Part shown: in pieces, positions 1 to 64,000 of the stretch
Position numbering within the stretch: position 1 is the first letter of the stretch
Layout: each line of letters opens with the position of its first letter
NCBI RefSeq assembly: GCF_000828655.1
Contig: NZ_AP014509.1
Location: 620,001-684,000 of the forward strand
DNA from: Thermotoga caldifontis AZM44c09
Lineage (GTDB): Bacteria; Thermotogota; Thermotogae; Thermotogales; DSM-5069
Length of the DNA: 64,000 nucleotides
Direction: 5' to 3'
Notes under the pieces: model-generated
What the model was told of the DNA's origin: nothing
The model's input: only the letters and a program-made list of their open reading frames with translations
The model's database searches: none
Translations under genes and position numbers: made by a program

Positions 1-1
1 T

Positions 2-232
2 TCCAGAACGCGTTCTTACATCGGAGCCACGACGAACAGATTGATCTCCGCCATCAACGAGATGAGTGGAACCACGATCAATCTCGTCTCGAGCGTCAGC
101 AGGTTGACGGACACGGACTTCGCCAGAAGCGTCATGGAATTTTACAGAGTGCAGCTCCTGCAACAATCGTCCCTGATAAACCTGATCCATTCGAACTTGT
201 CCCGACAGAACATTCTGAGAATCTTACAATGA
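2..232 (+). CDS. flgL: Flagellin-family protein, C-terminal end (probably FlgL, hook-filament junction)
   Basis: Only the last 76 codons are inside the window; the gene enters from the left edge in frame 2. The visible part has the helical C-terminal pattern of flagellin/FlgL proteins: an IGATTNRL segment, then an SRLTDTDFA segment and a hydrophobic, Gln-rich tail ending RQNILRILQ. In this family the tail packs as the D0 coiled coil and serves as export and polymerisation region. FlgL rather than flagellin is my preference because the tail resembles hook-associated proteins, but the missing N-terminal part would decide. The next gene begins 12 bases after the stop, so the two are probably cotranscribed. 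Confidence 0.75.
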   Translation, partial: SRTRSYIGATTNRLISAINEMSGTTINLVSSVSRLTDTDFARSVMEFYRVQLLQQSSLINLIHSNLSRQNILRILQ

Positions 233-243
233 GGTGATGAAAT

Positions 244-1350
244 TTGATTAGAGAGGCGTTCAGGGAAAGGATCAAGACTTTGAAAAGGCTCATCGAGGAT
301 GAGCACGCTGAGGCGTTGCTCATCTCCCGCTGTGACAACTTCGCCTGGGCCACGTTCGGCGCGAGGAACTACGTGACGATCAACAGCGAGGTGGGAAGTG
401 TCCATTTTCTGATCGTGGAAGACTCCGTCTACATCCTCTCGGACAACATCGAGAGGAAGAGGATCGAACAAGAGGAACTTAACGAGGACATCGCGGGCGA
501 GGTCGAATTCGCCGAGTACATGTGGTCGAAGGGACTCTGGGATGTGCTCAAGTCTTTCGTTCAGGGGAAAAGACTGCTGTCGGACACTGGCTGGTTCGAT
601 TCTAAGAACGTCTCCGACAAACTGAAACAGTTGAGATTGGTGCTGACCGAACCAGAGATCGAGACCTACAGATGGATCGGTAAAAACTGTGATGAAATCT
701 TTTCCAGTGTGATGCCGAAGTTCTCTCCAGAAATGACGGAGTGGGAGGTTCAATCGCATATCACACGGGCGTTCGTTGAACGGGGCATCGAACCGGTGCT
801 CGTGTTGGTGTTCGGCGAAGAGAGCGCCCAACTGTACAGGCACAACCTTCCGAGGAACGTGAAGGTTGGAAAAAAGCTCTTCGTGAGCGTGTGCGTCAGA
901 AAGAAAGGTCTGATCCTTTCTTCGACGAGATCCGTTCTGTTCACTCGAAGCGAGGCCTGGATCAAGCAGCACAGAGACAACTGTTACGTGGAGGCCGTCG
1001 CGCTGGCGAATTCGAGACCTGGCAAGAAGCTGAACGAAGTCTTTGAAGAAGTCAAGAAGGCTTACGCTTCGGTGAACAGGCCGCACGAGTGGTTCTTACA
1101 CCATCAGGGTGGGCTTGCAGGTTACAACGCGAGAGAAATCGTCGCCAACGAGGAAACCGATTACACGCTCAGGAGCGGGAACGTCGTGGCGTGGAATCCG
1201 ACCATAACGGGTACCAAATCGGAAGACACGTTCCTGATCCTCGAAGACGGCCTGGAATGCTTCTCTTATCCTGAAACAAGTGAATGGCCCGGTATCGAAC
1301 TGCAGGCTGGTTCGATAACTTTGAGAAGACCGGACATCGTTCTGCTTTGA
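244..1350 (+). CDS. M24 (creatinase/Xaa-Pro peptidase-like) protein lacking part of the metal site
   Basis: 368 residues with the two-domain layout of the creatinase/prolidase family: an N-terminal domain to about residue 135 and a C-terminal pita-bread domain. The TTG start follows a GAGGTGATG Shine-Dalgarno sequence. A conserved HHQGG motif (about residue 286) and a GTKSEDT motif near the end match a subgroup annotated as M24 peptidases. Where metal-dependent members carry two Asp ligands (about residues 211-230) this protein has Ser in segments FVSVCV and LSSTR, and the Glu of the usual EPG motif is Asn (WNP). It may therefore be metal-independent, as creatinase is, or a pseudoenzyme. The substrate is not predictable. 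It lies between a flagellar gene and an SDH protease with no evident functional link. Confidence 0.8.
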   Translation: MIREAFRERIKTLKRLIEDEHAEALLISRCDNFAWATFGARNYVTINSEVGSVHFLIVEDSVYILSDNIERKRIEQEELNEDIAGEVEFAEYMWSKGLWDVLKSFVQGKRLLSDTGWFDSKNVSDKLKQLRLVLTEPEIETYRWIGKNCDEIFSSVMPKFSPEMTEWEVQSHITRAFVERGIEPVLVLVFGEESAQLYRHNLPRNVKVGKKLFVSVCVRKKGLILSSTRSVLFTRSEAWIKQHRDNCYVEAVALANSRPGKKLNEVFEEVKKAYASVNRPHEWFLHHQGGLAGYNAREIVANEETDYTLRSGNVVAWNPTITGTKSEDTFLILEDGLECFSYPETSEWPGIELQAGSITLRRPDIVLL

Positions 1351-1361
1351 GGTGGTAGGGG

Positions 1362-2222
1362 ATGTCTTCTTTCATATTCGAACTTTTCTGGATGATTTTC
1401 ATCCTCAGCATGTTCATTCCCTTCTTGCGTGCCTACAGCCAGAGGGCCGCAAGGGAAACGTTGATAAGACAGCTGGAGGAGAAACGCAAGAGCAGGGTCA
1501 TAACGCTTATCCACAGGCAGGAATCGGTGAGTTTCTTCGGACTCACTTTTGGAAGGTACATAACTATAGAAGATTCGGAGGAAATCCTGAGAGCGATACA
1601 GCTCACACCCCCGGACATGCCGATCGATCTGATCGTACACACCCCGGGTGGCCTCGTACTCGCAGCGGAGCAGATAGCTCGCGCGCTGATAAAACACAAA
1701 GGTAAGGTGACGGTGTTCGTTCCGCACTACGCCATGTCCGGTGGAACGATGATAGCCCTGGCCGCAGACGAGATAGTGATGGATCCGAACGCGGTTCTGG
1801 GGCCACTCGATCCGCAGCTTGGTGGTTACCCCGCCCCTTCGATACTGAGCGTGCTCGAGAAGAAAGATATCAACCAGGTCGATGATCAGACCCTCATCCT
1901 TGCGGACATGGCCAGGAAAGCCCTGGACCAGGTCAAGGATTTCGTCACCTGCCTTTTGAAAGAAAAGGTTGGAGAGGAGAAAGCGAAAGAACTCGCGGAG
2001 ACCCTTTGCAGTGGTAAATGGACGCACGATTATCCCATCACCGTAGATATGCTCAAGCAGATGGGTCTGCCAGTTTCTGAGAACATGCCACAGGAAGTGT
2101 ACGAGCTCATGAACCTCTACAGGCAGACAGAACAGAGAAGACCTTCCGTTCAGTACATACCAGTTCCTTACAAGAGCAGTGAGAAAAGTACCAGCGGAGA
2201 AGTGTTCAGAAAGAATTCCTGA
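1362..2222 (+). CDS. SDH-family membrane-bound Clp-fold serine proteinase
   Basis: 286 residues. An N-terminal hydrophobic helix (residues 3-22) anchors the protein, followed by a Clp/crotonase-like fold. The family core is present: IDLIVHTPGG (about residues 87-96), the nucleophile motif YAMSGGT (Ser near 124) and the downstream DEIVMDPNAVLGPLDPQ segment. These identify the SDH (serine dehydrogenase proteinase, DUF114) family, related to SppA signal-peptide peptidases and common in thermophiles. It probably degrades membrane or signal peptides at the cytoplasmic face. It begins 11 bases after the M24-like gene with GAGGTGG upstream and is followed by a hairpin terminator, so it is the last gene of this transcription unit. 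Confidence 0.88.
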   Translation: MSSFIFELFWMIFILSMFIPFLRAYSQRAARETLIRQLEEKRKSRVITLIHRQESVSFFGLTFGRYITIEDSEEILRAIQLTPPDMPIDLIVHTPGGLVLAAEQIARALIKHKGKVTVFVPHYAMSGGTMIALAADEIVMDPNAVLGPLDPQLGGYPAPSILSVLEKKDINQVDDQTLILADMARKALDQVKDFVTCLLKEKVGEEKAKELAETLCSGKWTHDYPITVDMLKQMGLPVSENMPQEVYELMNLYRQTEQRRPSVQYIPVPYKSSEKSTSGEVFRKNS

Positions 2223-2243
2223 TTCACGTGAAGGATCGATGAG

Positions 2244-2268
2244 AAGGCCGGCACATCGCCGGCTTTTT
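2244..2268 (+). terminator. Rho-independent terminator after the SDH protease
   Basis: A GCCGGC/GCCGGC stem (2247-2252 and 2258-2263) with a five-base ACATC loop is extended by A-T and G-T pairs and followed by a run of five T. It separates the backbone unit from the AT-rich operon downstream. Confidence 0.85.
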
Positions 2269-2303
2269 CATTTTCCGGTCTTGCTCGCTTTTGCTCTTTT
2301 TAC

Positions 2304-2360
2304 TGATCGACTTTGATCAATACTTGATCAGTGTATGATCATTGTTGCTTCTTTCTGATC
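2304..2360. promoter_or_regulatory. Array of helically phased TGATCA sites, probable operator
   Basis: TGATC occurs at 2304, 2314, 2325, 2336 and 2356. Three copies are TGATCA palindromes (cores 2314-2319, 2325-2330, 2336-2341) whose centres are exactly 11 bp apart, so they lie on one face of the helix. The array ends about 30 bp upstream of the promoter of the DeoR-led operon. The arrangement suggests cooperative binding of a regulator, possibly the DeoR protein itself; this is inference. Confidence 0.55.
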
Positions 2361-2388
2361 TCATTCTCTTAAAGAACATAATCATATC

Positions 2389-2418
2389 TTGACAAATCCT
2401 GTTCACCATGGGTATAAT
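2389..2418 (+). promoter_or_regulatory. Consensus sigma-A-type promoter of the DeoR/ABC operon
   Basis: TTGACA (2389-2394) and TATAAT (2413-2418), both perfect hexamers, are separated by 18 bp. Transcription should start near 2425, giving a leader of about 38 nt before the regulator start codon. A promoter this strong would normally need repression, consistent with a DeoR-type repressor as first gene. Confidence 0.85.
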
Positions 2419-2451
2419 TTTGTGTGGAGTAGAAAAAGATTGGGGGAAATC

Positions 2452-2466
2452 ATGGGCACGTTATGA
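2452..2466 (+). other. Possible four-codon leader ORF (MGTL) coupled to the regulator
   Basis: The only good Shine-Dalgarno sequence (GGGGGA, 2442-2447) sits four bases before an ATG at 2452 that encodes Met-Gly-Thr-Leu and then TGA. That TGA (2464-2466) overlaps the ATG of the DeoR gene (2463-2465) as ATGA. The regulator start itself is 15 bases from the Shine-Dalgarno sequence, so it could be translated by reinitiation after this leader. Confidence 0.4.
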
Positions 2467-3302
2467 ACAAGATCGATCGAATCCAGCGAATCATCGATAT
2501 AGTCCGAACGGAAGGTAACGCAACGATCAAATATCTGGCACGCTTGTTAAACGTGTCTGAAGCTACTGTGAGGAGAGACCTTCAAGCTATTTGCTCATCA
2601 GATACAGTACCGGTCAAACGAATAAAAGGTGGTATTCTCTACTCACTTGAGAAGCTCGGATATGAACCCATGTTTGATCTCAAGGTAACTCGCATGGTTG
2701 AAGCAAAAAAGAGAATTGCCAGAACTGCAGTTAAACTTCTCGAAGATGGGGACACTCTAGCACTGGACTCAGGAACAACGATTTATTACTTCGCCCGTTT
2801 ACTTGGTACCAAGAGAGGTCTCAAGGTTATCTCAACTGATCTGAAAGTTGCCGAAGAGCTTGCTAAATCTCCGCACATCCAGACAATAATAGTTTGTGGA
2901 GAGGTAAGGCCAGGGTACTTCAGCATAGGCGGAATCGAGGCTGTGAAATTTCTCTCTTTGTTCCATGTTGATAAGGTTTTCATATCAACTGATGCTTGGA
3001 CTCTTGAAGGAACGTTCAATTCTTCGTCTTTTGAAGCCGAGGTAAAGCGTACTCTACTGAAACTGGCTTCAAAGAAGTATCTTTTAGCAGATCACACGAA
3101 ATTCGGAAAGAAAGCTTTCATAAAGGTTTCAGATATAAATGTGTTTGACGCTATAATCACAGATCAGAACCCACCACCAGATGTTCTTGAAGAGCTAAAA
3201 AGCATGGGTGTTAACGTTATCTGTGCCAAGGATGAGACTGTTGATGAGCACTTTTCAAAGGAAAGCGATATTCAGCGGGGTCAGCGCGATCCCGCACAAT
3301 GA
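2463..3302 (+). CDS. DeoR/GlpR-family transcriptional regulator
   Basis: 279 residues. The N-terminal winged helix-turn-helix (about residues 5-58) contains the family pattern LARLLNVSEATVRRDL. The C-terminal sensor domain (about 75-255) carries ALDSGTTIYYFARLL and VICG-type motifs of the DeoRC fold, which binds phosphorylated sugars in studied members. This is the first gene of a transport and catabolism operon; its stop is followed 12 bases later by the binding-protein start. Autoregulation from the TGATCA array upstream is likely. A kinase in the same operon (9068-10630) could supply the phosphorylated effector. No upstream in-frame start codon exists. Confidence 0.93.
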   Translation: MNKIDRIQRIIDIVRTEGNATIKYLARLLNVSEATVRRDLQAICSSDTVPVKRIKGGILYSLEKLGYEPMFDLKVTRMVEAKKRIARTAVKLLEDGDTLALDSGTTIYYFARLLGTKRGLKVISTDLKVAEELAKSPHIQTIIVCGEVRPGYFSIGGIEAVKFLSLFHVDKVFISTDAWTLEGTFNSSSFEAEVKRTLLKLASKKYLLADHTKFGKKAFIKVSDINVFDAIITDQNPPPDVLEELKSMGVNVICAKDETVDEHFSKESDIQRGQRDPAQ

Positions 3303-3314
3303 GGGGGGAGTTGT

Positions 3315-4316
3315 ATGAGAAAAAGCTTGTTAACCGTTGTTCTGGTTGTGGCACTGGTCATGTTTCTGATCACAACAGGCCTCGCCGCTCCAAAGAAGAA
3401 TATCACGATCGCAGTAGTTGTGAAGTCAGTTGCCTTCAACTGGTTCCAGAGAATGGAGGTAGGTATCAAGCAATTTGCCAAGGACTACGGTGTGACAGCA
3501 TTCATGCAGGGGCCTCCGGTAGCTGATTCAGCTCAGCAGATTGCGATCATCGAGCAATTGATAGCACAGGGTGTGGATGCAATTGTCATAGTGCCTTATG
3601 GGGTTAAGGAGCACGAAATGGTTCAGAAAGAAGCTATGGAAAAGGGGATCATCGTCGTAACGCATGAAGCAGCTAGGACCGCTTACGCCCATTTTGATCT
3701 TGAAGCCTTTGTCAATGAAGAATATGGTGAGGAAATGATGCGACAGCTTGCTAAGAGGATGAATTATGAAGGTGAGTACGTCCAATTTGTAGGTTCTTAC
3801 ACCAACGACTCACACAATCAATGGATGGATGCAGCTCGCGCTTATCAAGAGGCTAATTATCCCAATATGAAGTGCATTGGGAAATTTGAGACTCGAGAGG
3901 ATCAAGCAGTTGGTTACAATATCATGAAAGACCTGCTCAAGAGGTATCCGAACATTAAAGGTGTGCTTGGCTCGGCGGCTGGTGACGTGGTGGCAGCCGG
4001 GCGAGCAATCCAGGAAGCCGGTTTAGCTGACAAGATAGCTGTAGTCGGAACAAGCATTGTGTCCTATGCGGGTGAATTGCTCAAGACTGGGGCCGTCGAT
4101 CTCGCAATGTGCTGGGATCCAGCTCTCGCAGGATATGCAGCCTGTGTTGTAGCTTACAAATTGTTAATTGGCGAAAAGATTGAAGAAGGTATGAACCTTG
4201 GTGTTCCTGGGTACGAAAGCATCAAGATCGTCAAGAACGAGCACGGTGTACCTGTGATTTACGGTAAAGGCTGGATATTTATCGACGCTTCGAACATGGA
4301 TCAGTATAATTTCTGA
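3315..4316 (+). CDS. Periplasmic sugar-binding protein (LsrB/RhaS-like) of ABC transporter
   Basis: 333 residues with a signal peptide (about residues 1-24, cleavage likely after LAA). The fold is the type I periplasmic binding protein of the ribose/rhamnose/autoinducer-2 group, with ITIAVVV at the start of the mature protein and GVDAIVIVP typical of the group. An EDQ motif near residue 196 and WDPALAGYA near 267 fall where LsrB-like proteins contact their ligand, so a small sugar or related polyol is likely. The ligand cannot be named from sequence. It lies between regulator and ATPase, and a hairpin after its stop may favour high expression of the binding protein. Confidence 0.9.
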   Translation: MRKSLLTVVLVVALVMFLITTGLAAPKKNITIAVVVKSVAFNWFQRMEVGIKQFAKDYGVTAFMQGPPVADSAQQIAIIEQLIAQGVDAIVIVPYGVKEHEMVQKEAMEKGIIVVTHEAARTAYAHFDLEAFVNEEYGEEMMRQLAKRMNYEGEYVQFVGSYTNDSHNQWMDAARAYQEANYPNMKCIGKFETREDQAVGYNIMKDLLKRYPNIKGVLGSAAGDVVAAGRAIQEAGLADKIAVVGTSIVSYAGELLKTGAVDLAMCWDPALAGYAACVVAYKLLIGEKIEEGMNLGVPGYESIKIVKNEHGVPVIYGKGWIFIDASNMDQYNF

Positions 4317-4327
4317 TCCTCACTGTG

Positions 4328-4357
4328 GGGGCCCGCTTCGTACCAAAGGCGGGTCCC
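4328..4357 (+). other. Intra-operon hairpin after the binding-protein gene
   Basis: A nine-pair GC-rich stem (4328-4336 with 4349-4357, one G-T pair) with a 12-base loop lies between the binding-protein stop and the ATPase start. Only three T follow, so it is more likely an mRNA-stabilising or partially terminating structure than a full terminator. Confidence 0.6.
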
Positions 4358-4390
4358 TTTGATATTCAAAAGGCAAGGAGGATATAACCT

Positions 4391-5914
4391 GTGTCGTCAG
4401 CTCTTGTTCGTGTTGAACACATCAGTAAAAGGTTTGGGGGTATACAGGCCTTAAATGATGTCTCCTTTGATGTAAACCATGGCGAAGTGATAGGACTTAT
4501 CGGTGAAAACGGATCCGGCAAGTCGACAATGATAAAAATTCTCACGGGAGTTTACAAACCAGATTCTGGCGATATATACATTGATGGGCGACGCTACAAA
4601 AGCCTTGAACCAATACAGGCCATACGCGAAGGTATACACGTTATACACCAGGATTTTTCCCTTTTTCCAAATCTTACAGTTGCCGAAAACATCGCTCTCT
4701 CGAGTTTGATACACGAATCCAAAAAAATTATCAACTGGAGAGACATCTACAAGATTGCTGAAGAAAATCTCCGTAAGATAAATCCTTCTATCCCACTCGA
4801 TGTAGAGCTTGGAGCGCTTTCAGCGTCTGAGCGACAGGTAGTTGCTATCGCACGTACTTTAGTTCACGGGGCACGCTTCATCATTATGGATGAACCTACA
4901 ACAGCTCTGACCAGAAAAGAGGTAGAAGCGCTCTTTGAAATAATTCGTCGATTGAAACAGGAAGGCATCTCTGTTCTCTTCGTGAGTCACAAACTCTATG
5001 AGATAAAAGAGATCGCCGACAGGGTGATCGTTTTCAGGGATGGCAGAAAAGTTTTTGATGAACCGATAAATAACGTTGACATAAGAACCATGGAGTACTA
5101 TATGACCGGCAGGAAACTCGATGAGCTGGAAGTGCCCAAACTGAACGTTGGCAAAGGAAAGACTCTACTCTCTGTGAGAAATCTTTCCTTACCGCCCTAT
5201 TTTCTTAATGTCTCATTTGATCTCGCTGAAGGCGAGGTGCTTGGAATAACCGGTTTGATAGGTTCCGGTCAGAGAGAGCTCGTTCTTTCTCTATTCGGAT
5301 TCATAAGGCCGCAATCCGGAAAGATTTACATAGGTGGTCAGGAAGTTTCAATCAAAACAATTCAGGATGCGGTCAATCTTGGTGTTGGATATGTACCTGA
5401 GGATCGCATCAACGAGGGTTTGTTCATGGGTCATCCCATAACACTCAATATTTGTTCCACAATTATAGACAGCATCAGATCCAGAATTGGCTTCATTAAA
5501 TATCGAAAAATGAAAAACATTGCCAATAGTTACGTACTTGATCTCAAGATCAGAACACCTTCTGTTGAAGTGCCTGTGGAAACTCTGTCGGGTGGAAACC
5601 AACAACGCGTCGTGATCGCAAGGTGGCTTGTAAAGCAACCGAGAATCTTGATTCTGAACGGCCCAACAGTTGGGATCGACGTTGGTTCTAAGCTGGATAT
5701 TCATATTCTCATAAGAACATTGGCAGACAAGCAGAGGATGGGTATCATCATCGTTTCTGACGACATTCCTGAACTGTTAAGGGTATGCGATCGAATCTTG
5801 CTTATGAAGAGAGGTAGACTAGCTGCACAGTATCAACGAGACGAGATTTCCGAAGATGAACTTTATGGACAGATGATAAAAGAGGAATCCCCGACGGGAG
5901 GTTCAGCACAGTGA
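4391..5914 (+). CDS. Sugar ABC transporter ATPase, two fused nucleotide-binding domains
   Basis: 507 residues, the usual size of RbsA/MglA-type ATPases. The first domain has Walker A GENGSGKST (about 38-46), signature LSASERQ and Walker B IIMDEPT. The second has the degenerate GLIGSGQRE, an intact LSGGNQQR signature and, where DEPT is expected, NGPT (ILILNGPTVGID): Walker B Asp and catalytic Glu are replaced by Asn and Gly. The second site is therefore probably non-hydrolytic. GTG start, with AGGAGG nine bases upstream. The stop overlaps the GTG of the next permease (GTGA). Confidence 0.95.
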   Translation: MSSALVRVEHISKRFGGIQALNDVSFDVNHGEVIGLIGENGSGKSTMIKILTGVYKPDSGDIYIDGRRYKSLEPIQAIREGIHVIHQDFSLFPNLTVAENIALSSLIHESKKIINWRDIYKIAEENLRKINPSIPLDVELGALSASERQVVAIARTLVHGARFIIMDEPTTALTRKEVEALFEIIRRLKQEGISVLFVSHKLYEIKEIADRVIVFRDGRKVFDEPINNVDIRTMEYYMTGRKLDELEVPKLNVGKGKTLLSVRNLSLPPYFLNVSFDLAEGEVLGITGLIGSGQRELVLSLFGFIRPQSGKIYIGGQEVSIKTIQDAVNLGVGYVPEDRINEGLFMGHPITLNICSTIIDSIRSRIGFIKYRKMKNIANSYVLDLKIRTPSVEVPVETLSGGNQQRVVIARWLVKQPRILILNGPTVGIDVGSKLDIHILIRTLADKQRMGIIIVSDDIPELLRVCDRILLMKRGRLAAQYQRDEISEDELYGQMIKEESPTGGSAQ

Positions 5915-6909
5915 GAACTAGGAAAGCGATACCGCGTGAACTGACACTCGTGTTCTTACTCGCCGTCTTGTGTACAACAATTGGGCTTTTTAGCCACGCT
6001 TTCATCTCGTTTGCAACGCTTTTTGAGATCATTCGTGGCTCTATCGCTTTCGTGATCATGTCTTTGGGGATATTACCGATCTTGATAGCCGGTGAATTCG
6101 ATCTCTCTTTTGCGGCTGTTGGCGCGTTCAGCGCGTTCGCTACTCACCACTTACTTTTGAAGGCTGGTTACGTGGGAGGAATCAGCCTCTACCTGCTGAT
6201 CGCGTCAGCCTTAGGTCTGGGTGCTGGCTTACTCATTGGTTTGATCGCCTCGCGGTTTGACTTGAGGATTTTCCCAATTTCGCTTGGCTTCTGGTTGTTC
6301 TGGTATGGATTCAACTTGTACGTTATCAGTCCTGTCATAAATTTCAATCTTCCTGAAGGGCTCGTTGGTTATTATGCCCGTTATTTAATAACCGTTCGTG
6401 ATCCTGTCATTGGAGTTTCTGGTCTGCATCAGGCGAGTCTGTACATGATCGTTTTCGCAGTTTTAATGTGGCTCTTTCTGAAGTATACAATTGTGGGTAG
6501 GTCACTGTACGCAATAGGAGGAAATCGAGAAATCGCCATCAGATCGGGGATAAATGTGAATCGCGTTCTCACAATCGCGCTGATGATCAACGGTGCTTTT
6601 GCCGGAATGGCGGCAGTTATTCAAAGTGCGTTCTATAGGTATTTCACTCCGATACTGTTCAGAGGGCAAGAACTGTCTGTCATAGTCGGAGTTATCCTTG
6701 GAGGCGCATCTGTCAAGGGCGGTAGAGGCTCCGTCCTTGGTGCAATTCTCGGAGTCTTCTTCATCCAGGTCGCAACACGGGGCCTTGTATATCTTGGGGT
6801 CAAAGGTGAGTTTCAGCAGTTGGCTCTCGGCATCATTCTGATATTGTTTTTTGTCATCAGTTCAATCAGAGGAATGCCACCTAAAAGGGAACGGAGAACA
6901 CAGGAATGA
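5911..6909 (+). CDS. Sugar ABC transporter permease 1 (RbsC-like)
   Basis: 332 residues, almost wholly hydrophobic, with about eight to ten membrane segments and the BPD_transp_2 architecture of ribose-type permeases. The stretch ILGGASVKGGRGSVLGAILG near residue 270 is the conserved cytoplasmic loop that contacts the ATPase, and the GEFDLSFAAVG motif near residue 60 is typical of the N-terminal half. The GTG start overlaps the ATPase stop by four bases. It should pair with the following permease as a heterodimeric channel. Confidence 0.93.
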   Translation: MRTRKAIPRELTLVFLLAVLCTTIGLFSHAFISFATLFEIIRGSIAFVIMSLGILPILIAGEFDLSFAAVGAFSAFATHHLLLKAGYVGGISLYLLIASALGLGAGLLIGLIASRFDLRIFPISLGFWLFWYGFNLYVISPVINFNLPEGLVGYYARYLITVRDPVIGVSGLHQASLYMIVFAVLMWLFLKYTIVGRSLYAIGGNREIAIRSGINVNRVLTIALMINGAFAGMAAVIQSAFYRYFTPILFRGQELSVIVGVILGGASVKGGRGSVLGAILGVFFIQVATRGLVYLGVKGEFQQLALGIILILFFVISSIRGMPPKRERRTQE

Positions 6910-6926
6910 GGGTGGGGTAATAGAGT

Positions 6927-7976
6927 ATGAAAGACGAGAAATCGAAAGGTGTGTCGAATGCCATTAGATCAAAGGGATTTTGGTCTATCTTTACGAAGTT
7001 CAGTCATGACATCATGTTACTTGTAGCTCTAGTGGGTTCAATGATTGTTTTCGAGCTGGTGACGGGGCGCTTCCTGAACTCGCGAAACATTAATGTCATA
7101 CTCACGCAGTGCGCGGAAATTGGTTTGATGGGACTTGGCATGGGACTGACAATAATGATGGGAGGAATAGACCTTTCCGTCAATGATAGCGCGAATCTGT
7201 CTGCGCTTGTTGGGGCGCTATTCCTGATAAATTTCAGGCAGAGCTTTGGTTCAGAGATCGCATTCGTCGTTCTAGCCATTCTCATATCGGTTGGCGTAGG
7301 TACCCTTTGTGGGATACTGAACGGTCTCATGATCGCTTATCTAAGGGTAACTCCCATTCTTGCAACTCTGGGAACCCTGACTTTATTCAGGGGAATTTCG
7401 GCTGCTGTCACAGGCGGTAAAAGGATCGCAGGATTTCCACGTTCGATAACTGCAGTTGGGAGAGGTAGTACCTTCGGTGTCCCTAATCCTTTCTGGATTT
7501 TCGTTATATCGGCTGTTGTCTTATACATTGTTGTTTATCATACGTCTCTTGGATACAAAATGCGTCTCGTTGGTACGAACGCAATAGCTGCGAGATTTTC
7601 CGCGCTCAAGGACAGGTTTGCGATTTTCCTAGCCTATGTGATAAGCGGTATCCTTGCCAGCTTAGCTGGGATAATAATCATGGGCCGAACAGGTTCCGTA
7701 GCTTACGAGTATGGTACACAGACTTACATACTGTTGGCCCGAGCCATCGGTAGCTTAGCGGCAGTTGAACCGGGTTTTGCTAGTATACCGAGCTTAGTGC
7801 TTTCTACAATTGTTTTGCAAGTGCTCTCGAGCGGGTTCTATACTATGATGATGACTTCTTCACGTGCAGCATTTTTTAAAGATATGTTCTGGGGTGTTTT
7901 TCTCATCGGAGTGTTAGTTTTCGAACGTGTGTTAAGATCCATCAGAAAGCCAAGGCTTGCACTTGGTGGGAGGTGA
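6927..7976 (+). CDS. Sugar ABC transporter permease 2 (RbsC-like)
   Basis: 349 residues with a 25-residue hydrophilic N-terminus followed by multiple membrane helices. The MMGGIDLSVNDS motif (about residue 75-86) is the family hallmark. The usual ASVxGGxG loop of permease 1 appears weaker here (IGSLAAVEPGFASIP near residue 275), suggesting that the two subunits are not equivalent in ATPase contact. ATG start with a GGTGGGG Shine-Dalgarno sequence; six bases separate its stop from the metallopeptidase gene. Confidence 0.92.
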   Translation: MKDEKSKGVSNAIRSKGFWSIFTKFSHDIMLLVALVGSMIVFELVTGRFLNSRNINVILTQCAEIGLMGLGMGLTIMMGGIDLSVNDSANLSALVGALFLINFRQSFGSEIAFVVLAILISVGVGTLCGILNGLMIAYLRVTPILATLGTLTLFRGISAAVTGGKRIAGFPRSITAVGRGSTFGVPNPFWIFVISAVVLYIVVYHTSLGYKMRLVGTNAIAARFSALKDRFAIFLAYVISGILASLAGIIIMGRTGSVAYEYGTQTYILLARAIGSLAAVEPGFASIPSLVLSTIVLQVLSSGFYTMMMTSSRAAFFKDMFWGVFLIGVLVFERVLRSIRKPRLALGGR

Positions 7977-7982
7977 AACATC

Positions 7983-9050
7983 ATGGACCAGCGCTGGGAA
8001 AAGCTTGGAGATATCCTCGTCCATTATTCAACTGAAATCTCATCCGGCGAGAATGTTTTGATCCTTATGTGGGAAATCGATTCATTTCCTCTGGCACAGG
8101 CAATTTACAAATCGGCGGTCGAGTCTGGAGCGAACGTGCAGGTACTTTTTCTATCGGAAACCTTTAATCGACTCCTCTTGAAGTACGGCAGAGATCAACA
8201 AATAGATTGGTTACCTGACCTCGAGCGATACGGTATGGACTGGGCCGACGTGTGTATTGAGTTGCGTGCCGCATCTAATCCTAGCCTTTTCTGGGACATC
8301 CCAGATGAGAAAGTTGTGAAACTCAGAAAGACAAGGGGTGAGATCTCAACTTTAAGGTGGCAAAACACAAGGTGGTGCTTGTTACGTCTTCCCACACCTG
8401 CGCTGGCGCAGCAGGCAGGTCTGGATGAAAATACACTGATAGATATGTTCTTCAATGCGTGTTTTCTTGATTGGCCGAGTCTCGCGGAGAAATGGAGAGA
8501 GTGGGCTTCAATTTTGAATCGAGGAAAATTTATAAGGGTTCGGGCAAAGGACACCGATTTGAGTTTCTCAATTGAAGGAAGAAGCTGGAGTGTGGATGAT
8601 GCCCATATCAACATGCCAGGCGGTGAAATATCGACAGCGCCTGTCGAAAGTTCTGTGAATGGTTATATCTATTTTGACACGCCGACTGTTTTTGCAGGCA
8701 AGTTGATGCAGGGAGTTTATTTGGTATGGCGCGATGGCGAACTGGTTGAAGCAAAAGCGTCTACCAATGAAGATTTCCTCAAAGGGCTTGTCAAAACAGA
8801 TGAGGGCGCCAGTAAGATAGGAGAATTCGCGATAGGTACCAACCCCAAACTTTACCATTTCTGCCATGATCTGCTTCTTGATGAAAAGATCTACGGAACG
8901 ATCCACATCGCCCTAGGTAGAGCCTACCCAAAAGTGGGAGGTACGAATCGTTCAGTGATCCACTGGGACATCGTCAAGGACCTGCGTCAACAAGGGGAAA
9001 TATACTTGGATGGGGAACTGATCTTCAAGAACGGAGAGATTTTGCTCTGA
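7983..9050 (+). CDS. M29 (thermophilic aminopeptidase T/S-like) metallopeptidase
   Basis: 355 residues, somewhat shorter than the roughly 410 of AmpS/AmpT enzymes. The metal-site pattern of clan MQ is retained in order: Glu in PGGEIST (about 214), Glu in GEFAIGTN (about 281), His in HIALG (about 307) and the HWD pair (about 326-328). The N-terminal part is divergent. Family members are broad-specificity cobalt/zinc aminopeptidases. Here, between sugar permeases and a sugar kinase, it more likely cleaves an amide or peptide bond in the transported compound than serves general peptide turnover; that role is inference. It has no signal peptide, so it acts in the cytoplasm. Confidence 0.85.
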   Translation: MDQRWEKLGDILVHYSTEISSGENVLILMWEIDSFPLAQAIYKSAVESGANVQVLFLSETFNRLLLKYGRDQQIDWLPDLERYGMDWADVCIELRAASNPSLFWDIPDEKVVKLRKTRGEISTLRWQNTRWCLLRLPTPALAQQAGLDENTLIDMFFNACFLDWPSLAEKWREWASILNRGKFIRVRAKDTDLSFSIEGRSWSVDDAHINMPGGEISTAPVESSVNGYIYFDTPTVFAGKLMQGVYLVWRDGELVEAKASTNEDFLKGLVKTDEGASKIGEFAIGTNPKLYHFCHDLLLDEKIYGTIHIALGRAYPKVGGTNRSVIHWDIVKDLRQQGEIYLDGELIFKNGEILL

Positions 9051-9067
9051 GGGGTGGAGAGTTAGCC

Positions 9068-10630
9068 ATGCCATGCAACAGCTATGTACTCGGCGTTGAT
9101 ATTGGTACCTTTTCTTCGAAAGGGGTCTTGGTCAAGTTGGACGGCACAGTAGTCGCAAGCCACTCAGTGCCTCATGATGTGAAAATTCCAAGACTTGGTT
9201 TTGCTGAACATGACGCAGAAAGAGACTGGTGGGGTGATTTCGTAAAGATAACAAGGGCACTTTTGGAGAAAAGTCAGGTGGATCCGGGCCGAATACTCGG
9301 AGTCGCAACGAGTGGTATAGGTCCCTGTGTCTTGCCTGTCGATAAAGAAGGACACCCTCTGAGACCCGCAATATTGTACGGTATAGATACTAGGGCCTTC
9401 GCAGAGATAGAAATCCTGATGAAAATGCTGGGTCAGGAGAGGCTTCTTGAAGGTAGTGGGAGAAAGGAACTCACCTCACAGGCCGCAGCGCCAAAAATAC
9501 TATGGATAAGGCGCAATGAGCCTGATATCTTCAGTAAGACTCGTTGGTTCTTTACGTGCCACTCTTATTTGATATTCAAACTGACCAAAAGAGCGGTCAT
9601 AGACATATACTCTGCTGCCGGCTACGCACCGATGTTTAATATTTTTAAGTGCCAGTGGGACCCAGAGATCGTTCAGATGATGGCTTCGCAGGAAGTTTTA
9701 CCAGATCTCGCCTGGAGTTATGAGGTTGTGGGTCGCGTGACACGGGACGCTTCGCACGAGACAGGGCTCCTAGAAGGCACTCCTGTTGTAGCTGGCACCA
9801 CAGACGCTGCTGCCGAAGCTCTCAGCGTTGGTTTGAATGCAGTAGGTGACATGATGTTGATGGTTGGGAGCAGTGTTTTCTTCATTCTCCGAACACCGGT
9901 TCTGATGAAATCGGAGAGATTCTGGGTATCCAATTTCGTTGTACCCGATTTCTATACAATCCTAGGTGGCATGTCGACGGCAGGGAGTATCACCACTTGG
10001 TTTCGCGACAATTTCGGTGAACTCGAACTAGAAAGGCAGAAAACCACTGGTGAAGACGCTTTCGAACAGCTCGCAAAGCTGGCGCTGAAATCATCAGTGG
10101 GAGCTAAGGGGCTGACGGTGTTGCCTTACTTCTCCGGTGAGAGGACTCCATTTTTTGATCCAACCGCGAAAGGTGTTATTTTCGGCTTGACACTGGCTCA
10201 TAAGAAAGGTGACATTTACAGAGCGATACTTGAAAGTGTCGCTTTCGGTATTAAACACAACATGGACGAGCTGATTGAGGAAGGGGCTGTTCCAGAAAGG
10301 ATAATACTTGCAGGAGGGATTCTCAAAAACGAGCTGTGGACCAAAATCATAGCAGACGTGTGCCAGCGTGAGTTTGAAGTACCGTGTCAGACTATTGGTG
10401 CAAGCTTTGGAGATGCATTCCTCGTTGCACTTGGTGTAGGTCATTTCAAAAATATTTCCGACGTAAAGGAATGGGCGAAGATCAAGGGGGTCGTCAAGCC
10501 AACGACCGATGAGCGAGAAATAAAGATTTATGAGATCAAATATCAGTTATTTAGGCAACTTTATGAGCAAACAAAAGAGCTCATGAAAAAAGTCCACACC
10601 TTGCAGGAGATGCTGACAATATCAGATTGA
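9068..10630 (+). CDS. FGGY-family carbohydrate kinase, substrate unknown
   Basis: 520 residues with the two actin-like domains of the FGGY family: phosphate-1 loop GVDIGTFSSKG (about 9-19), GTTDAAAEA (about 243-251) with the catalytic Asp, and the adenosine motif LAGGILKN (about 414). The xylulokinase signature SGQMHG is replaced by SGIGPCV (about residues 80-86), so the substrate is probably not D-xylulose. The last 40 residues form a charged helix. The stop overlaps a TTG in the next gene, and the kinase should phosphorylate the imported sugar or its hydrolysis product. Confidence 0.92.
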   Translation: MPCNSYVLGVDIGTFSSKGVLVKLDGTVVASHSVPHDVKIPRLGFAEHDAERDWWGDFVKITRALLEKSQVDPGRILGVATSGIGPCVLPVDKEGHPLRPAILYGIDTRAFAEIEILMKMLGQERLLEGSGRKELTSQAAAPKILWIRRNEPDIFSKTRWFFTCHSYLIFKLTKRAVIDIYSAAGYAPMFNIFKCQWDPEIVQMMASQEVLPDLAWSYEVVGRVTRDASHETGLLEGTPVVAGTTDAAAEALSVGLNAVGDMMLMVGSSVFFILRTPVLMKSERFWVSNFVVPDFYTILGGMSTAGSITTWFRDNFGELELERQKTTGEDAFEQLAKLALKSSVGAKGLTVLPYFSGERTPFFDPTAKGVIFGLTLAHKKGDIYRAILESVAFGIKHNMDELIEEGAVPERIILAGGILKNELWTKIIADVCQREFEVPCQTIGASFGDAFLVALGVGHFKNISDVKEWAKIKGVVKPTTDEREIKIYEIKYQLFRQLYEQTKELMKKVHTLQEMLTISD

Positions 10631-10656
10631 GTGTAGTCTTAAGGAGGTTGATTGAA

Positions 10657-11469
10657 TTGTCGAGCTGGCTGAGAGAACTGTTTGGAGTTGATAAGCCAAT
10701 TATAGGTATGTGCCATCTTCCGCCATTACCTGGTGATCCGTTCTACAGTGGTGAAAGCCTCGACGACATACTTGAGCGGGTCAGAACAGATTTACAAGCT
10801 CTACAAAAAGGAGGTGTTGATGGAGTATTGTTCTCCAACGAATTCAGCATGCCCTATGTGACACGGGTTGCCACTGTTACAGTTGCCTGCATGGCACGGA
10901 TAATAGGTCAACTTCGCAAAGAGATTCGTATTCCTTTCGGTGTTGACGTGCTATGGGATCCGTACGCAACGCTCGATCTGGCAGCGGCAACCGAAGCGTT
11001 GTTCGTTAGGGAAGTTTTTTCGGGCGTCTACGCAAGTGATTTTGGTTTGTGGAGTATAAACTTTGGAGAAGTTGCGCGGCACAGAAAATTACTGGGTCTA
11101 GAAAAACTGAAACTTATTTTCAATGTGGTGCCCGAGAGCGCGAAGTACCTAGCCGAAAGAGACATAACTGATGTGGTAAAGACAACCGTTTTCAATCACA
11201 AACCGGATGCGATATGTGTCTCTGGACGGACGGCAGGTATACCGACGGATGAAAGCATTCTTAAGCGTGCGAAGGACGCCGCAGGACAGATACCAGTTTT
11301 CGCAAACACCGGTGTGTCTGTTCACAATGTGGAGACTGTGCTATCGATAGCTGACGGGGCCATCGTTGGAACTTTCTTCAAGCGTGATGGCAAATTTGAA
11401 AATCCGGTGGATGAGGAGCGAGTCAAAGCTTTTATAGACAAAGTGAAAACAATCAGGAAAGGCATTTGA
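10657..11469 (+). CDS. BtpA/SgcQ-family TIM-barrel protein
   Basis: 270 residues from a TTG at 10657, chosen because AAGGAGG (10641-10647) lies nine bases upstream; the frame is open back to 10627, but that TTG lacks a ribosome site. PIIGMCHLPPLPGDP near the N-terminus is the BtpA/SgcQ (COG0434) hallmark. Acidic and glycine motifs of a TIM barrel follow (GVDGVLFSNEF, PFGVDVLWDP, ISGR-type CVSGRTAGI, FANTGV). BtpA was first linked to photosystem I biogenesis in cyanobacteria, but in heterotrophs the family sits in sugar operons such as the E. coli sgc cluster. I infer a catabolic enzyme acting after the kinase; the reaction is unknown. Confidence 0.9.
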   Translation: MSSWLRELFGVDKPIIGMCHLPPLPGDPFYSGESLDDILERVRTDLQALQKGGVDGVLFSNEFSMPYVTRVATVTVACMARIIGQLRKEIRIPFGVDVLWDPYATLDLAAATEALFVREVFSGVYASDFGLWSINFGEVARHRKLLGLEKLKLIFNVVPESAKYLAERDITDVVKTTVFNHKPDAICVSGRTAGIPTDESILKRAKDAAGQIPVFANTGVSVHNVETVLSIADGAIVGTFFKRDGKFENPVDEERVKAFIDKVKTIRKGI

Positions 11470-12377
11470 GAGGAATCTTCAAGGCCCCGGGTAGAGAAAA
11501 CAATTGTTCTCCGGTTGAGTACGCGCTCTTGCGCTATGTTGAAAAATTCGATTAACAAGGCGGGGGTTTTTGTCTAGTTAGTGAAAAAGCAGTATGGACA
11601 ATACTCGTTCAATGTGAACAAAATGTCCAACAAAGTTTTTCATACCACTTTCGTTTTCCCACTTTCCACTCGTTCTTTCCAACGTGATCGAGAAAGTACT
11701 CTTGGGAATTCTGAAGAAAGTCCACAGTCCTAGCATTATGAATGTAGTGATGAAAAAGTATCTGAAAATCAAGATCAAAGTAAGGCTGAAAGCATCGTTG
11801 TATTTATTTCTTGTGAGGAGAACTAGTAGATGCTCTTATAGCTGATGCGGACACAGCAAAAATGATGTGCGTTACGTCTGTAAAAGAATAAGAATGCGGG
11901 ATTGACCTCCTGCCAATTTCATGAAAGGAATGAGATTCTTCGTACGGTGTGCTCAGCTTGCAAGTCTTAACAACACTGGGTTGGCCAAAGTTTCTACTTT
12001 TTGTCCTTGTAGGGCTAGAAATGGTTTCTTCGAAATGTTGAATGCATCATTCATCTCTGCTCCGCAGTCTTTGAAAGCGTATGGACCCTAGAGAGCCATT
12101 TGATCTGTGCTCTGTTCCAGCGTACATGCGGCGAAGTTGCTAATTTCAGGATCGATTCCAAGGCTCTTGTTGAATGTTTCAAGCATTATTTGCTGCGTTT
12201 TCTCAAAGATAAGTATACGGGTGCTGAAGACAGTTTACATGGGGGGTGAGGAATTTTTGTTGTGCGATCCAAATTTGAAAGATCAAATCAAAACCTTCCG
12301 ATAGGCTTCCATAGTGTGGAAGAAATCGTGAAATGCAAGATAAAACTTTCGAACAGCGTGAACAGGGCCTGATCAAT
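11470..12377. other. Gene-free, decayed AT-rich stretch
   Basis: No intact gene is supported here. Short open stretches lack ribosome sites or recognisable motifs. On the minus strand one frame stays open from about 12235 to 11953 apart from a single amber codon at 12088-12090, which suggests an old coding sequence; I cannot identify it. Weak hairpins occur just after the BtpA stop (around 11487-11514 and 11523-11535), but neither has a T run. The base composition matches the preceding operon rather than the backbone. Confidence 0.6.
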
Positions 12378-13117
12378 TCATAAAGCGAGCACGACCAACC
12401 TCTTCGCATTCAGATCGTACGGCGTGGGATCCAGCAAGCCGTAGAGGTTGATATTTCTGAAGCCGCACATCTGCAGCATCATCTTCAATTCTTGTCCACT
12501 GTAGATGTAATGCTCCAGGCTGTACACTTTGTAACTTCCAGCTTTGAGTAGGATCCACTCGTTCTTCATTCGCGCCATTCCATCTTCAAAGTTGTGTCTT
12601 TCTATGAGCATTTGCTCGCCTTGCTGGCTCACGATCGAATCTTTATAGTTTCTCAACAACATAGTTTCTCAACAACGCTTCCTTCGAAACCATTTCCATG
12701 AGCAATTTACCATTGCTTTTCAAACTCTCCTTGATGTTCCTCAGCACTCTCAAGTTATCCTCCTGATCCTTGAAATAACCAAAAGAGGTGAACATGTTGA
12801 TCACAAGATCGAAGTAACCTGGTCTAACGAAATCTCTCATGTCGGTGCGAACGAATTCCACATTGTCGAGGTGCCCGCAGAGTTGCTTTGGTCAAAAGGA
12901 ACTCCGAGGAATCAACTGCGGTTACGTTGAAACCGGGTCTGGCGAGTTCATAGGTGTGCCTTCCCGGGCCACAGCAAAGATCAATGACGTTACCTTCACG
13001 TACCTTGGTCAGATCTATGATTTTTTCAACTTCCTGCTTCGCTGACAGAAACCGTCCAGGAGGAAACAGCCAGTCATACATGTCTTTCCAGAAACCCTCA
13101 ACGGCGAACCATTCCAT
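12378..13117 (-). pseudogene. Class I SAM-dependent methyltransferase, broken by two frameshifts
   Basis: Read on the minus strand, three segments join into one methyltransferase: a start at 13117 with motif I VIDLCCGPGRHTYEL and AVDSSE; a middle segment with FVRTDMRDF, FDLVINMFTSFGYF and NGKLLMEMV; and a C-terminal segment ending VVLAL. The first break lies at about 12872-12890, where the frame shifts between the SEFLLTKA and NVEFVRTD segments. The second is caused by a perfect 16-bp tandem duplication at 12645-12676. A good ribosome site (AGGGGG) still precedes the ATG, so decay is probably recent. Confidence 0.88.
12645..12676. repeat. Perfect 16-bp tandem duplication causing a frameshift
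   Basis: The unit ATAGTTTCTCAACAAC occurs at 12645-12660 and again at 12661-12676. Sixteen is not a multiple of three. Removing one copy restores a continuous reading SKEALLRNYKDS in the methyltransferase, so the duplication is the lesion itself. Confidence 0.95.
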
Positions 13118-13302
13118 CCCAATGCCCCCTTTCTTGGTTGAAAGGAGTATAACACACTGTTCTCGATTTCTTGAACGGTTCGAATTTTCACTGCTCGTTG
13201 AACTGTGATGTTCCTCGAGTTCGACACGCTATCACAAGCGATGCAAGGTTGTGGAATACGAGGTGAAGCGATGTCAAACCGTCGCGATCCCGTCCTTTCT
13301 GC

Positions 13303-13331
13303 TTGACAACGTTTCGAAACGCTGATACAAT
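13303..13331 (+). promoter_or_regulatory. Promoter of the peptide/oligosaccharide ABC operon with palindromic spacer
   Basis: TTGACA (13303-13308) and TACAAT (13326-13331) are 17 bp apart. The spacer carries a perfect 12-bp palindrome CGTTTCGAAACG (13310-13321), a likely operator for a dimeric repressor such as a LacI- or ROK-type protein. The binding-protein start codon follows 37 bases after the -10 box. Confidence 0.8.
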
Positions 13332-13368
13332 AGGTGCCAAATAACTTCTACAGGGAGGTGAGGTGTGA

Positions 13369-14916
13369 GTGCGTAGGTTTGTGGCGTTGTTTCTGGCTCT
13401 TCTCTGTGTGGTTGGACTCTCGGCGAAGTACGGAGGAACGCTGAGATTTCTCATCGGAGTTGACGTCACCACATTGCTACCTGGAAACATTCCTGATTCC
13501 ATCAGCACGATCGTGGGAATGCACATCTTCGAAGGGCTCGTCGATATCGATGAGAACCTCAAAATCATTCCCGCTCTCGCCGAGAGATGGGAAATCCTTG
13601 ACGGTGGTACCGCCTACGTGTTTCATCTTCGTAAGAACGTGAAGTTTCACGACGGAGCAGATTTCAACGCCTACGCTGTGAAGAAAAACTTTGACTATCT
13701 CTTCTCTGCCAATCTCAGAAACGTCGGAGTCTACAAAAGCATCATCAAAGAAGTTCAGGTTATCGATGATTACACGGTGAAATTCGTGCTCTTCCGGCCC
13801 AACTCTTCGTTCCTCTACAGACTGGCCCAGTCCACCGGTTGGATCGTCTCACCTCAAGCCATCGACAAATTCGGGAACGATCCCGCAGCGATGTCGAAAA
13901 ATCCTGTCGGCACAGGTCCGTTCATGTTCAAAGAATGGAAGGCAGGAGAGAGCGTCGAACTCGTGAAAAATCCCAACTACTGGCGTGAAGGTTTACCCTA
14001 CCTTGACAGGATCATCTTCCGAGTCGTCGCGGAGGATGTCTCACGCGTCAACCAGGTCAGGGCAGGCGATGCGGATCTGATGTACAATCCACCACCCGCT
14101 CTCTTCGCTGCACTCGAGCAGGACAAATCGCTGCAGGTCAAGGTAATACCCACCGTCAGGACGATATTCATAGGCTTGAACACTTCGAAGCCTCCTCTGA
14201 ACGATGTGAGGGTCAGGCAGGCTCTCAACTACGCGGTCGACAAAGAAAAGCTCTGCAGAGTCCTCATGAGGGGCCTTGCAAAACCATCCGATTCACCACT
14301 CTCAAGCATGACCTACGGTTACTCCCCCACGGGAGGTTATCCGTACAATCCGGACAAAGCGAAGCAGCTGCTCAAGGAAGCTGGTTATGAGAATCTGAAA
14401 CTCGAACTCATTACACCGAAGGGCAGATACTTGAACGACTACGAAACCGCGGTGGCCATTCAAGGTATGCTCAAGGAAGTGGGTGTGACACTGGACGTCA
14501 AGCCCATGGAGTGGGGCGCTTACGTGAGCAAGATACTGTCAAGAAAGCCAGAAGATTGGGATTATCAGATGTTCTTGCTCGGCTGGGCCCCAGGGACCGC
14601 GGAGGTCCATCAGGTGTTGTTCCCCCTGTTCCACTCTTCGAACCGCATGGATAGTCCCAACGCGACGATGCCGTACAACAATTACTTCTACAGCAATCCT
14701 AAGGTGGATGAGCTCATAGAAAAGATCGCGGTGGAGATAAACGAGAAAAAACTGCTGGAATACTCTGCGGAAGCTCAGAAGCTCATCGTTCAGGATGCCC
14801 CGTGGATCTTCCTCTACGAAATGAACATCGCCGCAGTGATGCGCAAAGAAGTGCAGGGTGTGAAGATCTATCCCACCGAGCGAGTCAGTCTGGCAGAAGC
14901 CTGGATCGATCGCTGA
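13369..14916 (+). CDS. Family 5 (DppA/OppA-type) extracellular solute-binding protein
   Basis: 515 residues with a signal peptide (about 1-19, GLSA end). The mature part follows the SBP_bac_5 plan: YGGTLRFLIGVD start, IFEGLVDIDENLKIIPALAERWE, the KNVKFHDGADF motif near residue 86, VGTGPFMFKEWK near 180 and a VRQALNYAVDKEKL motif near 284. GTG start with GGGAGGTG eight bases upstream. In Thermotogales such proteins bind oligosaccharides as often as peptides, so the ligand is open. First gene of a five-gene transporter operon. Confidence 0.95.
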   Translation: MRRFVALFLALLCVVGLSAKYGGTLRFLIGVDVTTLLPGNIPDSISTIVGMHIFEGLVDIDENLKIIPALAERWEILDGGTAYVFHLRKNVKFHDGADFNAYAVKKNFDYLFSANLRNVGVYKSIIKEVQVIDDYTVKFVLFRPNSSFLYRLAQSTGWIVSPQAIDKFGNDPAAMSKNPVGTGPFMFKEWKAGESVELVKNPNYWREGLPYLDRIIFRVVAEDVSRVNQVRAGDADLMYNPPPALFAALEQDKSLQVKVIPTVRTIFIGLNTSKPPLNDVRVRQALNYAVDKEKLCRVLMRGLAKPSDSPLSSMTYGYSPTGGYPYNPDKAKQLLKEAGYENLKLELITPKGRYLNDYETAVAIQGMLKEVGVTLDVKPMEWGAYVSKILSRKPEDWDYQMFLLGWAPGTAEVHQVLFPLFHSSNRMDSPNATMPYNNYFYSNPKVDELIEKIAVEINEKKLLEYSAEAQKLIVQDAPWIFLYEMNIAAVMRKEVQGVKIYPTERVSLAEAWIDR

Positions 14917-14920
14917 TACC

Positions 14921-14942
14921 GAGGGTGGCGCTCGCCACCCTC
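14921..14942 (+). other. Intra-operon hairpin after the binding-protein gene
   Basis: GAGGGTGGC (14921-14929) and its exact complement GCCACCCTC (14934-14942) flank a four-base GCTC loop. No T run follows, so a stabilising or attenuating role that raises binding protein over permeases is likely. Confidence 0.7.
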
Positions 14943-14963
14943 ATCGAAGGAAGGTGATCTGCC

Positions 14964-15881
14964 TTGCTCAGATTCATCGTCAGAAGACTTCTGCTCCTCA
15001 TACCAGTGGTTATAGGTGTCTCCATAGTTTCTTTTTCGATCATGCACATGATACCGGGCGATCCAGCACGTATCATCGCGGGTGAAGGCGCGACGGCCGA
15101 AGACATCATGTCGATCAGGATAAAGTACGGTCTCGACAGACCTTTGATCGAGCAATACTTCAGGTTCATGAAAGGGGTGCTCACGAACGATCTGAGATCG
15201 ATTCGAACGGAACGTCCAATATTGAGTGAGATACTTCCGAGATTTGCCAACACGGCACAGCTCGCGTTCGTGAGCATAATCATTTCTTCCGTGATCGGTG
15301 TCACGCTCGGTATCGTGTCCGCCGTGAAGAGAAACAGCTGGGTGGATACTTTTTCGATGGTTTTCTCGCTTGTAGGAGTTTCGATGCCCATATTCTGGCT
15401 CGGTATTCTCCTGATCATCCTCTTTGCTGTGACGCTGAGATGGCTTCCTTCGGGCGGGAAAGGGGGCGTGGAACATCTGATCTTGCCGGCGATCACACTC
15501 GGGCTCGCCACATCGGCGATCATAGCCCGCATGACGAGAGCGAGTGTGCTCGAGGTGTTGAACCAGGATTATGTTCGAACCGTGGTGGCGTTCGGATTAC
15601 CCAAGAGGAAGATCATATACAAGTACGTTCTGAGGAATGCGCTCATACCTGTGGTGACGGTGATAGGGCTTCAGTTCGGTTATCTTCTCGGTGGTGCGGT
15701 GCTCACCGAAAGCGTGTTCGGCTGGCCGGGCCTTGGAAGGTTCGTGGTCGATTCCATCTTCAGTAGAGATTACATAGCGGTTCAGGTTGGAATCATGCTG
15801 ATCGCAACGACATTTGTGCTCGTGAACCTTGCTGTGGACCTGGTTTACGCGTTCATAGATCCAAGGTTGAGGCGAGGTTGA
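14964..15881 (+). CDS. dppB: Dpp/Opp-type ABC transporter permease B
   Basis: 305 residues, six predicted membrane helices. The N-terminus RFIVRRLLLLIPVVIGVS and the periplasmic GDPARIIAGEGA segment are typical of DppB, and the ATPase-contact loop is present at DYVRTVVAFGLPKRKI (about 192-207). TTG start preceded by AAGGTGAT. The stop overlaps the start region of the next permease. Confidence 0.94.
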   Translation: MLRFIVRRLLLLIPVVIGVSIVSFSIMHMIPGDPARIIAGEGATAEDIMSIRIKYGLDRPLIEQYFRFMKGVLTNDLRSIRTERPILSEILPRFANTAQLAFVSIIISSVIGVTLGIVSAVKRNSWVDTFSMVFSLVGVSMPIFWLGILLIILFAVTLRWLPSGGKGGVEHLILPAITLGLATSAIIARMTRASVLEVLNQDYVRTVVAFGLPKRKIIYKYVLRNALIPVVTVIGLQFGYLLGGAVLTESVFGWPGLGRFVVDSIFSRDYIAVQVGIMLIATTFVLVNLAVDLVYAFIDPRLRRG

Positions 15882-16738
15882 TGCGCATGAAGAGGAGAAC
15901 ATCCACCCTGATCATACTGAAGCGCATGGCGAGGAACAAGGGCGCGATCTTTGGTCTGTTCGTTGTCTTTCTCGTTGTTTTCATGGCGATCTTTGCGCCC
16001 ATCGTTGCACCGCACGATCCTTACAAGCAAGACCTTCTGGTGAGTCTGGAACCACCATCTTTGAAACATCCTTTCGGTACGGACGTGTTCGGCAGAGACG
16101 TTTTGAGCAGGGTCATATACGGTGCGAGAACATCGCTTTCGATCTCTTCGCTCGCGGTTCTCATAGCCTTCGTGCTCGGTGCCATCGTCGGCACCATCGC
16201 AGGGTACTTCGGCGGTGTGCTGGATGAAATCTTGATGAGGATCCTCGACGTACTCATGGCGTTCCCAGACATACTCCTGGCGATCGCGATAGTTGCCGCG
16301 CTTGGTCCTGGAAAGATCAACCTCGTCGTTGCGATCGCCATATACTCTTTCCCGCAGTTCGCAAGGGTCATGCGTGCATCGGCGCTGACGATAAAAAACC
16401 TCGAGTACATCGAAGCGGCGAGAGCCGTAGGTGAATCGAACCTTTCGATAATGGTCAGATACGTTCTTCCCAACGCCCTGGCACCGTTGCTGGTTCAGGC
16501 AACGCTGAGGATGGCGACCGCCGTGCTCACCATCTCGGGCCTGAGTTTCCTCGGACTTGGAGTGAAACCGCCAGAAGCGGAATGGGGCACCGACCTTGCG
16601 ATGGCAAGGGTTTACCTTGAGATAGCACCCCATCTGGGCATTTTCCCGGGACTGGCTCTGTTCCTGACTGTGCTCGGATTCAACCTCTTCGGTGATGGTT
16701 TGAACGATGCACTGAACCCTCGCTTGAAGGACAGGTGA
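15881..16738 (+). CDS. dppC: Dpp/Opp-type ABC transporter permease C
   Basis: 285 residues from the ATG that overlaps the dppB stop by one base (TGATG); an in-frame TTG one codon earlier and an ATG two codons later are alternatives. An N-terminal cytoplasmic helix is followed by six membrane segments. HPFGTDVFGRDVLSRVIYGA (about residue 64-83) and the EAARAVGESN loop near 185 are DppC signatures. It forms a heterodimer with DppB. Confidence 0.94.
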   Translation: MRMKRRTSTLIILKRMARNKGAIFGLFVVFLVVFMAIFAPIVAPHDPYKQDLLVSLEPPSLKHPFGTDVFGRDVLSRVIYGARTSLSISSLAVLIAFVLGAIVGTIAGYFGGVLDEILMRILDVLMAFPDILLAIAIVAALGPGKINLVVAIAIYSFPQFARVMRASALTIKNLEYIEAARAVGESNLSIMVRYVLPNALAPLLVQATLRMATAVLTISGLSFLGLGVKPPEAEWGTDLAMARVYLEIAPHLGIFPGLALFLTVLGFNLFGDGLNDALNPRLKDR

Positions 16739-17724
16739 TGGGAATGAGGGAAATTCTGAGGATAGAGAATTTGAGACTCTATTTCGACACCGAGGAAGGA
16801 ACGGTGAAGGCGCTGGAGGATGTGAATCTGACCGTGAACGAAGGAGAAATCGTTGGTGTGGTTGGCGAGACCGGAAGTGGCAAGTCCATAACTGCGATGA
16901 GCATACTCAAGCTCGTACCAACACCACCGGCGAGGTTGCTTTCTGGAAAGATATGGTTCGAGAAAGAAGAGATAAGTTCTTTCGATGAGGAGAGGATGAG
17001 GGAAATTCGCGGCAAGAAGATCGCCATGATCTTTCAAGAACCGATGACCTCGCTCAATCCCACCTTCACCGTTGGAGAGCAGCTGTGCGATGTGCTCATG
17101 ACGCACGAGAAACTCGAAAAGAAAAAGGCGATCGAGAAGATACTTGAGGTGTTCAAGCTGGTGAGGATGCAAGATCCAGAAGCACTCCTGAACAAGTATC
17201 CACACCAGCTTTCGGGCGGAATGAGGCAGCGTGTGATGATCGCCATGGCACTGCTGTGCAATCCCAAATTGCTCATTGCGGACGAGGCGACCACCGCGCT
17301 CGACGTCACGATTCAGGCGCAGATCCTTGGCCTGATCAAGAGGATGAACGAACAGCTTAAATTGAGTGTCCTGATCATCACTCACAACTTCGGTATCGTC
17401 GCACAGATCTGTGACAGGGTCGCGGTGATGTACGCCGGTTACGTGGTGGAGATCGCTGATATAAAGGAGATATTCACACGTCCCATGCATCCATACACGC
17501 GGGGCCTGCTGAGCGCGATACCACCTGTGGGGAAAAAGGTGGAAAGGTTGAGAATCATAGAAGGGAGCGTGCCGAACCTCATCGATCCACCGACCGGCTG
17601 TCGTTTTCATCCCAGGTGCGAAAGGTTCATACAGGGTGTCTGCGACGTGGAGGCACCGAAGCTTGCAGGTGAAAGGCATTTGGTGGCGTGTTTCAATCCC
17701 TACAACGGTGGTGGTAACAGATGA
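16738..17724 (+). CDS. dppD: Dpp/Opp-type ABC transporter ATPase D
   Basis: 328 residues from the ATG at 16738; a GTG one codon upstream and an ATG at 16744 are also possible. Walker [10 protein letters not shown]-loop [12 protein letters not shown], signature LSGGMRQRV and Walker [13 protein letters not shown] are intact. The C-terminal oligopeptide-transporter extension has the Cys-rich pattern GCRFHPRC...C...C that binds an iron-sulfur cluster in homologous ATPases. The stop overlaps the start of the partner ATPase (ATGA). Confidence 0.95.
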
Positions 17725-18695
17725 AGGTTTTGAGGGTTGAAAGGCTCGTCAAGGACTTTTCCATCAAACTTGGGTTTTTCGGTGGCAGGCACTCGATAAG
17801 ACCCATCAACGATGTTTCTTTCGAAATAGAAGAGGGCGAAACGCTCGGAGTTGTGGGAGAATCGGGCTGCGGAAAGACCACGCTCGGACGAACCGTGATA
17901 AGGTTGTACGAACCGAGCGGCGGGAAGATCTACTTCAACGACGTGGACATCACACACCTGAAGGAAAAAGAATTGAGACCACTCAGGAGGAACATGCAGA
18001 TCGTTTTTCAGGATCCATTCTCTTCCCTCAATCCAAGAATGACTGTGTACGACATCCTCTCAAGGCCTCTGCGCATACACAGAATCGTACCGAGATCCGA
18101 GGAGAGGGACCTGATCGTCTCGACCCTTGAAAGTGTCGGACTCAAATCTGAGCATCTCGGGAGGTTTCCGCACGAATTTTCCGGGGGACAGAGACAGAGG
18201 ATCGCCATAGCGAGGGCGATAATAACCAGACCGAAGTTCATCGTGCTGGACGAACCAACGAGTGCACTCGACGTTTCTGTTCAGGCACAAATCGCGAACC
18301 TGCTGAAGGAACTCAAAGAGAAGTTGAAGCTGACTTACCTCTTCATCTCACACGATCTCTCCATCATCCAGTTCTTGAGCGACAGGATCGCCGTGATGTA
18401 CTTGGGCCAGATCGTCGAGATGGGGAGGACGGATTCCGTGATCGAAGATACGCTTCATCCTTACACAAAACTTCTGTTCAGTTCCATCCCCATCCCGGAT
18501 CCGGAAAAGAGAATGAAGTTTTTGATCGATGTGAGCGAAGTTCCTTCGCTGGCCAACATCAACAGGGGCTGTCCCTTCTTCGACAGGTGCCCTTCAAGGT
18601 TGACGGAGTGTAAGGAATTCAGACCGAAACTGGTGAGCGTGAAGGAAGGTCATTCCGTGGCATGTTTCCTGTACCACAAAGAGGTCCACGGATGA
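17721..18695 (+). CDS. dppF: Dpp/Opp-type ABC transporter ATPase F
   Basis: 324 residues. Walker [11 protein letters not shown]-loop QDPFSSLNP, signature FSGGQRQRI and Walker [13 protein letters not shown] are all intact. The C-terminal extension again has four Cys (GCPFFDRCP...C...C). Last gene of the transporter operon. A perfect GAGCGGC-GTGA-GCCGCTC hairpin overlaps its last codons (18694-18711) and may end the transcript, although a T run is missing. Confidence 0.95.
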
Positions 18696-18711
18696 GCGGC
18701 GTGAGCCGCTC
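18694..18711 (+). terminator. Hairpin at the end of the ABC operon
   Basis: Seven perfect pairs GAGCGGC/GCCGCTC around a GTGA tetraloop start inside the stop region of dppF. There is no T tract on the plus strand, so termination is uncertain. The SRP RNA gene ends 16 bases beyond on the opposite strand. Confidence 0.5.
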
Positions 18712-18726
18712 TTCATCAACAAAAAA

Positions 18727-19001
18727 TGGTGCCACGGACCCACCTTCGACAAGCCCAAACCGAGGCATAACTGAGCTTCCAGCTCCAGCCAGGCACCCCT
18801 GCGGCACACGGTGCTACCGCTTATGGCTGCTTCCTTCCGGACCTGACCAGGTTCACGGCGCACCGTTGCACAGGACCCGGCCTTCATCGCCTTCCGCTCA
18901 GCCTGTGTCTCGACATGGACCGCCTCCGGTGGGAATTCGGCCTCGCGTACGGCGGATTTCGAGTACAGGGGACCGCCAGCCCCCCGCCTACCGTGGCACC
19001 G
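18727..19001 (-). ncRNA. ffs: Signal recognition particle RNA, large (Alu-containing) bacterial type
   Basis: The minus strand holds the universal SRP domain core GGTCAGGTCCGGAAGGAAGC (within 18825-18850). The 5' end GGTGCCACGG (19000-18991) pairs perfectly with the 3' end CCGTGGCACC (18737-18728), which closes an RNA of about 275 nt. That is the size of the large SRP RNA with an Alu domain found in Firmicutes and Thermotogota, not the 114-nt E. coli 4.5S form. A T6 run (18726-18721) directly follows the closing stem and should terminate transcription. A TATAAT box lies at 19013-19008. Exact ends are inferred from pairing. Confidence 0.93.
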
Positions 19002-19007
19002 AGTAGT

Positions 19008-19013
19008 ATTATA
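19008..19013 (-). promoter_or_regulatory. -10 box of the SRP RNA gene
   Basis: A perfect TATAAT on the minus strand ends seven bases before the inferred RNA 5' end. No convincing -35 hexamer is seen at 16-18 bp. A second TATAAT on the plus strand at 19038-19043 probably serves the divergent membrane-protein gene. Confidence 0.65.
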
Positions 19014-19070
19014 CATCAAGCATCGTGATTTAGAGTGGTATAATGAAATCAATCGAGGGGGGTGAAGGTT

Positions 19071-19601
19071 GTGAAACAGGCTGGTTTGCTGGCAGGTTTG
19101 GGACTGTTGTTCTCTTACCTTCTCGCCATGATACCCGCTGCGGGATGGGTTTTCGCGATCGTCGGAGTGGTGCTTTTCCTGGTTGGAGTCCATAAGATCT
19201 CACAGTTGACGGGGCAGAGAGAGATCTTCAACCTCTTTTTACTGCCCGTGATCCTCGGATTCGTGGGCATGGTGATGGGTTCTGTCATGGTGGTAGGAAC
19301 CGTGATGGGTGGCATGATGAGGGGTGGAAGATTTGGCTTCTCCGCCCTCGGAGCCACCGCGATCATCCTTCTGGTTCTATCCATCGTGTTTTTGATCATC
19401 AGCTTGATGTCCTACATCAAGGCGTACAGGCTGCTCGCTGCGGTCACGAATATGAGCATATTCAACACCGTGGCGAACCTTTACAAGTGGGGTGCGATCC
19501 TTCTCATCGTCTTCGGTATCGGTGCGATACTGATGTTCGCGGGTGTCATAGTGGCCATGGTGGGGTTCTTCTCCATGGAAGAAAAACCTGTGGCGCAGTA
19601 G
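19071..19601 (+). CDS. DUF996-family membrane protein
   Basis: 176 residues. The start is placed at GTG 19071, eight bases after GAGGGGGG; another in-frame GTG at 19062 is inside the ribosome site. The protein has about five hydrophobic segments with glycine- and methionine-rich loops (GMVMGSVMVVGTVMGGMMRG), fitting the uncharacterised DUF996 family of thermophiles. No catalytic motif is visible. It stands alone behind its own -10 box and converges on the FAD oxidoreductase gene 44 bases downstream. Confidence 0.75.
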   Translation: MKQAGLLAGLGLLFSYLLAMIPAAGWVFAIVGVVLFLVGVHKISQLTGQREIFNLFLLPVILGFVGMVMGSVMVVGTVMGGMMRGGRFGFSALGATAIILLVLSIVFLIISLMSYIKAYRLLAAVTNMSIFNTVANLYKWGAILLIVFGIGAILMFAGVIVAMVGFFSMEEKPVAQ

Positions 19602-19645
19602 CGATTGATTCAGCTTTGTTTCAGAAAAATGGTCTCCTTCCAAGA

Positions 19646-20968
19646 TCAGAGTTTGAGTGCCCTCATGTAGCCCATCGATGTGGCGTACTGGATCGATCTG
19701 GTCCAGCCACTGCAATCGCCTATCACGTGCAGATGTTCAACGACATCGTTGCAGAATTTGTTCGAGTAGAATTTGACTTCCACCGCGTAGAGTAAATTGT
19801 CAAAGTACGCAACACCCTTGATGACGCGATCCAGGTTCTCTATGAAATCAACGAGTGATTCTCTTATTTTCGATGGGAAGACCAGGTTCGCGTCTCCCAG
19901 TATGAAACTGTTCTCGTCGAGTGTTGGGTACACCCTTCCGAGGCGCTTGGTCCTTCTGTACTCTTTGAAGTCTCCGTAGGTTTGAAGGATGACCTTTTCC
20001 TTATCACCGGCGAGTATGTTCGCGAGCTTTGCAAGATTTTTTCCATACCCTGTCGGATCTTTGAAGGGTTCGGTGAACCTCGTGGTGACCAGAACGGCGA
20101 AGTTCGTGTTCTGAGTCTTGTGGTAGGTGTCGGAATAGCCGTTCACCGTCGTGAAATCTTCATACTTTTCCAGCGTCACCTTTCCTGCCGGGTTTTGACA
20201 GAAGAGCCTGCACACGTATCCAGTTCTTGTTTTGTAGCGTACCTTCACTTCGTACATGTCGAAGAAATCTTCCATCACGTGGTTGGGAAGCTCGTACCTG
20301 ACACCTATATCCACGTAATAGTTTTCCTTCACGAGCTGGGGGTACTTCGCCTTGAGGCGGTCCATCAATCTGTGACCGCTCCTTCCGACGGCGATCACGA
20401 GTTCGTCGAATTCGAACTCACCTCTGCTCGTGATGATCCTGTGCTTCGAACCGAGTTCGACATCCTCAACGGTGGTGTCGAAGAGAAAATGCACGTTCTT
20501 GAAGGAAGAGAAGCGTTGAAACAGGTTGTTGTTCGTTTCCCTGAGCACGTCGGTGCCCAGATGGAAAAAGTAAGCCTTGATCGGTTCAAAACCGTGATCG
20601 TAGAACTTCCTGTAAGTTTCTTCGTCCGCGAACGATTCCCCGAACTCGATCCTCCTGCTATCCTTCTCGAAGGATTTCAAATACTCTATCGGATCGGTCC
20701 TGTCTTGGGTGGGCCTGTAACCGGAGTGGTTCAAATACAGCTCGACGATTCTGTACTGAACGTCCAGCGGTACATCCAGTTCACCGCCCATGCTCCTGCT
20801 GATGAAGATCTTCCCATCCATGCGCACGCCGGAAATGGTGTTGTGTGCGTGATCTTTCCCCTTTTCGAACACGAATATTTCGTAATCTTGGATCTTCTTC
20901 GACTCGATCAGTCCCTCCAGAAAACCGATCGCAGCCGCTCCAAAACCCACGATTCCGAGCTTCTTCAC
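19646..20968 (-). CDS. FAD-dependent oxidoreductase (NAD(FAD)-utilising dehydrogenase type)
   Basis: 440 residues from GTG 20968, ten bases after GGAGG; earlier in-frame codons lack a ribosome site. The N-terminal dinucleotide fold begins KKLGIVGFGAAAIGFLEGL, and a second nucleotide motif ELVIAVGRSGH lies near residue 205. The C-terminal VIGDCSGWTRSIQYATSMG is the FAD-contact motif of large uncharacterised FAD dehydrogenases (COG2509-like). Substrate unknown. It is probably a single-gene unit; an inverted repeat GTACA-AG-TGTAC lies at 21009-21020 in its upstream region. Confidence 0.85.
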   Translation of the reverse strand: MKKLGIVGFGAAAIGFLEGLIESKKIQDYEIFVFEKGKDHAHNTISGVRMDGKIFISRSMGGELDVPLDVQYRIVELYLNHSGYRPTQDRTDPIEYLKSFEKDSRRIEFGESFADEETYRKFYDHGFEPIKAYFFHLGTDVLRETNNNLFQRFSSFKNVHFLFDTTVEDVELGSKHRIITSRGEFEFDELVIAVGRSGHRLMDRLKAKYPQLVKENYYVDIGVRYELPNHVMEDFFDMYEVKVRYKTRTGYVCRLFCQNPAGKVTLEKYEDFTTVNGYSDTYHKTQNTNFAVLVTTRFTEPFKDPTGYGKNLAKLANILAGDKEKVILQTYGDFKEYRRTKRLGRVYPTLDENSFILGDANLVFPSKIRESLVDFIENLDRVIKGVAYFDNLLYAVEVKFYSNKFCNDVVEHLHVIGDCSGWTRSIQYATSMGYMRALKL

Positions 20969-21066
20969 GATTCGGATCCCTCCACCGTGAGCCTGTGAAA
21001 TTTCTCCAGTACAAGTGTACCTTAAGAAGGGAGAAGTCAAAATGCAAGCGGTCGGGCTGGGAAACG

Positions 21067-21118
21067 AAAAAACCTGGCCGCCAGCTTTCTGAGAAGGCTT
21101 TCGCTGAGATACCGACCA
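21067..21118 (-). terminator. Complex terminator of the secreted-protein gene
   Basis: On the minus strand an outer CCTGG/CCAGG stem encloses an inner CAGC/GCTG stem and is followed by six T (21072-21067). It lies about 50 bases after the stop of the 540-residue protein gene and before the promoter region of the next minus-strand gene. Confidence 0.65.
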
Positions 21119-21169
21119 GGCCTGTCAAATGTTGCTCGAGAAACGCTAAGTTTCGTCGGTTTTCACGCT

Positions 21170-22792
21170 TCAGAACCTGTAAGTGCCGCTCGCGAGCGTC
21201 CAGGATTTTTCCCAGAAGGTGTACTCAACGCTTGGAATGTTGTCGCACAGATTTTTGAGCCAGCCGGACATCTGCACACCGCCAGAAGCGGTCAGCCCAC
21301 CCGTTACGGAGTAACCAACCTGATTCTGTGTTCCCACCGAGGCCGACGTTTGTCCATTGATCCACGGAGTGAGCCTCAAGAATGGACCTGCGACGTAGTA
21401 AACGTAGGCAGCCAGCGTGAACGGTAATTTACCGGTTGCTTCAGCACCGATGTTTGCGTTCGCTTCGAAGTGCACTCCAGAGTAATTTGCAGAGTAACTC
21501 ACGTTCTTGCTCCAGCCGTTCTGGTAGGTCACTCTGACTGAGGTGTTGAGTGTGTAAGTGGTCCAGATCTTGAAGCCGATCGAACCGTATATCTTTGCAG
21601 TCGCTTCAGCGTCCAGTTCGGCCACCAGTTGTAACACCACGGGCACACAGCTCACCCAGAAAGTCACGGTGCTCGTCCTCTTGAACAGATCATCCTTGGT
21701 CCACGATTTTTCGATACTTCCACCTGACGAAACTTCCAGCGACGGTGTGATAGACGGGCTGAGCGAAATGAGTGTTTCGAACTTGTCGAGCCTGTAGCTC
21801 CAGCTGAACCAGCCTGTCTTCACCCAGTGGTGGTTCCATGTCAGGGTGGCACTGAACTTCAACGTGACCGTGATCTTCGGTGTGACCGACAGAGTCTGGT
21901 AGGTGAAGGTGCACGAGAACAGCTCACCCGATGAAACACTGAAACTCCACGTATCGGAGAAATCGTCAGCGATCTTGTGTGGTACAGGTTTTGAAAGTTT
22001 TTCCGGTACCATCTCTTTGTTGGTGAAATGTATCGCGAAGGCTGTGTAGTCTCTCAGAGAATCGAGGACTTTGATGCTCGATTCCTTGTCGAGCAGGTTC
22101 TTCGGTGCCCCGCCGTTCGTAACTATGGTTTCCTTCAGGACAACCCCGCGCTCTGTACTTTCAAGTTGAGCCTTGTACGTCGTCCCACCGCCCATATCGA
22201 CGTACCACGAACGAGGTTCTCCTTTGGTGAAGAACGTGTTTGCGAGTTTGAACTCGGAACCCTTTGGCAGGATGATTTCGACCTTCCGCTCTGTAACGAG
22301 CGTGTTCTTTTCAGATTGGAGAAACATCGATTCGAAGAACTTCCCATCGATCTCGTTTTCGAAGTACTTCGGCATCAACTTTTCAGCCATTTTTTCGTTT
22401 TCAAAACCTTTCCTGATGATCTGAAACGCTCCATCCACATACCTGACGATGCCGGGAACTTTCATCTTGATCGTCATCGTGATGCCCTTGGAATCTTCCG
22501 TGACACTGACATCGTTGAGACTGAACGTCGGAGTCGTACCGTAGAGAAAATAGTAATGTTTGCTGAGTTCCAGAACGAAGTTTTCGAATGCTGCTTTGTT
22601 CTGGCGAATGTTGTCGTAATGTTTCACGTAGACTTTGTAAAGATCGGATTGAGGTACGAACTCCGTTCTGGTGATGATCGCAGAACCGTCCGGAAGGACT
22701 TCGATGGTTTCATTGATCGATCTCGTGAACTGCGACGCTAAGAAGGTTATGGCCAGTATCAAAAACAATGCCACGAGAAGTTTCTTGTACAT
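21170..22792 (-). CDS. Large secreted beta-rich protein, unrecognised family
   Basis: 540 residues with a clear signal peptide (residues 1-19, MYKKLLVALFLILAITF). The N-terminal half resembles a mixed alpha/beta globular domain. The C-terminal half (from about 285) is rich in Ser, Thr, Trp and aromatic residues in alternating beta-strand patterns, such as SFSVSSGELFSCTFTY and SASVGTQNQVGYSVTGG. The chain ends YRF; a terminal Phe is a hallmark of outer-membrane barrel proteins in diderms, but one residue is weak evidence. I do not recognise a family. It is a single gene, divergent from the P-type ATPase. Surface or toga location is inference. Confidence 0.75.
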   Translation of the reverse strand: MYKKLLVALFLILAITFLASQFTRSINETIEVLPDGSAIITRTEFVPQSDLYKVYVKHYDNIRQNKAAFENFVLELSKHYYFLYGTTPTFSLNDVSVTEDSKGITMTIKMKVPGIVRYVDGAFQIIRKGFENEKMAEKLMPKYFENEIDGKFFESMFLQSEKNTLVTERKVEIILPKGSEFKLANTFFTKGEPRSWYVDMGGGTTYKAQLESTERGVVLKETIVTNGGAPKNLLDKESSIKVLDSLRDYTAFAIHFTNKEMVPEKLSKPVPHKIADDFSDTWSFSVSSGELFSCTFTYQTLSVTPKITVTLKFSATLTWNHHWVKTGWFSWSYRLDKFETLISLSPSITPSLEVSSGGSIEKSWTKDDLFKRTSTVTFWVSCVPVVLQLVAELDAEATAKIYGSIGFKIWTTYTLNTSVRVTYQNGWSKNVSYSANYSGVHFEANANIGAEATGKLPFTLAAYVYYVAGPFLRLTPWINGQTSASVGTQNQVGYSVTGGLTASGGVQMSGWLKNLCDNIPSVEYTFWEKSWTLASGTYRF

Positions 22793-22957
22793 CCCTATCC
22801 CCCCTGGAGAATGTCGGTTGTCTAAATCATAGTACGCGGAGAATTAGAAAACGATTAGAGCCGCGAAGGGTCATGATGATAAGACAGCTTTTCGCAAAAC
22901 TTTCGCAACCGAAGTTGTCTAAACTTTACTTGAGCAGCCTTCGGGGGTGATGATGCG

Positions 22958-25585
22958 TTGAAAGAGTTTTACAGACTCAGTGTGGAAGAAGTGTGTCGCG
23001 AGCTCGGTGTGGATCCTCAGAAAGGCCTTTCCAGTGAAGAGGCTAAGAAGAGGTTGGAGCAGTACGGACCAAACGAGCTCGCCGAGAGAAAGAGGCGAAC
23101 AGTCCTTCAGATGTTTCTCTCGCAGTTCACGGACTTTCTCATCATCATTCTCCTCGCCGCGGCGGGTATATCCATCGTTGTTGGAGAAGCGGTGGATGCC
23201 ATACTGATCATGATCATCGTCGTTCTGAACGCCACGCTCAGTACTATACAGGAAGCCAAAGCCGAAAAATCTTTGCAGTTGCTCAAGAAGATGGCCGCAC
23301 CGAGTGCGCGTGTTTTGAGAGACGGCATCGTTCAGACGGTTCCTTCTCGCGAGATCGTACCCGGGGATGTGGTCATCCTTGAAGCGGGAAACTACGTTCC
23401 TGCCGACGGCAGGTTGATCGAATCGGTGAACCTCTCCGTCAGTGAAGCCGCACTTACAGGAGAATCTCAGCCTGTGGAGAAGTCCACCGAGGCCATAGAC
23501 GAACCAAACCTGCCCATAGGTGATCGAACGAACATGGTCTATTCCGGCACGATCGTGAGCAGAGGCCGTGGCAGAGCCATCGTGACGGCCACTGGGAACG
23601 AGACTGAGATCGGAAAGATCGCAAAGATGTTAACGGAGATGGAGGAGGAAGAGACGCCGCTTCAAAAGAATCTCGAAAAGCTTGGAAAACAGATAGGCCT
23701 GATCGTTCTGATCATATGTGCGATCGTGTTCGCAGTTGGAATACTCGAAGGGAATCCCATTCTGGAAATGTTCCTCACAGCGGTGAGTCTCGCGGTTGCG
23801 GCGGTGCCGGAAGGTCTGCCGGCGGTCGTGACGATCGTGCTCGCCTTAGGCATGTACAACATGGTCAAAAGACATGTGATCATCAGAAGGCTGCAGGCTG
23901 TTGAGGCACTCGGTTCAGTCAACGTGATCTGTTCAGACAAGACGGGCACGCTCACCAAGAACGAGATGACGGTGGTGAGGTATTACCTTCATCCGGAGAA
24001 CTGGCTGAAACACGAACCGTCCAACCAGATTCCCGACGCTTTGAAAGAAGCGCTCATGGGCGCCGCACTGTGTAACGATGCCTTCGTGGCGTTCAAAGAC
24101 AGTACGAAGGCAACTTCCGGTGATCCGACCGAGATCGCGCTGGCTCTCGCCGCGTGGGACTTCGGGTTGAGGAAGCCGGAACTGGAAGAAAGAATGCCGC
24201 GCGTTCACGAAATACCGTTCGATTCGGATAGAAAAATGATGACGACCGTTCACAGGAAAGAAAACACCTTCGTCTCGTACACGAAAGGCGCCCCCGATGT
24301 TGTGCTTTCGAGATGCTCCAGGTACGTTTCGCCTTCAGGAGAGCTACGAAAGATGACGGAAAAAGACAGAGAACAGATCCTGCAGACCAACCAGCAGATG
24401 GCGCAGGACGGTTTACGTGTACTCGCTGTGGCTTACAAAAACGTTGAAGAAGGTCGATACGAAAACCTCGAACAGGACATGATCTTTCTCGCGCTGATAG
24501 GCATGATCGATCCTCCAAGGCCCGAAGTGAGAGACGCGCTCGAAAAGTGTAAGACCGCAGGTATAAAGGTCATCATGATCACGGGTGATCACAAAGCGAC
24601 CGCACAGACCATAGCGAGGGAAATCGGCATACTCGATTCGGCCGGCAAGACGCTCACCGGAAGCGAGCTCATAGAGATGGACGTCGACGACCTGGCCGAA
24701 GTGGTTGAGGACGTCAAGGTCTATGCGAGAGTTTCCCCAAGCGACAAATTGAAGATCGTTGAGGCGCTCAAGAAGAAGGGTAAGATCGTGGCCATGACGG
24801 GCGATGGTGTCAACGATGCGCCGGCACTGAAGAGGGCGGACATAGGCGTGGCGATGGGCATCACCGGCACCGATGTTTCAAAAGATGCCGCGGACATGGT
24901 GTTGACGGACGACAACTTCGCGAGCATCGTGGCTGCCGTGGAAGAAGGCAGGAAGATCTTCGACAACATAAGAAAGGTCGTTTGTTATCTGCTTTCCTGC
25001 AACATCAGCGAGGTCGCGACCATATTCATCTCGATCCTGCTCCGATTACCACTGCCTCTGATACCGGTGCAGATACTCTGGATGAACCTGGTCACGGATG
25101 GACTTCCCGCACTCGCGCTGGGTGTCGAGCCGGCAGAACCTGATGTGATGACGAGACCTCCAAGGGATCCGAAGGAAGGCATCATGAGCAGAGACGTGAT
25201 AAAAAAGATTTTCATCGGTGGACTTCTGCTCTCTGTTTTGACCCTCTTCGTGTACGGCTGGGCACTGATGGAACACGACGAAATAAGGCTTCTCAGAACG
25301 ATGGTTTTCTTCACTCTGTGCACGGGTCAGATGTTCCACGCCTTCAACTCCAAATCTCTGAAGCACTCTCTGTTCAGAGTGGGTATAGGGAACAACCCGC
25401 GCCTGATCCTGGCGAACGTCGTGTCCTTCCTGCTGCTGCTCGCGGTGATATACGTTCCAGGCTTGCAGAACGTCTTCGGCACCACCACCCTCGCGGGGCA
25501 CCAGCTTCTGGTGAGCCTGATCGCAGCGTTCATGATCGTTCCCCTGTTCGAACTCGTCAAGTGGTTCGATAGGAGAAAAGCTTAA
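22958..25585 (+). CDS. P2A-type Ca2+-transporting ATPase (SERCA-like)
   Basis: 875 residues. All P-type motifs are present: TGES in the actuator domain (ALTGESQPVEK), phosphorylation motif SDKTGTLTKNE (Asp near 327), KGAPD in the nucleotide domain and MTGDGVNDAPALKRADIG (about 612). Ion-site residues match SERCA: VAAVPEGLP in M4, CNISEV in M5 (Asn and Glu) and MNLVTDGLPALALG in M6. Both calcium-site I and II ligands of M5 therefore seem retained. The TTG start at 22958 is preceded by GGGGGTGATG; nearby ATGs are out of frame. A strong terminator follows, so it is a single-gene unit. Confidence 0.95.
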   Translation: MKEFYRLSVEEVCRELGVDPQKGLSSEEAKKRLEQYGPNELAERKRRTVLQMFLSQFTDFLIIILLAAAGISIVVGEAVDAILIMIIVVLNATLSTIQEAKAEKSLQLLKKMAAPSARVLRDGIVQTVPSREIVPGDVVILEAGNYVPADGRLIESVNLSVSEAALTGESQPVEKSTEAIDEPNLPIGDRTNMVYSGTIVSRGRGRAIVTATGNETEIGKIAKMLTEMEEEETPLQKNLEKLGKQIGLIVLIICAIVFAVGILEGNPILEMFLTAVSLAVAAVPEGLPAVVTIVLALGMYNMVKRHVIIRRLQAVEALGSVNVICSDKTGTLTKNEMTVVRYYLHPENWLKHEPSNQIPDALKEALMGAALCNDAFVAFKDSTKATSGDPTEIALALAAWDFGLRKPELEERMPRVHEIPFDSDRKMMTTVHRKENTFVSYTKGAPDVVLSRCSRYVSPSGELRKMTEKDREQILQTNQQMAQDGLRVLAVAYKNVEEGRYENLEQDMIFLALIGMIDPPRPEVRDALEKCKTAGIKVIMITGDHKATAQTIAREIGILDSAGKTLTGSELIEMDVDDLAEVVEDVKVYARVSPSDKLKIVEALKKKGKIVAMTGDGVNDAPALKRADIGVAMGITGTDVSKDAADMVLTDDNFASIVAAVEEGRKIFDNIRKVVCYLLSCNISEVATIFISILLRLPLPLIPVQILWMNLVTDGLPALALGVEPAEPDVMTRPPRDPKEGIMSRDVIKKIFIGGLLLSVLTLFVYGWALMEHDEIRLLRTMVFFTLCTGQMFHAFNSKSLKHSLFRVGIGNNPRLILANVVSFLLLLAVIYVPGLQNVFGTTTLAGHQLLVSLIAAFMIVPLFELVKWFDRRKA

Positions 25586-25593
25586 AAAGATCG

Positions 25594-25618
25594 CCCGGTC
25601 GAAAGACCGGGTTTTTTT
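25594..25618 (+). terminator. Strong terminator after the calcium ATPase
   Basis: CCCGGTC and GACCGGG pair perfectly around a GAAA tetraloop and are followed by seven T. Confidence 0.95.
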
Positions 25619-25672
25619 ATGATCCTCGAGGATAATCCGGATCGTTCGTAGAAATAGTTAATCGGTGAAGGC

Positions 25673-26332
25673 ATGAAAGGAATTCTGACGGTCTTGCTAC
25701 TGCTGTTCACAGTTTTCACCTTCACTAACGATCTGTTCTTTGGGGCGATAGAGAAATTCGCCAGGGAGAATTTTGGGCCAGAGGCCACGATCGTTTCGCT
25801 TCAGGTCAAAAGTTCACCGGGTGAATTCGATGGAGTCGAGTTGATCTCGCACAGCCGTTCCAGAAGCCTGTTCAGTTTTCTCTTCAAAGCCTTCAAAGAA
25901 AAAAAGTTCTGTGGTTATGCACGAATTCAGGCCGAGATCGCGGTTTTCAGGGAAGTGATCGTCGCGGCAAGAACGATCAAGTCTGGTGAACTACTGAACG
26001 AGGAGGATGTGCAGTTACAGAGGGTGAACCTGCTGGATCTGAACGTGGAACACTGTTCGGAGTTGAGTCAAGTTGTCGGGAAAATCGCGCGCAGGATGTT
26101 CAGAAAGGATGAAGCGATCGATGCGAGGTATCTGTTGAGACCGCCGGACGTCAGGGCTGGCCAGTTACTCACCGCGGTGGTTCAGATCGGTTCGGTCTTT
26201 GCGACCGCACAGGTGCGCGCGATGAAGGATGCCTACGTTGGTGAGAGAATTCAGGTGAGGAACGTTTCCAGTGGTGCGTTGATAGAAGGTCTGCTGCAGA
26301 GAGATCTGACAGTTCTGGTGATCGGAGGTTGA
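25673..26332 (+). CDS. flgA: Flagellar P-ring assembly protein FlgA
   Basis: 219 residues with a signal peptide (1-18). The C-terminal SAF domain begins at about residue 98 with VAARTIKSGELLNEEDVQL, and the RRMFRKDEAID and VRAGQLLTAVVQIGSV segments are FlgA hallmarks. It acts in the periplasm as chaperone for FlgI. First of a run of ring and rod genes, four bases before flgH. Confidence 0.9.
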   Translation: MKGILTVLLLLFTVFTFTNDLFFGAIEKFARENFGPEATIVSLQVKSSPGEFDGVELISHSRSRSLFSFLFKAFKEKKFCGYARIQAEIAVFREVIVAARTIKSGELLNEEDVQLQRVNLLDLNVEHCSELSQVVGKIARRMFRKDEAIDARYLLRPPDVRAGQLLTAVVQIGSVFATAQVRAMKDAYVGERIQVRNVSSGALIEGLLQRDLTVLVIGG

Positions 26333-26336
26333 TAGT

Positions 26337-26930
26337 ATGAGGAAGACTTTTCTGCTCGCACTCGTCATGTTTGCAGGCATTCTGTGTGCCACCTCGCTGT
26401 GGAACAGTTCGAGCAACCCTCAGTTCAGATACATCATCTCAGACAGAAAAGCGAGCCGTGTTGGTGACATCGTCACGATCGTGGTGCGCGAAAACCCACA
26501 GTTCAGCACCTCGACGAGTACAGAATCCTTGGAGAAGGCCCTCATGAATCTGCTCACGGGCACCGTGAAGAACATCACCAACTTCGATTTATCGAAGTTC
26601 ATACCCATAAACAACAACACGAACGTCGACAAGAGTACGAAGACGAGCACGAACGTTATCATGACCATGTCGGCCGTGGTGGTGGCGATAGAGAATGGAA
26701 ATCTGGTCATCGAAGGGAGCCGGCAGCTCAAGGTGGGTAACCAGCTCAGCGAGGTGATCATCAGAGGAACGGTGAGACCGGACGACATCGCCGCGAACAA
26801 CACGGTGGATTCTTCCAAGATCGCCAACTGCCAGATATGGGTCAACGGTCAGCTCGTCTTCAGGCAGAAACCTGACGAACAGTCGTGGCTCGATCTGTTC
26901 CTCTCCACGATCGCCCGGTTCCTGCTGTGA
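26337..26930 (+). CDS. flgH: Flagellar L-ring protein FlgH
   Basis: 197 residues. The N-terminal signal ends near ILCATSLW; the Cys is preceded by Leu rather than Gly/Ala/Ser, so the lipobox is not canonical. DRKASRVGDIVTIVVREN (about 37-54) and the C-terminal LVIEGSRQLKVGNQ and GTVRPDDIAANNTV segments are diagnostic of FlgH. It forms the outer-membrane bushing around the flagellar rod, here presumably in the toga. It lies between flgA and flgI with almost no spacing. Confidence 0.92.
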   Translation: MRKTFLLALVMFAGILCATSLWNSSSNPQFRYIISDRKASRVGDIVTIVVRENPQFSTSTSTESLEKALMNLLTGTVKNITNFDLSKFIPINNNTNVDKSTKTSTNVIMTMSAVVVAIENGNLVIEGSRQLKVGNQLSEVIIRGTVRPDDIAANNTVDSSKIANCQIWVNGQLVFRQKPDEQSWLDLFLSTIARFLL

Positions 26931-26940
26931 GGTGGTCTGT

Positions 26941-27933
26941 GTGAAGAAAATGCTGTTCTTGATGATGATAGTTTTAACTGTCGCGATTTTCGCATCGGCG
27001 CGGATCAAAGACATCGCTAAGTTCAGAGGCGTCAGGGACAACCAGCTCTTCGGTATAGGTATCGTCGTGGGGTTGAACGGCACGGGAGATTCTGGCAAGA
27101 TAAATTCCACCGTGCTGAGCAACATCGCAAAAACGCTCGGAGTGACGATGAATCCGGAGGATTTGAAAACGAGAAACAGCGCCATGGTGATGGTCGTGGC
27201 GGACATCCCTCCATTCTTCAAAGAAGGTATGAGGCTCGACGTGGTCGTCGCATCCATAGGCGATGCGAAGTCCCTCGAAGGTGGCATCCTGCTCCAGACA
27301 CCGCTGTTCGGTGCGGACGGTAATGTGTACGCGGTGGCGCAGGGCAGTGTGAGCACGGGCGGAGCGGAGGTGAAGGTCTCGGCGAACCTGCAATCCAAGT
27401 ACAAGGTTGTCGGCTTCATTCCGGCGGGTGCCATAGTCGAACGGGAGATACCTTTCGAGTTCGCCCAGTCCAGCACGGTGACGCTTTTGTTGAACCGGCC
27501 AGATTTCACAACCGCGGCGAGGGTCGCGCAGGCGATAAACACCACCTTCGACAGGAAGATCGCCAAAGCGATCGATGCTTCCACCATAAAGATAGATGTG
27601 CCTTCAGCGTTTGAAGACGATGTGATATCTTTCTTAGCGCTCGTGGAGGAGATCGAGGTTTCCGTCGATGCGCCAGCAAAGGTTGTTGTCAACGAGAAAA
27701 CGGGGACCATCGTGTTCGGTGGTAACGTGAAGGTGCTCGATTTCACGTTGTCCTACGGAGTTTTCAACGTGACGATCAGGAATGGAAAGCTGGCCGAAAA
27801 CGGGACGGAAGCCACGGTTGGTGCACTCGTTTCAGCTCTGAAGAGTCTCGGTGCCACACCACAGGACATCATCGCGATACTGCAATCCATGCACAAGGCT
27901 GGCGTGCTGCTCGCAGACTTGGTGGTGATGTGA
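26941..27933 (+). CDS. flgI: Flagellar P-ring protein FlgI
   Basis: 330 residues from GTG 26941 (GAGGTGG five bases upstream); an in-frame GTG at 26932 lies inside the ribosome site. A signal peptide is followed by RIKDIAKFRGVRDNQLFGIG and IVVGLNGTGD, the FlgI signature. The C-terminal SLGATPQDIIAILQSMHKAG is equally conserved. It assembles as the periplasmic P-ring with FlgA as chaperone. The stop abuts the next ATG. Confidence 0.95.
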   Translation: MKKMLFLMMIVLTVAIFASARIKDIAKFRGVRDNQLFGIGIVVGLNGTGDSGKINSTVLSNIAKTLGVTMNPEDLKTRNSAMVMVVADIPPFFKEGMRLDVVVASIGDAKSLEGGILLQTPLFGADGNVYAVAQGSVSTGGAEVKVSANLQSKYKVVGFIPAGAIVEREIPFEFAQSSTVTLLLNRPDFTTAARVAQAINTTFDRKIAKAIDASTIKIDVPSAFEDDVISFLALVEEIEVSVDAPAKVVVNEKTGTIVFGGNVKVLDFTLSYGVFNVTIRNGKLAENGTEATVGALVSALKSLGATPQDIIAILQSMHKAGVLLADLVVM

Positions 27934-28212
27934 ATGGTTGGACCAGTTCCTTCGATCGGCAAAAGTTCAGACAAACTTTGGAACGCGTGTGCAGATTTCA
28001 CCGCGACGATCTTTTACGATGTGCTCAAGAGGATGTACCAGTCGATTCCAAAATCCAGCCTGTTCAGGCGAACACTCGCAGAGGACTGGTTCATGAACAT
28101 GACCCTCTACGAGTATTCGAGGATGGCCACGAGGCAGGAACTCTCTTCTCTCACGAACCTGATTTACGAGGCGCTGGCAAAGAAAGCGTACAAGAACAAT
28201 CTTTCAATGTGA
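27934..28212 (+). CDS. FlgJ-like rod-binding protein (no muramidase domain)
   Basis: 92 residues. The pattern WNACADFTATIFYDVLKRM...FMNMTLYEYSRMA matches the N-terminal rod-binding domain of FlgJ. The glucosaminidase domain of proteobacterial FlgJ is absent, as is common outside that group. Its position directly after flgI, with ATG immediately following the flgI stop, supports the assignment. It probably caps or scaffolds rod growth in the periplasm. Confidence 0.75.
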   Translation: MVGPVPSIGKSSDKLWNACADFTATIFYDVLKRMYQSIPKSSLFRRTLAEDWFMNMTLYEYSRMATRQELSSLTNLIYEALAKKAYKNNLSM

Positions 28213-28221
28213 GGTGATCGT

Positions 28222-28707
28222 ATGAACATCGAAGTGGTTCAGGTGAACATACCGGAAGGTGCGAACGTGATTCTGGGTCACTCACACTTCATCAAAACGG
28301 TGGAAGATCTGTACGAGGTTGTGGTGACGACGAATCCGAACATGAAATTCGGACTCGCGTTCAACGAGGCGAGCGGACCTTGCCTGGTCAGGTACGAAGG
28401 CAACGATCAGGAACTCATCGATGTCGCGATCGATAATGCAAAAAGGATCGGAGCGGGACATTTGTTCGTGCTGGTCATCAAGAACGGTTATCCCATCAAC
28501 ATCCTCAACCAGATCAAAAACGTTCAGGAAGTGTGCAGGATCTTCGCCGCCACTGCGAACCCGCTTCAGGTGCTCGTGGTGCAGACCGATCAGGGAAGGG
28601 CCGTCATAGGTGTCGTGGACGGTTACGCGGTGAAAGGTGTCGAGACGGACAAAGATAGAGAATGGAGGCACAACTTCCTGAGACAGATCACGAAGTACAA
28701 GAAGTGA
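28222..28707 (+). CDS. Adenosine-specific kinase
   Basis: 161 residues matching the small adenosine-specific kinase family (formerly DUF355) of archaea and thermophilic bacteria: [12 protein letters not shown] start, [11 protein letters not shown] (about 48-58), [11 protein letters not shown] and the C-terminal [13 protein letters not shown]...[12 protein letters not shown]. Members phosphorylate adenosine to AMP. It is the last gene of the flagellar ring operon, nine bases after the FlgJ-like gene; the association looks positional rather than functional. Confidence 0.88.
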
Positions 28708-28728
28708 AGCGATGTGAGCGGCATCTTC

Positions 28729-28753
28729 AACCCGCCCGCGGGGCGGGTTTTAT
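28729..28753 (+). terminator. Terminator of the flagellar ring/adenosine kinase operon
   Basis: AACCCGCCC and GGGCGGGTT form nine perfect pairs around a GCG loop, followed by a T-rich tail. Confidence 0.93.
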
Positions 28754-28759
28754 TTTTGT

Positions 28760-28823
28760 GACCCTCAACTCATATATCTTGATAATGAATTCGATGATAT
28801 GAGATATATTCATATATAGGGTC
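28760..28823. repeat. Imperfect AT-rich inverted repeat
   Basis: GACCCT (28760-28765) and AGGGTC (28818-28823) bound a segment in which ATATATCT (28772-28779) faces AGATATAT (28802-28809). The element lies just upstream of the promoter of the 54-residue gene and could be an operator region or the remnant of a small mobile element. Confidence 0.5.
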
Positions 28824-28841
28824 AATATTTACTAAAGACAC

Positions 28842-28870
28842 TTGACAAAAATTGAGGGACATGATAAACT
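28842..28870 (+). promoter_or_regulatory. Promoter of the small 54-residue gene
   Basis: A perfect TTGACA (28842-28847) is followed 17 bp later by TAAACT (28865-28870), a moderate -10 match. The ribosome site GGAGGTGAG begins about 10 bases beyond. Confidence 0.65.
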
Positions 28871-28889
28871 TTTTCTCGGAGGTGAGAAC

Positions 28890-29054
28890 ATGTTGGAGTA
28901 CTTGCTCGCAAAGATCAGGCACGAAGAACTCCTCAAAGAGGCAGAGAAGGAAAGGTTGATAAGGGAAGCTCAGAAGCAGTTCAAAGTCCTGCATGGTTCC
29001 AACGTTCAACAGGGTCAGGCGAGCGAAAAGAAAAAAGAAACGCTCAGGGTCTGA
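28890..29054 (+). CDS. Small highly charged helical protein, unknown
   Basis: 54 residues from the ATG at 28890, which has GGAGGTGAG seven bases upstream. The sequence LLAKIRHEELLKEAEKERL and what follows is a single amphipathic, Lys/Glu-rich helix with no membrane segment and no Cys. I recognise no family. Its own promoter and excellent ribosome site argue that it is real. It could be a small regulatory or nucleic-acid-associated protein, but nothing visible decides this. Confidence 0.65.
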   Translation: MLEYLLAKIRHEELLKEAEKERLIREAQKQFKVLHGSNVQQGQASEKKKETLRV

Positions 29055-29070
29055 GTTCGCGGAACACACC

Positions 29071-29100
29071 TTGCAGACGTCGCGGCCAGAGTCTTATAAT
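29071..29100 (+). promoter_or_regulatory. Promoter of the MFS transporter, probably giving a leaderless mRNA
   Basis: TTGCAG (29071-29076) and TATAAT (29095-29100) are 18 bp apart. The transporter ATG is at 29109, only eight bases after the -10 box, so transcription should begin at or next to the start codon. No Shine-Dalgarno sequence is present in the gap (CTTTTTGT). Confidence 0.75.
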
Positions 29101-29108
29101 CTTTTTGT

Positions 29109-30230
29109 ATGGTGCGACAACGTTTGACTTCGGTCTCGATAGAATTCTTCGCTTACGCATCACTCGCATGCATGACTCTGTTGAGCCAATATTTCGTTCG
29201 CATCGGTCTGTCTCCGTCCATCGTTGGTTTGCTCATGGCCTTACCTTCCATCAACGCGTTGTGGGCAAACCAGCTTTATTTTTTTCTGGCCTACAAACTG
29301 GGTGTGAAGAAAGTGGTTCTCTACTTCTCCCTTCTGGGAATCGCTTCCGTATGGTCTCTCTTTGCCTCCAGAACCGTGGCTCTCATCTTCACTTTCAGTT
29401 TTCTTTTGATGTTTTCGCAGGGCGCACTGGTTCCGCTTCTGGAATCTTCCTTGGTGGAGTTCGCGAGTCAATCGAACTTCGCCTACGGTAAAATAAGGCT
29501 CTTCGGCACACTCGGTTACGCCTTCGCTTCTTTCGTGATAGCCAGGCTGGTCAGCAGGGGTTTCAGCTCGTTGTTCGTGCTCTACTCACTTCTGTTCTTC
29601 TTGATAGGCTTCGCGGTGCAGACGAGTGAGCTTGGGGTGCGATTCCACCGCAGACCTTCCGTGCGAGCGGTCGATAAAAGATTCTTTCTGCTTTTCACGG
29701 TTGTGACTGCTTCTGTAGGTTTCAACCTGTTCAACAGCGTTTTCTTGCCTGTCCTTGTTGAATCGAAGCGTTTCCGGCCAGAGAGCGTCGGTCTGAGCCT
29801 CGCGCTCATGGCGATGAGCGAGATTCCCTTTTTATTGCTCGCCGAGCGGATCGTCAAAAAATTTGGAAGTCTCAGACTGCTTCTCAGTGCGTTCTTCGTC
29901 GTGGGACTCAGGTTGGTTTTGACTCCTTTAGCAGTTAACGAGGCTCAGCTGATACTCATCCAGCTCCTGCACGGCTGGACTTACATAGTGATCTACTATT
30001 CGGTGCTGTTCTTGATGAGGCGGATGCTTTCGGGTCACGTTCTGGAAGGTACGCAGATAGTTTTCTGGATGTCCCTTCAGGGTGTGGGGCCGCTGCTGGG
30101 TTCGAGTGTCGGAGGAGTGGTTGTGGAGCACCTCGGAACGAAGGCAACGTATCTGACCTTTGGCTTCATCGCCATCTCTCTCGTGTTGGTGGGTTGGTTC
30201 ATCGAGAAAAACTGTTTTGAAGGGGAGTGA
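29109..30230 (+). CDS. MFS transporter
   Basis: 373 residues with about 11-12 membrane helices. The loop between helices 2 and 3 and the motif YGKIRLFGTLGYAFASF (about 125-141) place it in the MFS_1-like group that includes nucleoside:H+ symporter- and LacY-like proteins. The substrate is unknown. The stop overlaps the region of the next start, so it is cotranslated with the PIG-L deacetylase, suggesting an acetylated amino sugar or similar compound. The start has no ribosome site (see its promoter). Confidence 0.82.
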   Translation: MVRQRLTSVSIEFFAYASLACMTLLSQYFVRIGLSPSIVGLLMALPSINALWANQLYFFLAYKLGVKKVVLYFSLLGIASVWSLFASRTVALIFTFSFLLMFSQGALVPLLESSLVEFASQSNFAYGKIRLFGTLGYAFASFVIARLVSRGFSSLFVLYSLLFFLIGFAVQTSELGVRFHRRPSVRAVDKRFFLLFTVVTASVGFNLFNSVFLPVLVESKRFRPESVGLSLALMAMSEIPFLLLAERIVKKFGSLRLLLSAFFVVGLRLVLTPLAVNEAQLILIQLLHGWTYIVIYYSVLFLMRRMLSGHVLEGTQIVFWMSLQGVGPLLGSSVGGVVVEHLGTKATYLTFGFIAISLVLVGWFIEKNCFEGE

Positions 30231-30235
30231 GGACC

Positions 30236-30991
30236 TTGGAACAGTTCGTGCGAAAGCTCAAGGGTATGATGAAGCTTCCAGATTTCGATTCGCTCGGTAA
30301 AGTGATGTGTGTACAACCGCATCCGGACGATGCCGACATTTCCATGGGTGGCACGGTCGCCAAACTCTCGAAAAAAGGTGTCAGGGTCTACTACGTAACG
30401 GTGACGGACGGCTCGGCGGGGACGCTCGACGAATCGCTGATGGGTGAAAGACTTGCTCAGATCAGAAAAAAGGAACAAGAAAAGGCTGCGGAAATACTGG
30501 GTGTGCACGAACTGATCTGGCTCGGTTTCGAAGACCTTGGAGATTATTCTGTCGAACAGGTGCGCGTGAAACTGGTTGAAGTTTTGAGAAAAGTTGAACC
30601 AGACGTGGTCTTCACGGTCGATCCCTTCACACCTTACGAGGTGCACCCGGATCACATCAAGTGCGGCATGTCCACTTCGCAGGCGGTGAGTCTGTACAGA
30701 CTGCCGAAATTACTTCCAGGCACTTCGAAGCACGCAGTGGCTGCGATTTCCTTCTTCAACACGGCGTTTCCGAACACTTTTTATCCCATCGATCAGGAAC
30801 ATCTGAACAAGAAGTTCCAGGCCATTTCACAGCACAAAAGTCAGTTCGATGAGAAATCTCTGCAGACTTTGTTCTTCTATCTGACCGAGAAGAGCAAGGC
30901 GTACTCACCGGTGGAGGGTCAGCTGGTAGAACCTTTCAAAACTCTCCCGCCTGTAGCACTCCATGTGATCAGCGAGGCGTACAGGCTTTGA
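30236..30991 (+). CDS. PIG-L/LmbE-family deacetylase
   Basis: 251 residues from TTG 30236, nine bases after AGGGGA; a GTG at 30227 overlapping the MFS stop is the alternative but sits against the ribosome site. The zinc motif QPHPDDADISMGG (about 25-37) and the distal EVHPDH motif supply the Asp and His ligands of the family. Members remove N-acetyl groups from GlcNAc-type sugars. With the upstream MFS transporter it may import and deacetylate an amino-sugar compound; this is inference from adjacency. Confidence 0.9.
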   Translation: MEQFVRKLKGMMKLPDFDSLGKVMCVQPHPDDADISMGGTVAKLSKKGVRVYYVTVTDGSAGTLDESLMGERLAQIRKKEQEKAAEILGVHELIWLGFEDLGDYSVEQVRVKLVEVLRKVEPDVVFTVDPFTPYEVHPDHIKCGMSTSQAVSLYRLPKLLPGTSKHAVAAISFFNTAFPNTFYPIDQEHLNKKFQAISQHKSQFDEKSLQTLFFYLTEKSKAYSPVEGQLVEPFKTLPPVALHVISEAYRL

Positions 30992-31026
30992 ACTTTTCGA
31001 GCGTTCTTCAGTCCATAGAGATGGAG

Positions 31027-31032
31027 TATAAT
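31027..31032 (+). promoter_or_regulatory. -10 box of the tmRNA gene
   Basis: A perfect TATAAT ends 11 bases before the mature tmRNA 5' end, implying a short 5' leader removed by RNase P. The -35 region (TTCTTC at 31004) is poor. Confidence 0.7.
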
Positions 31033-31043
31033 AGATAACTGCT

Positions 31044-31401
31044 GGGGGCGAACGGGTTCGACGGGTGTGAGATCCCCCAGGAAGCGAGCCGAGGTCTCCA
31101 CCTCCTCGTAAAAAAGGTGGAACAAAAAAGAAGTGCCAACTACGAAATGGCTCTCGCTGCCTAATAGAGAATAGGCAGCCGTCCCCCGCGAGGTCTGACC
31201 GGTGCCCGCGGACGGGGCGTGACCCAGCCGGTCCACCGCTGGAAGGTTTGCCCCGACCTTTCGGCGGGTTTCACAGGGGCTGTGACTTGCGAAGGCCTGC
31301 CTGTGGGCTTTTGCAAGTCGAGAACTGAACACAGGCTGCGCTCGGAGAAGCCTGGGGGTGCTCACATTCGGACGGGGGTTCGATTCCCCCCGCCTCCACC
31401 A
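31044..31401 (+). ncRNA. ssrA: Transfer-messenger RNA (tmRNA)
   Basis: The 5' end GGGGGCGAACGGGTTCGACG and the 3' end GGGTTCGATTCCCCCCGCCTC plus ACCA are diagnostic; GGGGGCG pairs with CGCCTCC as the acceptor stem, and CCA is encoded. The tag reading frame at 31135-31167 encodes ANYEMALAA followed by TAA TAG; the resume codon is GCC. GC-rich pseudoknot segments follow the tag. The RNA tags and rescues stalled ribosomes. Its 3' end is only three bases from the stop of the convergent methyltransferase gene, leaving no room for a separate terminator. Confidence 0.97.
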
Positions 31402-31404
31402 GAA

Positions 31405-32058
31405 TCATTTCTTTCTCCACCTCGCTACGTAGATCGCCCCGCAGTTTCCGGCTTTCACACCCGCGAGGTTGGCTTCTTCGTAAGGTGGAGAGGCGTTTGG
31501 GGAGAGGAAAACTGCCTCCGCTTCGGATTCACACGGTCCAAGCAGTTCGATGAGATCTTCCTTTGTGTAAAATCGAGCGTGAGACCAGGGTTTGACACCT
31601 CTGTCTGCGAGCTTGCGATACAGCGCCACCCATGAGGATAAGCCGTTCAGAATGCCGACCACCAGGGCTCCATTTCGTTTCAGAACCCTCAGCGATTCGT
31701 TCAGAACTTTTTGGGGATCCTGAACGAACTCGAGCGTTGTGAAGATGAGGACAACATCGAAGCTATCATCGTGCAGGGGTAGTTCTTCACCCTCAGCACA
31801 GATCCACCGGGCCGAAGGTACGTTCCTCCTTCCGATTTCGAACATGGTTTTGGACGGTTCTACAGCGACCATGACCGGATAGTTCAATCTTCTCAACCAC
31901 CAACCAGTTCCAGCGCCGATTTCGAGGAGTCTTTCGCCCGCGGGAAGTAGTTTCTTCAACGCTTTCTCTTCTTCCTTTATCACGAAGGAACCTAAGGGAG
32001 TTTCGTACCAGCTTTCGTAGTCCTGGGCGATTTCAGCGAAAACATCTTTGAAGCTCAT
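31405..32058 (-). CDS. Class I SAM-dependent methyltransferase
   Basis: 217 residues. Motif I LLEIGAGTGWWLRRL (about 40-54), motif II with AVEPSKTM, EELPLHDDSFDVVLIFTTLE and the RVLKRNGALVVG segment define a UbiE-like methyltransferase. Its start overlaps the stop of the MacB-like permease, so it is the last gene of the efflux operon, though no mechanistic link is obvious. Substrate unknown. Confidence 0.87.
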   Translation of the reverse strand: MSFKDVFAEIAQDYESWYETPLGSFVIKEEEKALKKLLPAGERLLEIGAGTGWWLRRLNYPVMVAVEPSKTMFEIGRRNVPSARWICAEGEELPLHDDSFDVVLIFTTLEFVQDPQKVLNESLRVLKRNGALVVGILNGLSSWVALYRKLADRGVKPWSHARFYTKEDLIELLGPCESEAEAVFLSPNASPPYEEANLAGVKAGNCGAIYVARWRKK

Positions 32059-33257
32059 TCGTACCTGAGCGCCTCCACCGGATCGAGTTTTGACGCCCTC
32101 ACGGCCGGCCAGACACCGAAGAACAGACCCACAAGGATGGAGACGGAAACGGCTATGAGGACCACACCTGGTGTCACGGCGGTTTGTACCGAGCCGATGC
32201 TCGCTATGAGCTTGGATAGGCCAAAACCCGCTGCAATGCCCAGCAGTCCCGCAACGGAAGTGAGCACGATCGACTCGAGCAGGAACTGGAGCAAAATGTG
32301 CCTTCGACTGGCTCCGATGGCTTTCCGAATGCCAATCTCTCTGGTTCTCTCTGTGACCGTAACGAGCATTATGTTCATTATGCCTATGCCACCCACGAGT
32401 AGCGAGATGCCAGCGATGCTACCCAGCATGAAGCTCAACATGGCCATCGTCTGGTTCACAGTCTCCAGGAGCGCGTCCTGGCTCACTATCCTGTATCTCT
32501 GTTCGTCTTTGAACTTCTCGAACAGAACGGAATCTATCTCCGCGACCGCCTGGTTCGCCAGGTTTTCTGAGACGGCCTGGGCGACTATCATCGAGACGTT
32601 TCTCCTTCTGAAGAGCCTGTTCTCGGCGGACGAGAAGGGCACTATGATCGATCTGTCTGGATTGAGGAACAGGAGGTTTCCACTTTTCTCGAGCACACCT
32701 ACGATGGTGTAGGTCTGTCTGATGGAACCGCTCGTGATCCTCACAGTCTGTCCCAGAGCGTTGCCGTCAGGGAAAAGTTCGTCTGCGACTTCTTTCCCTA
32801 TGACTGCCACACGACGTCTTTCATCCGAGCTGTCAAAGAATTCTCCCTGGGCGAGTTTGACGTTTAACATGTCGAACAACACCGCTCTCGCAGCTAAAAC
32901 AGTTGCCATGCTGTTCTGTCGTTCGTACTGAACGATGAAGTTTCCCTGCTGGATTGGCGTCACGTACCTGACGGAAGGACAGAGCTGGGCTATCCTGTCA
33001 GCATCTTCCTTTTCGAGAGTTTCTGTGAGTGCCGTGGCGACGCGTCCACCTCCACCCCTCGTGAACCCGGCCGTGACGAGTATGAGGTTCGAACCTATGG
33101 ACGTCAAAGACTGCCTGATGCTCCTGCTCGTACCCTCGGCGACCGAAACGACGCCTATGACGGCCGCCACACCTATGATGATCCCTATCATGGACAGGGC
33201 GGTACGCAGTTTGTTGTGCGCGATGGAACGAAAGGCCTCTTTCAGCATTTCAAGCAT
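32055..33257 (-). CDS. MacB-type ABC transporter permease
   Basis: 400 residues. An N-terminal membrane helix with ALSMIGIIIGVAAVIGVVSVAEG is followed by a large extracytoplasmic MacB_PCD domain (about 45-270) and three C-terminal helices (FtsX domain, with ERTREIGIRKAIGASRRHIL near 305). The ATPase is a separate gene, unlike the fused E. coli MacB. Start ATG 33257 overlaps the ATPase stop (ATGCTTGA). It works with the adjacent ATPase, adaptor and TolC-like proteins as a tripartite exporter. Confidence 0.93.
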   Translation of the reverse strand: MLEMLKEAFRSIAHNKLRTALSMIGIIIGVAAVIGVVSVAEGTSRSIRQSLTSIGSNLILVTAGFTRGGGGRVATALTETLEKEDADRIAQLCPSVRYVTPIQQGNFIVQYERQNSMATVLAARAVLFDMLNVKLAQGEFFDSSDERRRVAVIGKEVADELFPDGNALGQTVRITSGSIRQTYTIVGVLEKSGNLLFLNPDRSIIVPFSSAENRLFRRRNVSMIVAQAVSENLANQAVAEIDSVLFEKFKDEQRYRIVSQDALLETVNQTMAMLSFMLGSIAGISLLVGGIGIMNIMLVTVTERTREIGIRKAIGASRRHILLQFLLESIVLTSVAGLLGIAAGFGLSKLIASIGSVQTAVTPGVVLIAVSVSILVGLFFGVWPAVRASKLDPVEALRYE

Positions 33258-33942
33258 GCGCGTTCACCTCTTCGGCCACGATCTTGCCGTCGCGCATGCG
33301 AATTATCCTGTCTCCCCGGCTGGCAACTTCAGGATCGTGTGTGACTATGACCACGGTCTGGCCCCTCTCGTTCAATTCGGAGAAGATCTTCAATATTTCT
33401 TCTCCACTCTTCGAATCCAGGTTCCCGGTCGGTTCATCCGCGAGCAGTACGACGGGATCGTTCGCGAGCGCCCTCGCTATGGCGACCCTCTGCATCTGGC
33501 CTCCGGACAGCTGTGTCGGTCTGTGGTGCAATCTGTCTCCGAGTCCGACCAGTTCGAGCAGCTCTTTAGCCTTCTTGCGCCTCAGTGACTTCGGAACACC
33601 CGCGTAGATCATTGGCAGTTCAACGTTCTCGAGGGCGGTCAAACGGGAGAGCAGGTTGAACTGTTGAAAGACGAACCCGATCATTTTGTTCCTCACTTTC
33701 GCGAGCTGTGCATCGCTCAGTTTTGATACGGGCGTCGAAGCGATGTATATCTCGCCCTCGGTGGGTTTATCGAGACAGCCCATCAGATGGAGCAGGGTGG
33801 TCTTGCCGCTCCCAGACGGTCCCATCACGATCAGGAACTCCCCTTCTTCAACCGTCAGGCTCACACCGTCCAGCGCCCTGACCTCGGTTTCACCCATCCT
33901 GTATATCTTCCTGACGTTCTCGACCCTTATGATCTCGGCCAC
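33250..33942 (-). CDS. MacB/LolD-type ABC transporter ATPase
   Basis: 230 residues from GTG 33942, five bases after GAGGTGA; a GTG at 33951 lies within that ribosome site. Walker A GPSGSGKTT, Q-loop FVFQQFNLL, signature LSGGQMQRVAIARAL and Walker B VVLLADEPTGNLDS are complete, with the H-loop VIVTHD. Subfamily membership follows from the short single-domain form and the LLHLMGCLDKPTEGEI segment typical of MacB/LolD. It energises the adjacent permease. Confidence 0.95.
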   Translation of the reverse strand: MAEIIRVENVRKIYRMGETEVRALDGVSLTVEEGEFLIVMGPSGSGKTTLLHLMGCLDKPTEGEIYIASTPVSKLSDAQLAKVRNKMIGFVFQQFNLLSRLTALENVELPMIYAGVPKSLRRKKAKELLELVGLGDRLHHRPTQLSGGQMQRVAIARALANDPVVLLADEPTGNLDSKSGEEILKIFSELNERGQTVVIVTHDPEVASRGDRIIRMRDGKIVAEEVNAHA

Positions 33943-33952
33943 GGAGTTCACC

Positions 33953-35092
33953 TCACGGTCTGAAGAAAACGGTGGGAGGAACGTTCTGTGTCCGGTTGGT
34001 CGTCGTTCTGCCGGTCACGAGCACGACCTCACCTTTCTGGAGGCCTTCCACAACTTCGTAGAAGTTGCTCGTTCTCACGCCCAGAACGATCTCTCTTTCC
34101 TCCGTCGTACCATCAGATTTCTTGACGGTGACATAGGCCTTTCCAGAAGAAAATTTGACGGCGTTGGCTGGCACAGCCAGCACGTTCTCCTTGCTCATCG
34201 TGATGATGTTGACTTCACAGGAAAGTCCGGGAATGATCTTGGAGTTTTGAGTTTGTTGAGTTTGAGAGGTACGTTGCTGCTGCCTCTGAGGTATCTGTTG
34301 GCCTGTGGTGAACTGTGTTCTCAATTGCTGTAATCTCTGCTGCAGCTGTGCTCTTTCTTCTTCGCTCATCTGGCTGAGTCTGCTACCGAGCTGTGGAACA
34401 TTCACGTTCATCAGATCGAGTTCGATGGGAACAACCACGATTCCCTGCGAGGTTTCTGCCACGCTCGATATGTAGGTCACCCTCGCGCTGACATTCAAAC
34501 CTTCTATCGCGCCGAAACTGACCGTTGCGGTTTGTCCCAGAGCGATCTTCGGATAATCGACTTCATCCACGGAAGCCGAGACGTAAAGCTTTTCCAGGTT
34601 CACAACCCTGCCGACGATCTTTCCGGAACTGACCAGATCGCCTTCCTTGATGTCGATCGAAGTGATCACACCGTTTATTGGACTGACGATTTTGCAGTTT
34701 TCGAGGTCCCTCTTCGCCAGTTCGAGTTCTATCTCACGCTGCTGGATCAAAAGCTTTGAGCCAGAATTCTTCGCCGTCTCATAGTTCTGAAGGGCCTTTA
34801 TGTACGCGAGCCTGTATTCAGCGTCGTCCAGTTCGACTATCACATCCCCAGCCTTGACGCTGTCACCTTTGGACACGTACACTCTTTTAACTATGCCGGA
34901 CACGAACGGTTTGATGTCTGCGTACTCTCTCGCCTGGACGGTGCCAGAGACCGTTACAGTATCGGTCAAGTTCGTTTTCGAAACCACATACTCGCTCACC
35001 TCAACTGTGCTCGTCTGTGCCGTGTTCCTGTTGCAGGATACGAACATGAAAGAAACTAAGAGGATCAGAACGATCCAGCGTACTCTGCGCAC
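33953..35092 (-). CDS. MacA-like periplasmic adaptor (membrane fusion protein), lipoprotein
   Basis: 379 residues from GTG 35092, nine bases after GGAGG; a TTG at 35098 overlaps the upstream stop. The N-terminus is a lipoprotein signal with Cys in FMFVSCNRN. A biotinyl-lipoyl hairpin (VSGTVQAREYADIKPFVSG; later LENCKIVSPINGVI), a coiled hairpin and a beta-barrel domain follow. A Gln/Arg-rich insertion near residues 245-285 (QLQQRLQQLRTQ and QRQQQRTSQTQQ) is unusual. It should bridge the MacB-like permease and the outer-membrane channel. Confidence 0.92.
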   Translation of the reverse strand: MRRVRWIVLILLVSFMFVSCNRNTAQTSTVEVSEYVVSKTNLTDTVTVSGTVQAREYADIKPFVSGIVKRVYVSKGDSVKAGDVIVELDDAEYRLAYIKALQNYETAKNSGSKLLIQQREIELELAKRDLENCKIVSPINGVITSIDIKEGDLVSSGKIVGRVVNLEKLYVSASVDEVDYPKIALGQTATVSFGAIEGLNVSARVTYISSVAETSQGIVVVPIELDLMNVNVPQLGSRLSQMSEEERAQLQQRLQQLRTQFTTGQQIPQRQQQRTSQTQQTQNSKIIPGLSCEVNIITMSKENVLAVPANAVKFSSGKAYVTVKKSDGTTEEREIVLGVRTSNFYEVVEGLQKGEVVLVTGRTTTNRTQNVPPTVFFRP

Positions 35093-35094
35093 GC

Positions 35095-36399
35095 TCAAGC
35101 ACCTCCCAAAAGCTCAATCAGGTCGAACCCCAGAACCGTCAAAAGGTTCACCTTGCTCATCAGCAGGTCGAACTCCGTCTTGAAGAGCTCGAGTTCAGCT
35201 TCTTCGACGTCGAGCAATGCCGATTCGAGATCCTGCTCTGAGACGAACTCTCTCTTTCTGTTCAACCTATCCAGATTCATTTTCTTCAGTTCCAGATCGA
35301 GCCCACTGACCTGTTTCGAAATCTCCGCGATCCTCATCGAAGCGTACGCATCCTTCACCGCTTTCTCTAAACTTCGCAGTTTTTCTTCGTAGCTGACGCT
35401 CTGCAGGTTGAACCTGCTCTGGGTTGTTCTGTAAGCGTGTGATCTTTCACCCCTGTCGATTAGATCATAGCTGAACGAAAAACCGAGCGATACGGAGTAA
35501 CCCTCTTCCTTCAGTTTCAGTCCCGCGCTCAGGGTCGGGTTCGGTAGCCAGGTCTGGTAAGACCTTTCGCTCTGTTTCTTGGCGATCTGAAGAGCGATGT
35601 AAGAAGCCTGAGCGTCGTACCGCGATTTGACGGTTTCAAGTGCCTCCTGTTCGTCCGGAAGCTCAGATGTGAGCCGGCGCAGCTGGTTCATCATCGTATC
35701 CAGAACGGTCTGTGGATAGTCTTTCGATACGCCTGATCTGGTCTGCCTGATCTTTTCAAGTTGCAGAACGAGGTTCTGCAGTTGTTTTTGAGTGCTGATT
35801 ATATCTTCATAAGCGACGCTCCCGGCCTCGTAAGCTTTTCTCAATTCTTCCATCTGCTCGTTCAGGAGCTGGAGCCTTTTCGAGGTGATTTCGAGCTTCT
35901 TCGCGTAATAGTAGCTGTTGAAAACGTCGTTTGCGGTGTTCACAAAGACGTTGTTCTTCGCAGACAGAAGTTTCCAGCTCGTGTCGAAGAGATTCTTCTG
36001 CTTTTCGAGCTGGTCCAGATCGAAGTTTGAAAACAAACTCCTGGAAACGGAGAACGTCCAGCCAGAATCGCTCCATTCTTCTTTCGACGAGGAATACGTC
36101 CAGCTGTTCGAGATGGAGAAGTTGAACCCCGCGACGTTCGAAAAGGTTATCGAGAGCGGTACGTTCACAGTGTAAGTCAAATCGCTGTCGGAAATCGATG
36201 CACTGACAGTGAATTTATCCAACCCAACGTAAGGTATCAATATGTTTTTGTCTTTCCGAACCTGAAAAACTGCTTCTTCGTAAGAGAGCTTTGCAGAAAG
36301 GTAGTTCACATCGTTCTGCAGATTCTTCTGAACCTCGTCCAGAAAGGAAGCCAGTACGAGACCTGGCAGTAACAACAGCAGAAGGACCTTTTTGATCAC
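35095..36399 (-). CDS. TolC-family outer-membrane efflux protein, longer copy
   Basis: 434 residues with a signal peptide (1-17). The OEP pattern is a duplicated pair of long amphipathic helices and a beta segment: LDEVQKNLQNDVNYLSAKLSYEEA near the start, LLSAKNNVFVNTANDVFNSYY near 140 and ERSHAYRTTQSRF near 310. The beta-rich segment from about 55 to 115 should form the envelope barrel. The GTG start follows GGAGAGTG. The second of two TolC-like genes in tandem. Confidence 0.85.
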   Translation of the reverse strand: MIKKVLLLLLLPGLVLASFLDEVQKNLQNDVNYLSAKLSYEEAVFQVRKDKNILIPYVGLDKFTVSASISDSDLTYTVNVPLSITFSNVAGFNFSISNSWTYSSSKEEWSDSGWTFSVSRSLFSNFDLDQLEKQKNLFDTSWKLLSAKNNVFVNTANDVFNSYYYAKKLEITSKRLQLLNEQMEELRKAYEAGSVAYEDIISTQKQLQNLVLQLEKIRQTRSGVSKDYPQTVLDTMMNQLRRLTSELPDEQEALETVKSRYDAQASYIALQIAKKQSERSYQTWLPNPTLSAGLKLKEEGYSVSLGFSFSYDLIDRGERSHAYRTTQSRFNLQSVSYEEKLRSLEKAVKDAYASMRIAEISKQVSGLDLELKKMNLDRLNRKREFVSEQDLESALLDVEEAELELFKTEFDLLMSKVNLLTVLGFDLIELLGGA

Positions 36400-36405
36400 G
36401 GTCCA

Positions 36406-37413
36406 TCACTCTCCAAGGATCGTCGAGAGGACCTTGGAGAAATCGAGTTCCGCGTCGATGTACACATTGCACACGTTCTTCAAAAGAGATTTCAACTGCG
36501 AGAGGAACGTTCTTCTTGCGTTCGTGTAGGAGAGCTTCGCGTTCAGCACGTCCCGTTCAGACGCCACACCTGCGGAGAAATTCTTTTGAACGGTGTCGAG
36601 CTGCAGTTTCGCGACCTCGATCTTTTCCATCTGTGCCTGGATCGATTTGATGGCGTTTCGAACGGTCTGGACCTGGTTTTCGTAGGATTTTCTCAGCGAC
36701 AGCAGATACGCCTGAACGTCGGCCTGGGCTTTCTTCAGATTCCTTTCGTACTGATTCTTCGTGTACTGCGACGGGTTCACCAAACCTTCGAGGTCCATCT
36801 GTGCGATCTGAACGTTCAGCCTGGCCATGGCGAGCGTGAGCGATCTGTCCATGAGTTCATCGACTGTGGGCAGAGAGAAGTTCAGGTTCAGCTTCGCCGG
36901 TTCCTTCACTTCGAACTTTTCTCCCACGAGCACCTGAAGATCTCGTTTCGCCTGTTCCACTGATAGTTTCGCGGTATCGACATCCTTTTCCGCTTCTATC
37001 AGTGTGGCGCTCGCGTTCTTGACGTCCTGGAGCGTGCCAACACCTCTGTCGTAAAGGTCTTTCTTTTCTTTGTAATCGATCTGTGCGATCTGCAGATTCA
37101 GCTGGGCTATTTCGAGCGCCAGCTGTGAGTCGAGCACACCAAAATAAGTGTCAAGAAAGTCGCTCACGAAACTCTTCAGGGATTCTCTGTATGTGTTGTC
37201 GGCCCTCATTTTCGAAAGCTGGGCTGAAAGTTCCTGCCTCTTGTTCCTCGCTTCCAGCAACGCCTTCTGGTAATCGTCCTCCGCCTGTTCGCGGTCCAGC
37301 GTGAGTTTCAAATACGCCGGACTGTTGCTCTTGGCGCTTTCCAAAGCATCGATAATGCCTGCGAACATCGAACAAACGAACACCACGAGCATTACAACAA
37401 CGGCGCGCTTCAT
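36406..37413 (-). CDS. TolC-family outer-membrane efflux protein, shorter copy
   Basis: 335 residues from ATG 37413 (GGAGGGG five bases upstream; an in-frame GTG lies two codons earlier). A signal peptide ends near MFAGI. The rest is long helices with heptads, such as LDTYFGVLDSQLALEIAQLN and LYDRGVGTLQDVKNASATL, the TolC repeat pattern. At 335 residues it is short for the family (about 430-490), and beta-barrel segments are hard to see, so it may not form a channel alone. First gene of the six-gene efflux operon. Confidence 0.8.
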   Translation of the reverse strand: MKRAVVVMLVVFVCSMFAGIIDALESAKSNSPAYLKLTLDREQAEDDYQKALLEARNKRQELSAQLSKMRADNTYRESLKSFVSDFLDTYFGVLDSQLALEIAQLNLQIAQIDYKEKKDLYDRGVGTLQDVKNASATLIEAEKDVDTAKLSVEQAKRDLQVLVGEKFEVKEPAKLNLNFSLPTVDELMDRSLTLAMARLNVQIAQMDLEGLVNPSQYTKNQYERNLKKAQADVQAYLLSLRKSYENQVQTVRNAIKSIQAQMEKIEVAKLQLDTVQKNFSAGVASERDVLNAKLSYTNARRTFLSQLKSLLKNVCNVYIDAELDFSKVLSTILGE

Positions 37414-37501
37414 CTGCACCCCTCCTGGTTCAGTGACTGTCTACGAGTATTCTAAGCATCTGATTTGAAAAGAGATGGATCTTTAATGAATCTCTAAGGA
37501 A

Positions 37502-39247
37502 TCATCCTGCACCGATTCTGCTTCCTCCCGCGCCGGAACCCACGCCTCCTCCTTTGAAACCACCCGAGGAAGACGAGGAGGCTTTCGAAACGGTTTGCGC
37601 TGCGGTTCTGATCGTTGCTGGTATCGTATCGAGCATCGCGGGTTGTACAACGACAGCGCTCGCCACCCGTGATTCACCTGGAGGATTCAACTTTTTGAAA
37701 TTTTCGGCCACAGCTTTGGCGATCCCAAGCGCCGCAGCGTAGACGATGTATTCGTCCCAGATGGCCACCGACGCGGGTGGATAAGAAGAGAGCGCAGAGA
37801 AATCGAGCAGGAACTTCTCAAAATTCTTCCACCTCAAGTAGTAGAGGAGGCCTTCCTTCGTCCATCGTGAAAAGACATCCTTCTTCATCGACAGGACTGT
37901 TATCCCTGCGGAGATGCAGAGAAACATGCACATGCGAACGTAGTCAAAGAGCGTTCTGAACGCGGGATCGAGTCTGCTCGTGAGGATCAGGACAAGGATC
38001 GGAACGAAGAGAGCGAAGAATGCCGCGAAAGACTTCGCAATCCTGTTTCCCTTTTCGTCCATGAGGTTTCTTTCCTTTATTTCGTTGAAGACTGATTGCT
38101 GCCACTTTCTGTAACTTGCCAGGAATTTTCTCGCATTCGGTTCTCTCTGAACGGCCTTCTTGAAGGCGTCGAAATCCAGTTTTCCATCGTGGATGAACCC
38201 ATCGAAGATCTTCAGCAGTGGATCGTCAGAGTTCGTAGCGAAGCTGACTCCCACGATTTGTCCATTCTGAGAAGTTATGAACTCTGCCCTCTTTTCCTTC
38301 ACCGCGTTGAGCAGAAGGGCGTTCAAACCGTCCTCGTCCGGAAGGGAGCACAACCGTTTCACAACACCGTTCACGACGTCGGGAGGATCGCTGTAAGGTA
38401 TCTCCCTCTCGTACTCGGCGTCGTACGTTACTGAAAATTCCGTACCGAATTTTTTGTAGAGATAGAAGGGGAAGAAAACCACGAACAACGTGTAAGTTGC
38501 GGTCAGTGCGAGACCGAACGCGTTCTTCAACGTGTAATCGCGCTCGTACTTCAAAATTTCCTGCAGGGAGACGTCCTGGTATCTAACATCCTGGATCGAA
38601 CTCAGTTTTGGAAAGACGTATCTGCCCTCAACGAAGCTGTTCGGAGGAACGTTCCTGAAGGTGAACTCCTCGATCCTGCCGTCTTTAGAACTCACCCGAA
38701 GACCCCAGGGATGGTGATAAACCCTCGGCTCACCGAACTCTGGGGGAAAAACCATCCTCACGTTGAGTTTCTTCACGGTTGTCGGAGCTTCTCCAAGATA
38801 CTTTATGAACAGCTGGGTGAAGTCCTTTCCGTGAATCAGCAAATTCTTAACAGTGTAGCTGAGCTTCAGCTGAACGGTGAGTCCACCAGGCGGTGTTTGA
38901 ACGTACTCTTCCATAGAACGGCTGAACTGGAACAGGAGGTTGACACTGCTTTGACTGATCCTGTTCAGCCGAACCCCACCCATCAGGGGTGGACCTTGGA
39001 TCAGCTCGTAGCGAAAGTCTTCTATTGAGACGCCTTCGGGCATGTCCAGGGCCCAGGTGACGTAGCGGAAGGGCTTTTTGAATTTCATCGTGAAGACTTC
39101 CGTGACATCCGCGGTTCCGTCCGACCGCATGAGCAGTGTGTAGTCCATCTGTTCAAGTTCGAAGAGATCTGTTTGGGGAAGACTCGTGAAGAAGATCAAG
39201 ATGGAGAACAGAACCGCCCCAAGGATGAATGGCAGGATTCTCCTCAT
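37502..39247 (-). CDS. DUF2207 membrane protein
   Basis: 581 residues. A signal/anchor helix (5-24) precedes an extracytoplasmic beta domain that begins MDYTLLMRSDGTADVTEVF, the DUF2207 hallmark. Membrane helices lie near 245-265 and 410-455. A cytoplasmic region follows, and the tail is Ser/Gly-rich (SSSSGGFKGGGVGSGAGGS) as in other members. Function unknown; the family occurs in many Gram-positive and thermophilic bacteria. Last gene of a four-gene envelope operon; its ATG is one base beyond the DUF4097 stop. Confidence 0.88.
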   Translation of the reverse strand: MRRILPFILGAVLFSILIFFTSLPQTDLFELEQMDYTLLMRSDGTADVTEVFTMKFKKPFRYVTWALDMPEGVSIEDFRYELIQGPPLMGGVRLNRISQSSVNLLFQFSRSMEEYVQTPPGGLTVQLKLSYTVKNLLIHGKDFTQLFIKYLGEAPTTVKKLNVRMVFPPEFGEPRVYHHPWGLRVSSKDGRIEEFTFRNVPPNSFVEGRYVFPKLSSIQDVRYQDVSLQEILKYERDYTLKNAFGLALTATYTLFVVFFPFYLYKKFGTEFSVTYDAEYEREIPYSDPPDVVNGVVKRLCSLPDEDGLNALLLNAVKEKRAEFITSQNGQIVGVSFATNSDDPLLKIFDGFIHDGKLDFDAFKKAVQREPNARKFLASYRKWQQSVFNEIKERNLMDEKGNRIAKSFAAFFALFVPILVLILTSRLDPAFRTLFDYVRMCMFLCISAGITVLSMKKDVFSRWTKEGLLYYLRWKNFEKFLLDFSALSSYPPASVAIWDEYIVYAAALGIAKAVAENFKKLNPPGESRVASAVVVQPAMLDTIPATIRTAAQTVSKASSSSSGGFKGGGVGSGAGGSRIGAG

Positions 39248-39248
39248 G

Positions 39249-40052
39249 TCAACTCAACTCCTGAAGCATCCGTTTCGCATCTTCGTAGCTCAGTTTCCCT
39301 TCCGCAACCAATCTGAGGATCCTTTTCTCGATCTCTTCCACTCTTTCTTTTTTGCCCATCACCTTCACGAGCACATCGCCCGAGACGGTCGAAACCACGA
39401 TCCTCATCCTGCCGTCTCCGAAAACGTACTCGTTCCCGCGCCTGCTGTAGCCCACGTTGGACGAAAGATCACCGCCCGCACTTTTCAAAATGATTCTCAG
39501 ACTTGGAAGGCCCACCACGTTCAGGATGGTGTCTCCGCTCACCGTGTTGATCAACCAGTCGTACTCTTTACATTCGAGCCTGTCGACGTTCACATCCCCG
39601 CTCGCGCTGGTGATGACGAGCTTTTCCATATCAGCGTTCGATAGTTCAACATCACCAGAGATCGTTTTGATCTCGACACTTCGAGCTTTACAATCGTTGA
39701 TCTTTATCTCGCCCGAAACGGTCTTCAAAGTTCCGTGCTCAAATTCGACGGACGAAACCTCCACATCACCGGAGATGGAGTTGATCTGTATTGATCTCAA
39801 TTCCTTAGGAACGTGCAGTTCGAAGTCTTCGGAGGAACCTGAACCGAAACTGATCAAACCGAACAGGCTCTTTTCGTACTCCTTCGCATTTATCGTGAGC
39901 ACGTCGTTTTCAACGCGAACGTCTGGCATTTCTTCTTCAAAAAAGAGTACGAAAGAATCGTCACGGCTCTTCGTGATTTTAAAGTTATTGCTGGCCAATC
40001 TGACACGCACTTCGTTCACACGTTTCTCTATGAAGATGGATTTCCTCTCCAC
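39249..40052 (-). CDS. DUF4097 beta-helix (putative adhesin/envelope-stress) protein
   Basis: 267 residues. The middle consists of repeated short strands with the recurring motif SGDV/SGEI (VNSISGDVEVSS-like steps), the pattern of DUF4097 right-handed beta-helix proteins. There is no signal peptide. The last 30 residues (EIEKRILRLVAEGKLSYEDA) form a short SHOCT-like helix pair, also seen in the DUF2089 protein of the same operon. GTG start with GGAGGGAAG upstream. Related genes often accompany PspC-type or envelope-sensing systems; that role here is inference. Confidence 0.85.
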   Translation of the reverse strand: MERKSIFIEKRVNEVRVRLASNNFKITKSRDDSFVLFFEEEMPDVRVENDVLTINAKEYEKSLFGLISFGSGSSEDFELHVPKELRSIQINSISGDVEVSSVEFEHGTLKTVSGEIKINDCKARSVEIKTISGDVELSNADMEKLVITSASGDVNVDRLECKEYDWLINTVSGDTILNVVGLPSLRIILKSAGGDLSSNVGYSRRGNEYVFGDGRMRIVVSTVSGDVLVKVMGKKERVEEIEKRILRLVAEGKLSYEDAKRMLQELS

Positions 40053-40064
40053 CGTTCTTCCCTC

Positions 40065-40295
40065 CTAAAGACCCATGAACATGACGATCACCCAGATCAC
40101 AACGATTTCACCAGCTATGAAGATGAGTATAGGTACGATGTTGCCGAGGAACAGAAGGAAAATGTACAAAACCACAAAGAAAGAGTAAGTCAGAGCGATC
40201 GATTTCACCTTTATCTGTAGCAGCTTGTAACCTATGTAAGCCAGCAACAGTGCCCCAACGATGGCGCTGAGGACCTTAAAAAACAGCACCTTCAC
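40065..40295 (-). CDS. Small membrane protein
   Basis: 76 residues with two to three hydrophobic helices (AIVGALLLAYIGYKLL; SFFVVLYIFLLFLG; LIFIAGEIVVIWVIVMFMG) and no conserved motif I recognise. Its GTG overlaps the DUF2089 stop, and it precedes the DUF4097 gene by 12 bases, so all four genes are likely one transcript. It may anchor or signal to the neighbouring proteins. Confidence 0.75.
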   Translation of the reverse strand: MKVLFFKVLSAIVGALLLAYIGYKLLQIKVKSIALTYSFFVVLYIFLLFLGNIVPILIFIAGEIVVIWVIVMFMGL

Positions 40296-40669
40296 ACACC
40301 TTCCTTGAGTTTCCTGATCCTTTCGAGCGCTTCCTGGGCGGATATTTCTCCCTTTTCAAGGCTTTCAAGGATCTCGTTCACCTGCTTCTCCTGCTGCACC
40401 TCTTCGGCTTCGTAGCCGAGTGTCTTGACGATCGCTTCGAGTCTGGATCTGGCGGTTGGATAGGAAATACCGAGTTCCTTCTGTACCTCGCTGAGATTCC
40501 CTCGAGCCTTTATGAAGATCCTCAGAAAGCTCAGTTGCTCGGGTGAGAGCCTGAAGAACTCCTCGAGCTCAAACTTGCCCCTGATCGTTGTTCCGCAGGA
40601 GGGACACGTGAGTTCGGTTATGATGAGCTGGTTGTCACACACAGGACACCTCGAGATCACCCGCGCCAT
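40292..40669 (-). CDS. DUF2089 zinc-ribbon/HTH regulator
   Basis: 125 residues from ATG 40669 (GAGGTGAT four bases upstream). CPVCDNQLIITELTCPSCG is a four-Cys zinc ribbon at the N-terminus, followed by a helix-turn-helix (FIKARGNLSEVQKELGISYP) and a C-terminal helix with ESLEKGEISAQEALERI. This is the DUF2089 arrangement. It probably binds DNA and controls its own operon. First gene behind a recognisable promoter. Confidence 0.9.
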   Translation of the reverse strand: MARVISRCPVCDNQLIITELTCPSCGTTIRGKFELEEFFRLSPEQLSFLRIFIKARGNLSEVQKELGISYPTARSRLEAIVKTLGYEAEEVQQEKQVNEILESLEKGEISAQEALERIRKLKEGV

Positions 40670-40710
40670 TGAAATCACCTCTTCCATTTTGTTCAAACTC
40701 AACTAAAAAT

Positions 40711-40739
40711 ATCTTAGCTATGAATTCAAATTTTGTCAA
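40711..40739 (-). promoter_or_regulatory. Promoter of the DUF2089-DUF2207 operon
   Basis: On the minus strand a perfect TTGACA (40739-40734) is followed 17 bp later by TAAGAT (40716-40711). The start codon of the DUF2089 gene lies about 42 bases downstream. Confidence 0.7.
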
Positions 40740-40815
40740 GTACACGTCGATTTAACATCGAAGACGTTCCGACTGCCAAAGCAGTTGATAGAATCCTTGA
40801 GGAGGGGATCGGAGA

Positions 40816-41517
40816 GTGTACAGGAGGGTGCTCATAAAACTGAGTGGAGAGGTCATGTGCGGTGAAGGTGCCAGGGGTTTCGATAGAGAAAACATCGAAT
40901 TCCTTGTCAAGCAGCTGTCGCAAGTTATAGAGTACGGCGTGAACGTGGGCATCGTCATAGGTGCGGGCAACATATTCCGAGGCGAAGAGCTCGTGGATCT
41001 GCCGCATTCGCTCGCCGATCAGATAGGTATGCTCGGCACGGTGATCAACGCACTGTATCTCAAAGGTGCCCTGCAGAAGGTGGGTATAAAGAGCGTCGTG
41101 GTGTCTCAGATCAGCTCTTTACCGTCCATAAGGCCCATTCACTACGACGATATAAACCTTTACTTCGATGCTGGTTACGTGGTCATTTTCGCGGGTGGCA
41201 CGAGCAACCCGTTCTTCACGACGGACACCGCCGCGGCGTTGAGGGCCGTGGAGATGGGTGCGGAACTTCTGATCAAAGCGACCAAGGTCGATGGAGTGTA
41301 CGACAGCGACCCGAGGAAGAACAAAAATGCAAGGAAATTTGAGAGGTTATCTTACCAGGATGCGATAAAATTAGGCTTGAAGGTCATGGACACGGAAGCG
41401 TTCTCGATCTGCGGCAGGTACAAGCTACCCATAGTCGTGTTGAACTTCTTTGAGGAAGGTGCGCTGTTGAAGGCCGTGAAGGGGGAACCAGTTGGTAGCT
41501 ATATCTCACCCGAATGA
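40816..41517 (+). CDS. pyrH: UMP kinase
   Basis: 233 residues. KLSGEVMCGE (about 8-17), GIVIGAGNIFRG (about 48-59), DQIGMLGTVINAL, FAGGTSNPFFTTDTAA and TKVDGVYDSDP mark bacterial PyrH of the amino-acid kinase fold, which phosphorylates UMP to UDP as a hexamer. GTG start preceded by GAGGAGGGGATCGGAGA. It is 12 bases from eno, and no promoter is obvious in the divergent gap upstream. Confidence 0.97.
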   Translation: MYRRVLIKLSGEVMCGEGARGFDRENIEFLVKQLSQVIEYGVNVGIVIGAGNIFRGEELVDLPHSLADQIGMLGTVINALYLKGALQKVGIKSVVVSQISSLPSIRPIHYDDINLYFDAGYVVIFAGGTSNPFFTTDTAAALRAVEMGAELLIKATKVDGVYDSDPRKNKNARKFERLSYQDAIKLGLKVMDTEAFSICGRYKLPIVVLNFFEEGALLKAVKGEPVGSYISPE

Positions 41518-42816
<1,299 letters not shown>

Positions 42817-42841
42817 ACTGAACAAGAAAGGCGGAGAAACG

Positions 42842-42865
42842 GCGCGGCTGCACGCCGCGCTTTTT
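42842..42865 (+). terminator. Terminator of pyrH-eno
   Basis: GCGCGGC and GCCGCGC form seven perfect pairs around TGCAC and are followed by five T. Confidence 0.92.
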
Positions 42866-42885
42866 GATCGACGGAGGAACAGAAC

Positions 42886-43809
42886 GTGAACGAGAGGAGT
42901 AAGCAGTTTTCAAGAGCGGCCTGGATCGGTGTCTGGGCGAATGGAATACTCTCCGCTGCAAAAGTGATGGCTGGACTGCTGTTCAACAGTTCGGCCGTAC
43001 TGGCAGACGGCATCGACACAGGCACGGACGTGTTCACCTCCTTAGTGACACTGGTTTCTGCAAAGATATCCAGCAAGCCACCGGACAAAACGCATCCTTA
43101 CGGTCACGAAAGGGCCGAAGCCATAGCGGCGAAGGTGGTTTCGTTCGTGGTGTTCTACGCCGGAGTGAGCCTGCTGATCAATTCCATCAGGCGAATAGTC
43201 CTGCTCGAACATGCGGAGATCCAGGGCGTGATACCGCTGTTTGTGACGGTCGTTTCGATGGGCGTGAAAACCTGGCTGTTTCTGTACAAGTACAGCGTCG
43301 GAAAAAAGTTGAACAGTTCGGCGCTCATCGCAGACGCGCTGAACATGAGAAACGATATCCTGATCTCGAGCACGGTCCTCTTCGGTGTGATCCTGAACAA
43401 GTTCGGGATCTGGTGGATGGACAGCGTTGCGGCGCTCGTGGTTTCTATCATGATCGTCAGGACGGCGTTCAGCATCTTCCGTGAGACGAGTTACGAACTC
43501 ATGGACGGCATGCAGGATCTGGAGATCTACGAACAGATTTTCGAAGCGGTCAGATCGGTGGAGAACGTGAAAAACCCGCACAAAGTTCGGGTGAGGCAGG
43601 TAGGTTACAAGTACTTCGTTGACATAGACATCGAGGTTGACCCGAATCTCACCGTCCAGAGAGGTCACGAGCTCGCCACACGGGTCAAAGAAGCCATAAT
43701 CGCTAAAAACGATAGGATCGCGGATGTTTTGGTGCACGTTGAACCTGCCGGCAACATCGAGCAGGAACCGTTCGGCCTGGACCAGGAGAAACTGAATTCC
43801 AGCAGGTGA
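42886..43809 (+). CDS. Cation diffusion facilitator (CDF) metal exporter
   Basis: 307 residues, six membrane helices and a C-terminal cytoplasmic domain. Metal-site motifs are ADGIDTGTDVF (helix 2; Asp-Asp positions) and ADALNMRNDIL (helix 5, with the His of the zinc type replaced by Asn), and HPYGHERAEAI is conserved. The N-x-x-x-D arrangement in helix 5 suggests manganese or iron rather than zinc, an inference from CDF subgroup rules. It converges with the ZnuA-like gene two bases away. Confidence 0.92.
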   Translation: MNERSKQFSRAAWIGVWANGILSAAKVMAGLLFNSSAVLADGIDTGTDVFTSLVTLVSAKISSKPPDKTHPYGHERAEAIAAKVVSFVVFYAGVSLLINSIRRIVLLEHAEIQGVIPLFVTVVSMGVKTWLFLYKYSVGKKLNSSALIADALNMRNDILISSTVLFGVILNKFGIWWMDSVAALVVSIMIVRTAFSIFRETSYELMDGMQDLEIYEQIFEAVRSVENVKNPHKVRVRQVGYKYFVDIDIEVDPNLTVQRGHELATRVKEAIIAKNDRIADVLVHVEPAGNIEQEPFGLDQEKLNSSR

Positions 43810-43811
43810 AA

Positions 43812-44624
43812 TCACTCAGTTTCGACGAGAACGGCGAGTTTTTCGACGAGCGAGTCCATCAGCTGGATGTAATCGCCCACGTCCCAACCCATCAGGTCGA
43901 TGGTCACAGGTTGTAAATTCAACTGCTCCGCCAGTTTCAGAGCGGCTGCACTCTCTACGTGTTCGTCCACGAACAGATGCTTCACGAGCCCTTTCTTCAC
44001 CAGGTTCGTCAGTTCTGCCAGTTTCTTGGTGGTCAAGCCCACTTCGTGACCCGTTTCCAGAGCGAAAATCTCCCCGAGGTTGAAACGCTTTGCCAAGTGT
44101 GTGAGGGCGGGATGAACCTCAACTATGATTCTGTTCTTCACAGGCGCCAGTTTTTCTTTCCACAGCCAGAGTCTCTCCAGCAAACGTTTCGAGAAATCCA
44201 CCCAGTTGGCTTCAAGCTTCTCAGCGAGGTTCGGTTCGAGGCGTGAAAGCGACAGCATCAGCATGTGCGAAAAAACGAGCACGTTCACAGGATCGAGCCA
44301 CAGGTGTTCGTCTTCTTCGAAATCTTTCTCGAACACGTCTTCGCTGAACATCAGAACCTTGTCTTTGAACATCGACTGAACCTTGTTCGCCCACTGCTCG
44401 AAGCCAACCAAGACTATCAGATCGGCCCGGTTCAAAAGTTCCAAATCGCTGGTTTTGAGCTGGTAGAGATGCGGGTTACTGTTTTTGCCCATGATGCACA
44501 AAACGTTGTGTCCCTCGGGCAGGATCTCTTTCACGATGAGTTCCAGCGGTCTGATCGAAACCGCAACCGTTACGGATAGAACGAGCGTGGAAAGGAGTAA
44601 AAGGGGTAAGATCGTCCAGCGCAC
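43812..44624 (-). CDS. ZnuA-like (cluster A-I) metal-binding protein, orphan
   Basis: 270 residues from GTG 44624 (GGAGG seven bases upstream). The frame is open through the upstream tRNA, but that part translates tRNA sequence and is not protein. A signal peptide (about 1-20) precedes the cluster A-I fold with NPHLYQL, DEHLWLDPVN and EVHPALTHLAKRFNLG, supplying the three His ligands, then VDEHVES. The His-rich loop of zinc-scavenging ZnuA is reduced to a Glu/Asp stretch (EKDFEEDEH). No permease or ATPase is nearby, so the transporter partners must be elsewhere. A terminator just upstream complicates its expression. Confidence 0.85.
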   Translation of the reverse strand: MRWTILPLLLLSTLVLSVTVAVSIRPLELIVKEILPEGHNVLCIMGKNSNPHLYQLKTSDLELLNRADLIVLVGFEQWANKVQSMFKDKVLMFSEDVFEKDFEEDEHLWLDPVNVLVFSHMLMLSLSRLEPNLAEKLEANWVDFSKRLLERLWLWKEKLAPVKNRIIVEVHPALTHLAKRFNLGEIFALETGHEVGLTTKKLAELTNLVKKGLVKHLFVDEHVESAAALKLAEQLNLQPVTIDLMGWDVGDYIQLMDSLVEKLAVLVETE

Positions 44625-44640
44625 GTTTGTGCCTCCGATC

Positions 44641-44664
44641 AAAAAGAGGGGGATCTTCCCCCTC
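44641..44664 (-). terminator. Terminator directly after tRNA-Ala
   Basis: On the minus strand GAGGGGGA and TCCCCCTC pair perfectly around an AGA loop and are followed by T5. The stem starts at the base after the encoded CCA. Only 16 bases remain before the ZnuA-like start codon. Confidence 0.93.
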
Positions 44665-44741
44665 TGGTGGAGCCGATGGGACTTGAACCCACGACCTCTA
44701 CCGTGCCATGGTAGCGCTCTCCCAAACTGAGCTACGGCCCC
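44665..44741 (-). tRNA. tRNA-Ala (anticodon GGC)
   Basis: 77 nt including an encoded CCA. The acceptor stem is GGGGCCG/CGGCTCC, the D-arm begins TAGCTCAG, and the anticodon stem CTACC/GGTAG encloses loop ATGGCAC with anticodon GGC, reading GCC. The T-arm contains GGGTTCAAGTCCC. It has its own promoter and a terminator fused to the 3' end. Confidence 0.97.
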
Positions 44742-44752
44742 ACGCACAATTT

Positions 44753-44781
44753 ATTATACCCCATGCTACAGAAGTTGGCAA
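44753..44781 (-). promoter_or_regulatory. Promoter of tRNA-Ala
   Basis: TTGCCA (44781-44776) and TATAAT (44758-44753) are 17 bp apart on the minus strand, and the mature tRNA 5' end is 12 bases after the -10 box. Confidence 0.85.
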
Positions 44782-44816
44782 CAGGTTCCATGAAGTGCCA
44801 GGAGAGAAACTTTTCT

Positions 44817-45758
44817 TCAGAAATAGTGCTCCGCTGCGTGAACTGCGGCGATCGCTCCGTCCGCAACGGCTGTGATGATCTGTCTCACGTTCTTCCTCCG
44901 AACGTCTCCGATCGCGTAGATGCGCGGCACGCTCGTCTCCATCCACTCGTTCGTTATCACGTAACCGTTTTCGTCGAGCTCGACTAAGCCCTTCACTAAA
45001 TCAGAATTCGGAACCGAACCGATGGCCACGAAGGCTCCATCGATTTTCAACTCACCCAACTCGCCAGTCTTGACGTTCCTCACGACGATCTTCTCGAGTT
45101 TCTTATCACCGACGAACCGGTCCACGACGGTATCGAAGAGAAACCTTATGTTCGGCCTTGCGAAAGCTTTATCCTGAAGGATCTTGACGGCTCTGAGTTT
45201 GTCCCTCCTGTGGATCACGGTAACGGTGCGTGCGATTTTCGACAAATATATGGCGTCGTTGATCGCCGTGTCGCCGCCCCCAACTACTGCCACGTCCTTG
45301 TCTTTGAAGAAGTATCCGTCGCAGGTGGCACAGTACGAAACACCCTTTCCCGTCAGTTCCAGTTCGCCTGGCACGTTCAATTTCTTTGGATCCGTGCCGG
45401 TAGCGAGCATCAGCACACCCGCCTCGATGGTTCTTCCATCGTCGAGCACAACGGCACGGGTATCACGGTCCACCACGATCTTCGTCACGGAAGCGTTCAA
45501 AAACTCTGTTCCCAGCGATTCAGCGTGCTCTTTCATTCTCTTGGCGAGCTCGGACCCTTCGATGTTTGGAAAGCCGAGGTAGTTGTCTATGTACGTTGTG
45601 AGGTTCAGCTGGCCACCTTCGAGCACTTTCTCCACTATCAGAACACTCAATCCGGCCCTGCGAGCGTAAACCGCAGCGCCGAGCGCTGCAGGCCCACCAC
45701 CTATGGTCAACACATCGTATCTGTCTTTGACCTCTCCTGAGCTGAGTTCGAAAAACAT
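44817..45758 (-). CDS. trxB: Thioredoxin reductase
   Basis: 313 residues. FAD motif TIGGGPAALGAAVYARRAG (Ala in place of the usual Gly after Pro), the NADPH motif AVVGGGDTAINDAIYLSK, the redox-active CATC (SYCATCDGYFF, about 142-153) and the C-terminal YAIGDVRRKNVRQIITAVAD are all present. It reduces a thioredoxin-like partner, here most probably the protein disulfide oxidoreductase encoded immediately upstream. Its ATG is one base after the PDO stop. Confidence 0.97.
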   Translation of the reverse strand: MFFELSSGEVKDRYDVLTIGGGPAALGAAVYARRAGLSVLIVEKVLEGGQLNLTTYIDNYLGFPNIEGSELAKRMKEHAESLGTEFLNASVTKIVVDRDTRAVVLDDGRTIEAGVLMLATGTDPKKLNVPGELELTGKGVSYCATCDGYFFKDKDVAVVGGGDTAINDAIYLSKIARTVTVIHRRDKLRAVKILQDKAFARPNIRFLFDTVVDRFVGDKKLEKIVVRNVKTGELGELKIDGAFVAIGSVPNSDLVKGLVELDENGYVITNEWMETSVPRIYAIGDVRRKNVRQIITAVADGAIAAVHAAEHYF

Positions 45759-45759
45759 T

Positions 45760-46422
45760 TCAGATCTTCCTCACTGCTTTCATGAGTTCCTGAACGAACA
45801 TGTGCTCAGGATAAGCACCTATGAACTCGTGGACATCGTTTATCACGGTGTGTGGAACCGAAGAGACACCGTACTTCATGCTGAGTTCGGGAAATTCGTT
45901 CGCTTCGATCATCTCAGCCACGATGTTTCTGTTGACCAGAGCCGCACTGTGTGCCATGAGCACGGCCTTTGGACAGTACGGACAGGTCGGCGTGACGAAG
46001 ACTCTGATCCTCACGGGAACGTTTATCGATCTGATCTGGTTGATCTGTTGTTCGTTGAAGAAAACGGGTTTGTTGCTGGAGACAGCTATGATGTCCTGAA
46101 TGAGTGTTGAAAATTCGTGTCCCGACGGGATGCCGTAGAAGCGTATGCCGGTCTCCTGGCCATTCGAATCCAGGAGGATTATGGCCGGCGTCATTTCCAC
46201 TCTGTAACTCTTCGCCAGCTCCGGTTCCTTTTTGACGTGGTGACTGCTCAACTGGATCTTCCCATCTATGGCGGAGAGTTCCTCCAGAACCTGCTTCGTC
46301 AGGTCACAGTACTCACACTCGCTCGGATCGTCGACGAAGATCAGTACCTTCACCGGGTCTTTCAGTTGTTCCTCGAACGTTTTCTTCAGATATTTCGTGT
46401 CCCTCTCACTCAACAGTGGCAT
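45760..46422 (-). CDS. Protein disulfide oxidoreductase (two-domain glutaredoxin-like PDO)
   Basis: 220 residues built from two thioredoxin folds. The N-terminal active site is CEYC (about 37-40) and the C-terminal one CPYC (about 145-148). The arrangement is that of the PDO of thermophilic archaea, Aquifex and Thermotoga, a cytosolic protein that forms and reduces disulfides. ATG start with GGGAGGG upstream. Adjacent trxB supplies electrons. Confidence 0.95.
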   Translation of the reverse strand: MPLLSERDTKYLKKTFEEQLKDPVKVLIFVDDPSECEYCDLTKQVLEELSAIDGKIQLSSHHVKKEPELAKSYRVEMTPAIILLDSNGQETGIRFYGIPSGHEFSTLIQDIIAVSSNKPVFFNEQQINQIRSINVPVRIRVFVTPTCPYCPKAVLMAHSAALVNRNIVAEMIEANEFPELSMKYGVSSVPHTVINDVHEFIGAYPEHMFVQELMKAVRKI

Positions 46423-46480
46423 AATTGTTTCCCTCCCATCGATGTTTCTTCTGAGAAAATTCTACCAAAATAGTCGGAAT

Positions 46481-46981
46481 TTAGTACTTTCGATCGAGTA
46501 AAAAAGATGTTACACCAAGGCACAGCAAAAACAGTCCCAGCCAGAAACTCTGATTTCTTGGGATGTTCATCTCGCGCAGCACGAAGCTGGTGGTCAGCAA
46601 GCCCCAGCAGAGCAGGAGCGAGGCGATGTTCTTCCTGATCGCGCGTTTGAAAAGATAGTTGAGGGCGTATTCGCTCTTGGTATGACCTGCGGAGAGGAAA
46701 AATATCCTAAGCCTCTTGTCTTCGCTCTCCAGCAGCGTGGACAGCCTGCCGGCGTGGAAAAAGAAAGAAACGGCCAGGAAGATGAGGAGGTCCCGAGCCC
46801 TGTAAACTTCGAAGGAGCTCGTGTAAAGCAGAAGAAGGCCGAGCGTGGTGAGCGTGTTCATGAACGCGAACGGAGAAAGGTTTATGTTTGCAAAACTCAC
46901 GAAACCTATCCACGCCAGCAAGCCAGCAACGATCAATCCGGTGGCGGAGAGGAATAAACCAAGGAGAACCTCGTTCAACAT
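46481..46981 (-). CDS. Hypothetical membrane protein
   Basis: 166 residues with five or six hydrophobic helices (LGLFLSATGLIVAGLLAWIG; GLLLLYTSSF; LLIFLAVSFFF; ASLLLCWGLLTTSFVL; SFWLGLFLLCLGVTSFLL) separated by short charged loops. I do not recognise the family. The ATG follows the SPFH stop by one base, so it is the third gene of the NfeD-SPFH operon and may belong to the same membrane assembly. Confidence 0.8.
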   Translation of the reverse strand: MLNEVLLGLFLSATGLIVAGLLAWIGFVSFANINLSPFAFMNTLTTLGLLLLYTSSFEVYRARDLLIFLAVSFFFHAGRLSTLLESEDKRLRIFFLSAGHTKSEYALNYLFKRAIRKNIASLLLCWGLLTTSFVLREMNIPRNQSFWLGLFLLCLGVTSFLLDRKY

Positions 46982-46982
46982 T

Positions 46983-47900
46983 TCAGCGCTTCTCTCCTTC
47001 TTCTGGTTCTTTCTTCAGAGCCTCCACTATACCTGCCAAGCTCGACACGATCGCCGTGGCTTCGATCGGGAGGAATATCTTCGTCGCTTTACCGTTGGCG
47101 ATCTCCTTCAGTGCCTCGAGATATCTTATCGCTATCAGATCGCTGGTTGGCGCACCTTCGTGTATCGCTTTAAAGACGTTCAGTATGGCCTGGGCCTGAC
47201 CTTCCGCTTCGGCTATAAGTTTGTAACGGTTCGCCTCAGCAACTCTCTTTATCGCCTCTGCCTCACCCTCTGCCCTCAGTATCGCTGCGTTTCTCTCGCC
47301 TTCGGCCTTCAAAATCTCCGCCTGCTTGATACCTTCTGCTTCGAGGATCGCGGCCCTCTTGGTTCTTTCCGCCTTCATCTGTTTGCTCATCGCTTCGGTG
47401 ATGTCCTTCGGTGGATCGATCTTCTTGATCTCCACCCTCGTGATTCGAACGCCCCACTTGTCCGTCGCGTCGTCCAGAACGGTCCTCAGTTTCGCGTTGA
47501 TCTTTTCCCTGGAAGTGAGCGTCTGGTCCAGCTCGAGTTCACCTATCACGTTCCTCAGGTTGGTCTGTGCGAGTTTCAGAGTGGCGAACTGGAAGTTGTT
47601 GACGTTGTAGACCACCTTGTACGCGTCGGTTACCTCGTAGTAGATCACGGCGTCAACCGTCACCACGACGTTGTCCTTCGTTATGACCTCCTGCGGCGGA
47701 ACGTCTATGACCATTTCCCTGAGGTCGACCTTGATCATCCTGTCGAAGAACGGTATGATGAAGTGAAGACCAGGTCCAACTTCCCTGTGGAACTTTCCAA
47801 GTCGTTCGATGAGACCTCTCTGGAAAGGCCGCACCACTTTGATTCCGGTCGCAGCGATTATGAACAGCAGAACGATCAGCACTGCAAGGGCTATCATCAT
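46983..47900 (-). CDS. SPFH-domain (stomatin/QmcA-like) membrane protein
   Basis: 305 residues. An N-terminal helix (2-20) anchors the protein. [16 protein letters not shown] begins the SPFH domain (about 22-185), and a long Ala/Glu-rich coiled coil ([20 protein letters not shown] and following) occupies about 195-265. This is the slipin/stomatin form. Its ATG overlaps the NfeD stop (ATGA), the classic NfeD-stomatin pair thought to organise membrane microdomains. Confidence 0.94.
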
Positions 47901-48343
47901 GCTTCACCACCCCTTTCGATTTTTCGCACCACCACGTGGGCACCTTCCACTTTCAGGATCGTCACTTTTTGACCTTCTTCGATCGTCGTGTCGTCCGATT
48001 CGGAGTAAGCCCGCCAGATCTCACCGTTCACCTTGACGAGGCCTTTACCCTGTCTGTTGTCGATGGTTTCCACGACTATCGCTTCTTTTCCTATTATCTC
48101 ATCGATGTGGATTTTTCTTGCTTCAGATTTTACGAGCCTCTTGGCCAGAGGCCTTGTGAGAAGAACGAGGGCTGCGGAGACCCCCATGAAGGTGACCAGC
48201 TGCACTATCGTTCCAGATAGAAAGCTCACACCAGCTGCCGCAAAGGCCCCGAGGGCGAACCAGAAAAAGAAAAATGTTGGTGTGAGGATCTCGGCGACCA
48301 CCAGGACAACCCCGAGGATGAGCCAGAACACGTAAGGTTCCAT
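47897..48343 (-). CDS. NfeD-family membrane protein, short form
   Basis: 148 residues. Membrane helices occupy about 5-75, and a C-terminal OB-fold follows ([32 protein letters not shown]). The ClpP-like protease domain of long NfeD proteins is absent, so this is the NfeD1b type that partners stomatins. First gene of the NfeD-SPFH unit, 12 bases after rnz. Confidence 0.92.
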
Positions 48344-48355
48344 CTTATCACCTCC

Positions 48356-49192
48356 TCACATCGTGAACAGTTCGTTCGGATCAACGTAATAAACCTCGAA
48401 CGGTTCGTTTGAGAGGTTTTTCAGATATTTCTCTATCTTCCCCGAATAACGGGTCGATATGTGGTAGAGAACGAGCTTCTTAACCTTTGCCTCCCTGGCT
48501 ATGGAGAGAACTTCATCCAGAGATGCGTGCGCGTTCATTTTCCTGTCTTCCCTCTTCAGAAATGTACATTCGTGCAGGAGAATTTCCGTTTCGAAGGCGT
48601 CTTCGGGATCTATTCCGTAAGTGTCTCCAGAAATGGTGAGAACTTTCTTCTCGTAAGATTCCGTGATGCCATCTTGGCCAAGTTCCTTAGAAAGTCGGGC
48701 GATCTCGTCTTTCGACAAGTTCTTGTACTCTTCCTTCAACCTTCTTCGAACTTCGATCACGTTGTATCCGAGACTTTGATCGTACTGCGTGTGCCTGACT
48801 CTGAAGGGGACCACGTACCTGATAAAGCTTCCGGCCTGTCTGAGGAAGATCTTCTGTCCCACAGTTACAGGGACGAAGCTCAATTCAAACCTCAGATCGC
48901 CGTTGACCTTCAGGATGAATTGCAACCACTCCTCGACCGCCGTGTTTCCTTTCGGGTAGTATATGATGAGGGGTTTCTCTCTATCACCCATGGAGTTGTT
49001 TCTGGAGTTTATTATCGTCCACAACCCGGATATGTGATCGACGTGACCGTGTGTCAGGAAGATGTACTTTATGGCGTAGATTCTGTTCCCCATAGTCAAA
49101 GAAACGCCTTCACCGGCGTCGAACAAGATCCTCTCTGGCGCGTAATAGATCCATGTCGAATAGAGAGCCTTGGAATATATCTCGAGTATCAG
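48356..49192 (-). CDS. rnz: Ribonuclease Z (tRNA 3'-processing endonuclease), apparent CTG start
   Basis: 278 residues if translation begins at CTG 49192. The zinc motif FLTHGHVDHISGLW, the LLHECTF segment and LYHISTRYSG fit the short Thermotoga type of RNase Z, which cleaves precisely after CCA-containing tRNA ends. The coding sequence extends upstream of the first ATG/GTG/TTG-type codon (TTG 49126): SKALYSTWIYYAPERI there matches the N-terminus I remember of T. maritima RNase Z, and translating from CTG gives the same N-terminal length. That CTG overlaps the rplI stop (CTGA) and has GGGAG nine bases upstream. See findings. Confidence 0.9.
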   Translation of the reverse strand: MILEIYSKALYSTWIYYAPERILFDAGEGVSLTMGNRIYAIKYIFLTHGHVDHISGLWTIINSRNNSMGDREKPLIIYYPKGNTAVEEWLQFILKVNGDLRFELSFVPVTVGQKIFLRQAGSFIRYVVPFRVRHTQYDQSLGYNVIEVRRRLKEEYKNLSKDEIARLSKELGQDGITESYEKKVLTISGDTYGIDPEDAFETEILLHECTFLKREDRKMNAHASLDEVLSIAREAKVKKLVLYHISTRYSGKIEKYLKNLSNEPFEVYYVDPNELFTM

Positions 49193-49653
49193 GCTTGTTC
49201 ACTCCCTCTGCTGGCGACGACCTCAACTTTCACCGTGCCTCTGACGCCTCCAGGAAGCCTCAACTTGACGTCGTACAACCCGACTTCCTTGATAGGTTTT
49301 TCGATTTCGATCCACTTCTTATCGATCTCGGTTCCCGCACTTTCACTCAGCAACTCCGCTATGGCCACGCCTGTGAGCGCCCCGAAGAGCTTACCACCGG
49401 CTCCAGCCTTGACCTCGATCCTGTGAACCTTCCTCTGAAGCTGTCTCAGGATCTCTTCACTCTTTTTTCGAAGCAGATCCTCTTTATGTTCTTTCATCGC
49501 CTTTTCGTTTTCCAACCTTTTGATCTCACCTTCCGTGGCCGGTTTGGCAAGGCCTTTGGGTATCAAATAGTTCCTCGCGTACCCATCGCTCACTTCCTTG
49601 ATCTCGTTGGCTTTCCCAATGTTGGGAACATCCTTGAGGAGTATGACCTTCAC
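49189..49653 (-). CDS. rplI: 50S ribosomal protein L9
   Basis: 154 residues from GTG 49653 (GGGGGAG five bases upstream). VILLKDVPNIGKANEIKEVS and DGYARNYLIPKGLAKPAT are the N-terminal L9 signature; a long helix follows, then the C-terminal RNA-binding domain (FGALTGVAIAELL...IEKPIKEVGLYDVKL). The frame stays open far upstream, but that part lacks a ribosome site and overlaps the opposite genes. The stop overlaps the rnz start. Confidence 0.97.
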   Translation of the reverse strand: MKVILLKDVPNIGKANEIKEVSDGYARNYLIPKGLAKPATEGEIKRLENEKAMKEHKEDLLRKKSEEILRQLQRKVHRIEVKAGAGGKLFGALTGVAIAELLSESAGTEIDKKWIEIEKPIKEVGLYDVKLRLPGGVRGTVKVEVVASRGSEQA

Positions 49654-49791
49654 GCTTTCTCCCCCTTCCTCAAGTTCATTATACATGGTGCGTCGAATCA
49701 CGTTCATGGAACAGTTCTTTCGTTTCAACCCCACAAAGTGCAGTTCACCACGATCCACACTTTTCTGGTTATACTCTCTGTGGGTGAGAAC

Positions 49792-50019
49792 ATGGAATAC
49801 GACGTGTATCTGAGGATAGACAGTGAGGACGTTCACAAGCTGAGCTACATCCTCGAGGTTGAGGACAACCTCTTGAACATGAGAAAGTACCAGAACGGGC
49901 TTCTGAGGATACTCGTCCCTGCCGATCTGCTCGACGATCTGTTGAACCTTCTTCAGAGTGTGAAGGATTGTGTGAAGTTCGAGCTGGTGGACGTGAGGCT
50001 GAACCGTGGGGTTATTTGA
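49792..50019 (+). CDS. DUF4911-family small protein
   Basis: 75 residues from ATG 49792 (GGGTGAG four bases upstream). EYDVYLRIDSEDVHKLSYILE starts a compact alpha/beta domain typical of DUF4911, a small family found with yqeG/yqeH in Thermotogales and related bacteria. The last 14 bases overlap the yqeG-like start. Function unknown. Confidence 0.8.
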   Translation: MEYDVYLRIDSEDVHKLSYILEVEDNLLNMRKYQNGLLRILVPADLLDDLLNLLQSVKDCVKFELVDVRLNRGVI

Positions 50020-50491
50020 TTTTCTCAAACCCGACGAGTTCGTGGACGATGTGAAGAGTTTGCAGATCGACAGATACCTTTCCATGGGGAAGGACGTGTT
50101 CGTCTTTGACTTTGACAACACGCTCGGTTTCTGGCGGACCGCTGAGGTGAGAGAAGATTTCAAGCCTGTGCTGGAATATCTGAAATCTAAATCGGTTCAG
50201 GTCTTCATCGTGTCGAACGGTCGGCCGAGAAAGTTGAAGGATCTGGATGGATTCAACGTTGTCTGGCGAGCGGGCAAGCCTTTTTCGAGGAAACTGAAGA
50301 AAATTTTCGAAGGTTTCAAACCATCCCGCGTGGTGCTCGTGGGCGATCAGATCTTCACCGATGTGATGACCGGAAAAAGGCTGGGTTTCTACACTGTGAA
50401 GGTGAAACCACTCTCTAAGAGAGAATTCTTCGGCACCAGGATGCTGAGAGTTTTCGAAAAGATTCTCCTCATGTGCTGGAAGGGAAGATGA
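50006..50491 (+). CDS. yqeG: YqeG-like HAD-family phosphatase
   Basis: 161 residues. Motif I DFDNTLGFWR (about 35-44), motif II VFIVSNGRPRKL and motif III VLVGDQIFTDVMTGKRLGF define the YqeG branch of class IIIA HAD phosphatases. GTG start inside the end of the preceding gene. In Bacillus yqeG lies upstream of yqeH, the same order as here, pointing to ribosome assembly or rRNA-related metabolism. The substrate is unknown. Confidence 0.92.
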   Translation: MGLFDFLKPDEFVDDVKSLQIDRYLSMGKDVFVFDFDNTLGFWRTAEVREDFKPVLEYLKSKSVQVFIVSNGRPRKLKDLDGFNVVWRAGKPFSRKLKKIFEGFKPSRVVLVGDQIFTDVMTGKRLGFYTVKVKPLSKREFFGTRMLRVFEKILLMCWKGR

Positions 50492-50494
50492 GCG

Positions 50495-51592
50495 ATGAAG
50501 TGTAAAGGATGCGGTGCAGAGCTTCAACACGAGGACGAAACTCTTCCCGGTTACATACCTAAGGACGTGTTCGAAAGAAGAACGCTCTCCGGTGAAGAAA
50601 TTCTCTGCCAGCGTTGTTTCAGGGCGAGACACTACGGAAAATTGATGCCTGTAAGGTTCGAAGAGTTCTCGAACCAGCTGCGAGACGTGGCCAGGTCTGT
50701 GGATGTGGTCGTGTGGGTTCTCGATATCACCGATTTCGAAGGCAGTTACGATCCACAGGTTGCAGGGATCCTTTCCGGGGTGAAAAAGATCCTCGTTGTC
50801 AACAAGATAGATTTGCTCCCGAGGGCCGTCACCGTGCGGGAGATAGAAGAATGGGTTCGGAAACAGATCAACGAGCATCCTTTCGATGTGATTCTCACCA
50901 GCGTCACGGGGCATTACGGGATCGGAAGGTTGAAAGAAAAGATTCTCAAGTTTCGACGAGTGCTCTTCGTCGGTGTGACCAACGTCGGAAAATCTTCGCT
51001 CTTCAAAGAACTCACCGGGATGGATGTGAGCATCACACCTTTTCCCGGAACAACTCTGGGATTCATACAGGCGAAGATATCCGACACCGTTCTTTTCGAT
51101 TCGCCTGGCGTAACCACCGGTCGCAGGCTGATAGATCTGCTCAGTCCGGAGAGCCAGAAAAAGCTCACACCAACGGATCATTTGAGCAGATTCACCTTCA
51201 AGCCTGACCGAGACGACGTGATCTTCCTCGGAGGGGTGTGCCGGCTGGATTTCGACTTTGAAACGGAGCTGCGGCCCATCTTCCAGATCTTTGCGAGCGA
51301 GGCAGTGAAGTTCCATCAAACGAACAAGAACAAGGCTGAAGATCTCTGGAAAAGACAGTATGGAAAACTCCTCACTCCGCCTTTCGACCCAGAGGAATTG
51401 CCGCTGGAGAATTTGAAATTCCGGGAAGAGAGGTTCACGCTGAACGTTGGTGAGGAACTTGCGATAGCGGGTCTGGGATGGTTGAGCGTCCGCCGCGGAC
51501 CGTTTGAAATTTGTTTGAAAACGATCGATGGTATAAATATAAGAAAGAGAGAAGCACTGGTGAACCCTGCGAGAAAGGAGAGACGAGCATGA
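50495..51592 (+). CDS. yqeH: YqeH-like circularly permuted GTPase (30S ribosome assembly)
   Basis: 365 residues. An N-terminal zinc finger CKGCG...CQRC (about 3-41) precedes permuted GTPase motifs: G4 VVNKIDLL (about 109), G5 TSVTG, then G1 GVTNVGKSSLF (about 160-170) and G3 DSPGV. The C-terminal treble-clef-like domain follows. Members act in 30S maturation. The stop overlaps the pduL start (ATGA). Confidence 0.95.
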   Translation: MKCKGCGAELQHEDETLPGYIPKDVFERRTLSGEEILCQRCFRARHYGKLMPVRFEEFSNQLRDVARSVDVVVWVLDITDFEGSYDPQVAGILSGVKKILVVNKIDLLPRAVTVREIEEWVRKQINEHPFDVILTSVTGHYGIGRLKEKILKFRRVLFVGVTNVGKSSLFKELTGMDVSITPFPGTTLGFIQAKISDTVLFDSPGVTTGRRLIDLLSPESQKKLTPTDHLSRFTFKPDRDDVIFLGGVCRLDFDFETELRPIFQIFASEAVKFHQTNKNKAEDLWKRQYGKLLTPPFDPEELPLENLKFREERFTLNVGEELAIAGLGWLSVRRGPFEICLKTIDGINIRKREALVNPARKERRA

Positions 51593-52176
51593 AGAAAAAA
51601 GAACCTGGAATTGTGGTTGGCGTGAGTAACAGGCACGTGCACCTCTCGAGGGAAGATCTGGATGTTCTCTTCGGCAAGGGTTACGAGCTCAAGCCCATCA
51701 AAGATCTGGGACAGCCAGGCCAGTTCGCCGCCGACGAAAAAGTCATAATCGTTGGTCCCAAAGGAGCGATAGAAGGCGTCAGGGTACTTGGACCGGTGAG
51801 GAAGGAAACGCAGATCGAGATTTCCCGAACCGACGCCTTCAAACTTGGGCTCAACCCACCCGTCAGAGACTCGGGCGACATCGAGAACTCTCCGGGCATC
51901 GTGATTGTGGGACCGAAGGGTACGGTGGTGAAGGATAAAGGCGTCATCCTCGCAAAGAGGCACATCCACATGCATCCGAAGGACGCGGCACATTACGGCG
52001 TCAAGGACAAAGACTTGGTGAAAGTTCTGTGTGAAAAAGAAGGTCGTAGACTCATCTTCGACGATGTTCTGATAAGGGTCAGTGAAAAGTTCGCACTCGA
52101 ATTCCATGTGGACACGGACGAGGCCAACGCGGCGTTGCTGAACAGCGGTGATCTGGTGTGGATAATAGAAGAATAG
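51589..52176 (+). CDS. pduL: PduL-type phosphotransacylase (phosphotransacetylase)
   Basis: 195 residues from ATG 51589 (AAAGGAG seven bases upstream). Two copies of the PduL beta-barrel are seen, with zinc-binding SNRHVHLS (about 14-21) and KRHIHMHP (about 122-129). The leader helix that targets PduL to microcompartments is missing, and no shell genes are near, so it probably serves as the cytosolic phosphotransacetylase of acetate fermentation, converting acetyl-CoA and phosphate to acetyl phosphate. Confidence 0.93.
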   Translation: MKKKEPGIVVGVSNRHVHLSREDLDVLFGKGYELKPIKDLGQPGQFAADEKVIIVGPKGAIEGVRVLGPVRKETQIEISRTDAFKLGLNPPVRDSGDIENSPGIVIVGPKGTVVKDKGVILAKRHIHMHPKDAAHYGVKDKDLVKVLCEKEGRRLIFDDVLIRVSEKFALEFHVDTDEANAALLNSGDLVWIIEE

Positions 52177-52361
52177 TCGTTGTGTACCAGGGAAGAACTT
52201 TCGAATTCGAAAAGCCGATGACGGTGAAACAACTGCTGAGTGAATTGCGGTTGAATCCGCTCGAACACCTCGTTCAGGTGGATGGAAAACTCTACACGGA
52301 GGACAGGACCATAAGGTGTGGATCGCAGGTCGTGATCCACAGGGTGACTTCTGCAGGCTGA
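52158..52361 (+). CDS. ThiS/MoaD-like ubiquitin-fold protein without terminal Gly-Gly
   Basis: 67 residues from GTG 52158, overlapping the pduL end by 19 bases. RIVVVYQGRTFEFEKPMTVK followed by LLSELRLNPLEHLVQVDGKL and IRCGSQVVIHRVTSAG has the beta-grasp pattern and spacing of ThiS. The C-terminus is SAG rather than the GG needed for thiocarboxylation. It may be a non-carrier beta-grasp protein, or maturation may require another step. No activating enzyme is adjacent. Confidence 0.7.
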   Translation: MDNRRIVVVYQGRTFEFEKPMTVKQLLSELRLNPLEHLVQVDGKLYTEDRTIRCGSQVVIHRVTSAG

Positions 52362-52373
52362 GGGGGCTGCGGC

Positions 52374-53555
52374 ATGATCGAACCAGAAGTGCTGAACTTG
52401 AAGGATGAAGTGGTTGAGCTGCGCAGAACGTTCCACATGTATCCGGAGATCGAGTTCGACCTGCACAGAACATCCCAGATCGTGGCAGATTATCTTGAAT
52501 CGCTGGGATTGGAAGTGAAACGCAACGTTGCCAAAACGGGTGTCGTCGCCTTGTTGCGAGGTGCGAAGCCTGGCAAGACGATCATGCTGAGGGCGGACAT
52601 GGACGCGCTCCCGCTTCAGGAACTCAACGACGTACCTTACAGATCTAAAATAGACGGCGCGATGCACGCGTGCGGACACGATGGACACACTGCGATGCTG
52701 CTTGTGGCTGCGAAGGTGCTATCGCGCAGAAGAAAGCAGCTGTGTGGAAACGTGAAGTTCGTCTTTCAACCCTCCGAGGAGCGTTTTCCTCCCGGTGGGG
52801 CGCTGCCCATGATCGAAGAAGGAGTGCTCGAGGATCCGAAAGTCGACATGGCGTTTGGGATCCATCTGTGGAACGCCTTACCGGTGGGAACGGTTGGGGT
52901 GCGTGCGGGGGCGTTGCTCGCTGCGGCAGACGAGTTCAGGATAGTCCTCAAAGGTAAAGGTGGGCACGGTGCTTATCCACACGTGTGTAAAGATCCTGTG
53001 ATCACGGCGAGCGAACTTGTACTGGCGTTGCAGACTCTGGTGAGCAGGAACGTTGATCCTCTCGAGAGTGCGGTCGTCACCGTTGGAAAGGTTCAGGCGG
53101 GCACGGCGTTCAACATAATTCCCGAAACGGCCGTGCTCGAAGGTACGGTCAGAACGTTGAACGAGCGCGTGCGTGAGACGATCAAACAGAGGATTAGACA
53201 ACTCGTTGCCGGCATCTGCACCGCCTACCAGATGGATTTCGAGCTCGATTACAAGGACGGTACCGCGGTGCTGATGAACGATCCAGAACTGACGGAGCTT
53301 GTTCGCAGAGTGGCGGAAAGAGTCGTCGGAAAAGACAGAGTCGTCGAGGTTCCACCGTCCATGGGTGGAGAAGACATGTCGTTCTTTTTGCAGAAAGTCC
53401 CTGGAGTGTTTTACCTGGTGGGGTCAGCCAACGCTGAGAAGGGACTGGACAAACCGCACCATTCACCTTACTACGACATAGATGAAGATTCTCTGCTCGT
53501 GGGTGTGCAGATGCACGTGAGCCTGGTAACGGCGCTTTTGGGAGAAACATGTTGA
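52374..53555 (+). CDS. M20D amidohydrolase (N-acyl amino acid / hippurate hydrolase type)
   Basis: 393 residues. Metal motifs HACGHDGHTAML (about 99-110), QPSEE (about 133), HLWN with the ligand His near 164 and the C-terminal HHSPYYDIDED are intact, and MGGEDMSFF is conserved. The dimerisation domain sits at about 185-300. Family members deacylate N-acyl amino acids or diaminopimelate intermediates. The stop overlaps the next gene by seven bases. Confidence 0.93.
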   Translation: MIEPEVLNLKDEVVELRRTFHMYPEIEFDLHRTSQIVADYLESLGLEVKRNVAKTGVVALLRGAKPGKTIMLRADMDALPLQELNDVPYRSKIDGAMHACGHDGHTAMLLVAAKVLSRRRKQLCGNVKFVFQPSEERFPPGGALPMIEEGVLEDPKVDMAFGIHLWNALPVGTVGVRAGALLAAADEFRIVLKGKGGHGAYPHVCKDPVITASELVLALQTLVSRNVDPLESAVVTVGKVQAGTAFNIIPETAVLEGTVRTLNERVRETIKQRIRQLVAGICTAYQMDFELDYKDGTAVLMNDPELTELVRRVAERVVGKDRVVEVPPSMGGEDMSFFLQKVPGVFYLVGSANAEKGLDKPHHSPYYDIDEDSLLVGVQMHVSLVTALLGETC

Positions 53556-54292
53556 TCGTTCTTGTAAAAATAATCGAAGCGTTCGTTTTACCGCCCGGTT
53601 TGTTCGTCAGCGCACCTTTCGTACTCGGCCTTCTGTGGATGAAGAGTTCAAAGAAGAAGGCTTTGCTGTTGCTGTTTTTTTCTCTTCTGAGTTACCTGCT
53701 GACCACCAGCGTGGGCACTTTCCTGTTCGTCAGGCCGCTGGAAAAAAGTTTTCAACCGCAGACTTTTGAGAACTGTGATGCGGTGATCGTGCTCGGTGGA
53801 GGGATCTTCAAAACTCCCGATGGTTACGAACTGCGTCCACACGCGTTCAAAAGGCTCGTGGAAGCGATCCAAATTGCGAAAAAGTACGACGCCGTGCTCG
53901 TAGTTTCCGGCGGCATGCTGCCGGGCTCCTTCGGTGTACCCGAAGCTTCGATCATGGCGGAACTGGCACGGAAGTTTGGATTGCCCAGCGAGAAAATACT
54001 TCTGGACGTTCAAAGCAGGAACACTTTCGAGAACGCACGGAACGTCACCGAGATCGTGAGACGGATGAATCTGAAACGGCCAATCCTTGTCACATCCGCC
54101 GTGCATATGAAGAGGGCCGTCGTGAGTTTCAAAATGTTCAACTTGGAAGTTCAACCGCATCCTGTGGATTATCTATGCGATTATGGACCGCTCAGCTGGA
54201 TCGATTTCGTCCCGACGAGAGAATCGCTCGAAGCGAACATGCTGGGCCTTCACGAAATCGTGGGGTTGCTCTGGTACAAGCTCAGAAGATGA
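53549..54292 (+). CDS. YdcF/DUF218-family membrane protein
   Basis: 247 residues. Two N-terminal helices (about 5-25 and 35-52) are followed by the DUF218 domain: CDAVIVLGGGI (about 75-85), VVSGGMLPG, SRNTFENARN and VTSAVHMKRAV. Members such as SanA/ElyC affect envelope and lipid-carrier metabolism. Overlaps the amidohydrolase gene; converges with nrdG one base away. Confidence 0.9.
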   Translation: MLIVLVKIIEAFVLPPGLFVSAPFVLGLLWMKSSKKKALLLLFFSLLSYLLTTSVGTFLFVRPLEKSFQPQTFENCDAVIVLGGGIFKTPDGYELRPHAFKRLVEAIQIAKKYDAVLVVSGGMLPGSFGVPEASIMAELARKFGLPSEKILLDVQSRNTFENARNVTEIVRRMNLKRPILVTSAVHMKRAVVSFKMFNLEVQPHPVDYLCDYGPLSWIDFVPTRESLEANMLGLHEIVGLLWYKLRR

Positions 54293-54293
54293 A

Positions 54294-54965
54294 TCACCTC
54301 ACGAGCGCCCCGAACCGTGAAGCGAGCTTGTGAAGAACTTCATCGTTTGGCGTTTCGATGCCAGGCAAAGATTTCAGAGTTTTCTGGGCTCTGAAACGCT
54401 GCAGATACCACGTACTGCCTTCCACGATCCTGCCGATGAACGCAAGGTCGTCCTCATCCATCAAGCCCGGAACGTACGTGGTTCTGACTTCGTGTGGAAC
54501 GGCATACTTTTTCAAGATGCTGAGGGTTTGGAGAACTTTTTCGAACATGTCCCGGGCGGTATCGTGGTCCAGGCCTGTGACTGAGTGGAAGTTTCCGACG
54601 CTGGCTTTGAAATCCAACGCCACGTAGTCCAGAAGGCCTTCTCTGAGAAGCTGTTCGACCAATTCTGGATTGCTCCCGTTCGTATCGAGTTTCACAAGGT
54701 AGCTTTCCTTCTTGAGAGTGCGAACGAAATCTAAAAGCTCTTCGTGTATTGTCGGTTCTCCACCTGTTATCACCACGCGGTTTGTGATGGTCCTTCTGTG
54801 TATCTCTTCGAGGATCTCGCCTTCCGTCGCTTTCTCCACCCGCCCCAGCACCAGCTCCGGGTTGTGGCAGTAGGGGCAACGAAAGTTGCAACCCACTGTG
54901 AAAACAACGATCGAGATCGATTTTGGATAGTCCAGCAGGCTTGTGAGAACCGTTCGTGCGAACAT
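54294..54965 (-). CDS. nrdG: Anaerobic ribonucleotide reductase activating protein (radical SAM)
   Basis: 223 residues from ATG 54965, which overlaps the nrdD stop by one base (TGATG). The radical-SAM motif CNFRCPYCHN (about 30-39) is followed by VITGGEPT and the SAM-binding LVKLDTNGSNPEL. It installs the glycyl radical in NrdD. The frame remains open 162 bases upstream inside nrdD but without a ribosome site. Confidence 0.96.
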   Translation of the reverse strand: MFARTVLTSLLDYPKSISIVVFTVGCNFRCPYCHNPELVLGRVEKATEGEILEEIHRRTITNRVVITGGEPTIHEELLDFVRTLKKESYLVKLDTNGSNPELVEQLLREGLLDYVALDFKASVGNFHSVTGLDHDTARDMFEKVLQTLSILKKYAVPHEVRTTYVPGLMDEDDLAFIGRIVEGSTWYLQRFRAQKTLKSLPGIETPNDEVLHKLASRFGALVR

Positions 54966-56773
54966 CAGACTCTCACGGTCTTCCTCAACCTGAATTCCTC
55001 CTGCTTTCCCGAGTTCCAGCTCTTGACAGGCCTGTAATAACCGACGACCCGGGAATAAACCTCTACGGGTTTGCCGCAGAACGGGCAGCTTTTCTGTTCT
55101 CCACGCAGGTATCCGTGGTCCTGACACACACTGAAGGTGGGTGTCAGAGTCAGGTAAGGCAACCTGTAGCGGGTGAACACGGATCTCAGAAGCTGCGGAA
55201 CGGTTCCTGCCTCTATCGATTCACCAAGGTAGATGTGTAGCACCGTTCCACCGGTGTAAAGAGATTGCAGCTCGTCCTGATGCTCGAGCACGTAGAAAAG
55301 GTCGTACCCGCCGTCGACGGGAAGCTGGGTCGAATTCGTGTAGAACGGTTCGTTCACCCCACTCGTGTAGATATCCGGGAAAGTTTTCCTGTCTATCTTC
55401 GCGAACCTGTAACTCACGCTCTCGGCCGGAGTGGCTTCCAGGTTGTAGAGGTTGTTCGTCTCCTTCTGGAACTGTAAAAGTTTTTCTCTCATGAACTGGA
55501 GAACCTTTATCGCGAATCGTCTGCCTTCTTCGGTATCTATCCCCACCCCTAAGAAGTTCATGCAAGCTTCGTGCATGCCAACCAGACCTATCGTTGAAAA
55601 GTGGTTCGACCAGTAACTGCCCGTCGTTTCGTGGACATCGGAAAGGTAGAAACGCGAATATGGATAGAGTCCTTTCTCCGTGAGATCTTCAAGAACACGC
55701 CTCTTGATCTCCAGACTGTCCTTAGCGAGCTCCATCAACTTAGAGAGTCTTTCGAAAAATTCGGCCTCGTTCGCAGACAGATAACCGATCCTCGGCACGT
55801 TTATCGTAACTACGCCTATGCTCCCCGTGAGGGGATTGGCACCGAACAGACCCCCACCTTTCTTCGATAGCTCGCCTCTCTGGATCAGGAACTGTGAGAG
55901 TCTTTGTCTCACCGATGTGTTGTCCAGACGCAATCGGCAACACATGCTTCTGACATCCGAAGGATCCATGTCGCTGTTGATGAAGTTGGAAAAATAGGGT
56001 ACTCCGTACTTTGCCGTGAGTTCCCACAAAGGATGGAACCTGTCCGAATCCCAGGGGAAGTCCCTGGTGATGGCGTAAGTCGGGATCGGGAAAGTGAAGA
56101 TCCTCCCGTGGGCGTCCCCTTCGATCATCACTTCCCAGAACGCCCTGTTGAGCATATCCATCTCGTTCTGAAATTCGGCGTAAGTGTGGCTCTGACGTTC
56201 GCCAGCAACGATGACCTTCTGCTGCTTCATGTGTTCTGGAACGACCAGATCGAAGCTCAGGTTCGTGAAAGGAGTCTGAAAGCCCGTCCTGGTCGGCACG
56301 TTCAGGTTGAAGATGAACTCCTGGATCGCCTGTTTCACTTCTTCGTACGTCAGTCCATCGTGTGCGATGAAAGGAGCGAGCAGGGTGTCGAAATTCGAAA
56401 AGGCTATCGCACCAGCGGCTTCTCCCTGAAGCGTGAACATGAAGTTCACGATCTGACCCAGGGCACTTCGGAAATGCCTCGGCGGCTTGCTGGATATTTT
56501 TCCCTGCACACCCGTGAAACCCTTGAGGAGTAAGTCTTCCAGACTCCAGCCTACGCAATAGACGGACAGAGAACCGAGGTCGTGGATGTGCATGTCCCCT
56601 CTGACGTGTGCAGAAGCGATTTCTTCGGGATAGATCTCTTCGAGCCAGTATCTCGCGATGACCGAAGAATAGAGATAGTAGTTAAGCCCCTGAAGCGAGT
56701 AGGACATGTTGGAATTCTCGTAAACCCTCCAATCAGTTCTGTTGAGATAATCTTTCACCAGATCTCTGATCAT
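54965..56773 (-). CDS. nrdD: Anaerobic (class III) ribonucleotide reductase
   Basis: 602 residues from ATG 56773, with GGGAGG upstream; no ATP-cone domain is visible at the N-terminus, so allosteric activity control of the usual kind is missing. HVRGDMHIHDLGSLSVYC is conserved, RSMCCRLRLD holds active-site Cys, a zinc ribbon (CQDHG...CPFC) lies near the C-terminus, and RVVGYYRPVKSWNSGKQEEF contains the radical Gly. It makes dNTPs without oxygen and is paired with nrdG. Two NrdR-like boxes cover its promoter. Confidence 0.97.
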   Translation of the reverse strand: MIRDLVKDYLNRTDWRVYENSNMSYSLQGLNYYLYSSVIARYWLEEIYPEEIASAHVRGDMHIHDLGSLSVYCVGWSLEDLLLKGFTGVQGKISSKPPRHFRSALGQIVNFMFTLQGEAAGAIAFSNFDTLLAPFIAHDGLTYEEVKQAIQEFIFNLNVPTRTGFQTPFTNLSFDLVVPEHMKQQKVIVAGERQSHTYAEFQNEMDMLNRAFWEVMIEGDAHGRIFTFPIPTYAITRDFPWDSDRFHPLWELTAKYGVPYFSNFINSDMDPSDVRSMCCRLRLDNTSVRQRLSQFLIQRGELSKKGGGLFGANPLTGSIGVVTINVPRIGYLSANEAEFFERLSKLMELAKDSLEIKRRVLEDLTEKGLYPYSRFYLSDVHETTGSYWSNHFSTIGLVGMHEACMNFLGVGIDTEEGRRFAIKVLQFMREKLLQFQKETNNLYNLEATPAESVSYRFAKIDRKTFPDIYTSGVNEPFYTNSTQLPVDGGYDLFYVLEHQDELQSLYTGGTVLHIYLGESIEAGTVPQLLRSVFTRYRLPYLTLTPTFSVCQDHGYLRGEQKSCPFCGKPVEVYSRVVGYYRPVKSWNSGKQEEFRLRKTVRV

Positions 56774-56806
56774 ACTGACACCTCCCACGCAGGATCCGGC
56801 ACGAAC

Positions 56807-56836
56807 AGTATACCCAATATGTAGTATTCCTGTCAA
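56807..56836 (-). promoter_or_regulatory. Promoter of nrdDG
   Basis: On the minus strand TTGACA (56836-56831) and TATACT (56812-56807) are 18 bp apart, about 34 bases before the nrdD start. Confidence 0.8.
56812..56827. promoter_or_regulatory. NrdR-like box 2 (promoter-proximal)
   Basis: ACCCAATATGTAGTAT agrees with the NrdR consensus ACACWATATATWGTGT at 13 of 16 positions. It lies in the -10/spacer region of the nrdD promoter. Confidence 0.75.
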
Positions 56837-56841
56837 GAAGA

Positions 56842-56857
56842 ACACTATATATGGTAT
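56842..56857. promoter_or_regulatory. NrdR-like box 1 (promoter-distal)
   Basis: ACACTATATATGGTAT agrees with the NrdR consensus at 14 of 16 positions. It starts 30 bp from box 2, close to three helical turns, the paired arrangement known for NrdR-controlled nrd genes. Confidence 0.8.
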
Positions 56858-56965
56858 ATCATTCACGCAAGTGTGATCTCTCTTTGACAGTTTTCCTGAA
56901 GATCGGTACGTTACCTGGCACAGATCCCGGTGTGCCTGGTAAAATCGCCATAGGAGAGTGAGAGA

Positions 56966-58009
56966 GTGAAGCTGGAGAATATTCTACCAAAGGAAATCGT
57001 CGAAAAGTTGAAAGAGCAGGCAAGATCCGGTGGACCATACATACAGGAACTTTCGGAAAAGATGAAGGAGACCGTTGAGCTTGTTGGAAAGGTCACGAGC
57101 AAAAAACTCCAAGAATCCAAGGATGGCAAGAAGTTCCTCCTCATAACACTCGCAGACAGAACCGGGAGCATACGTGCGGTAGACTGGTACAACGCGGAGG
57201 AGAACGATGTGCGCCTCACCGAGGGAGACGTCGTCCTCGCGAAAGGGCGTGTCGTGTTCTTCGAGGGGCACCTGCAGCTGAACATCGAGAAAGAGAAGGA
57301 TGCTCTGACGATCCTCACTGAGGACCAGTACGATTACGAGAGGTTCGTCGAAGTAACCAAAAAGAACATCGAGCTGCTGTACCAAAAACTCGTCGAGTTC
57401 ATAAACGATATCCGTGACAGGGAGATAAGGACCTTACTTGAATCGCTCTTCGTGCGTGACAAAGAGTTCGTTTCCAGTTTCGTTCAGGTACCTGCGGGCG
57501 TCAACGTACATCACGCTTACGTTGGCGGGTTACTGGAACACACCGTTGACGTTGCCACCCTGTGCCGGAAGGTGAGCGACGTTTATGATTTTCTGAACAG
57601 GGACGTGCTCATCGCGGGTGCAATACTGCACGACATAGGCAAGGTTAAAGAATACAGAATAACGAAGAAAGGCCTTGAGGTGACGACAGAGGGAGAGCTC
57701 AAAGGTCACATAGCACTCGGTCTGGAAATACTCCAGCAGAAAGCCAGCGGAGTGAACATTTCCAGACCGAAGCTTCTGCAGCTGGAGCACATAATCCTCT
57801 CTCACCACGGAGAATACGAGTTCGGTTCTCCCGTCCTGCCAAAGACTGTGGAAGCTTACGTGGTGCACTCGCTCGAAAACATGGATTCGAAGTTGTCCAG
57901 GTTCAGGATCATAAACGAAAAACAGAAGAATGGAGACAAAGCCTGGAGCGATTTCGACAAACACCTGGGAAGACGTATCTGGCTGGGAAGGTGGAAAGAT
58001 GAAGATTAA
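56966..58009 (+). CDS. YhaM-like 3'-5' exoribonuclease (OB fold plus HD domain)
   Basis: 347 residues. The N-terminal OB-fold region (about 35-115) contains KKFLLITLADRTGSIRAVDW. The HD domain is seen at HHAYVGGLLEHTVDV (about 179-193) and AGAILHDIGKVKEY (about 217-230) with HIILSHHGEYEFG further on, giving the metal His/Asp set. This is the YhaM/CBF1 layout, a 3'-5' nuclease that trims RNA and DNA ends. GTG start; its last 11 bases overlap the next gene. Confidence 0.9.
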   Translation: MKLENILPKEIVEKLKEQARSGGPYIQELSEKMKETVELVGKVTSKKLQESKDGKKFLLITLADRTGSIRAVDWYNAEENDVRLTEGDVVLAKGRVVFFEGHLQLNIEKEKDALTILTEDQYDYERFVEVTKKNIELLYQKLVEFINDIRDREIRTLLESLFVRDKEFVSSFVQVPAGVNVHHAYVGGLLEHTVDVATLCRKVSDVYDFLNRDVLIAGAILHDIGKVKEYRITKKGLEVTTEGELKGHIALGLEILQQKASGVNISRPKLLQLEHIILSHHGEYEFGSPVLPKTVEAYVVHSLENMDSKLSRFRIINEKQKNGDKAWSDFDKHLGRRIWLGRWKDED

Positions 58010-59408
58010 ATTCGGTACGAGTGGCTGGAGGGCCATCATCAGTGACGAATTCACGTTCAAGAATGTGCGCATCGTGTCGCAGGCCATCGCCGAGTATTTG
58101 AAACGAGTCGGCGGCAAAAGGGTGATCGTCGCGCGTGACACACGTTTCATGACCGAACGTTACGCCCGACTGGTCGCGGAGGTGCTCACGGCCAACGGCC
58201 TGAAGGTACTGATGCCGGAAAATCCCACACCCACGCCGGTGGTCTCTTTCACGATACGCCACCACAGGCTCGACGGAGGAATAAACATCACCGCGTCTCA
58301 CAACCCACCGGAGTACTGCGGGATCAAATTCAACCCAGCGGACGGTTCACCGGCCCCACCCGAGGTCACCCAGCAGATCGAATCGATCATCGCATCGCTC
58401 GATGAGAGTAAGGTTTCGACCATGTCCCTCGTGGAAGCCAACAGCAGAGATCTGCTCGAGATTTTCGATCCCAAACCGACTTACATGGATGCACTCGCCA
58501 GGATCGTTGATTTCGAGGCGATCAGGAAAGCCAATTTGAAAGTCATCGTCGATCTCATGTACGGTACCGCGATGGGGTATCTGGACGAACTGTGTTCGAG
58601 GCTGTGCAAAGAGGTGGAAGTCTTCCATAACTATAGAGACCCGTATTTCGGAGGCAACAGGCCGGAGCCCGATGAAGAGAGGCTCGCCCTGCTCGCGAAC
58701 AGGGTGAAGACGAAAGGCTGGGACGCCGTACTCGCCGTGGACGGCGATGCGGACAGGTTTGGCATCGTTGACGATGAAGGTAAATACATCAAAGCCAACG
58801 AGGTCATCGCTTTGCTGGCACACCATCTTTACAAGAACAAGAACATGAAAGGACCTGTCGCCAGGACCGTTGCCACTTCTCACGCGGTGGACGAAGTCGC
58901 AAAGGCGTTCAAGTCCAACGTCGTTGAAACACCTGTGGGGTTCAAATTCTTGGCGTCCGTACTTTTGAACGAGAAGGCTGTGATCGCCGGAGAAGAGAGC
59001 GGAGGACTCTCTGTTGCGAACCATGTTCCCGAGAAAGATGGGATTCTGGCTTGCCTCTTGATTTTAGAAATGATCGCTTACGAAGGTAAACCTCTCTCCC
59101 AGATCAGAAAAGAGTTCAGACAGAACTACGGAACCTTCCACAACACCCGTGTGGATTTCGAGCTGTCCAGCGACGAAGAAAAGAGGAAGTTGTTTGAGAG
59201 ATTCGAGAACCTGGAGCGGTACGTAGCAGACCTCAAGGTTGTTTCCAGTGACAGGATCGATGGGCTCAGGTACTTCTTCGATAAAATTGGTAGCTGGTTA
59301 CTGGTGAGAGCTTCCGGAACGGAACCGGTGGTGAGGGTGTATTTCGAGGCGAGGGACGAGGGCACTTTCCAGAAGCTGAACATGCTCGTCAGAAAGATCA
59401 GCAGGTGA
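57999..59408 (+). CDS. Phosphoglucomutase/phosphomannomutase family protein
   Basis: 469 residues from ATG 57999, nine bases after GGGAAGGTGG. FGTSGWRAIISDEFT start, phosphoserine loop TASHNPPEYCG (about 110-120), metal loop DGDADRFGIVDDEG (about 247-260), sugar loop GEESGGLS (about 331) and phosphate loop RASGTEPVVRVY (about 438) are all present. It interconverts hexose 1- and 6-phosphates; glucose, mannose or glucosamine specificity cannot be settled by eye. Confidence 0.95.
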   Translation: MKIKFGTSGWRAIISDEFTFKNVRIVSQAIAEYLKRVGGKRVIVARDTRFMTERYARLVAEVLTANGLKVLMPENPTPTPVVSFTIRHHRLDGGINITASHNPPEYCGIKFNPADGSPAPPEVTQQIESIIASLDESKVSTMSLVEANSRDLLEIFDPKPTYMDALARIVDFEAIRKANLKVIVDLMYGTAMGYLDELCSRLCKEVEVFHNYRDPYFGGNRPEPDEERLALLANRVKTKGWDAVLAVDGDADRFGIVDDEGKYIKANEVIALLAHHLYKNKNMKGPVARTVATSHAVDEVAKAFKSNVVETPVGFKFLASVLLNEKAVIAGEESGGLSVANHVPEKDGILACLLILEMIAYEGKPLSQIRKEFRQNYGTFHNTRVDFELSSDEEKRKLFERFENLERYVADLKVVSSDRIDGLRYFFDKIGSWLLVRASGTEPVVRVYFEARDEGTFQKLNMLVRKISR

Positions 59409-59412
59409 AAAC

Positions 59413-61581
59413 ATGGCGAAAAAGGTCATAATCGTTGAATCCCCAGCGAAGGCAAAAACCATAAAAGAGATCCTCGGTGGAGAGTACGAAGTAATATCTT
59501 CCAGAGGGCACGTGCGTGACCTTCCCGAGAAAGAGTTCGGTGTCGACATCGAAAACTTCGAGCCAACTTTTCAGATCATAGACGGAAAAGAGAAAGTTGT
59601 GGAAGAAATCATCGAAAGGACGAAGAACAAAGAAGTCTACCTCGCTTCCGACATGGACCGGGAAGGTGAGGCGATCGCCTGGCACCTCGCAAACATACTC
59701 AACATTCTGAACAAAAAGAACAGGATCGTGTTCAGCGAGATCACCCCGCAGACGATAAGGTCTGCCGTCAAGTCTCCAAGATTCATAGACATGAAGAAGG
59801 TCCACGCGCAACTTGCCCGCCGTATCCTCGATCGCATCGTTGGTTACAAAGTCAGCCCGCTGCTGTGGAAGCTTCTCAGGACCAGTTCCAGCGCGGGAAG
59901 AGTCCAGTCTGCAGCGCTAAAGCTCGTCTGTGAGCGTGAAGTTCAGCGTCACAGGTTCGTCCCGAAACGTTTCTGGAAGGTGCAGGGATACATAGGTTCT
60001 TTGAGGTTCTATCTGACCCACGTGGATGGGAAAAAGATAGAAATGCAACAGGTGGATGAAGCTCTCGCCCGGCAGATACAACGCGAAGTCAAAGAACTGA
60101 AGCTCGTGCAGAAAAAGGTCAGAACCGTTGAGAAAAAGCCTCCCTTGCCTTTCATAACGAGCACCCTTCAACAAGAAGCGGCCAACAGATTCGGTTTTTC
60201 CGTGGCAAAAACGATGCAGCTCGCCCAGATGCTCTACGAAGGTGTGGAGACGCCCGAGGGCCACAGAGCCTTCATAACGTACATGAGAACCGATTCAACA
60301 CGCATTTCCGAGTACGCGAGAGATCAGGCTGAGAAATTCATCAAGAAGAATTTCGGGGAGCGTTACCTCGGTGAATTCAGGACGGAGCAGAGGAAGCCAA
60401 ACGTCCAGGACGCACACGAGGCGATCAGGCCCGTCGACGTCGAACTCACACCGGAAAAGGCCCAGAAACTTCTGGATAAAGATCTCCTGAAGCTGTACAG
60501 GCTCATTTGGGAAAGGTTCGTCGCCTCACAGATGGCTCCAGCAGTTTACGAGGAAACGATCTACATGTTCGAATCTGGCAGGTACGGCTTTGAAGCGAAG
60601 ATGGAGAGAAGGATCTTCGAAGGCTTCGAAGCGGTCATGAACAGAAAGGAAGAACACGTAGAACCCCTCGAAGGAGAAACCTTCAAGGTGACCAAGTGGA
60701 ACATCGAACAGGACGAAACGAAGCCCCCAGCCAGGTATACAGAATCTTCGATGGTCAGGGCACTGGAAGCGAGGGGCATCGGGAGGCCGAGCACGTACGC
60801 GACGATCATCTCCACATTGCTCGAACGAAAGTACGTCGTGAAGAAGTCGAAGGAGCTGGTTCCAACTGTTTTGGGATTCGTCGTCAACCATTACATGGAG
60901 CAGAGATTTCCGAAAATAGTGGACCTCGACTTCACTGCGAGGATGGAGGAAGCGCTCGATGCTATCGAAAGGGGTGAAAAGGATTACAAGCAGGTGTTGA
61001 ACGAATTCTACGAGGAGTTCTCCGAGCAGTTCACGAAGGCTGAAAGAGAGTGGCTCTCCATAGATATCCAGACGAACGTTGACTGTGAGTGTGGCCGGAA
61101 GTTCTCACTGAGGGTTGGACGTTTCGGACTGTACTTGTCGTGTCCTTCGTGCGGGAAAACGTCTTCCGTCGAGCTGGAAAGTCCAGCAGTGATGGACGGA
61201 AACGTGATGTATTTCACCGATCAGGAGGAAAGCAGAAGCTACACGTGTCCGAACTGTGGAGGAGAACTGAAAAGAACCAGCGGCAAGTACGGCGCTTACT
61301 ACCACTGTCCCAAATGTGGTAAGAACTACAAAGACTTTGCGAGGGGCAGCTGTCCAAAATGCGGTTCTGCGGTCGAGAAAAAGGTGAGTAAGAACAAAAA
61401 GAGCTTTTTCAAATGTACCAATCCAGACTGCGATTACGTGAGCTGGCTCGAACCTTCACAAGAGTCGTGCCCAGATTGCGGTGAAAGGTTACATTACAGA
61501 AAAATCCGCTCCTCAGAAAGGTTGTACTGTCAGAAGTGCAGAAAGACGTTTCAAAAACCTGGGGAGGGAGCAGAAAGTTGA
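59413..61581 (+). CDS. topA: DNA topoisomerase I with four C-terminal zinc ribbons
   Basis: 722 residues. The TOPRIM domain (VIIVESPAKAKTI; LASDMDREGEAIAWHLA) is followed by the type IA core with the catalytic Tyr in ITYMRTDSTRIS (about 290-301). The C-terminal 170 residues hold four Cys-pair modules: CECG...CPSC, CPNC...CPKC, CPKC...CTNPDC and CPDC...CQKC. It relaxes negative supercoils. The stop overlaps the ddl start (TTGA). Confidence 0.97.
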   Translation: MAKKVIIVESPAKAKTIKEILGGEYEVISSRGHVRDLPEKEFGVDIENFEPTFQIIDGKEKVVEEIIERTKNKEVYLASDMDREGEAIAWHLANILNILNKKNRIVFSEITPQTIRSAVKSPRFIDMKKVHAQLARRILDRIVGYKVSPLLWKLLRTSSSAGRVQSAALKLVCEREVQRHRFVPKRFWKVQGYIGSLRFYLTHVDGKKIEMQQVDEALARQIQREVKELKLVQKKVRTVEKKPPLPFITSTLQQEAANRFGFSVAKTMQLAQMLYEGVETPEGHRAFITYMRTDSTRISEYARDQAEKFIKKNFGERYLGEFRTEQRKPNVQDAHEAIRPVDVELTPEKAQKLLDKDLLKLYRLIWERFVASQMAPAVYEETIYMFESGRYGFEAKMERRIFEGFEAVMNRKEEHVEPLEGETFKVTKWNIEQDETKPPARYTESSMVRALEARGIGRPSTYATIISTLLERKYVVKKSKELVPTVLGFVVNHYMEQRFPKIVDLDFTARMEEALDAIERGEKDYKQVLNEFYEEFSEQFTKAEREWLSIDIQTNVDCECGRKFSLRVGRFGLYLSCPSCGKTSSVELESPAVMDGNVMYFTDQEESRSYTCPNCGGELKRTSGKYGAYYHCPKCGKNYKDFARGSCPKCGSAVEKKVSKNKKSFFKCTNPDCDYVSWLEPSQESCPDCGERLHYRKIRSSERLYCQKCRKTFQKPGEGAES

Positions 61582-62471
61582 AGATCGCAGTCCTGATGGG
61601 TGGTGTATCCAGAGAGCGAGAGATCTCTCTGAGGAGCGGTGAGAACGTTGTTAAAGCCCTGAGAAAGCTCGGTCATGAGGTGACTCCGATAGACGTTGGA
61701 GAGAACTTTCTTCAAGTGCTACCCACGCTGAAAGGGTTCGATCTGGTCTTCATAGCGCTCCATGGTAAGTTCGGTGAAGACGGCACAGTTCAGGCTCTCC
61801 TCGACTGGCTTGGGGTGCCTTACACCGGCTCGGGGGTGCTGGCGAGCGCTCTGTGCTTCGACAAGTTGATGACCTACAGGGTCGTGGAAAAGTTCGTTCC
61901 GGTTCCGGATTACGTCGTCGTCGACAGGCCCACGAGGGAATCTCCCTTCGGTTTTCCTTGCGTGGTGAAGCCCCGCAAGGAGGGTTCGAGTATAGGCGTG
62001 CACATATGCGACGGTCCAGAGGAACTCGAAGAGAGTTTGAAAACGGAACTGGAGCTCTATGGTGAGATGATCCTGCAACGATACATAAATGGTAGAGAGC
62101 TCACGGTATCTGTGATAGAAATGGATGGTGAACTGAGAATACTTCCGATACTCGAGTTGAGGCCGAAGCGCAGGTTCTACGACTACATAGCCAAGTACAC
62201 GCCGAACATGACAGAGTTCATCCTTCCCGCCCCACTGACGGAGGAGGAGTACAGAGCGGTCTGTGATTCCTGTTTGAAGGCCTTCAGGGCGTGTGAGTGC
62301 AGAGGTTTTGCAAGGATAGACGGAATCCTGAAGGACGGCACGTTCTACTTTCTGGAGATCAACACGATACCCGGTATGACGGATCTGAGTGACATGCCAG
62401 CGTCTGCACGTGCGGCGGGAATGAGTTTTGAAGACCTGATCGACGTGATAGTGAAGACGGTGAAGAGATGA
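61578..62471 (+). CDS. ddl: D-alanine--D-alanine ligase
   Basis: 297 residues from TTG 61578, with GGGAGGGAG upstream. IAVLMGGVSREREISLRSG start, HGKFGEDGTVQALLD (about 67-81), PYTGSGVLASAL, the ATP-grasp lid KPRKEGSSIGVH and the metal loop FYFLEINTIPGMTDLS define Ddl. It makes D-Ala-D-Ala for peptidoglycan. The topA stop and the following clamp-like start both overlap it by four bases. Confidence 0.97.
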   Translation: MKIAVLMGGVSREREISLRSGENVVKALRKLGHEVTPIDVGENFLQVLPTLKGFDLVFIALHGKFGEDGTVQALLDWLGVPYTGSGVLASALCFDKLMTYRVVEKFVPVPDYVVVDRPTRESPFGFPCVVKPRKEGSSIGVHICDGPEELEESLKTELELYGEMILQRYINGRELTVSVIEMDGELRILPILELRPKRRFYDYIAKYTPNMTEFILPAPLTEEEYRAVCDSCLKAFRACECRGFARIDGILKDGTFYFLEINTIPGMTDLSDMPASARAAGMSFEDLIDVIVKTVKR

Positions 62472-63493
62472 GAGCGACTGTGGAACTACCACTGCTCTCT
62501 TTCTGGCTGAGGTTCTGCGATAAACTGATTGGATCGTCCGAATACAGTTTCGGAAACGTCTATTTTTCTTACCAGGAAGGCCTCGTCGTACGCGCAACCG
62601 ATGGCTGTCTGCACGGTTGGATGAGGGTGGGAAGCTGTGAACCGTTCGAAGGTGAAATCGCCATACCGCTGAGGCTGTTGAAGGGTTTCCTGGTCGGTGA
62701 GAGTGGTGAATTTCTAAACTTGGTACTGACGGAAGATGAAATCGTGCTCAGTTCCGCAAGCGAAGCTCTGAGGATCAGGCTCGCGGCGAGGAGGGATAAA
62801 CAGGTCCCGGTTGAGCACGAAACCGTGGCCCGGTCAAACGTGGCCAGCTTCAACCGCGCGCTGGACTTCGTGACGTCACCGCTCGAAGAAGGAGATTTCG
62901 CCCTTTTCGGTACGTTTCAGAAAGAGTTGTTGCTCTTTGCCTCCACACGCACACTACTCTGTCTCACTCAGTTAAAGGGAGAGACCGTCAAAGAATTCGT
63001 TTTTTCTTTTCCTTACATGAGCGCGAGGCACATCGTGAAGGCTCTCGAAATTTACGGCAAAGACACCCAGCTGAACTTCGGTTTGGGTGAGGCACTTTTG
63101 CTGAGAACGGGCGATTTCACGCTGCAGCTGTGTGGAGAACAGGCTTCTTTCGATCTTAGGATAGGAAACTTTCTTGTGAGAAGGGAAAGCTATGTGCTTC
63201 CGAAAAACTTTCAAAGGTTCGTTTCCAAGGCGGCATGGCTCATGCCGAGGGAGAGTGTCCTCACGGTTGAGTGCGTTAAGAACACCCTGAGGTTTTTCGG
63301 GGGCTACGGCACGGTGGCGTACAGGGCGATTCTGCCGTTCGAATGTCCTTTGAGGTTCGAGGTCGAATTCTCCCCACACAAGTTGAGGTCTGCGCTCGCA
63401 CGGATGGGCAGCAAACTCTTTCTGAGCGCTGGAGATGGGTTCGTCAAGATAGAGGACAGTTCATCCAGAACGGTGGTGTTGAAGAAGCGATGA
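62468..63493 (+). CDS. Divergent DNA polymerase III beta-clamp-like (DnaN-fold) protein
   Basis: 341 residues. The N-terminal third follows the DnaN domain 1 pattern: GLVVRATDGCLHGWMRV where clamps have the aTDl segment, then FEGEIAIPLRLLKGFL (about 58-73) and EIVLSSASEALRIRLAA. A second domain (about 119-226) includes VFSFPYMSARHIVKALEIYG, and the third ends with LFLSAGDGFVKIEDSSSRTV, matching the clamp C-terminal strand pair. It is shorter than DnaN (about 366) and lacks the usual C-terminal MPxRL-type motif. I infer a clamp paralogue or clamp-derived protein. ATG overlaps the ddl stop. Confidence 0.6.
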   Translation: MRATVELPLLSFWLRFCDKLIGSSEYSFGNVYFSYQEGLVVRATDGCLHGWMRVGSCEPFEGEIAIPLRLLKGFLVGESGEFLNLVLTEDEIVLSSASEALRIRLAARRDKQVPVEHETVARSNVASFNRALDFVTSPLEEGDFALFGTFQKELLLFASTRTLLCLTQLKGETVKEFVFSFPYMSARHIVKALEIYGKDTQLNFGLGEALLLRTGDFTLQLCGEQASFDLRIGNFLVRRESYVLPKNFQRFVSKAAWLMPRESVLTVECVKNTLRFFGGYGTVAYRAILPFECPLRFEVEFSPHKLRSALARMGSKLFLSAGDGFVKIEDSSSRTVVLKKR

Positions 63494-64000
63494 GCGATGG
63501 TGTGTGGAAACGCACGTTGAAAGTTTTTTGGGTTTTCCTGAAGGTCTCCTCGCTGACGCTCGGCGGAGGTTACGCGATGGTTCCCGTGATACAGTGGGAA
63601 GTTGAAAGGCTGGGCTGGATGAAAAAAGAAGAATTCCTCGTCCTGTTGTCTGCCGCACAGAGCATGCCGGGACCGATCGCGTTCAACACCGCCGTCCTTG
63701 CAGGCAAGAGGGTGGCAGGTGTACTCGGGGCCATCCTGGCTGGCGTTGCGATCGCACTGCCTCCGTTCTTCGCGATCGTGGCCGTTGCCAGCGCACTCAA
63801 GCCTTTTTTGAACAACACGTACGTCAGAGCTTTTTTGCTCGGTGTCTACGCGGCAGTTGTGGGTCTGGTCTTCAACGTACTTCTCGGTCTGCTCAAAAGA
63901 CAGAGATGGGGAGTTCTGAAAGTTGTGGTAGTTACTCTTGGAGTGGTGCTGCTCATGGTCAGTAAAAACTTGCTGTACGCGGTCTTCGTCGTGAGCATCG
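63490..64000 (+). CDS. Chromate-transporter (ChrA/CHR)-family protein, 5' part
   Basis: 170 residues are visible before the right edge. KVFWVFLKVSSLTLGGGYAM (about 11-30), the conserved QSMPGPIAFNTA (about 71-82) and several hydrophobic helices identify a CHR-family half or full transporter; despite the name, many family members probably move other anions. The ATG overlaps the stop of the clamp-like gene (ATGA). Whether a second CHR half follows cannot be seen. Confidence 0.9.
   Translation, partial: MSDGVWKRTLKVFWVFLKVSSLTLGGGYAMVPVIQWEVERLGWMKKEEFLVLLSAAQSMPGPIAFNTAVLAGKRVAGVLGAILAGVAIALPPFFAIVAVASALKPFLNNTYVRAFLLGVYAAVVGLVFNVLLGLLKRQRWGVLKVVVVTLGVVLLMVSKNLLYAVFVVSI

Follow-up and report, generated by a model that had tools for sequence, protein, structure and literature searches.

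At which codon does translation of rnz, the gene for RNase Z, begin in the window (the whole 64,000-nucleotide stretch of Thermotoga caldifontis DNA analysed here)? The listing of open reading frames in the window admitted, by default, only ATG, GTG and TTG as starts, and the initial annotation proposed instead that the only plausible start of rnz is a CTG overlapping the stop codon of rplI. CUG is not counted among the normal start codons of bacteria, and gene finders limited to ATG, GTG and TTG cannot place the N-terminus of this gene and would leave RNase Z truncated in most of the family to which the window belongs (f1). The features concerned are as follows.

48356..49192, minus strand: rnz (RNase Z), read from its very probable CTG start; 278 codons plus stop; matches to 1ww1, TIGR02650 and Lactamase_B_2.
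49190..49192, minus strand: CTG, very probable start codon of rnz; CTG in 10 of 11 family genomes and TTG in one; TTG, ATG or GTG in the other 86 Thermotogota.
49199..49201, minus strand: in-frame TGA stop 5' of the CTG, separated from it by two codons.
49202..49206, minus strand: GGGAG, Shine-Dalgarno-like, 9 nt 5' of the CTG; similar elements in relatives.
49189..49653, minus strand: rplI (ribosomal protein L9, 154 aa); GTG start at 49653, TGA at 49191-49189 overlapping the CTG.
49127..49189, minus strand: rnz codons 2-22 (ILEIYSKALYSTWIYYAPERI), lost if the start is TTG 49126; pN/pS 0.045.
49124..49126, minus strand: TTG (codon 23), the nearest canonical start on the 3' side; not accepted as the start of rnz, five different Leu codons occurring in its column.

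The rnz frame is closed on its 5' side by TGA 49201-49199 and ends, on the minus strand, in a stop at 48356. Beyond the 5' TGA it reads ACA AGC CTG (49192-49190) ATA CTC GAG ATA TAT TCC AAG GCT, and this CTG is the sole NTG codon from that TGA to TTG 49126, which is the first in-frame ATG, GTG or TTG on its 3' side. The upstream gene ends in GAA CAA GCC TGA, so that the rplI stop and the rnz CTG share the tetranucleotide CTGA. The stop just before the frame, the overlap with rplI and the GGGAG nine bases upstream were all found as the initial annotation had described them.

Read from the CTG, the protein has 278 residues, five of which precede [F/Y]SKAL. Its best solved relative is the tRNase Z of T. 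maritima (1ww1; E 9.7e-107); chain 1ww1_A (280 aa) also has five residues before [F/Y]SKAL, and its residue 6 pairs with the sixth codon of the window's rnz when the CTG is taken as the first. The window's RNase Z and the T. maritima enzyme (1WW1/2E7Y) belong to the same protein family and have the same N-terminal length, an equality that the initial annotation had asserted and that the 1ww1_A alignment bears out. The translation also matches TIGR02650 (RNase_Z_T_toga; E 5.2e-109) over positions 5-277 of the 277 in the profile, its 363.7 bits falling below the model's cut-off of 507 bits despite the near full-length match, and Lactamase_B_2 (E 4e-11). It contains LTHGHVDHISG, the HxHxDH motif that goes with the metallo-beta-lactamase fold of RNase Z in its short form.

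Translation from TTG 49126, the first canonical start within the frame, would yield a protein of 256 aa and would delete residues common to T. maritima RNase Z. The part so removed, codons 2-22, has a pN/pS of 0.045 at a pS of 0.81 among ten f1 members, versus 0.21 in the rest of the gene, indicating strong selection at the protein level. The TTG itself is not conserved, its column holding five different leucine codons in ten f1 genomes. On the strength of this codon variability and of the protein-level selection upstream, TTG 49126 was discarded as the start of rnz, and we regard its use as highly improbable.

The rnz junction was searched for in 103 Thermotogota genomes, and the N-terminus could be read in 97 of them. 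Two of those left out gave no match (G031, G045), one had the gene ended by the end of a contig (G017), one had it broken by stops (G085) and two gave weak, probably non-orthologous matches (G048, G051); a second copy in one genome (locus L085, beside L040) was excluded from the final count. The codon six before SKAL is NTG in all 97 genomes (TTG in 70, ATG in 16, CTG in 10 and GTG in 1). All ten CTG codons lie in f1, where they occupy the start column in 10 of 11 genomes and three of four genera; the eleventh genome (G002) carries TTG in that column, with an in-frame TGA immediately 5'. Comparison of orthologous rplI-rnz junctions, a check that had been suggested for the CTG, strongly supports it as the start. 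Its column holds CTG or TTG in all 11 f1 genomes.

A comparison with other leucine positions bears on the same column. Among the ten full-length f1 sequences, rnz has 15 columns that are leucine throughout; all 14 of the others vary beyond CTG and TTG, and the start column alone is restricted to these two codons, which is more than chance would give.

When 30 RNase Z proteins were placed on a tree, the f1 sequences formed one clade (support 96/94), with the TTG-bearing G002 nested inside it and adjoining CTG members. Most likely, UUG, the start of rnz in most Thermotogota, changed once to CUG at the base of f1 through a single U-to-C substitution and was regained once, in G002. Since nearly all close relatives share the codon and its place, the CTG appears to be inherited and not a sequencing slip. 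A sequencing or assembly error at a true ATG or TTG would need only one transition to be undone in the case of TTG, the codon that G002 has; CTG is present, however, in ten separate genomes whose independent assemblies contradict an error, and we rejected this explanation as having a negligible likelihood.

The codon that follows the CTG was considered as well. Initiation at the near-cognate AUA 49189 (codon 2), and not at CUG, would be in keeping with ATA at codon 2 in nine of the ten full-length f1 sequences (ATT in G001) and with the apparent AUC or AUA start of infC in f1. It is nevertheless very unlikely, in our judgement: the homologous column of the phylum, one codon before the AUA, never departs from NTG in the 97 genomes, G002 carries TTG at just that place, and two other invariant isoleucine columns of rnz are likewise mostly ATA.

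Starts upstream of the CTG differ between the members of f1. In six of the ten CTG genomes, the window's included, the stretch from the upstream in-frame stop to the CTG contains no ATG, GTG or TTG codon, and hence no canonical start is available at the homologous N-terminus; these are all five of the window's own genus (G000, G003, G004, G005, G006) and G007, and the stop directly adjoins the CTG in G005 and G007. Four genomes (G001, G008, G009 and G010) do have an in-frame GTG, three codons 5' of the CTG and not separated from it by a stop (G001 has an additional in-frame TTG five codons 5'), so that use of CUG is not required in these four. Initiation there could then be at the GTG, with CUG confined to the window's genus and G007, a reading to which we give a real though clearly minor weight. 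Against it, the GTG forms part of a Shine-Dalgarno-like sequence, GGGTGA or AGGTGA; its counterpart in G007 runs into an in-frame TAG, and that in G002 is out of frame. Because it lies inside such a motif, and because of the TAG that follows it in G007, we think that the upstream GTG is not the start in the four genomes. From these sequence comparisons we consider it highly probable that rnz of f1 is translated from a real, lineage-conserved CUG start.

The arrangement with rplI extends well beyond the family. rplI lies directly 5' of rnz in 92 of 97 Thermotogota loci. Of these 92, 58 have the genes no more than 10 nt apart, 82 no more than 30 nt, and 26 have a negative gap. Within f1 the gap is -4 (G000 and G004), 5, 6 or 11 nt across the 11 genomes; the CTGA overlap occurs only in the two genomes named, the rplI stop lying 5-11 nt upstream and in differing frames in the others. 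Conservation of the CTG thus does not depend on the overlap. In genus g13, which we take to be that of T. maritima from its N-terminal sequence MNIIGFSKAL, the junction is a 4-nt overlap of the form ATGA with an ATG start, where the window has CTGA and CTG.

The 4-nt overlap of the two frames in G000 and G004 might also be read as a sign that rnz, lacking a start codon, is expressed as an L9-RNase Z fusion by frameshift or stop readthrough. We rejected this reading, which is barely credible, since the frame relation of the two genes varies within f1: rplI shares the frame of rnz, closed off by a TGA, in G003, G005 and G006, the other gaps in the family being -4, 5 or 11, and two in-frame stops separate the genes in G005. 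Judged by sequence, a sequencing error, a start at TTG 49126 and a frameshift fusion to L9 can all be regarded as effectively excluded. The data support the position of the CTG, its conservation, the coding N-terminus, the absence of any other, canonical start in six of the ten CTG genomes and the closeness of rplI.

The Shine-Dalgarno element of rnz is located in the last codons or the stop of rplI, relatives carrying GGAGTGA, GGGTGA or AGGTGA at a spacing similar to that of GGGAG. Ribosomes ending L9 could thus start rnz. The two genes are spaced as closely (a gap of -4 in the window) as translationally coupled pairs are, and since rplI is the upstream neighbour in 92 of the 97 loci, translational coupling between them is plausible, although the geometry of the junction varies within f1. 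Such coupling would tie tRNA maturation to ribosome synthesis, as the initial annotation supposed.

Starts other than ATG are found in 81 of 97 rnz genes versus 28 of 91 rplI genes (Fisher p 1e-13, not corrected for relatedness). Given this difference, weak initiation looks like a phylum-wide property of rnz, of which CUG in f1 would be the extreme. As to TTG by itself, the junctions (loci L027-L113 included) have it at the start of 70 of 97 rnz genes and, in the same loci, of 11 of 91 rplI genes.

We propose that the CUG of f1 rnz would be decoded by the ordinary initiator fMet-tRNA, with insertion of fMet, on ribosomes positioned there by the Shine-Dalgarno element that the last codons or the stop of rplI provide. 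Ribosomes finishing L9 would feed rnz by translational coupling, and the weak CUG would keep the amount of RNase Z made small compared with L9. When an altered anticodon arm of the initiator tRNA was sought in f1, the arm was standard in 10 of 11 genomes and G001 (71% complete) gave no match, which argues against a general relaxation of start choice by that route. RNA folding revealed no hairpin at the rplI-rnz junction, 199 of 200 shuffled sequences folding at least as well.

A regulatory role for the CUG is hypothetical. We see an even chance that the codon, though genuinely used, has no regulatory meaning and drifted neutrally from UUG to CUG because little RNase Z is needed; one origin of CUG suffices on the RNase Z tree, and rnz starts are mostly weak in the phylum anyway. 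Yet 10 of 11 f1 genomes have kept the CUG although synonymous change is close to saturation (pS 0.81), and such switches are very rare elsewhere: in Belinky et al. 2017 (PMC5622118), 1 of 2,468 reconstructed ancestral UUG starts had switched to CUG. The CUG starts of other bacteria treated in that paper and in PMC11497404 resemble what we propose for rnz in that CUG is read by the initiator tRNA with a first-position mismatch, and they are counted as very rare. PMC11497404 gives CUG initiation complexes in E. coli as less stable than those with AUG, GUG or UUG, and offers this lower stability as a possible cause of the rarity of CUG in bacteria. The switches in PMC5622118 each occurred once, within a triplet of closely related genomes, whereas rnz in f1 has kept CUG across several genera. 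Searches of the open-access literature turned up no description of RNase Z, or of any Thermotogota gene, beginning at CUG.

Another translation-related gene with a conserved start outside the canonical set is infC, which encodes IF3: in E. coli it starts with AUU, which serves IF3 autoregulation, and non-canonical starts of the AUC/AUA kind are known for infC elsewhere. The likeness to rnz has a limit, in that the E. coli infC start is autoregulatory through IF3, whereas there is no indication of any action of RNase Z on initiation. In f1, the conserved N-terminus of infC (G000:C1:691597-692100, outside the window; loci L144-L154) comes without a canonical start, and a Shine-Dalgarno-like GGAGG is followed by ATC or ATA (GGAGGTAGAGATT ATC in G000), which suggests an AUC or AUA start. 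Active selection on the CUG, with rnz and infC forming a small set gated by IF3 and by rplI-derived ribosomes and RNase Z output tracking the balance of ribosomes and initiation factor, would be a more far-reaching account, and we hold it to be unlikely. A housekeeping gene with CUG over several genera, beside relatives with UUG, provides a natural test of whether weak starts are selected or tolerated, and rnz of f1 also offers a case in which to ask if a weak start can be made good by coupling to a ribosomal protein gene 5' of it.

An automatic control of start codons flagged 26 of the 56 aligned open reading frames of the window, rnz among them. Read by eye, most of the other flags came from alignments of two genomes that were too alike, from neighbouring or antisense reading frames, or from starts lying shortly past the computed onset. 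The control was therefore restricted to the 20 reading frames aligned in at least four genomes, among which rnz alone, with the other flags read by eye, is a genuine gene lacking a canonical start. The remaining three flagged frames were seen to have staggered canonical starts (42868-43809 and 46481-47014) or to be an antisense open reading frame (48009-48335). Elsewhere in the window, 30919-31404 on the minus strand holds a conserved open reading frame with WWRRGESNPRPNVSTP; it is probably not a gene, frames of this type usually being spurious calls over tRNA genes.

Follow-up and report, generated by a model that had tools for sequence, protein, structure and literature searches.

The 341-residue protein encoded on the plus strand of the window at positions 62468–63493 has, according to structure prediction, the fold of the bacterial sliding clamp DnaN. 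The window is a stretch of 64,000 nucleotides, positions 620001–684000 of the complete 2.01-Mb chromosome of Thermotoga caldifontis AZM44c09. In our best explanation, which we hold to be about as likely as not, the protein is a second β-clamp protein specific to Thermotogota, which comes from DnaN or is anciently related to it and acts on DNA alongside the PolC replicase. In most bacteria a single gene encodes the clamp, and the bacterial clamp is regarded as a homodimer whose two docking pockets are identical. To our knowledge, a division of labour between clamps is known in archaea and eukaryotes and not in bacteria. A phylum-wide clamp paralog that lacks the pocket and is linked to PolC suggests such a division of labour at the replication fork.

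The paralog gene and its neighbours

The open reading frame has an ATG start and 341 codons and occupies exactly 62468–63493. This confirms the length noted in the first-pass annotation, and the loss of the C-terminal MPxRL motif noted there is confirmed as well, since the protein ends in TVVLKKR. Upstream on the same strand lies the D-alanine-D-alanine ligase gene ddl (longest open reading frame 61536–62471; Pfam PF07478, 1.6e-48), whose true start is likely the TTG at 61578. Downstream, also on the plus strand, a chromate (CHR) transporter gene (63490–64000; PF02417, Chromate_transp, 3.1e-38) runs off the window. Pfam thus agrees with the identities first given to the two neighbours. Each of them shares a 4-nt ATGA overlap with the paralog gene: the ddl stop at 62471 overlaps the paralog start (62468–62471), and the paralog 3' end overlaps the transporter gene (63490–63493).

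Homology to DnaN and the predicted fold

Searched alone at a cut-off of E 10, the window protein matched no Pfam or NCBIfam model, and the PDB gave no significant match to it. Since the similarity to DnaN is invisible from the single sequence, a family alignment was built, and the similarity became clear once relatives had been added. Relatives within Thermotogota reach down to ~22% identity, and a relative with 75% identity sits in a Pseudothermotoga MAG. When a profile of 25 relatives was compared with the PDB, it matched β clamps only (best E 5.8e-4); the paralog profile also retrieves the canonical dnaN of its own phylum. The profile-profile comparison with DnaN that had been proposed as a check was made with hhalign against Thermotogota DnaN. 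It aligned over the full length with a score of 97.5 (E 7e-13, 17% identity), whereas one reversed and eight column-shuffled controls scored 15–20.5. Some members match PF00712 (best 1e-5), TIGR00663 or phrog_947. Matches to Pfam and NCBIfam are few, and phrog_947, a DNA polymerase processivity factor, was matched by 11 of the 25 members. Because the standard family models miss the paralog, it is probably called a hypothetical protein in most annotations.

AF2 models were obtained for the window protein (pLDDT 93.1, pTM 0.90) and for a distant branch of the paralog family (pLDDT 91.0, pTM 0.86). The best structural matches of both models are clamps (Z 26–27.6, ~330–340 residues aligned), and 331–340 of the 341 residues of the window model were matched, with Z up to 27.6. 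In both models, the chain is made of three repeats of a domain in which two helices lie against sheets. In the window protein, DSSP of the model places domain I at residues ~1–115 (62468–62812) and domain II at ~116–240 (62813–63187). Domain III, at ~241–341 (63188–63490), was assigned from the model and from motif counts; all three lie on the plus strand. The first-pass annotation had called for a prediction as a ring dimer, and the clamp fold was borne out for the single chain. The idea that an unrelated protein resembles DnaN by coincidence in short segments agrees with the absence of any match to the window protein alone, but its probability is negligible, as it is refuted by the profile, the fold and the shuffled controls.

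Among the closest known proteins is the canonical DnaN of the same phylum, represented by T. maritima DnaN (TM0262, PDB 1vpk), also a three-domain clamp (Z 26.8, rmsd 3.9, 337 residues aligned). It has the same order of helices and strands and basic residues on the channel-type helices. In contrast to 1vpk, the paralog, which is 14% identical to it in the structural alignment, lacks DGxRL, FPDY and MPxR.

Distribution and evolution

The genome of the window carries a single ordinary dnaN (G000:C1:735569-736669), ~52 kb downstream of the paralog and outside the window. The description of the protein as a second clamp is therefore right for the genome and wrong for the window. The search for a normal dnaN elsewhere, which had been recommended, was thus successful, and the profile, the predicted fold and this gene agree in identifying a divergent sliding-clamp-like protein.

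The paralog is present in 98 of 103 Thermotogota genomes and in 36 of 38 genera, as a rule in a single copy beside the ordinary dnaN. We considered whether the relatives in other families are their sole DnaN, and rejected this, as both genes coexist. A search of 150 genomes outside Thermotogota did not find the paralog in any of them; the lone weak match, in G119, turned out to be the ordinary DnaN of this genome, in which DGRRLA, FPNYRDVLP and MPVR are present. Within the phylum, the paralog was not found in G010, G033, G035, G048 and G054, also with sub-family profiles. All five genomes are drafts, and two genera were negative in both their genomes. Very divergent copies were considered for these genomes, but the weak matches to the sub-family profiles proved to be their canonical DnaN. 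Given five genomes without it, the paralog may be dispensable.

Across 300 genome pairs, the divergence of the paralog tracks that of DnaN (r = 0.93) at ~1.9 times the DnaN rate, as expected for vertical inheritance. The dN/dS of 0.04–0.10 indicates that the gene is functional and under purifying selection. Phage-encoded β clamps (phrog_947; BFVD matches) share the fold at ~10–16% identity. The paralog differs from them in that tblastn detected no relative of it in phage and plasmid records, and in that its divergence tracks DnaN within one phylum. Models of defence systems gave no match.

A second chromosomal clamp gene next to the ordinary dnaN is also found in Bacillus, where DnaN-2 is ~40% similar to DnaN-1 and able to join replication (review, PMC3290774). 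In contrast to DnaN-2, the Thermotogota paralog is <20% identical to DnaN (17% profile to profile) and has no pocket. The literature searched, in which subscription journals were thinly covered, gave no description of another clamp or a DnaN paralog in Thermotoga.

In a congener, genome G004 (L005:1501-2517, L155), the 3' half of the paralog gene has been duplicated in tandem (query residues 167–340, 71% identity), and the first copy, ahead of the duplicated half, has an altered C-terminus. Three genomes contain additional DnaN-type genes, distinct from the paralog (G060:C1:1818036-1819064, G039:C23:20505-21587 and G058:C55:30342-31463). Their products are 27–34% identical to the DnaN of the window's genome, and one has an internal stop. 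Possibly, these genes come from mobile elements.

Conserved residues, charge and the ring interface

Among 80 paralog members, G22 is invariant (80/80), and E or D is always found at position 25 (80/80). In domain I, conservation covers D18-K19, G22 and E25 after helix 1, and D45-G46-C47; E141 is conserved as well. In domain II, the second helix (183–196 in the model) carries the motif P-Y-x-x-x-R187-H-x-x-K191, in which both R187 and K191 are found in 80/80 members (R187-H188-x-x-K191, 63026–63040, plus strand). The second helix of domain III has the conserved basic residues of R307-S-A-L-A-R312 (63386–63403, plus strand), with R312 in 75/80 and R307 in 59/80. In solved clamps, both of these helices line the DNA channel. 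By its position on helix 2, the R187/K191 pair is expected to face this channel. The cysteines C47 (62606–62608, domain I) and C222 (63131–63133, domain II; 77/80) are near-invariant, and both are absent in all three genomes of family f8, as if they acted as a pair.

Canonical DnaN combines a basic channel with an acidic protein. The paralog keeps the basic residues of the helices, but the whole protein is not acidic. Its net charge has a median of +5 (–3 to +19), compared with –18 (–29 to –10) for DnaN, with no overlap. Compared with the strongly acidic DnaN of the phylum, the paralog is thus neutral to basic and diverges about twice as fast. Signals at the ring interface are mixed. At position 101 of the domain I interface, a hydrophobic residue (L/I/M/V) is kept in 78/80 paralogs. 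On the domain III side, the equivalent of I272 is V or I in 30/30 DnaN, whereas in the paralogs it is R or K in 23/80 and gapped in 23/80. Judged from these residues, the ring interface is ambiguous.

It is conceivable, though rather unlikely, that the paralog forms no ring and is a monomeric basic factor that binds DNA or regulates the replisome, with one inner face on DNA, on acidic DnaN or on PolC. The separate charge range, the eroded domain III interface and the faster divergence are all in keeping with a monomer. On the other hand, a monomer would have no obvious need for the six channel-type helices and three domains, which have all been retained at nearly unchanged length.

Another reading that we consider unlikely is an accessory clamp that is sufficient by itself as a homodimer and serves repair, recombination or polymerase exchange. 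Its partners would dock at a new site on another part of the surface, in a logic comparable to that of the eukaryotic 9-1-1 checkpoint clamp. The clamp fold with its basic helices, the hydrophobic domain I interface (position 101), the operons with ruvC and the convergent dprA in family f8 agree with a homodimer. Against it, the domain III side of the interface is not conserved, and no dedicated second clamp loader was seen, although the Pfam delta model missed even the delta expected in the window's genome.

Loss of the partner-binding pocket

Motifs of the peptide-binding pocket were counted in the 80 paralog members and in 30 DnaNs of the same phylum. The canonical motifs are DG(H/F)RLA, FPDYRR and the C-terminal MPxR(L). 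DGxRL was found in 0/80 paralogs and 30/30 DnaN, FPDY in 0/80 and 30/30, and MPxR in 1/80 and 29/30, respectively. By these counts, all three sequence elements of the pocket are gone in the paralog family. In the window protein, ASTRTLLC (residues 158–165; 62939–62962, plus strand) replaces ASDGFRLA of its own genome's DnaN, as placed by a gap-free alignment of the hairpin made by eye and supported by the motif counts. Position spectra show that the positions of this segment are variable among the members. Since they are not conserved, there is no sign of a substitute pocket with a fixed sequence in this segment.

To open a clamp, clamp loaders grip the peptide-binding pocket with their delta subunit. 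The first-pass annotation had proposed an accessory clamp, a clamp-loader decoy, or a fold reused for another task; the first or the last may hold, and the loss of the pocket disfavours the decoy. A decoy or DnaN antagonist is highly improbable. The related fold makes mixed pairing with DnaN conceivable, but no member has the pocket that the delta subunit grips, the paralogs have no clamp-binding motif of their own (0/80), and a phylum-wide housekeeping distribution fits this role poorly.

Gene neighbourhood and the link to PolC

The genes adjoining the paralog differ between families. In the family of the window (f1), the neighbour is ddl, often with topA before it. In part of f2, alaS and hsp33 adjoin the paralog; in f3 the neighbours are clpX-tsaD or ispG, in f5 ychF, and in f8 dprA is the convergent neighbour. 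Family models identified polC, ychF and ddl; for alaS, hsp33, clpX, tsaD, ispG, dprA and ruvC, the names were given on inspection of the sequences by eye. In f9 and f11 the gene order is ruvC-polC-paralog, with a spacing of ~–11 to +11 nt. The paralog directly follows polC in 30 genomes (16/17 of f11 and 14/21 of f9); in most families it stands apart from polC, and the link to polC may trace to one ancestral arrangement. The topA-ddl setting, which the first-pass annotation had emphasized, is therefore uninformative: it is limited to f1, and the recurrent replication neighbour elsewhere is polC.

PolC carries a C-terminal clamp-binding motif (QITLF, QMSLF or QISLF) in f9, in f11 and in two genomes whose polC and paralog genes lie separately. 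The PolC tail needs a pocket and only DnaN has one, so DnaN stays the tether of PolC, and the contribution of the paralog must be a different one. It is probably not the replicative clamp of the genome, since the ordinary dnaN with its pocket motifs would fill this role.

We return to the paralog as a second clamp protein acting with PolC. It would hold or surround duplex DNA through a channel lined with basic helices. Without the pocket, it could not engage proteins through their usual clamp-binding motif, and the usual clamp loader would probably be unable to open it alone. As loaders grip the same pocket, a ring built of paralogs only should resist loading in the usual way, a difficulty that would not arise if the paralog shared a ring with DnaN. 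Most likely, the paralog would serve the PolC fork as an accessory subunit of the clamp, either in a specialised ring or in a pair with one DnaN protomer; its contribution would be grip on DNA or stability, and not the docking of partners. Several observations count against this explanation. The sequence gives ring closure no support, since conservation is lost on the domain III side of the interface. Most families have the paralog near ddl, alaS, clpX-tsaD, ychF or dprA and not near polC, and a conserved fold does not prove function.

A more specific form, a two-gene clamp, seems to us improbable in its details. Here DnaN would provide the pockets and the contact with the loader, and the paralog would be the other half of a mixed ring, leaving a single pocket per ring in place of two, reserved for PolC. 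We know of no earlier heteromeric bacterial sliding clamp, and such a ring would be the first. The main alternative to a mixed ring is the monomeric DNA-binding role. As many hosts are thermophiles, the paralog should purify easily.

The Pfam model of the clamp-loader delta (PF06144) had no match in the complete genome G000, though the T. maritima delta was matched; probably, the delta of G000 is very divergent. Several f9 genomes also encode a second, PolC-like polymerase of ~970–1025 aa, which matches the PolC model from ~position 377 onward (for example, G096:C1:1984984-1987356, G094:C10:75519-77888 and G086:C2:267282-269729).
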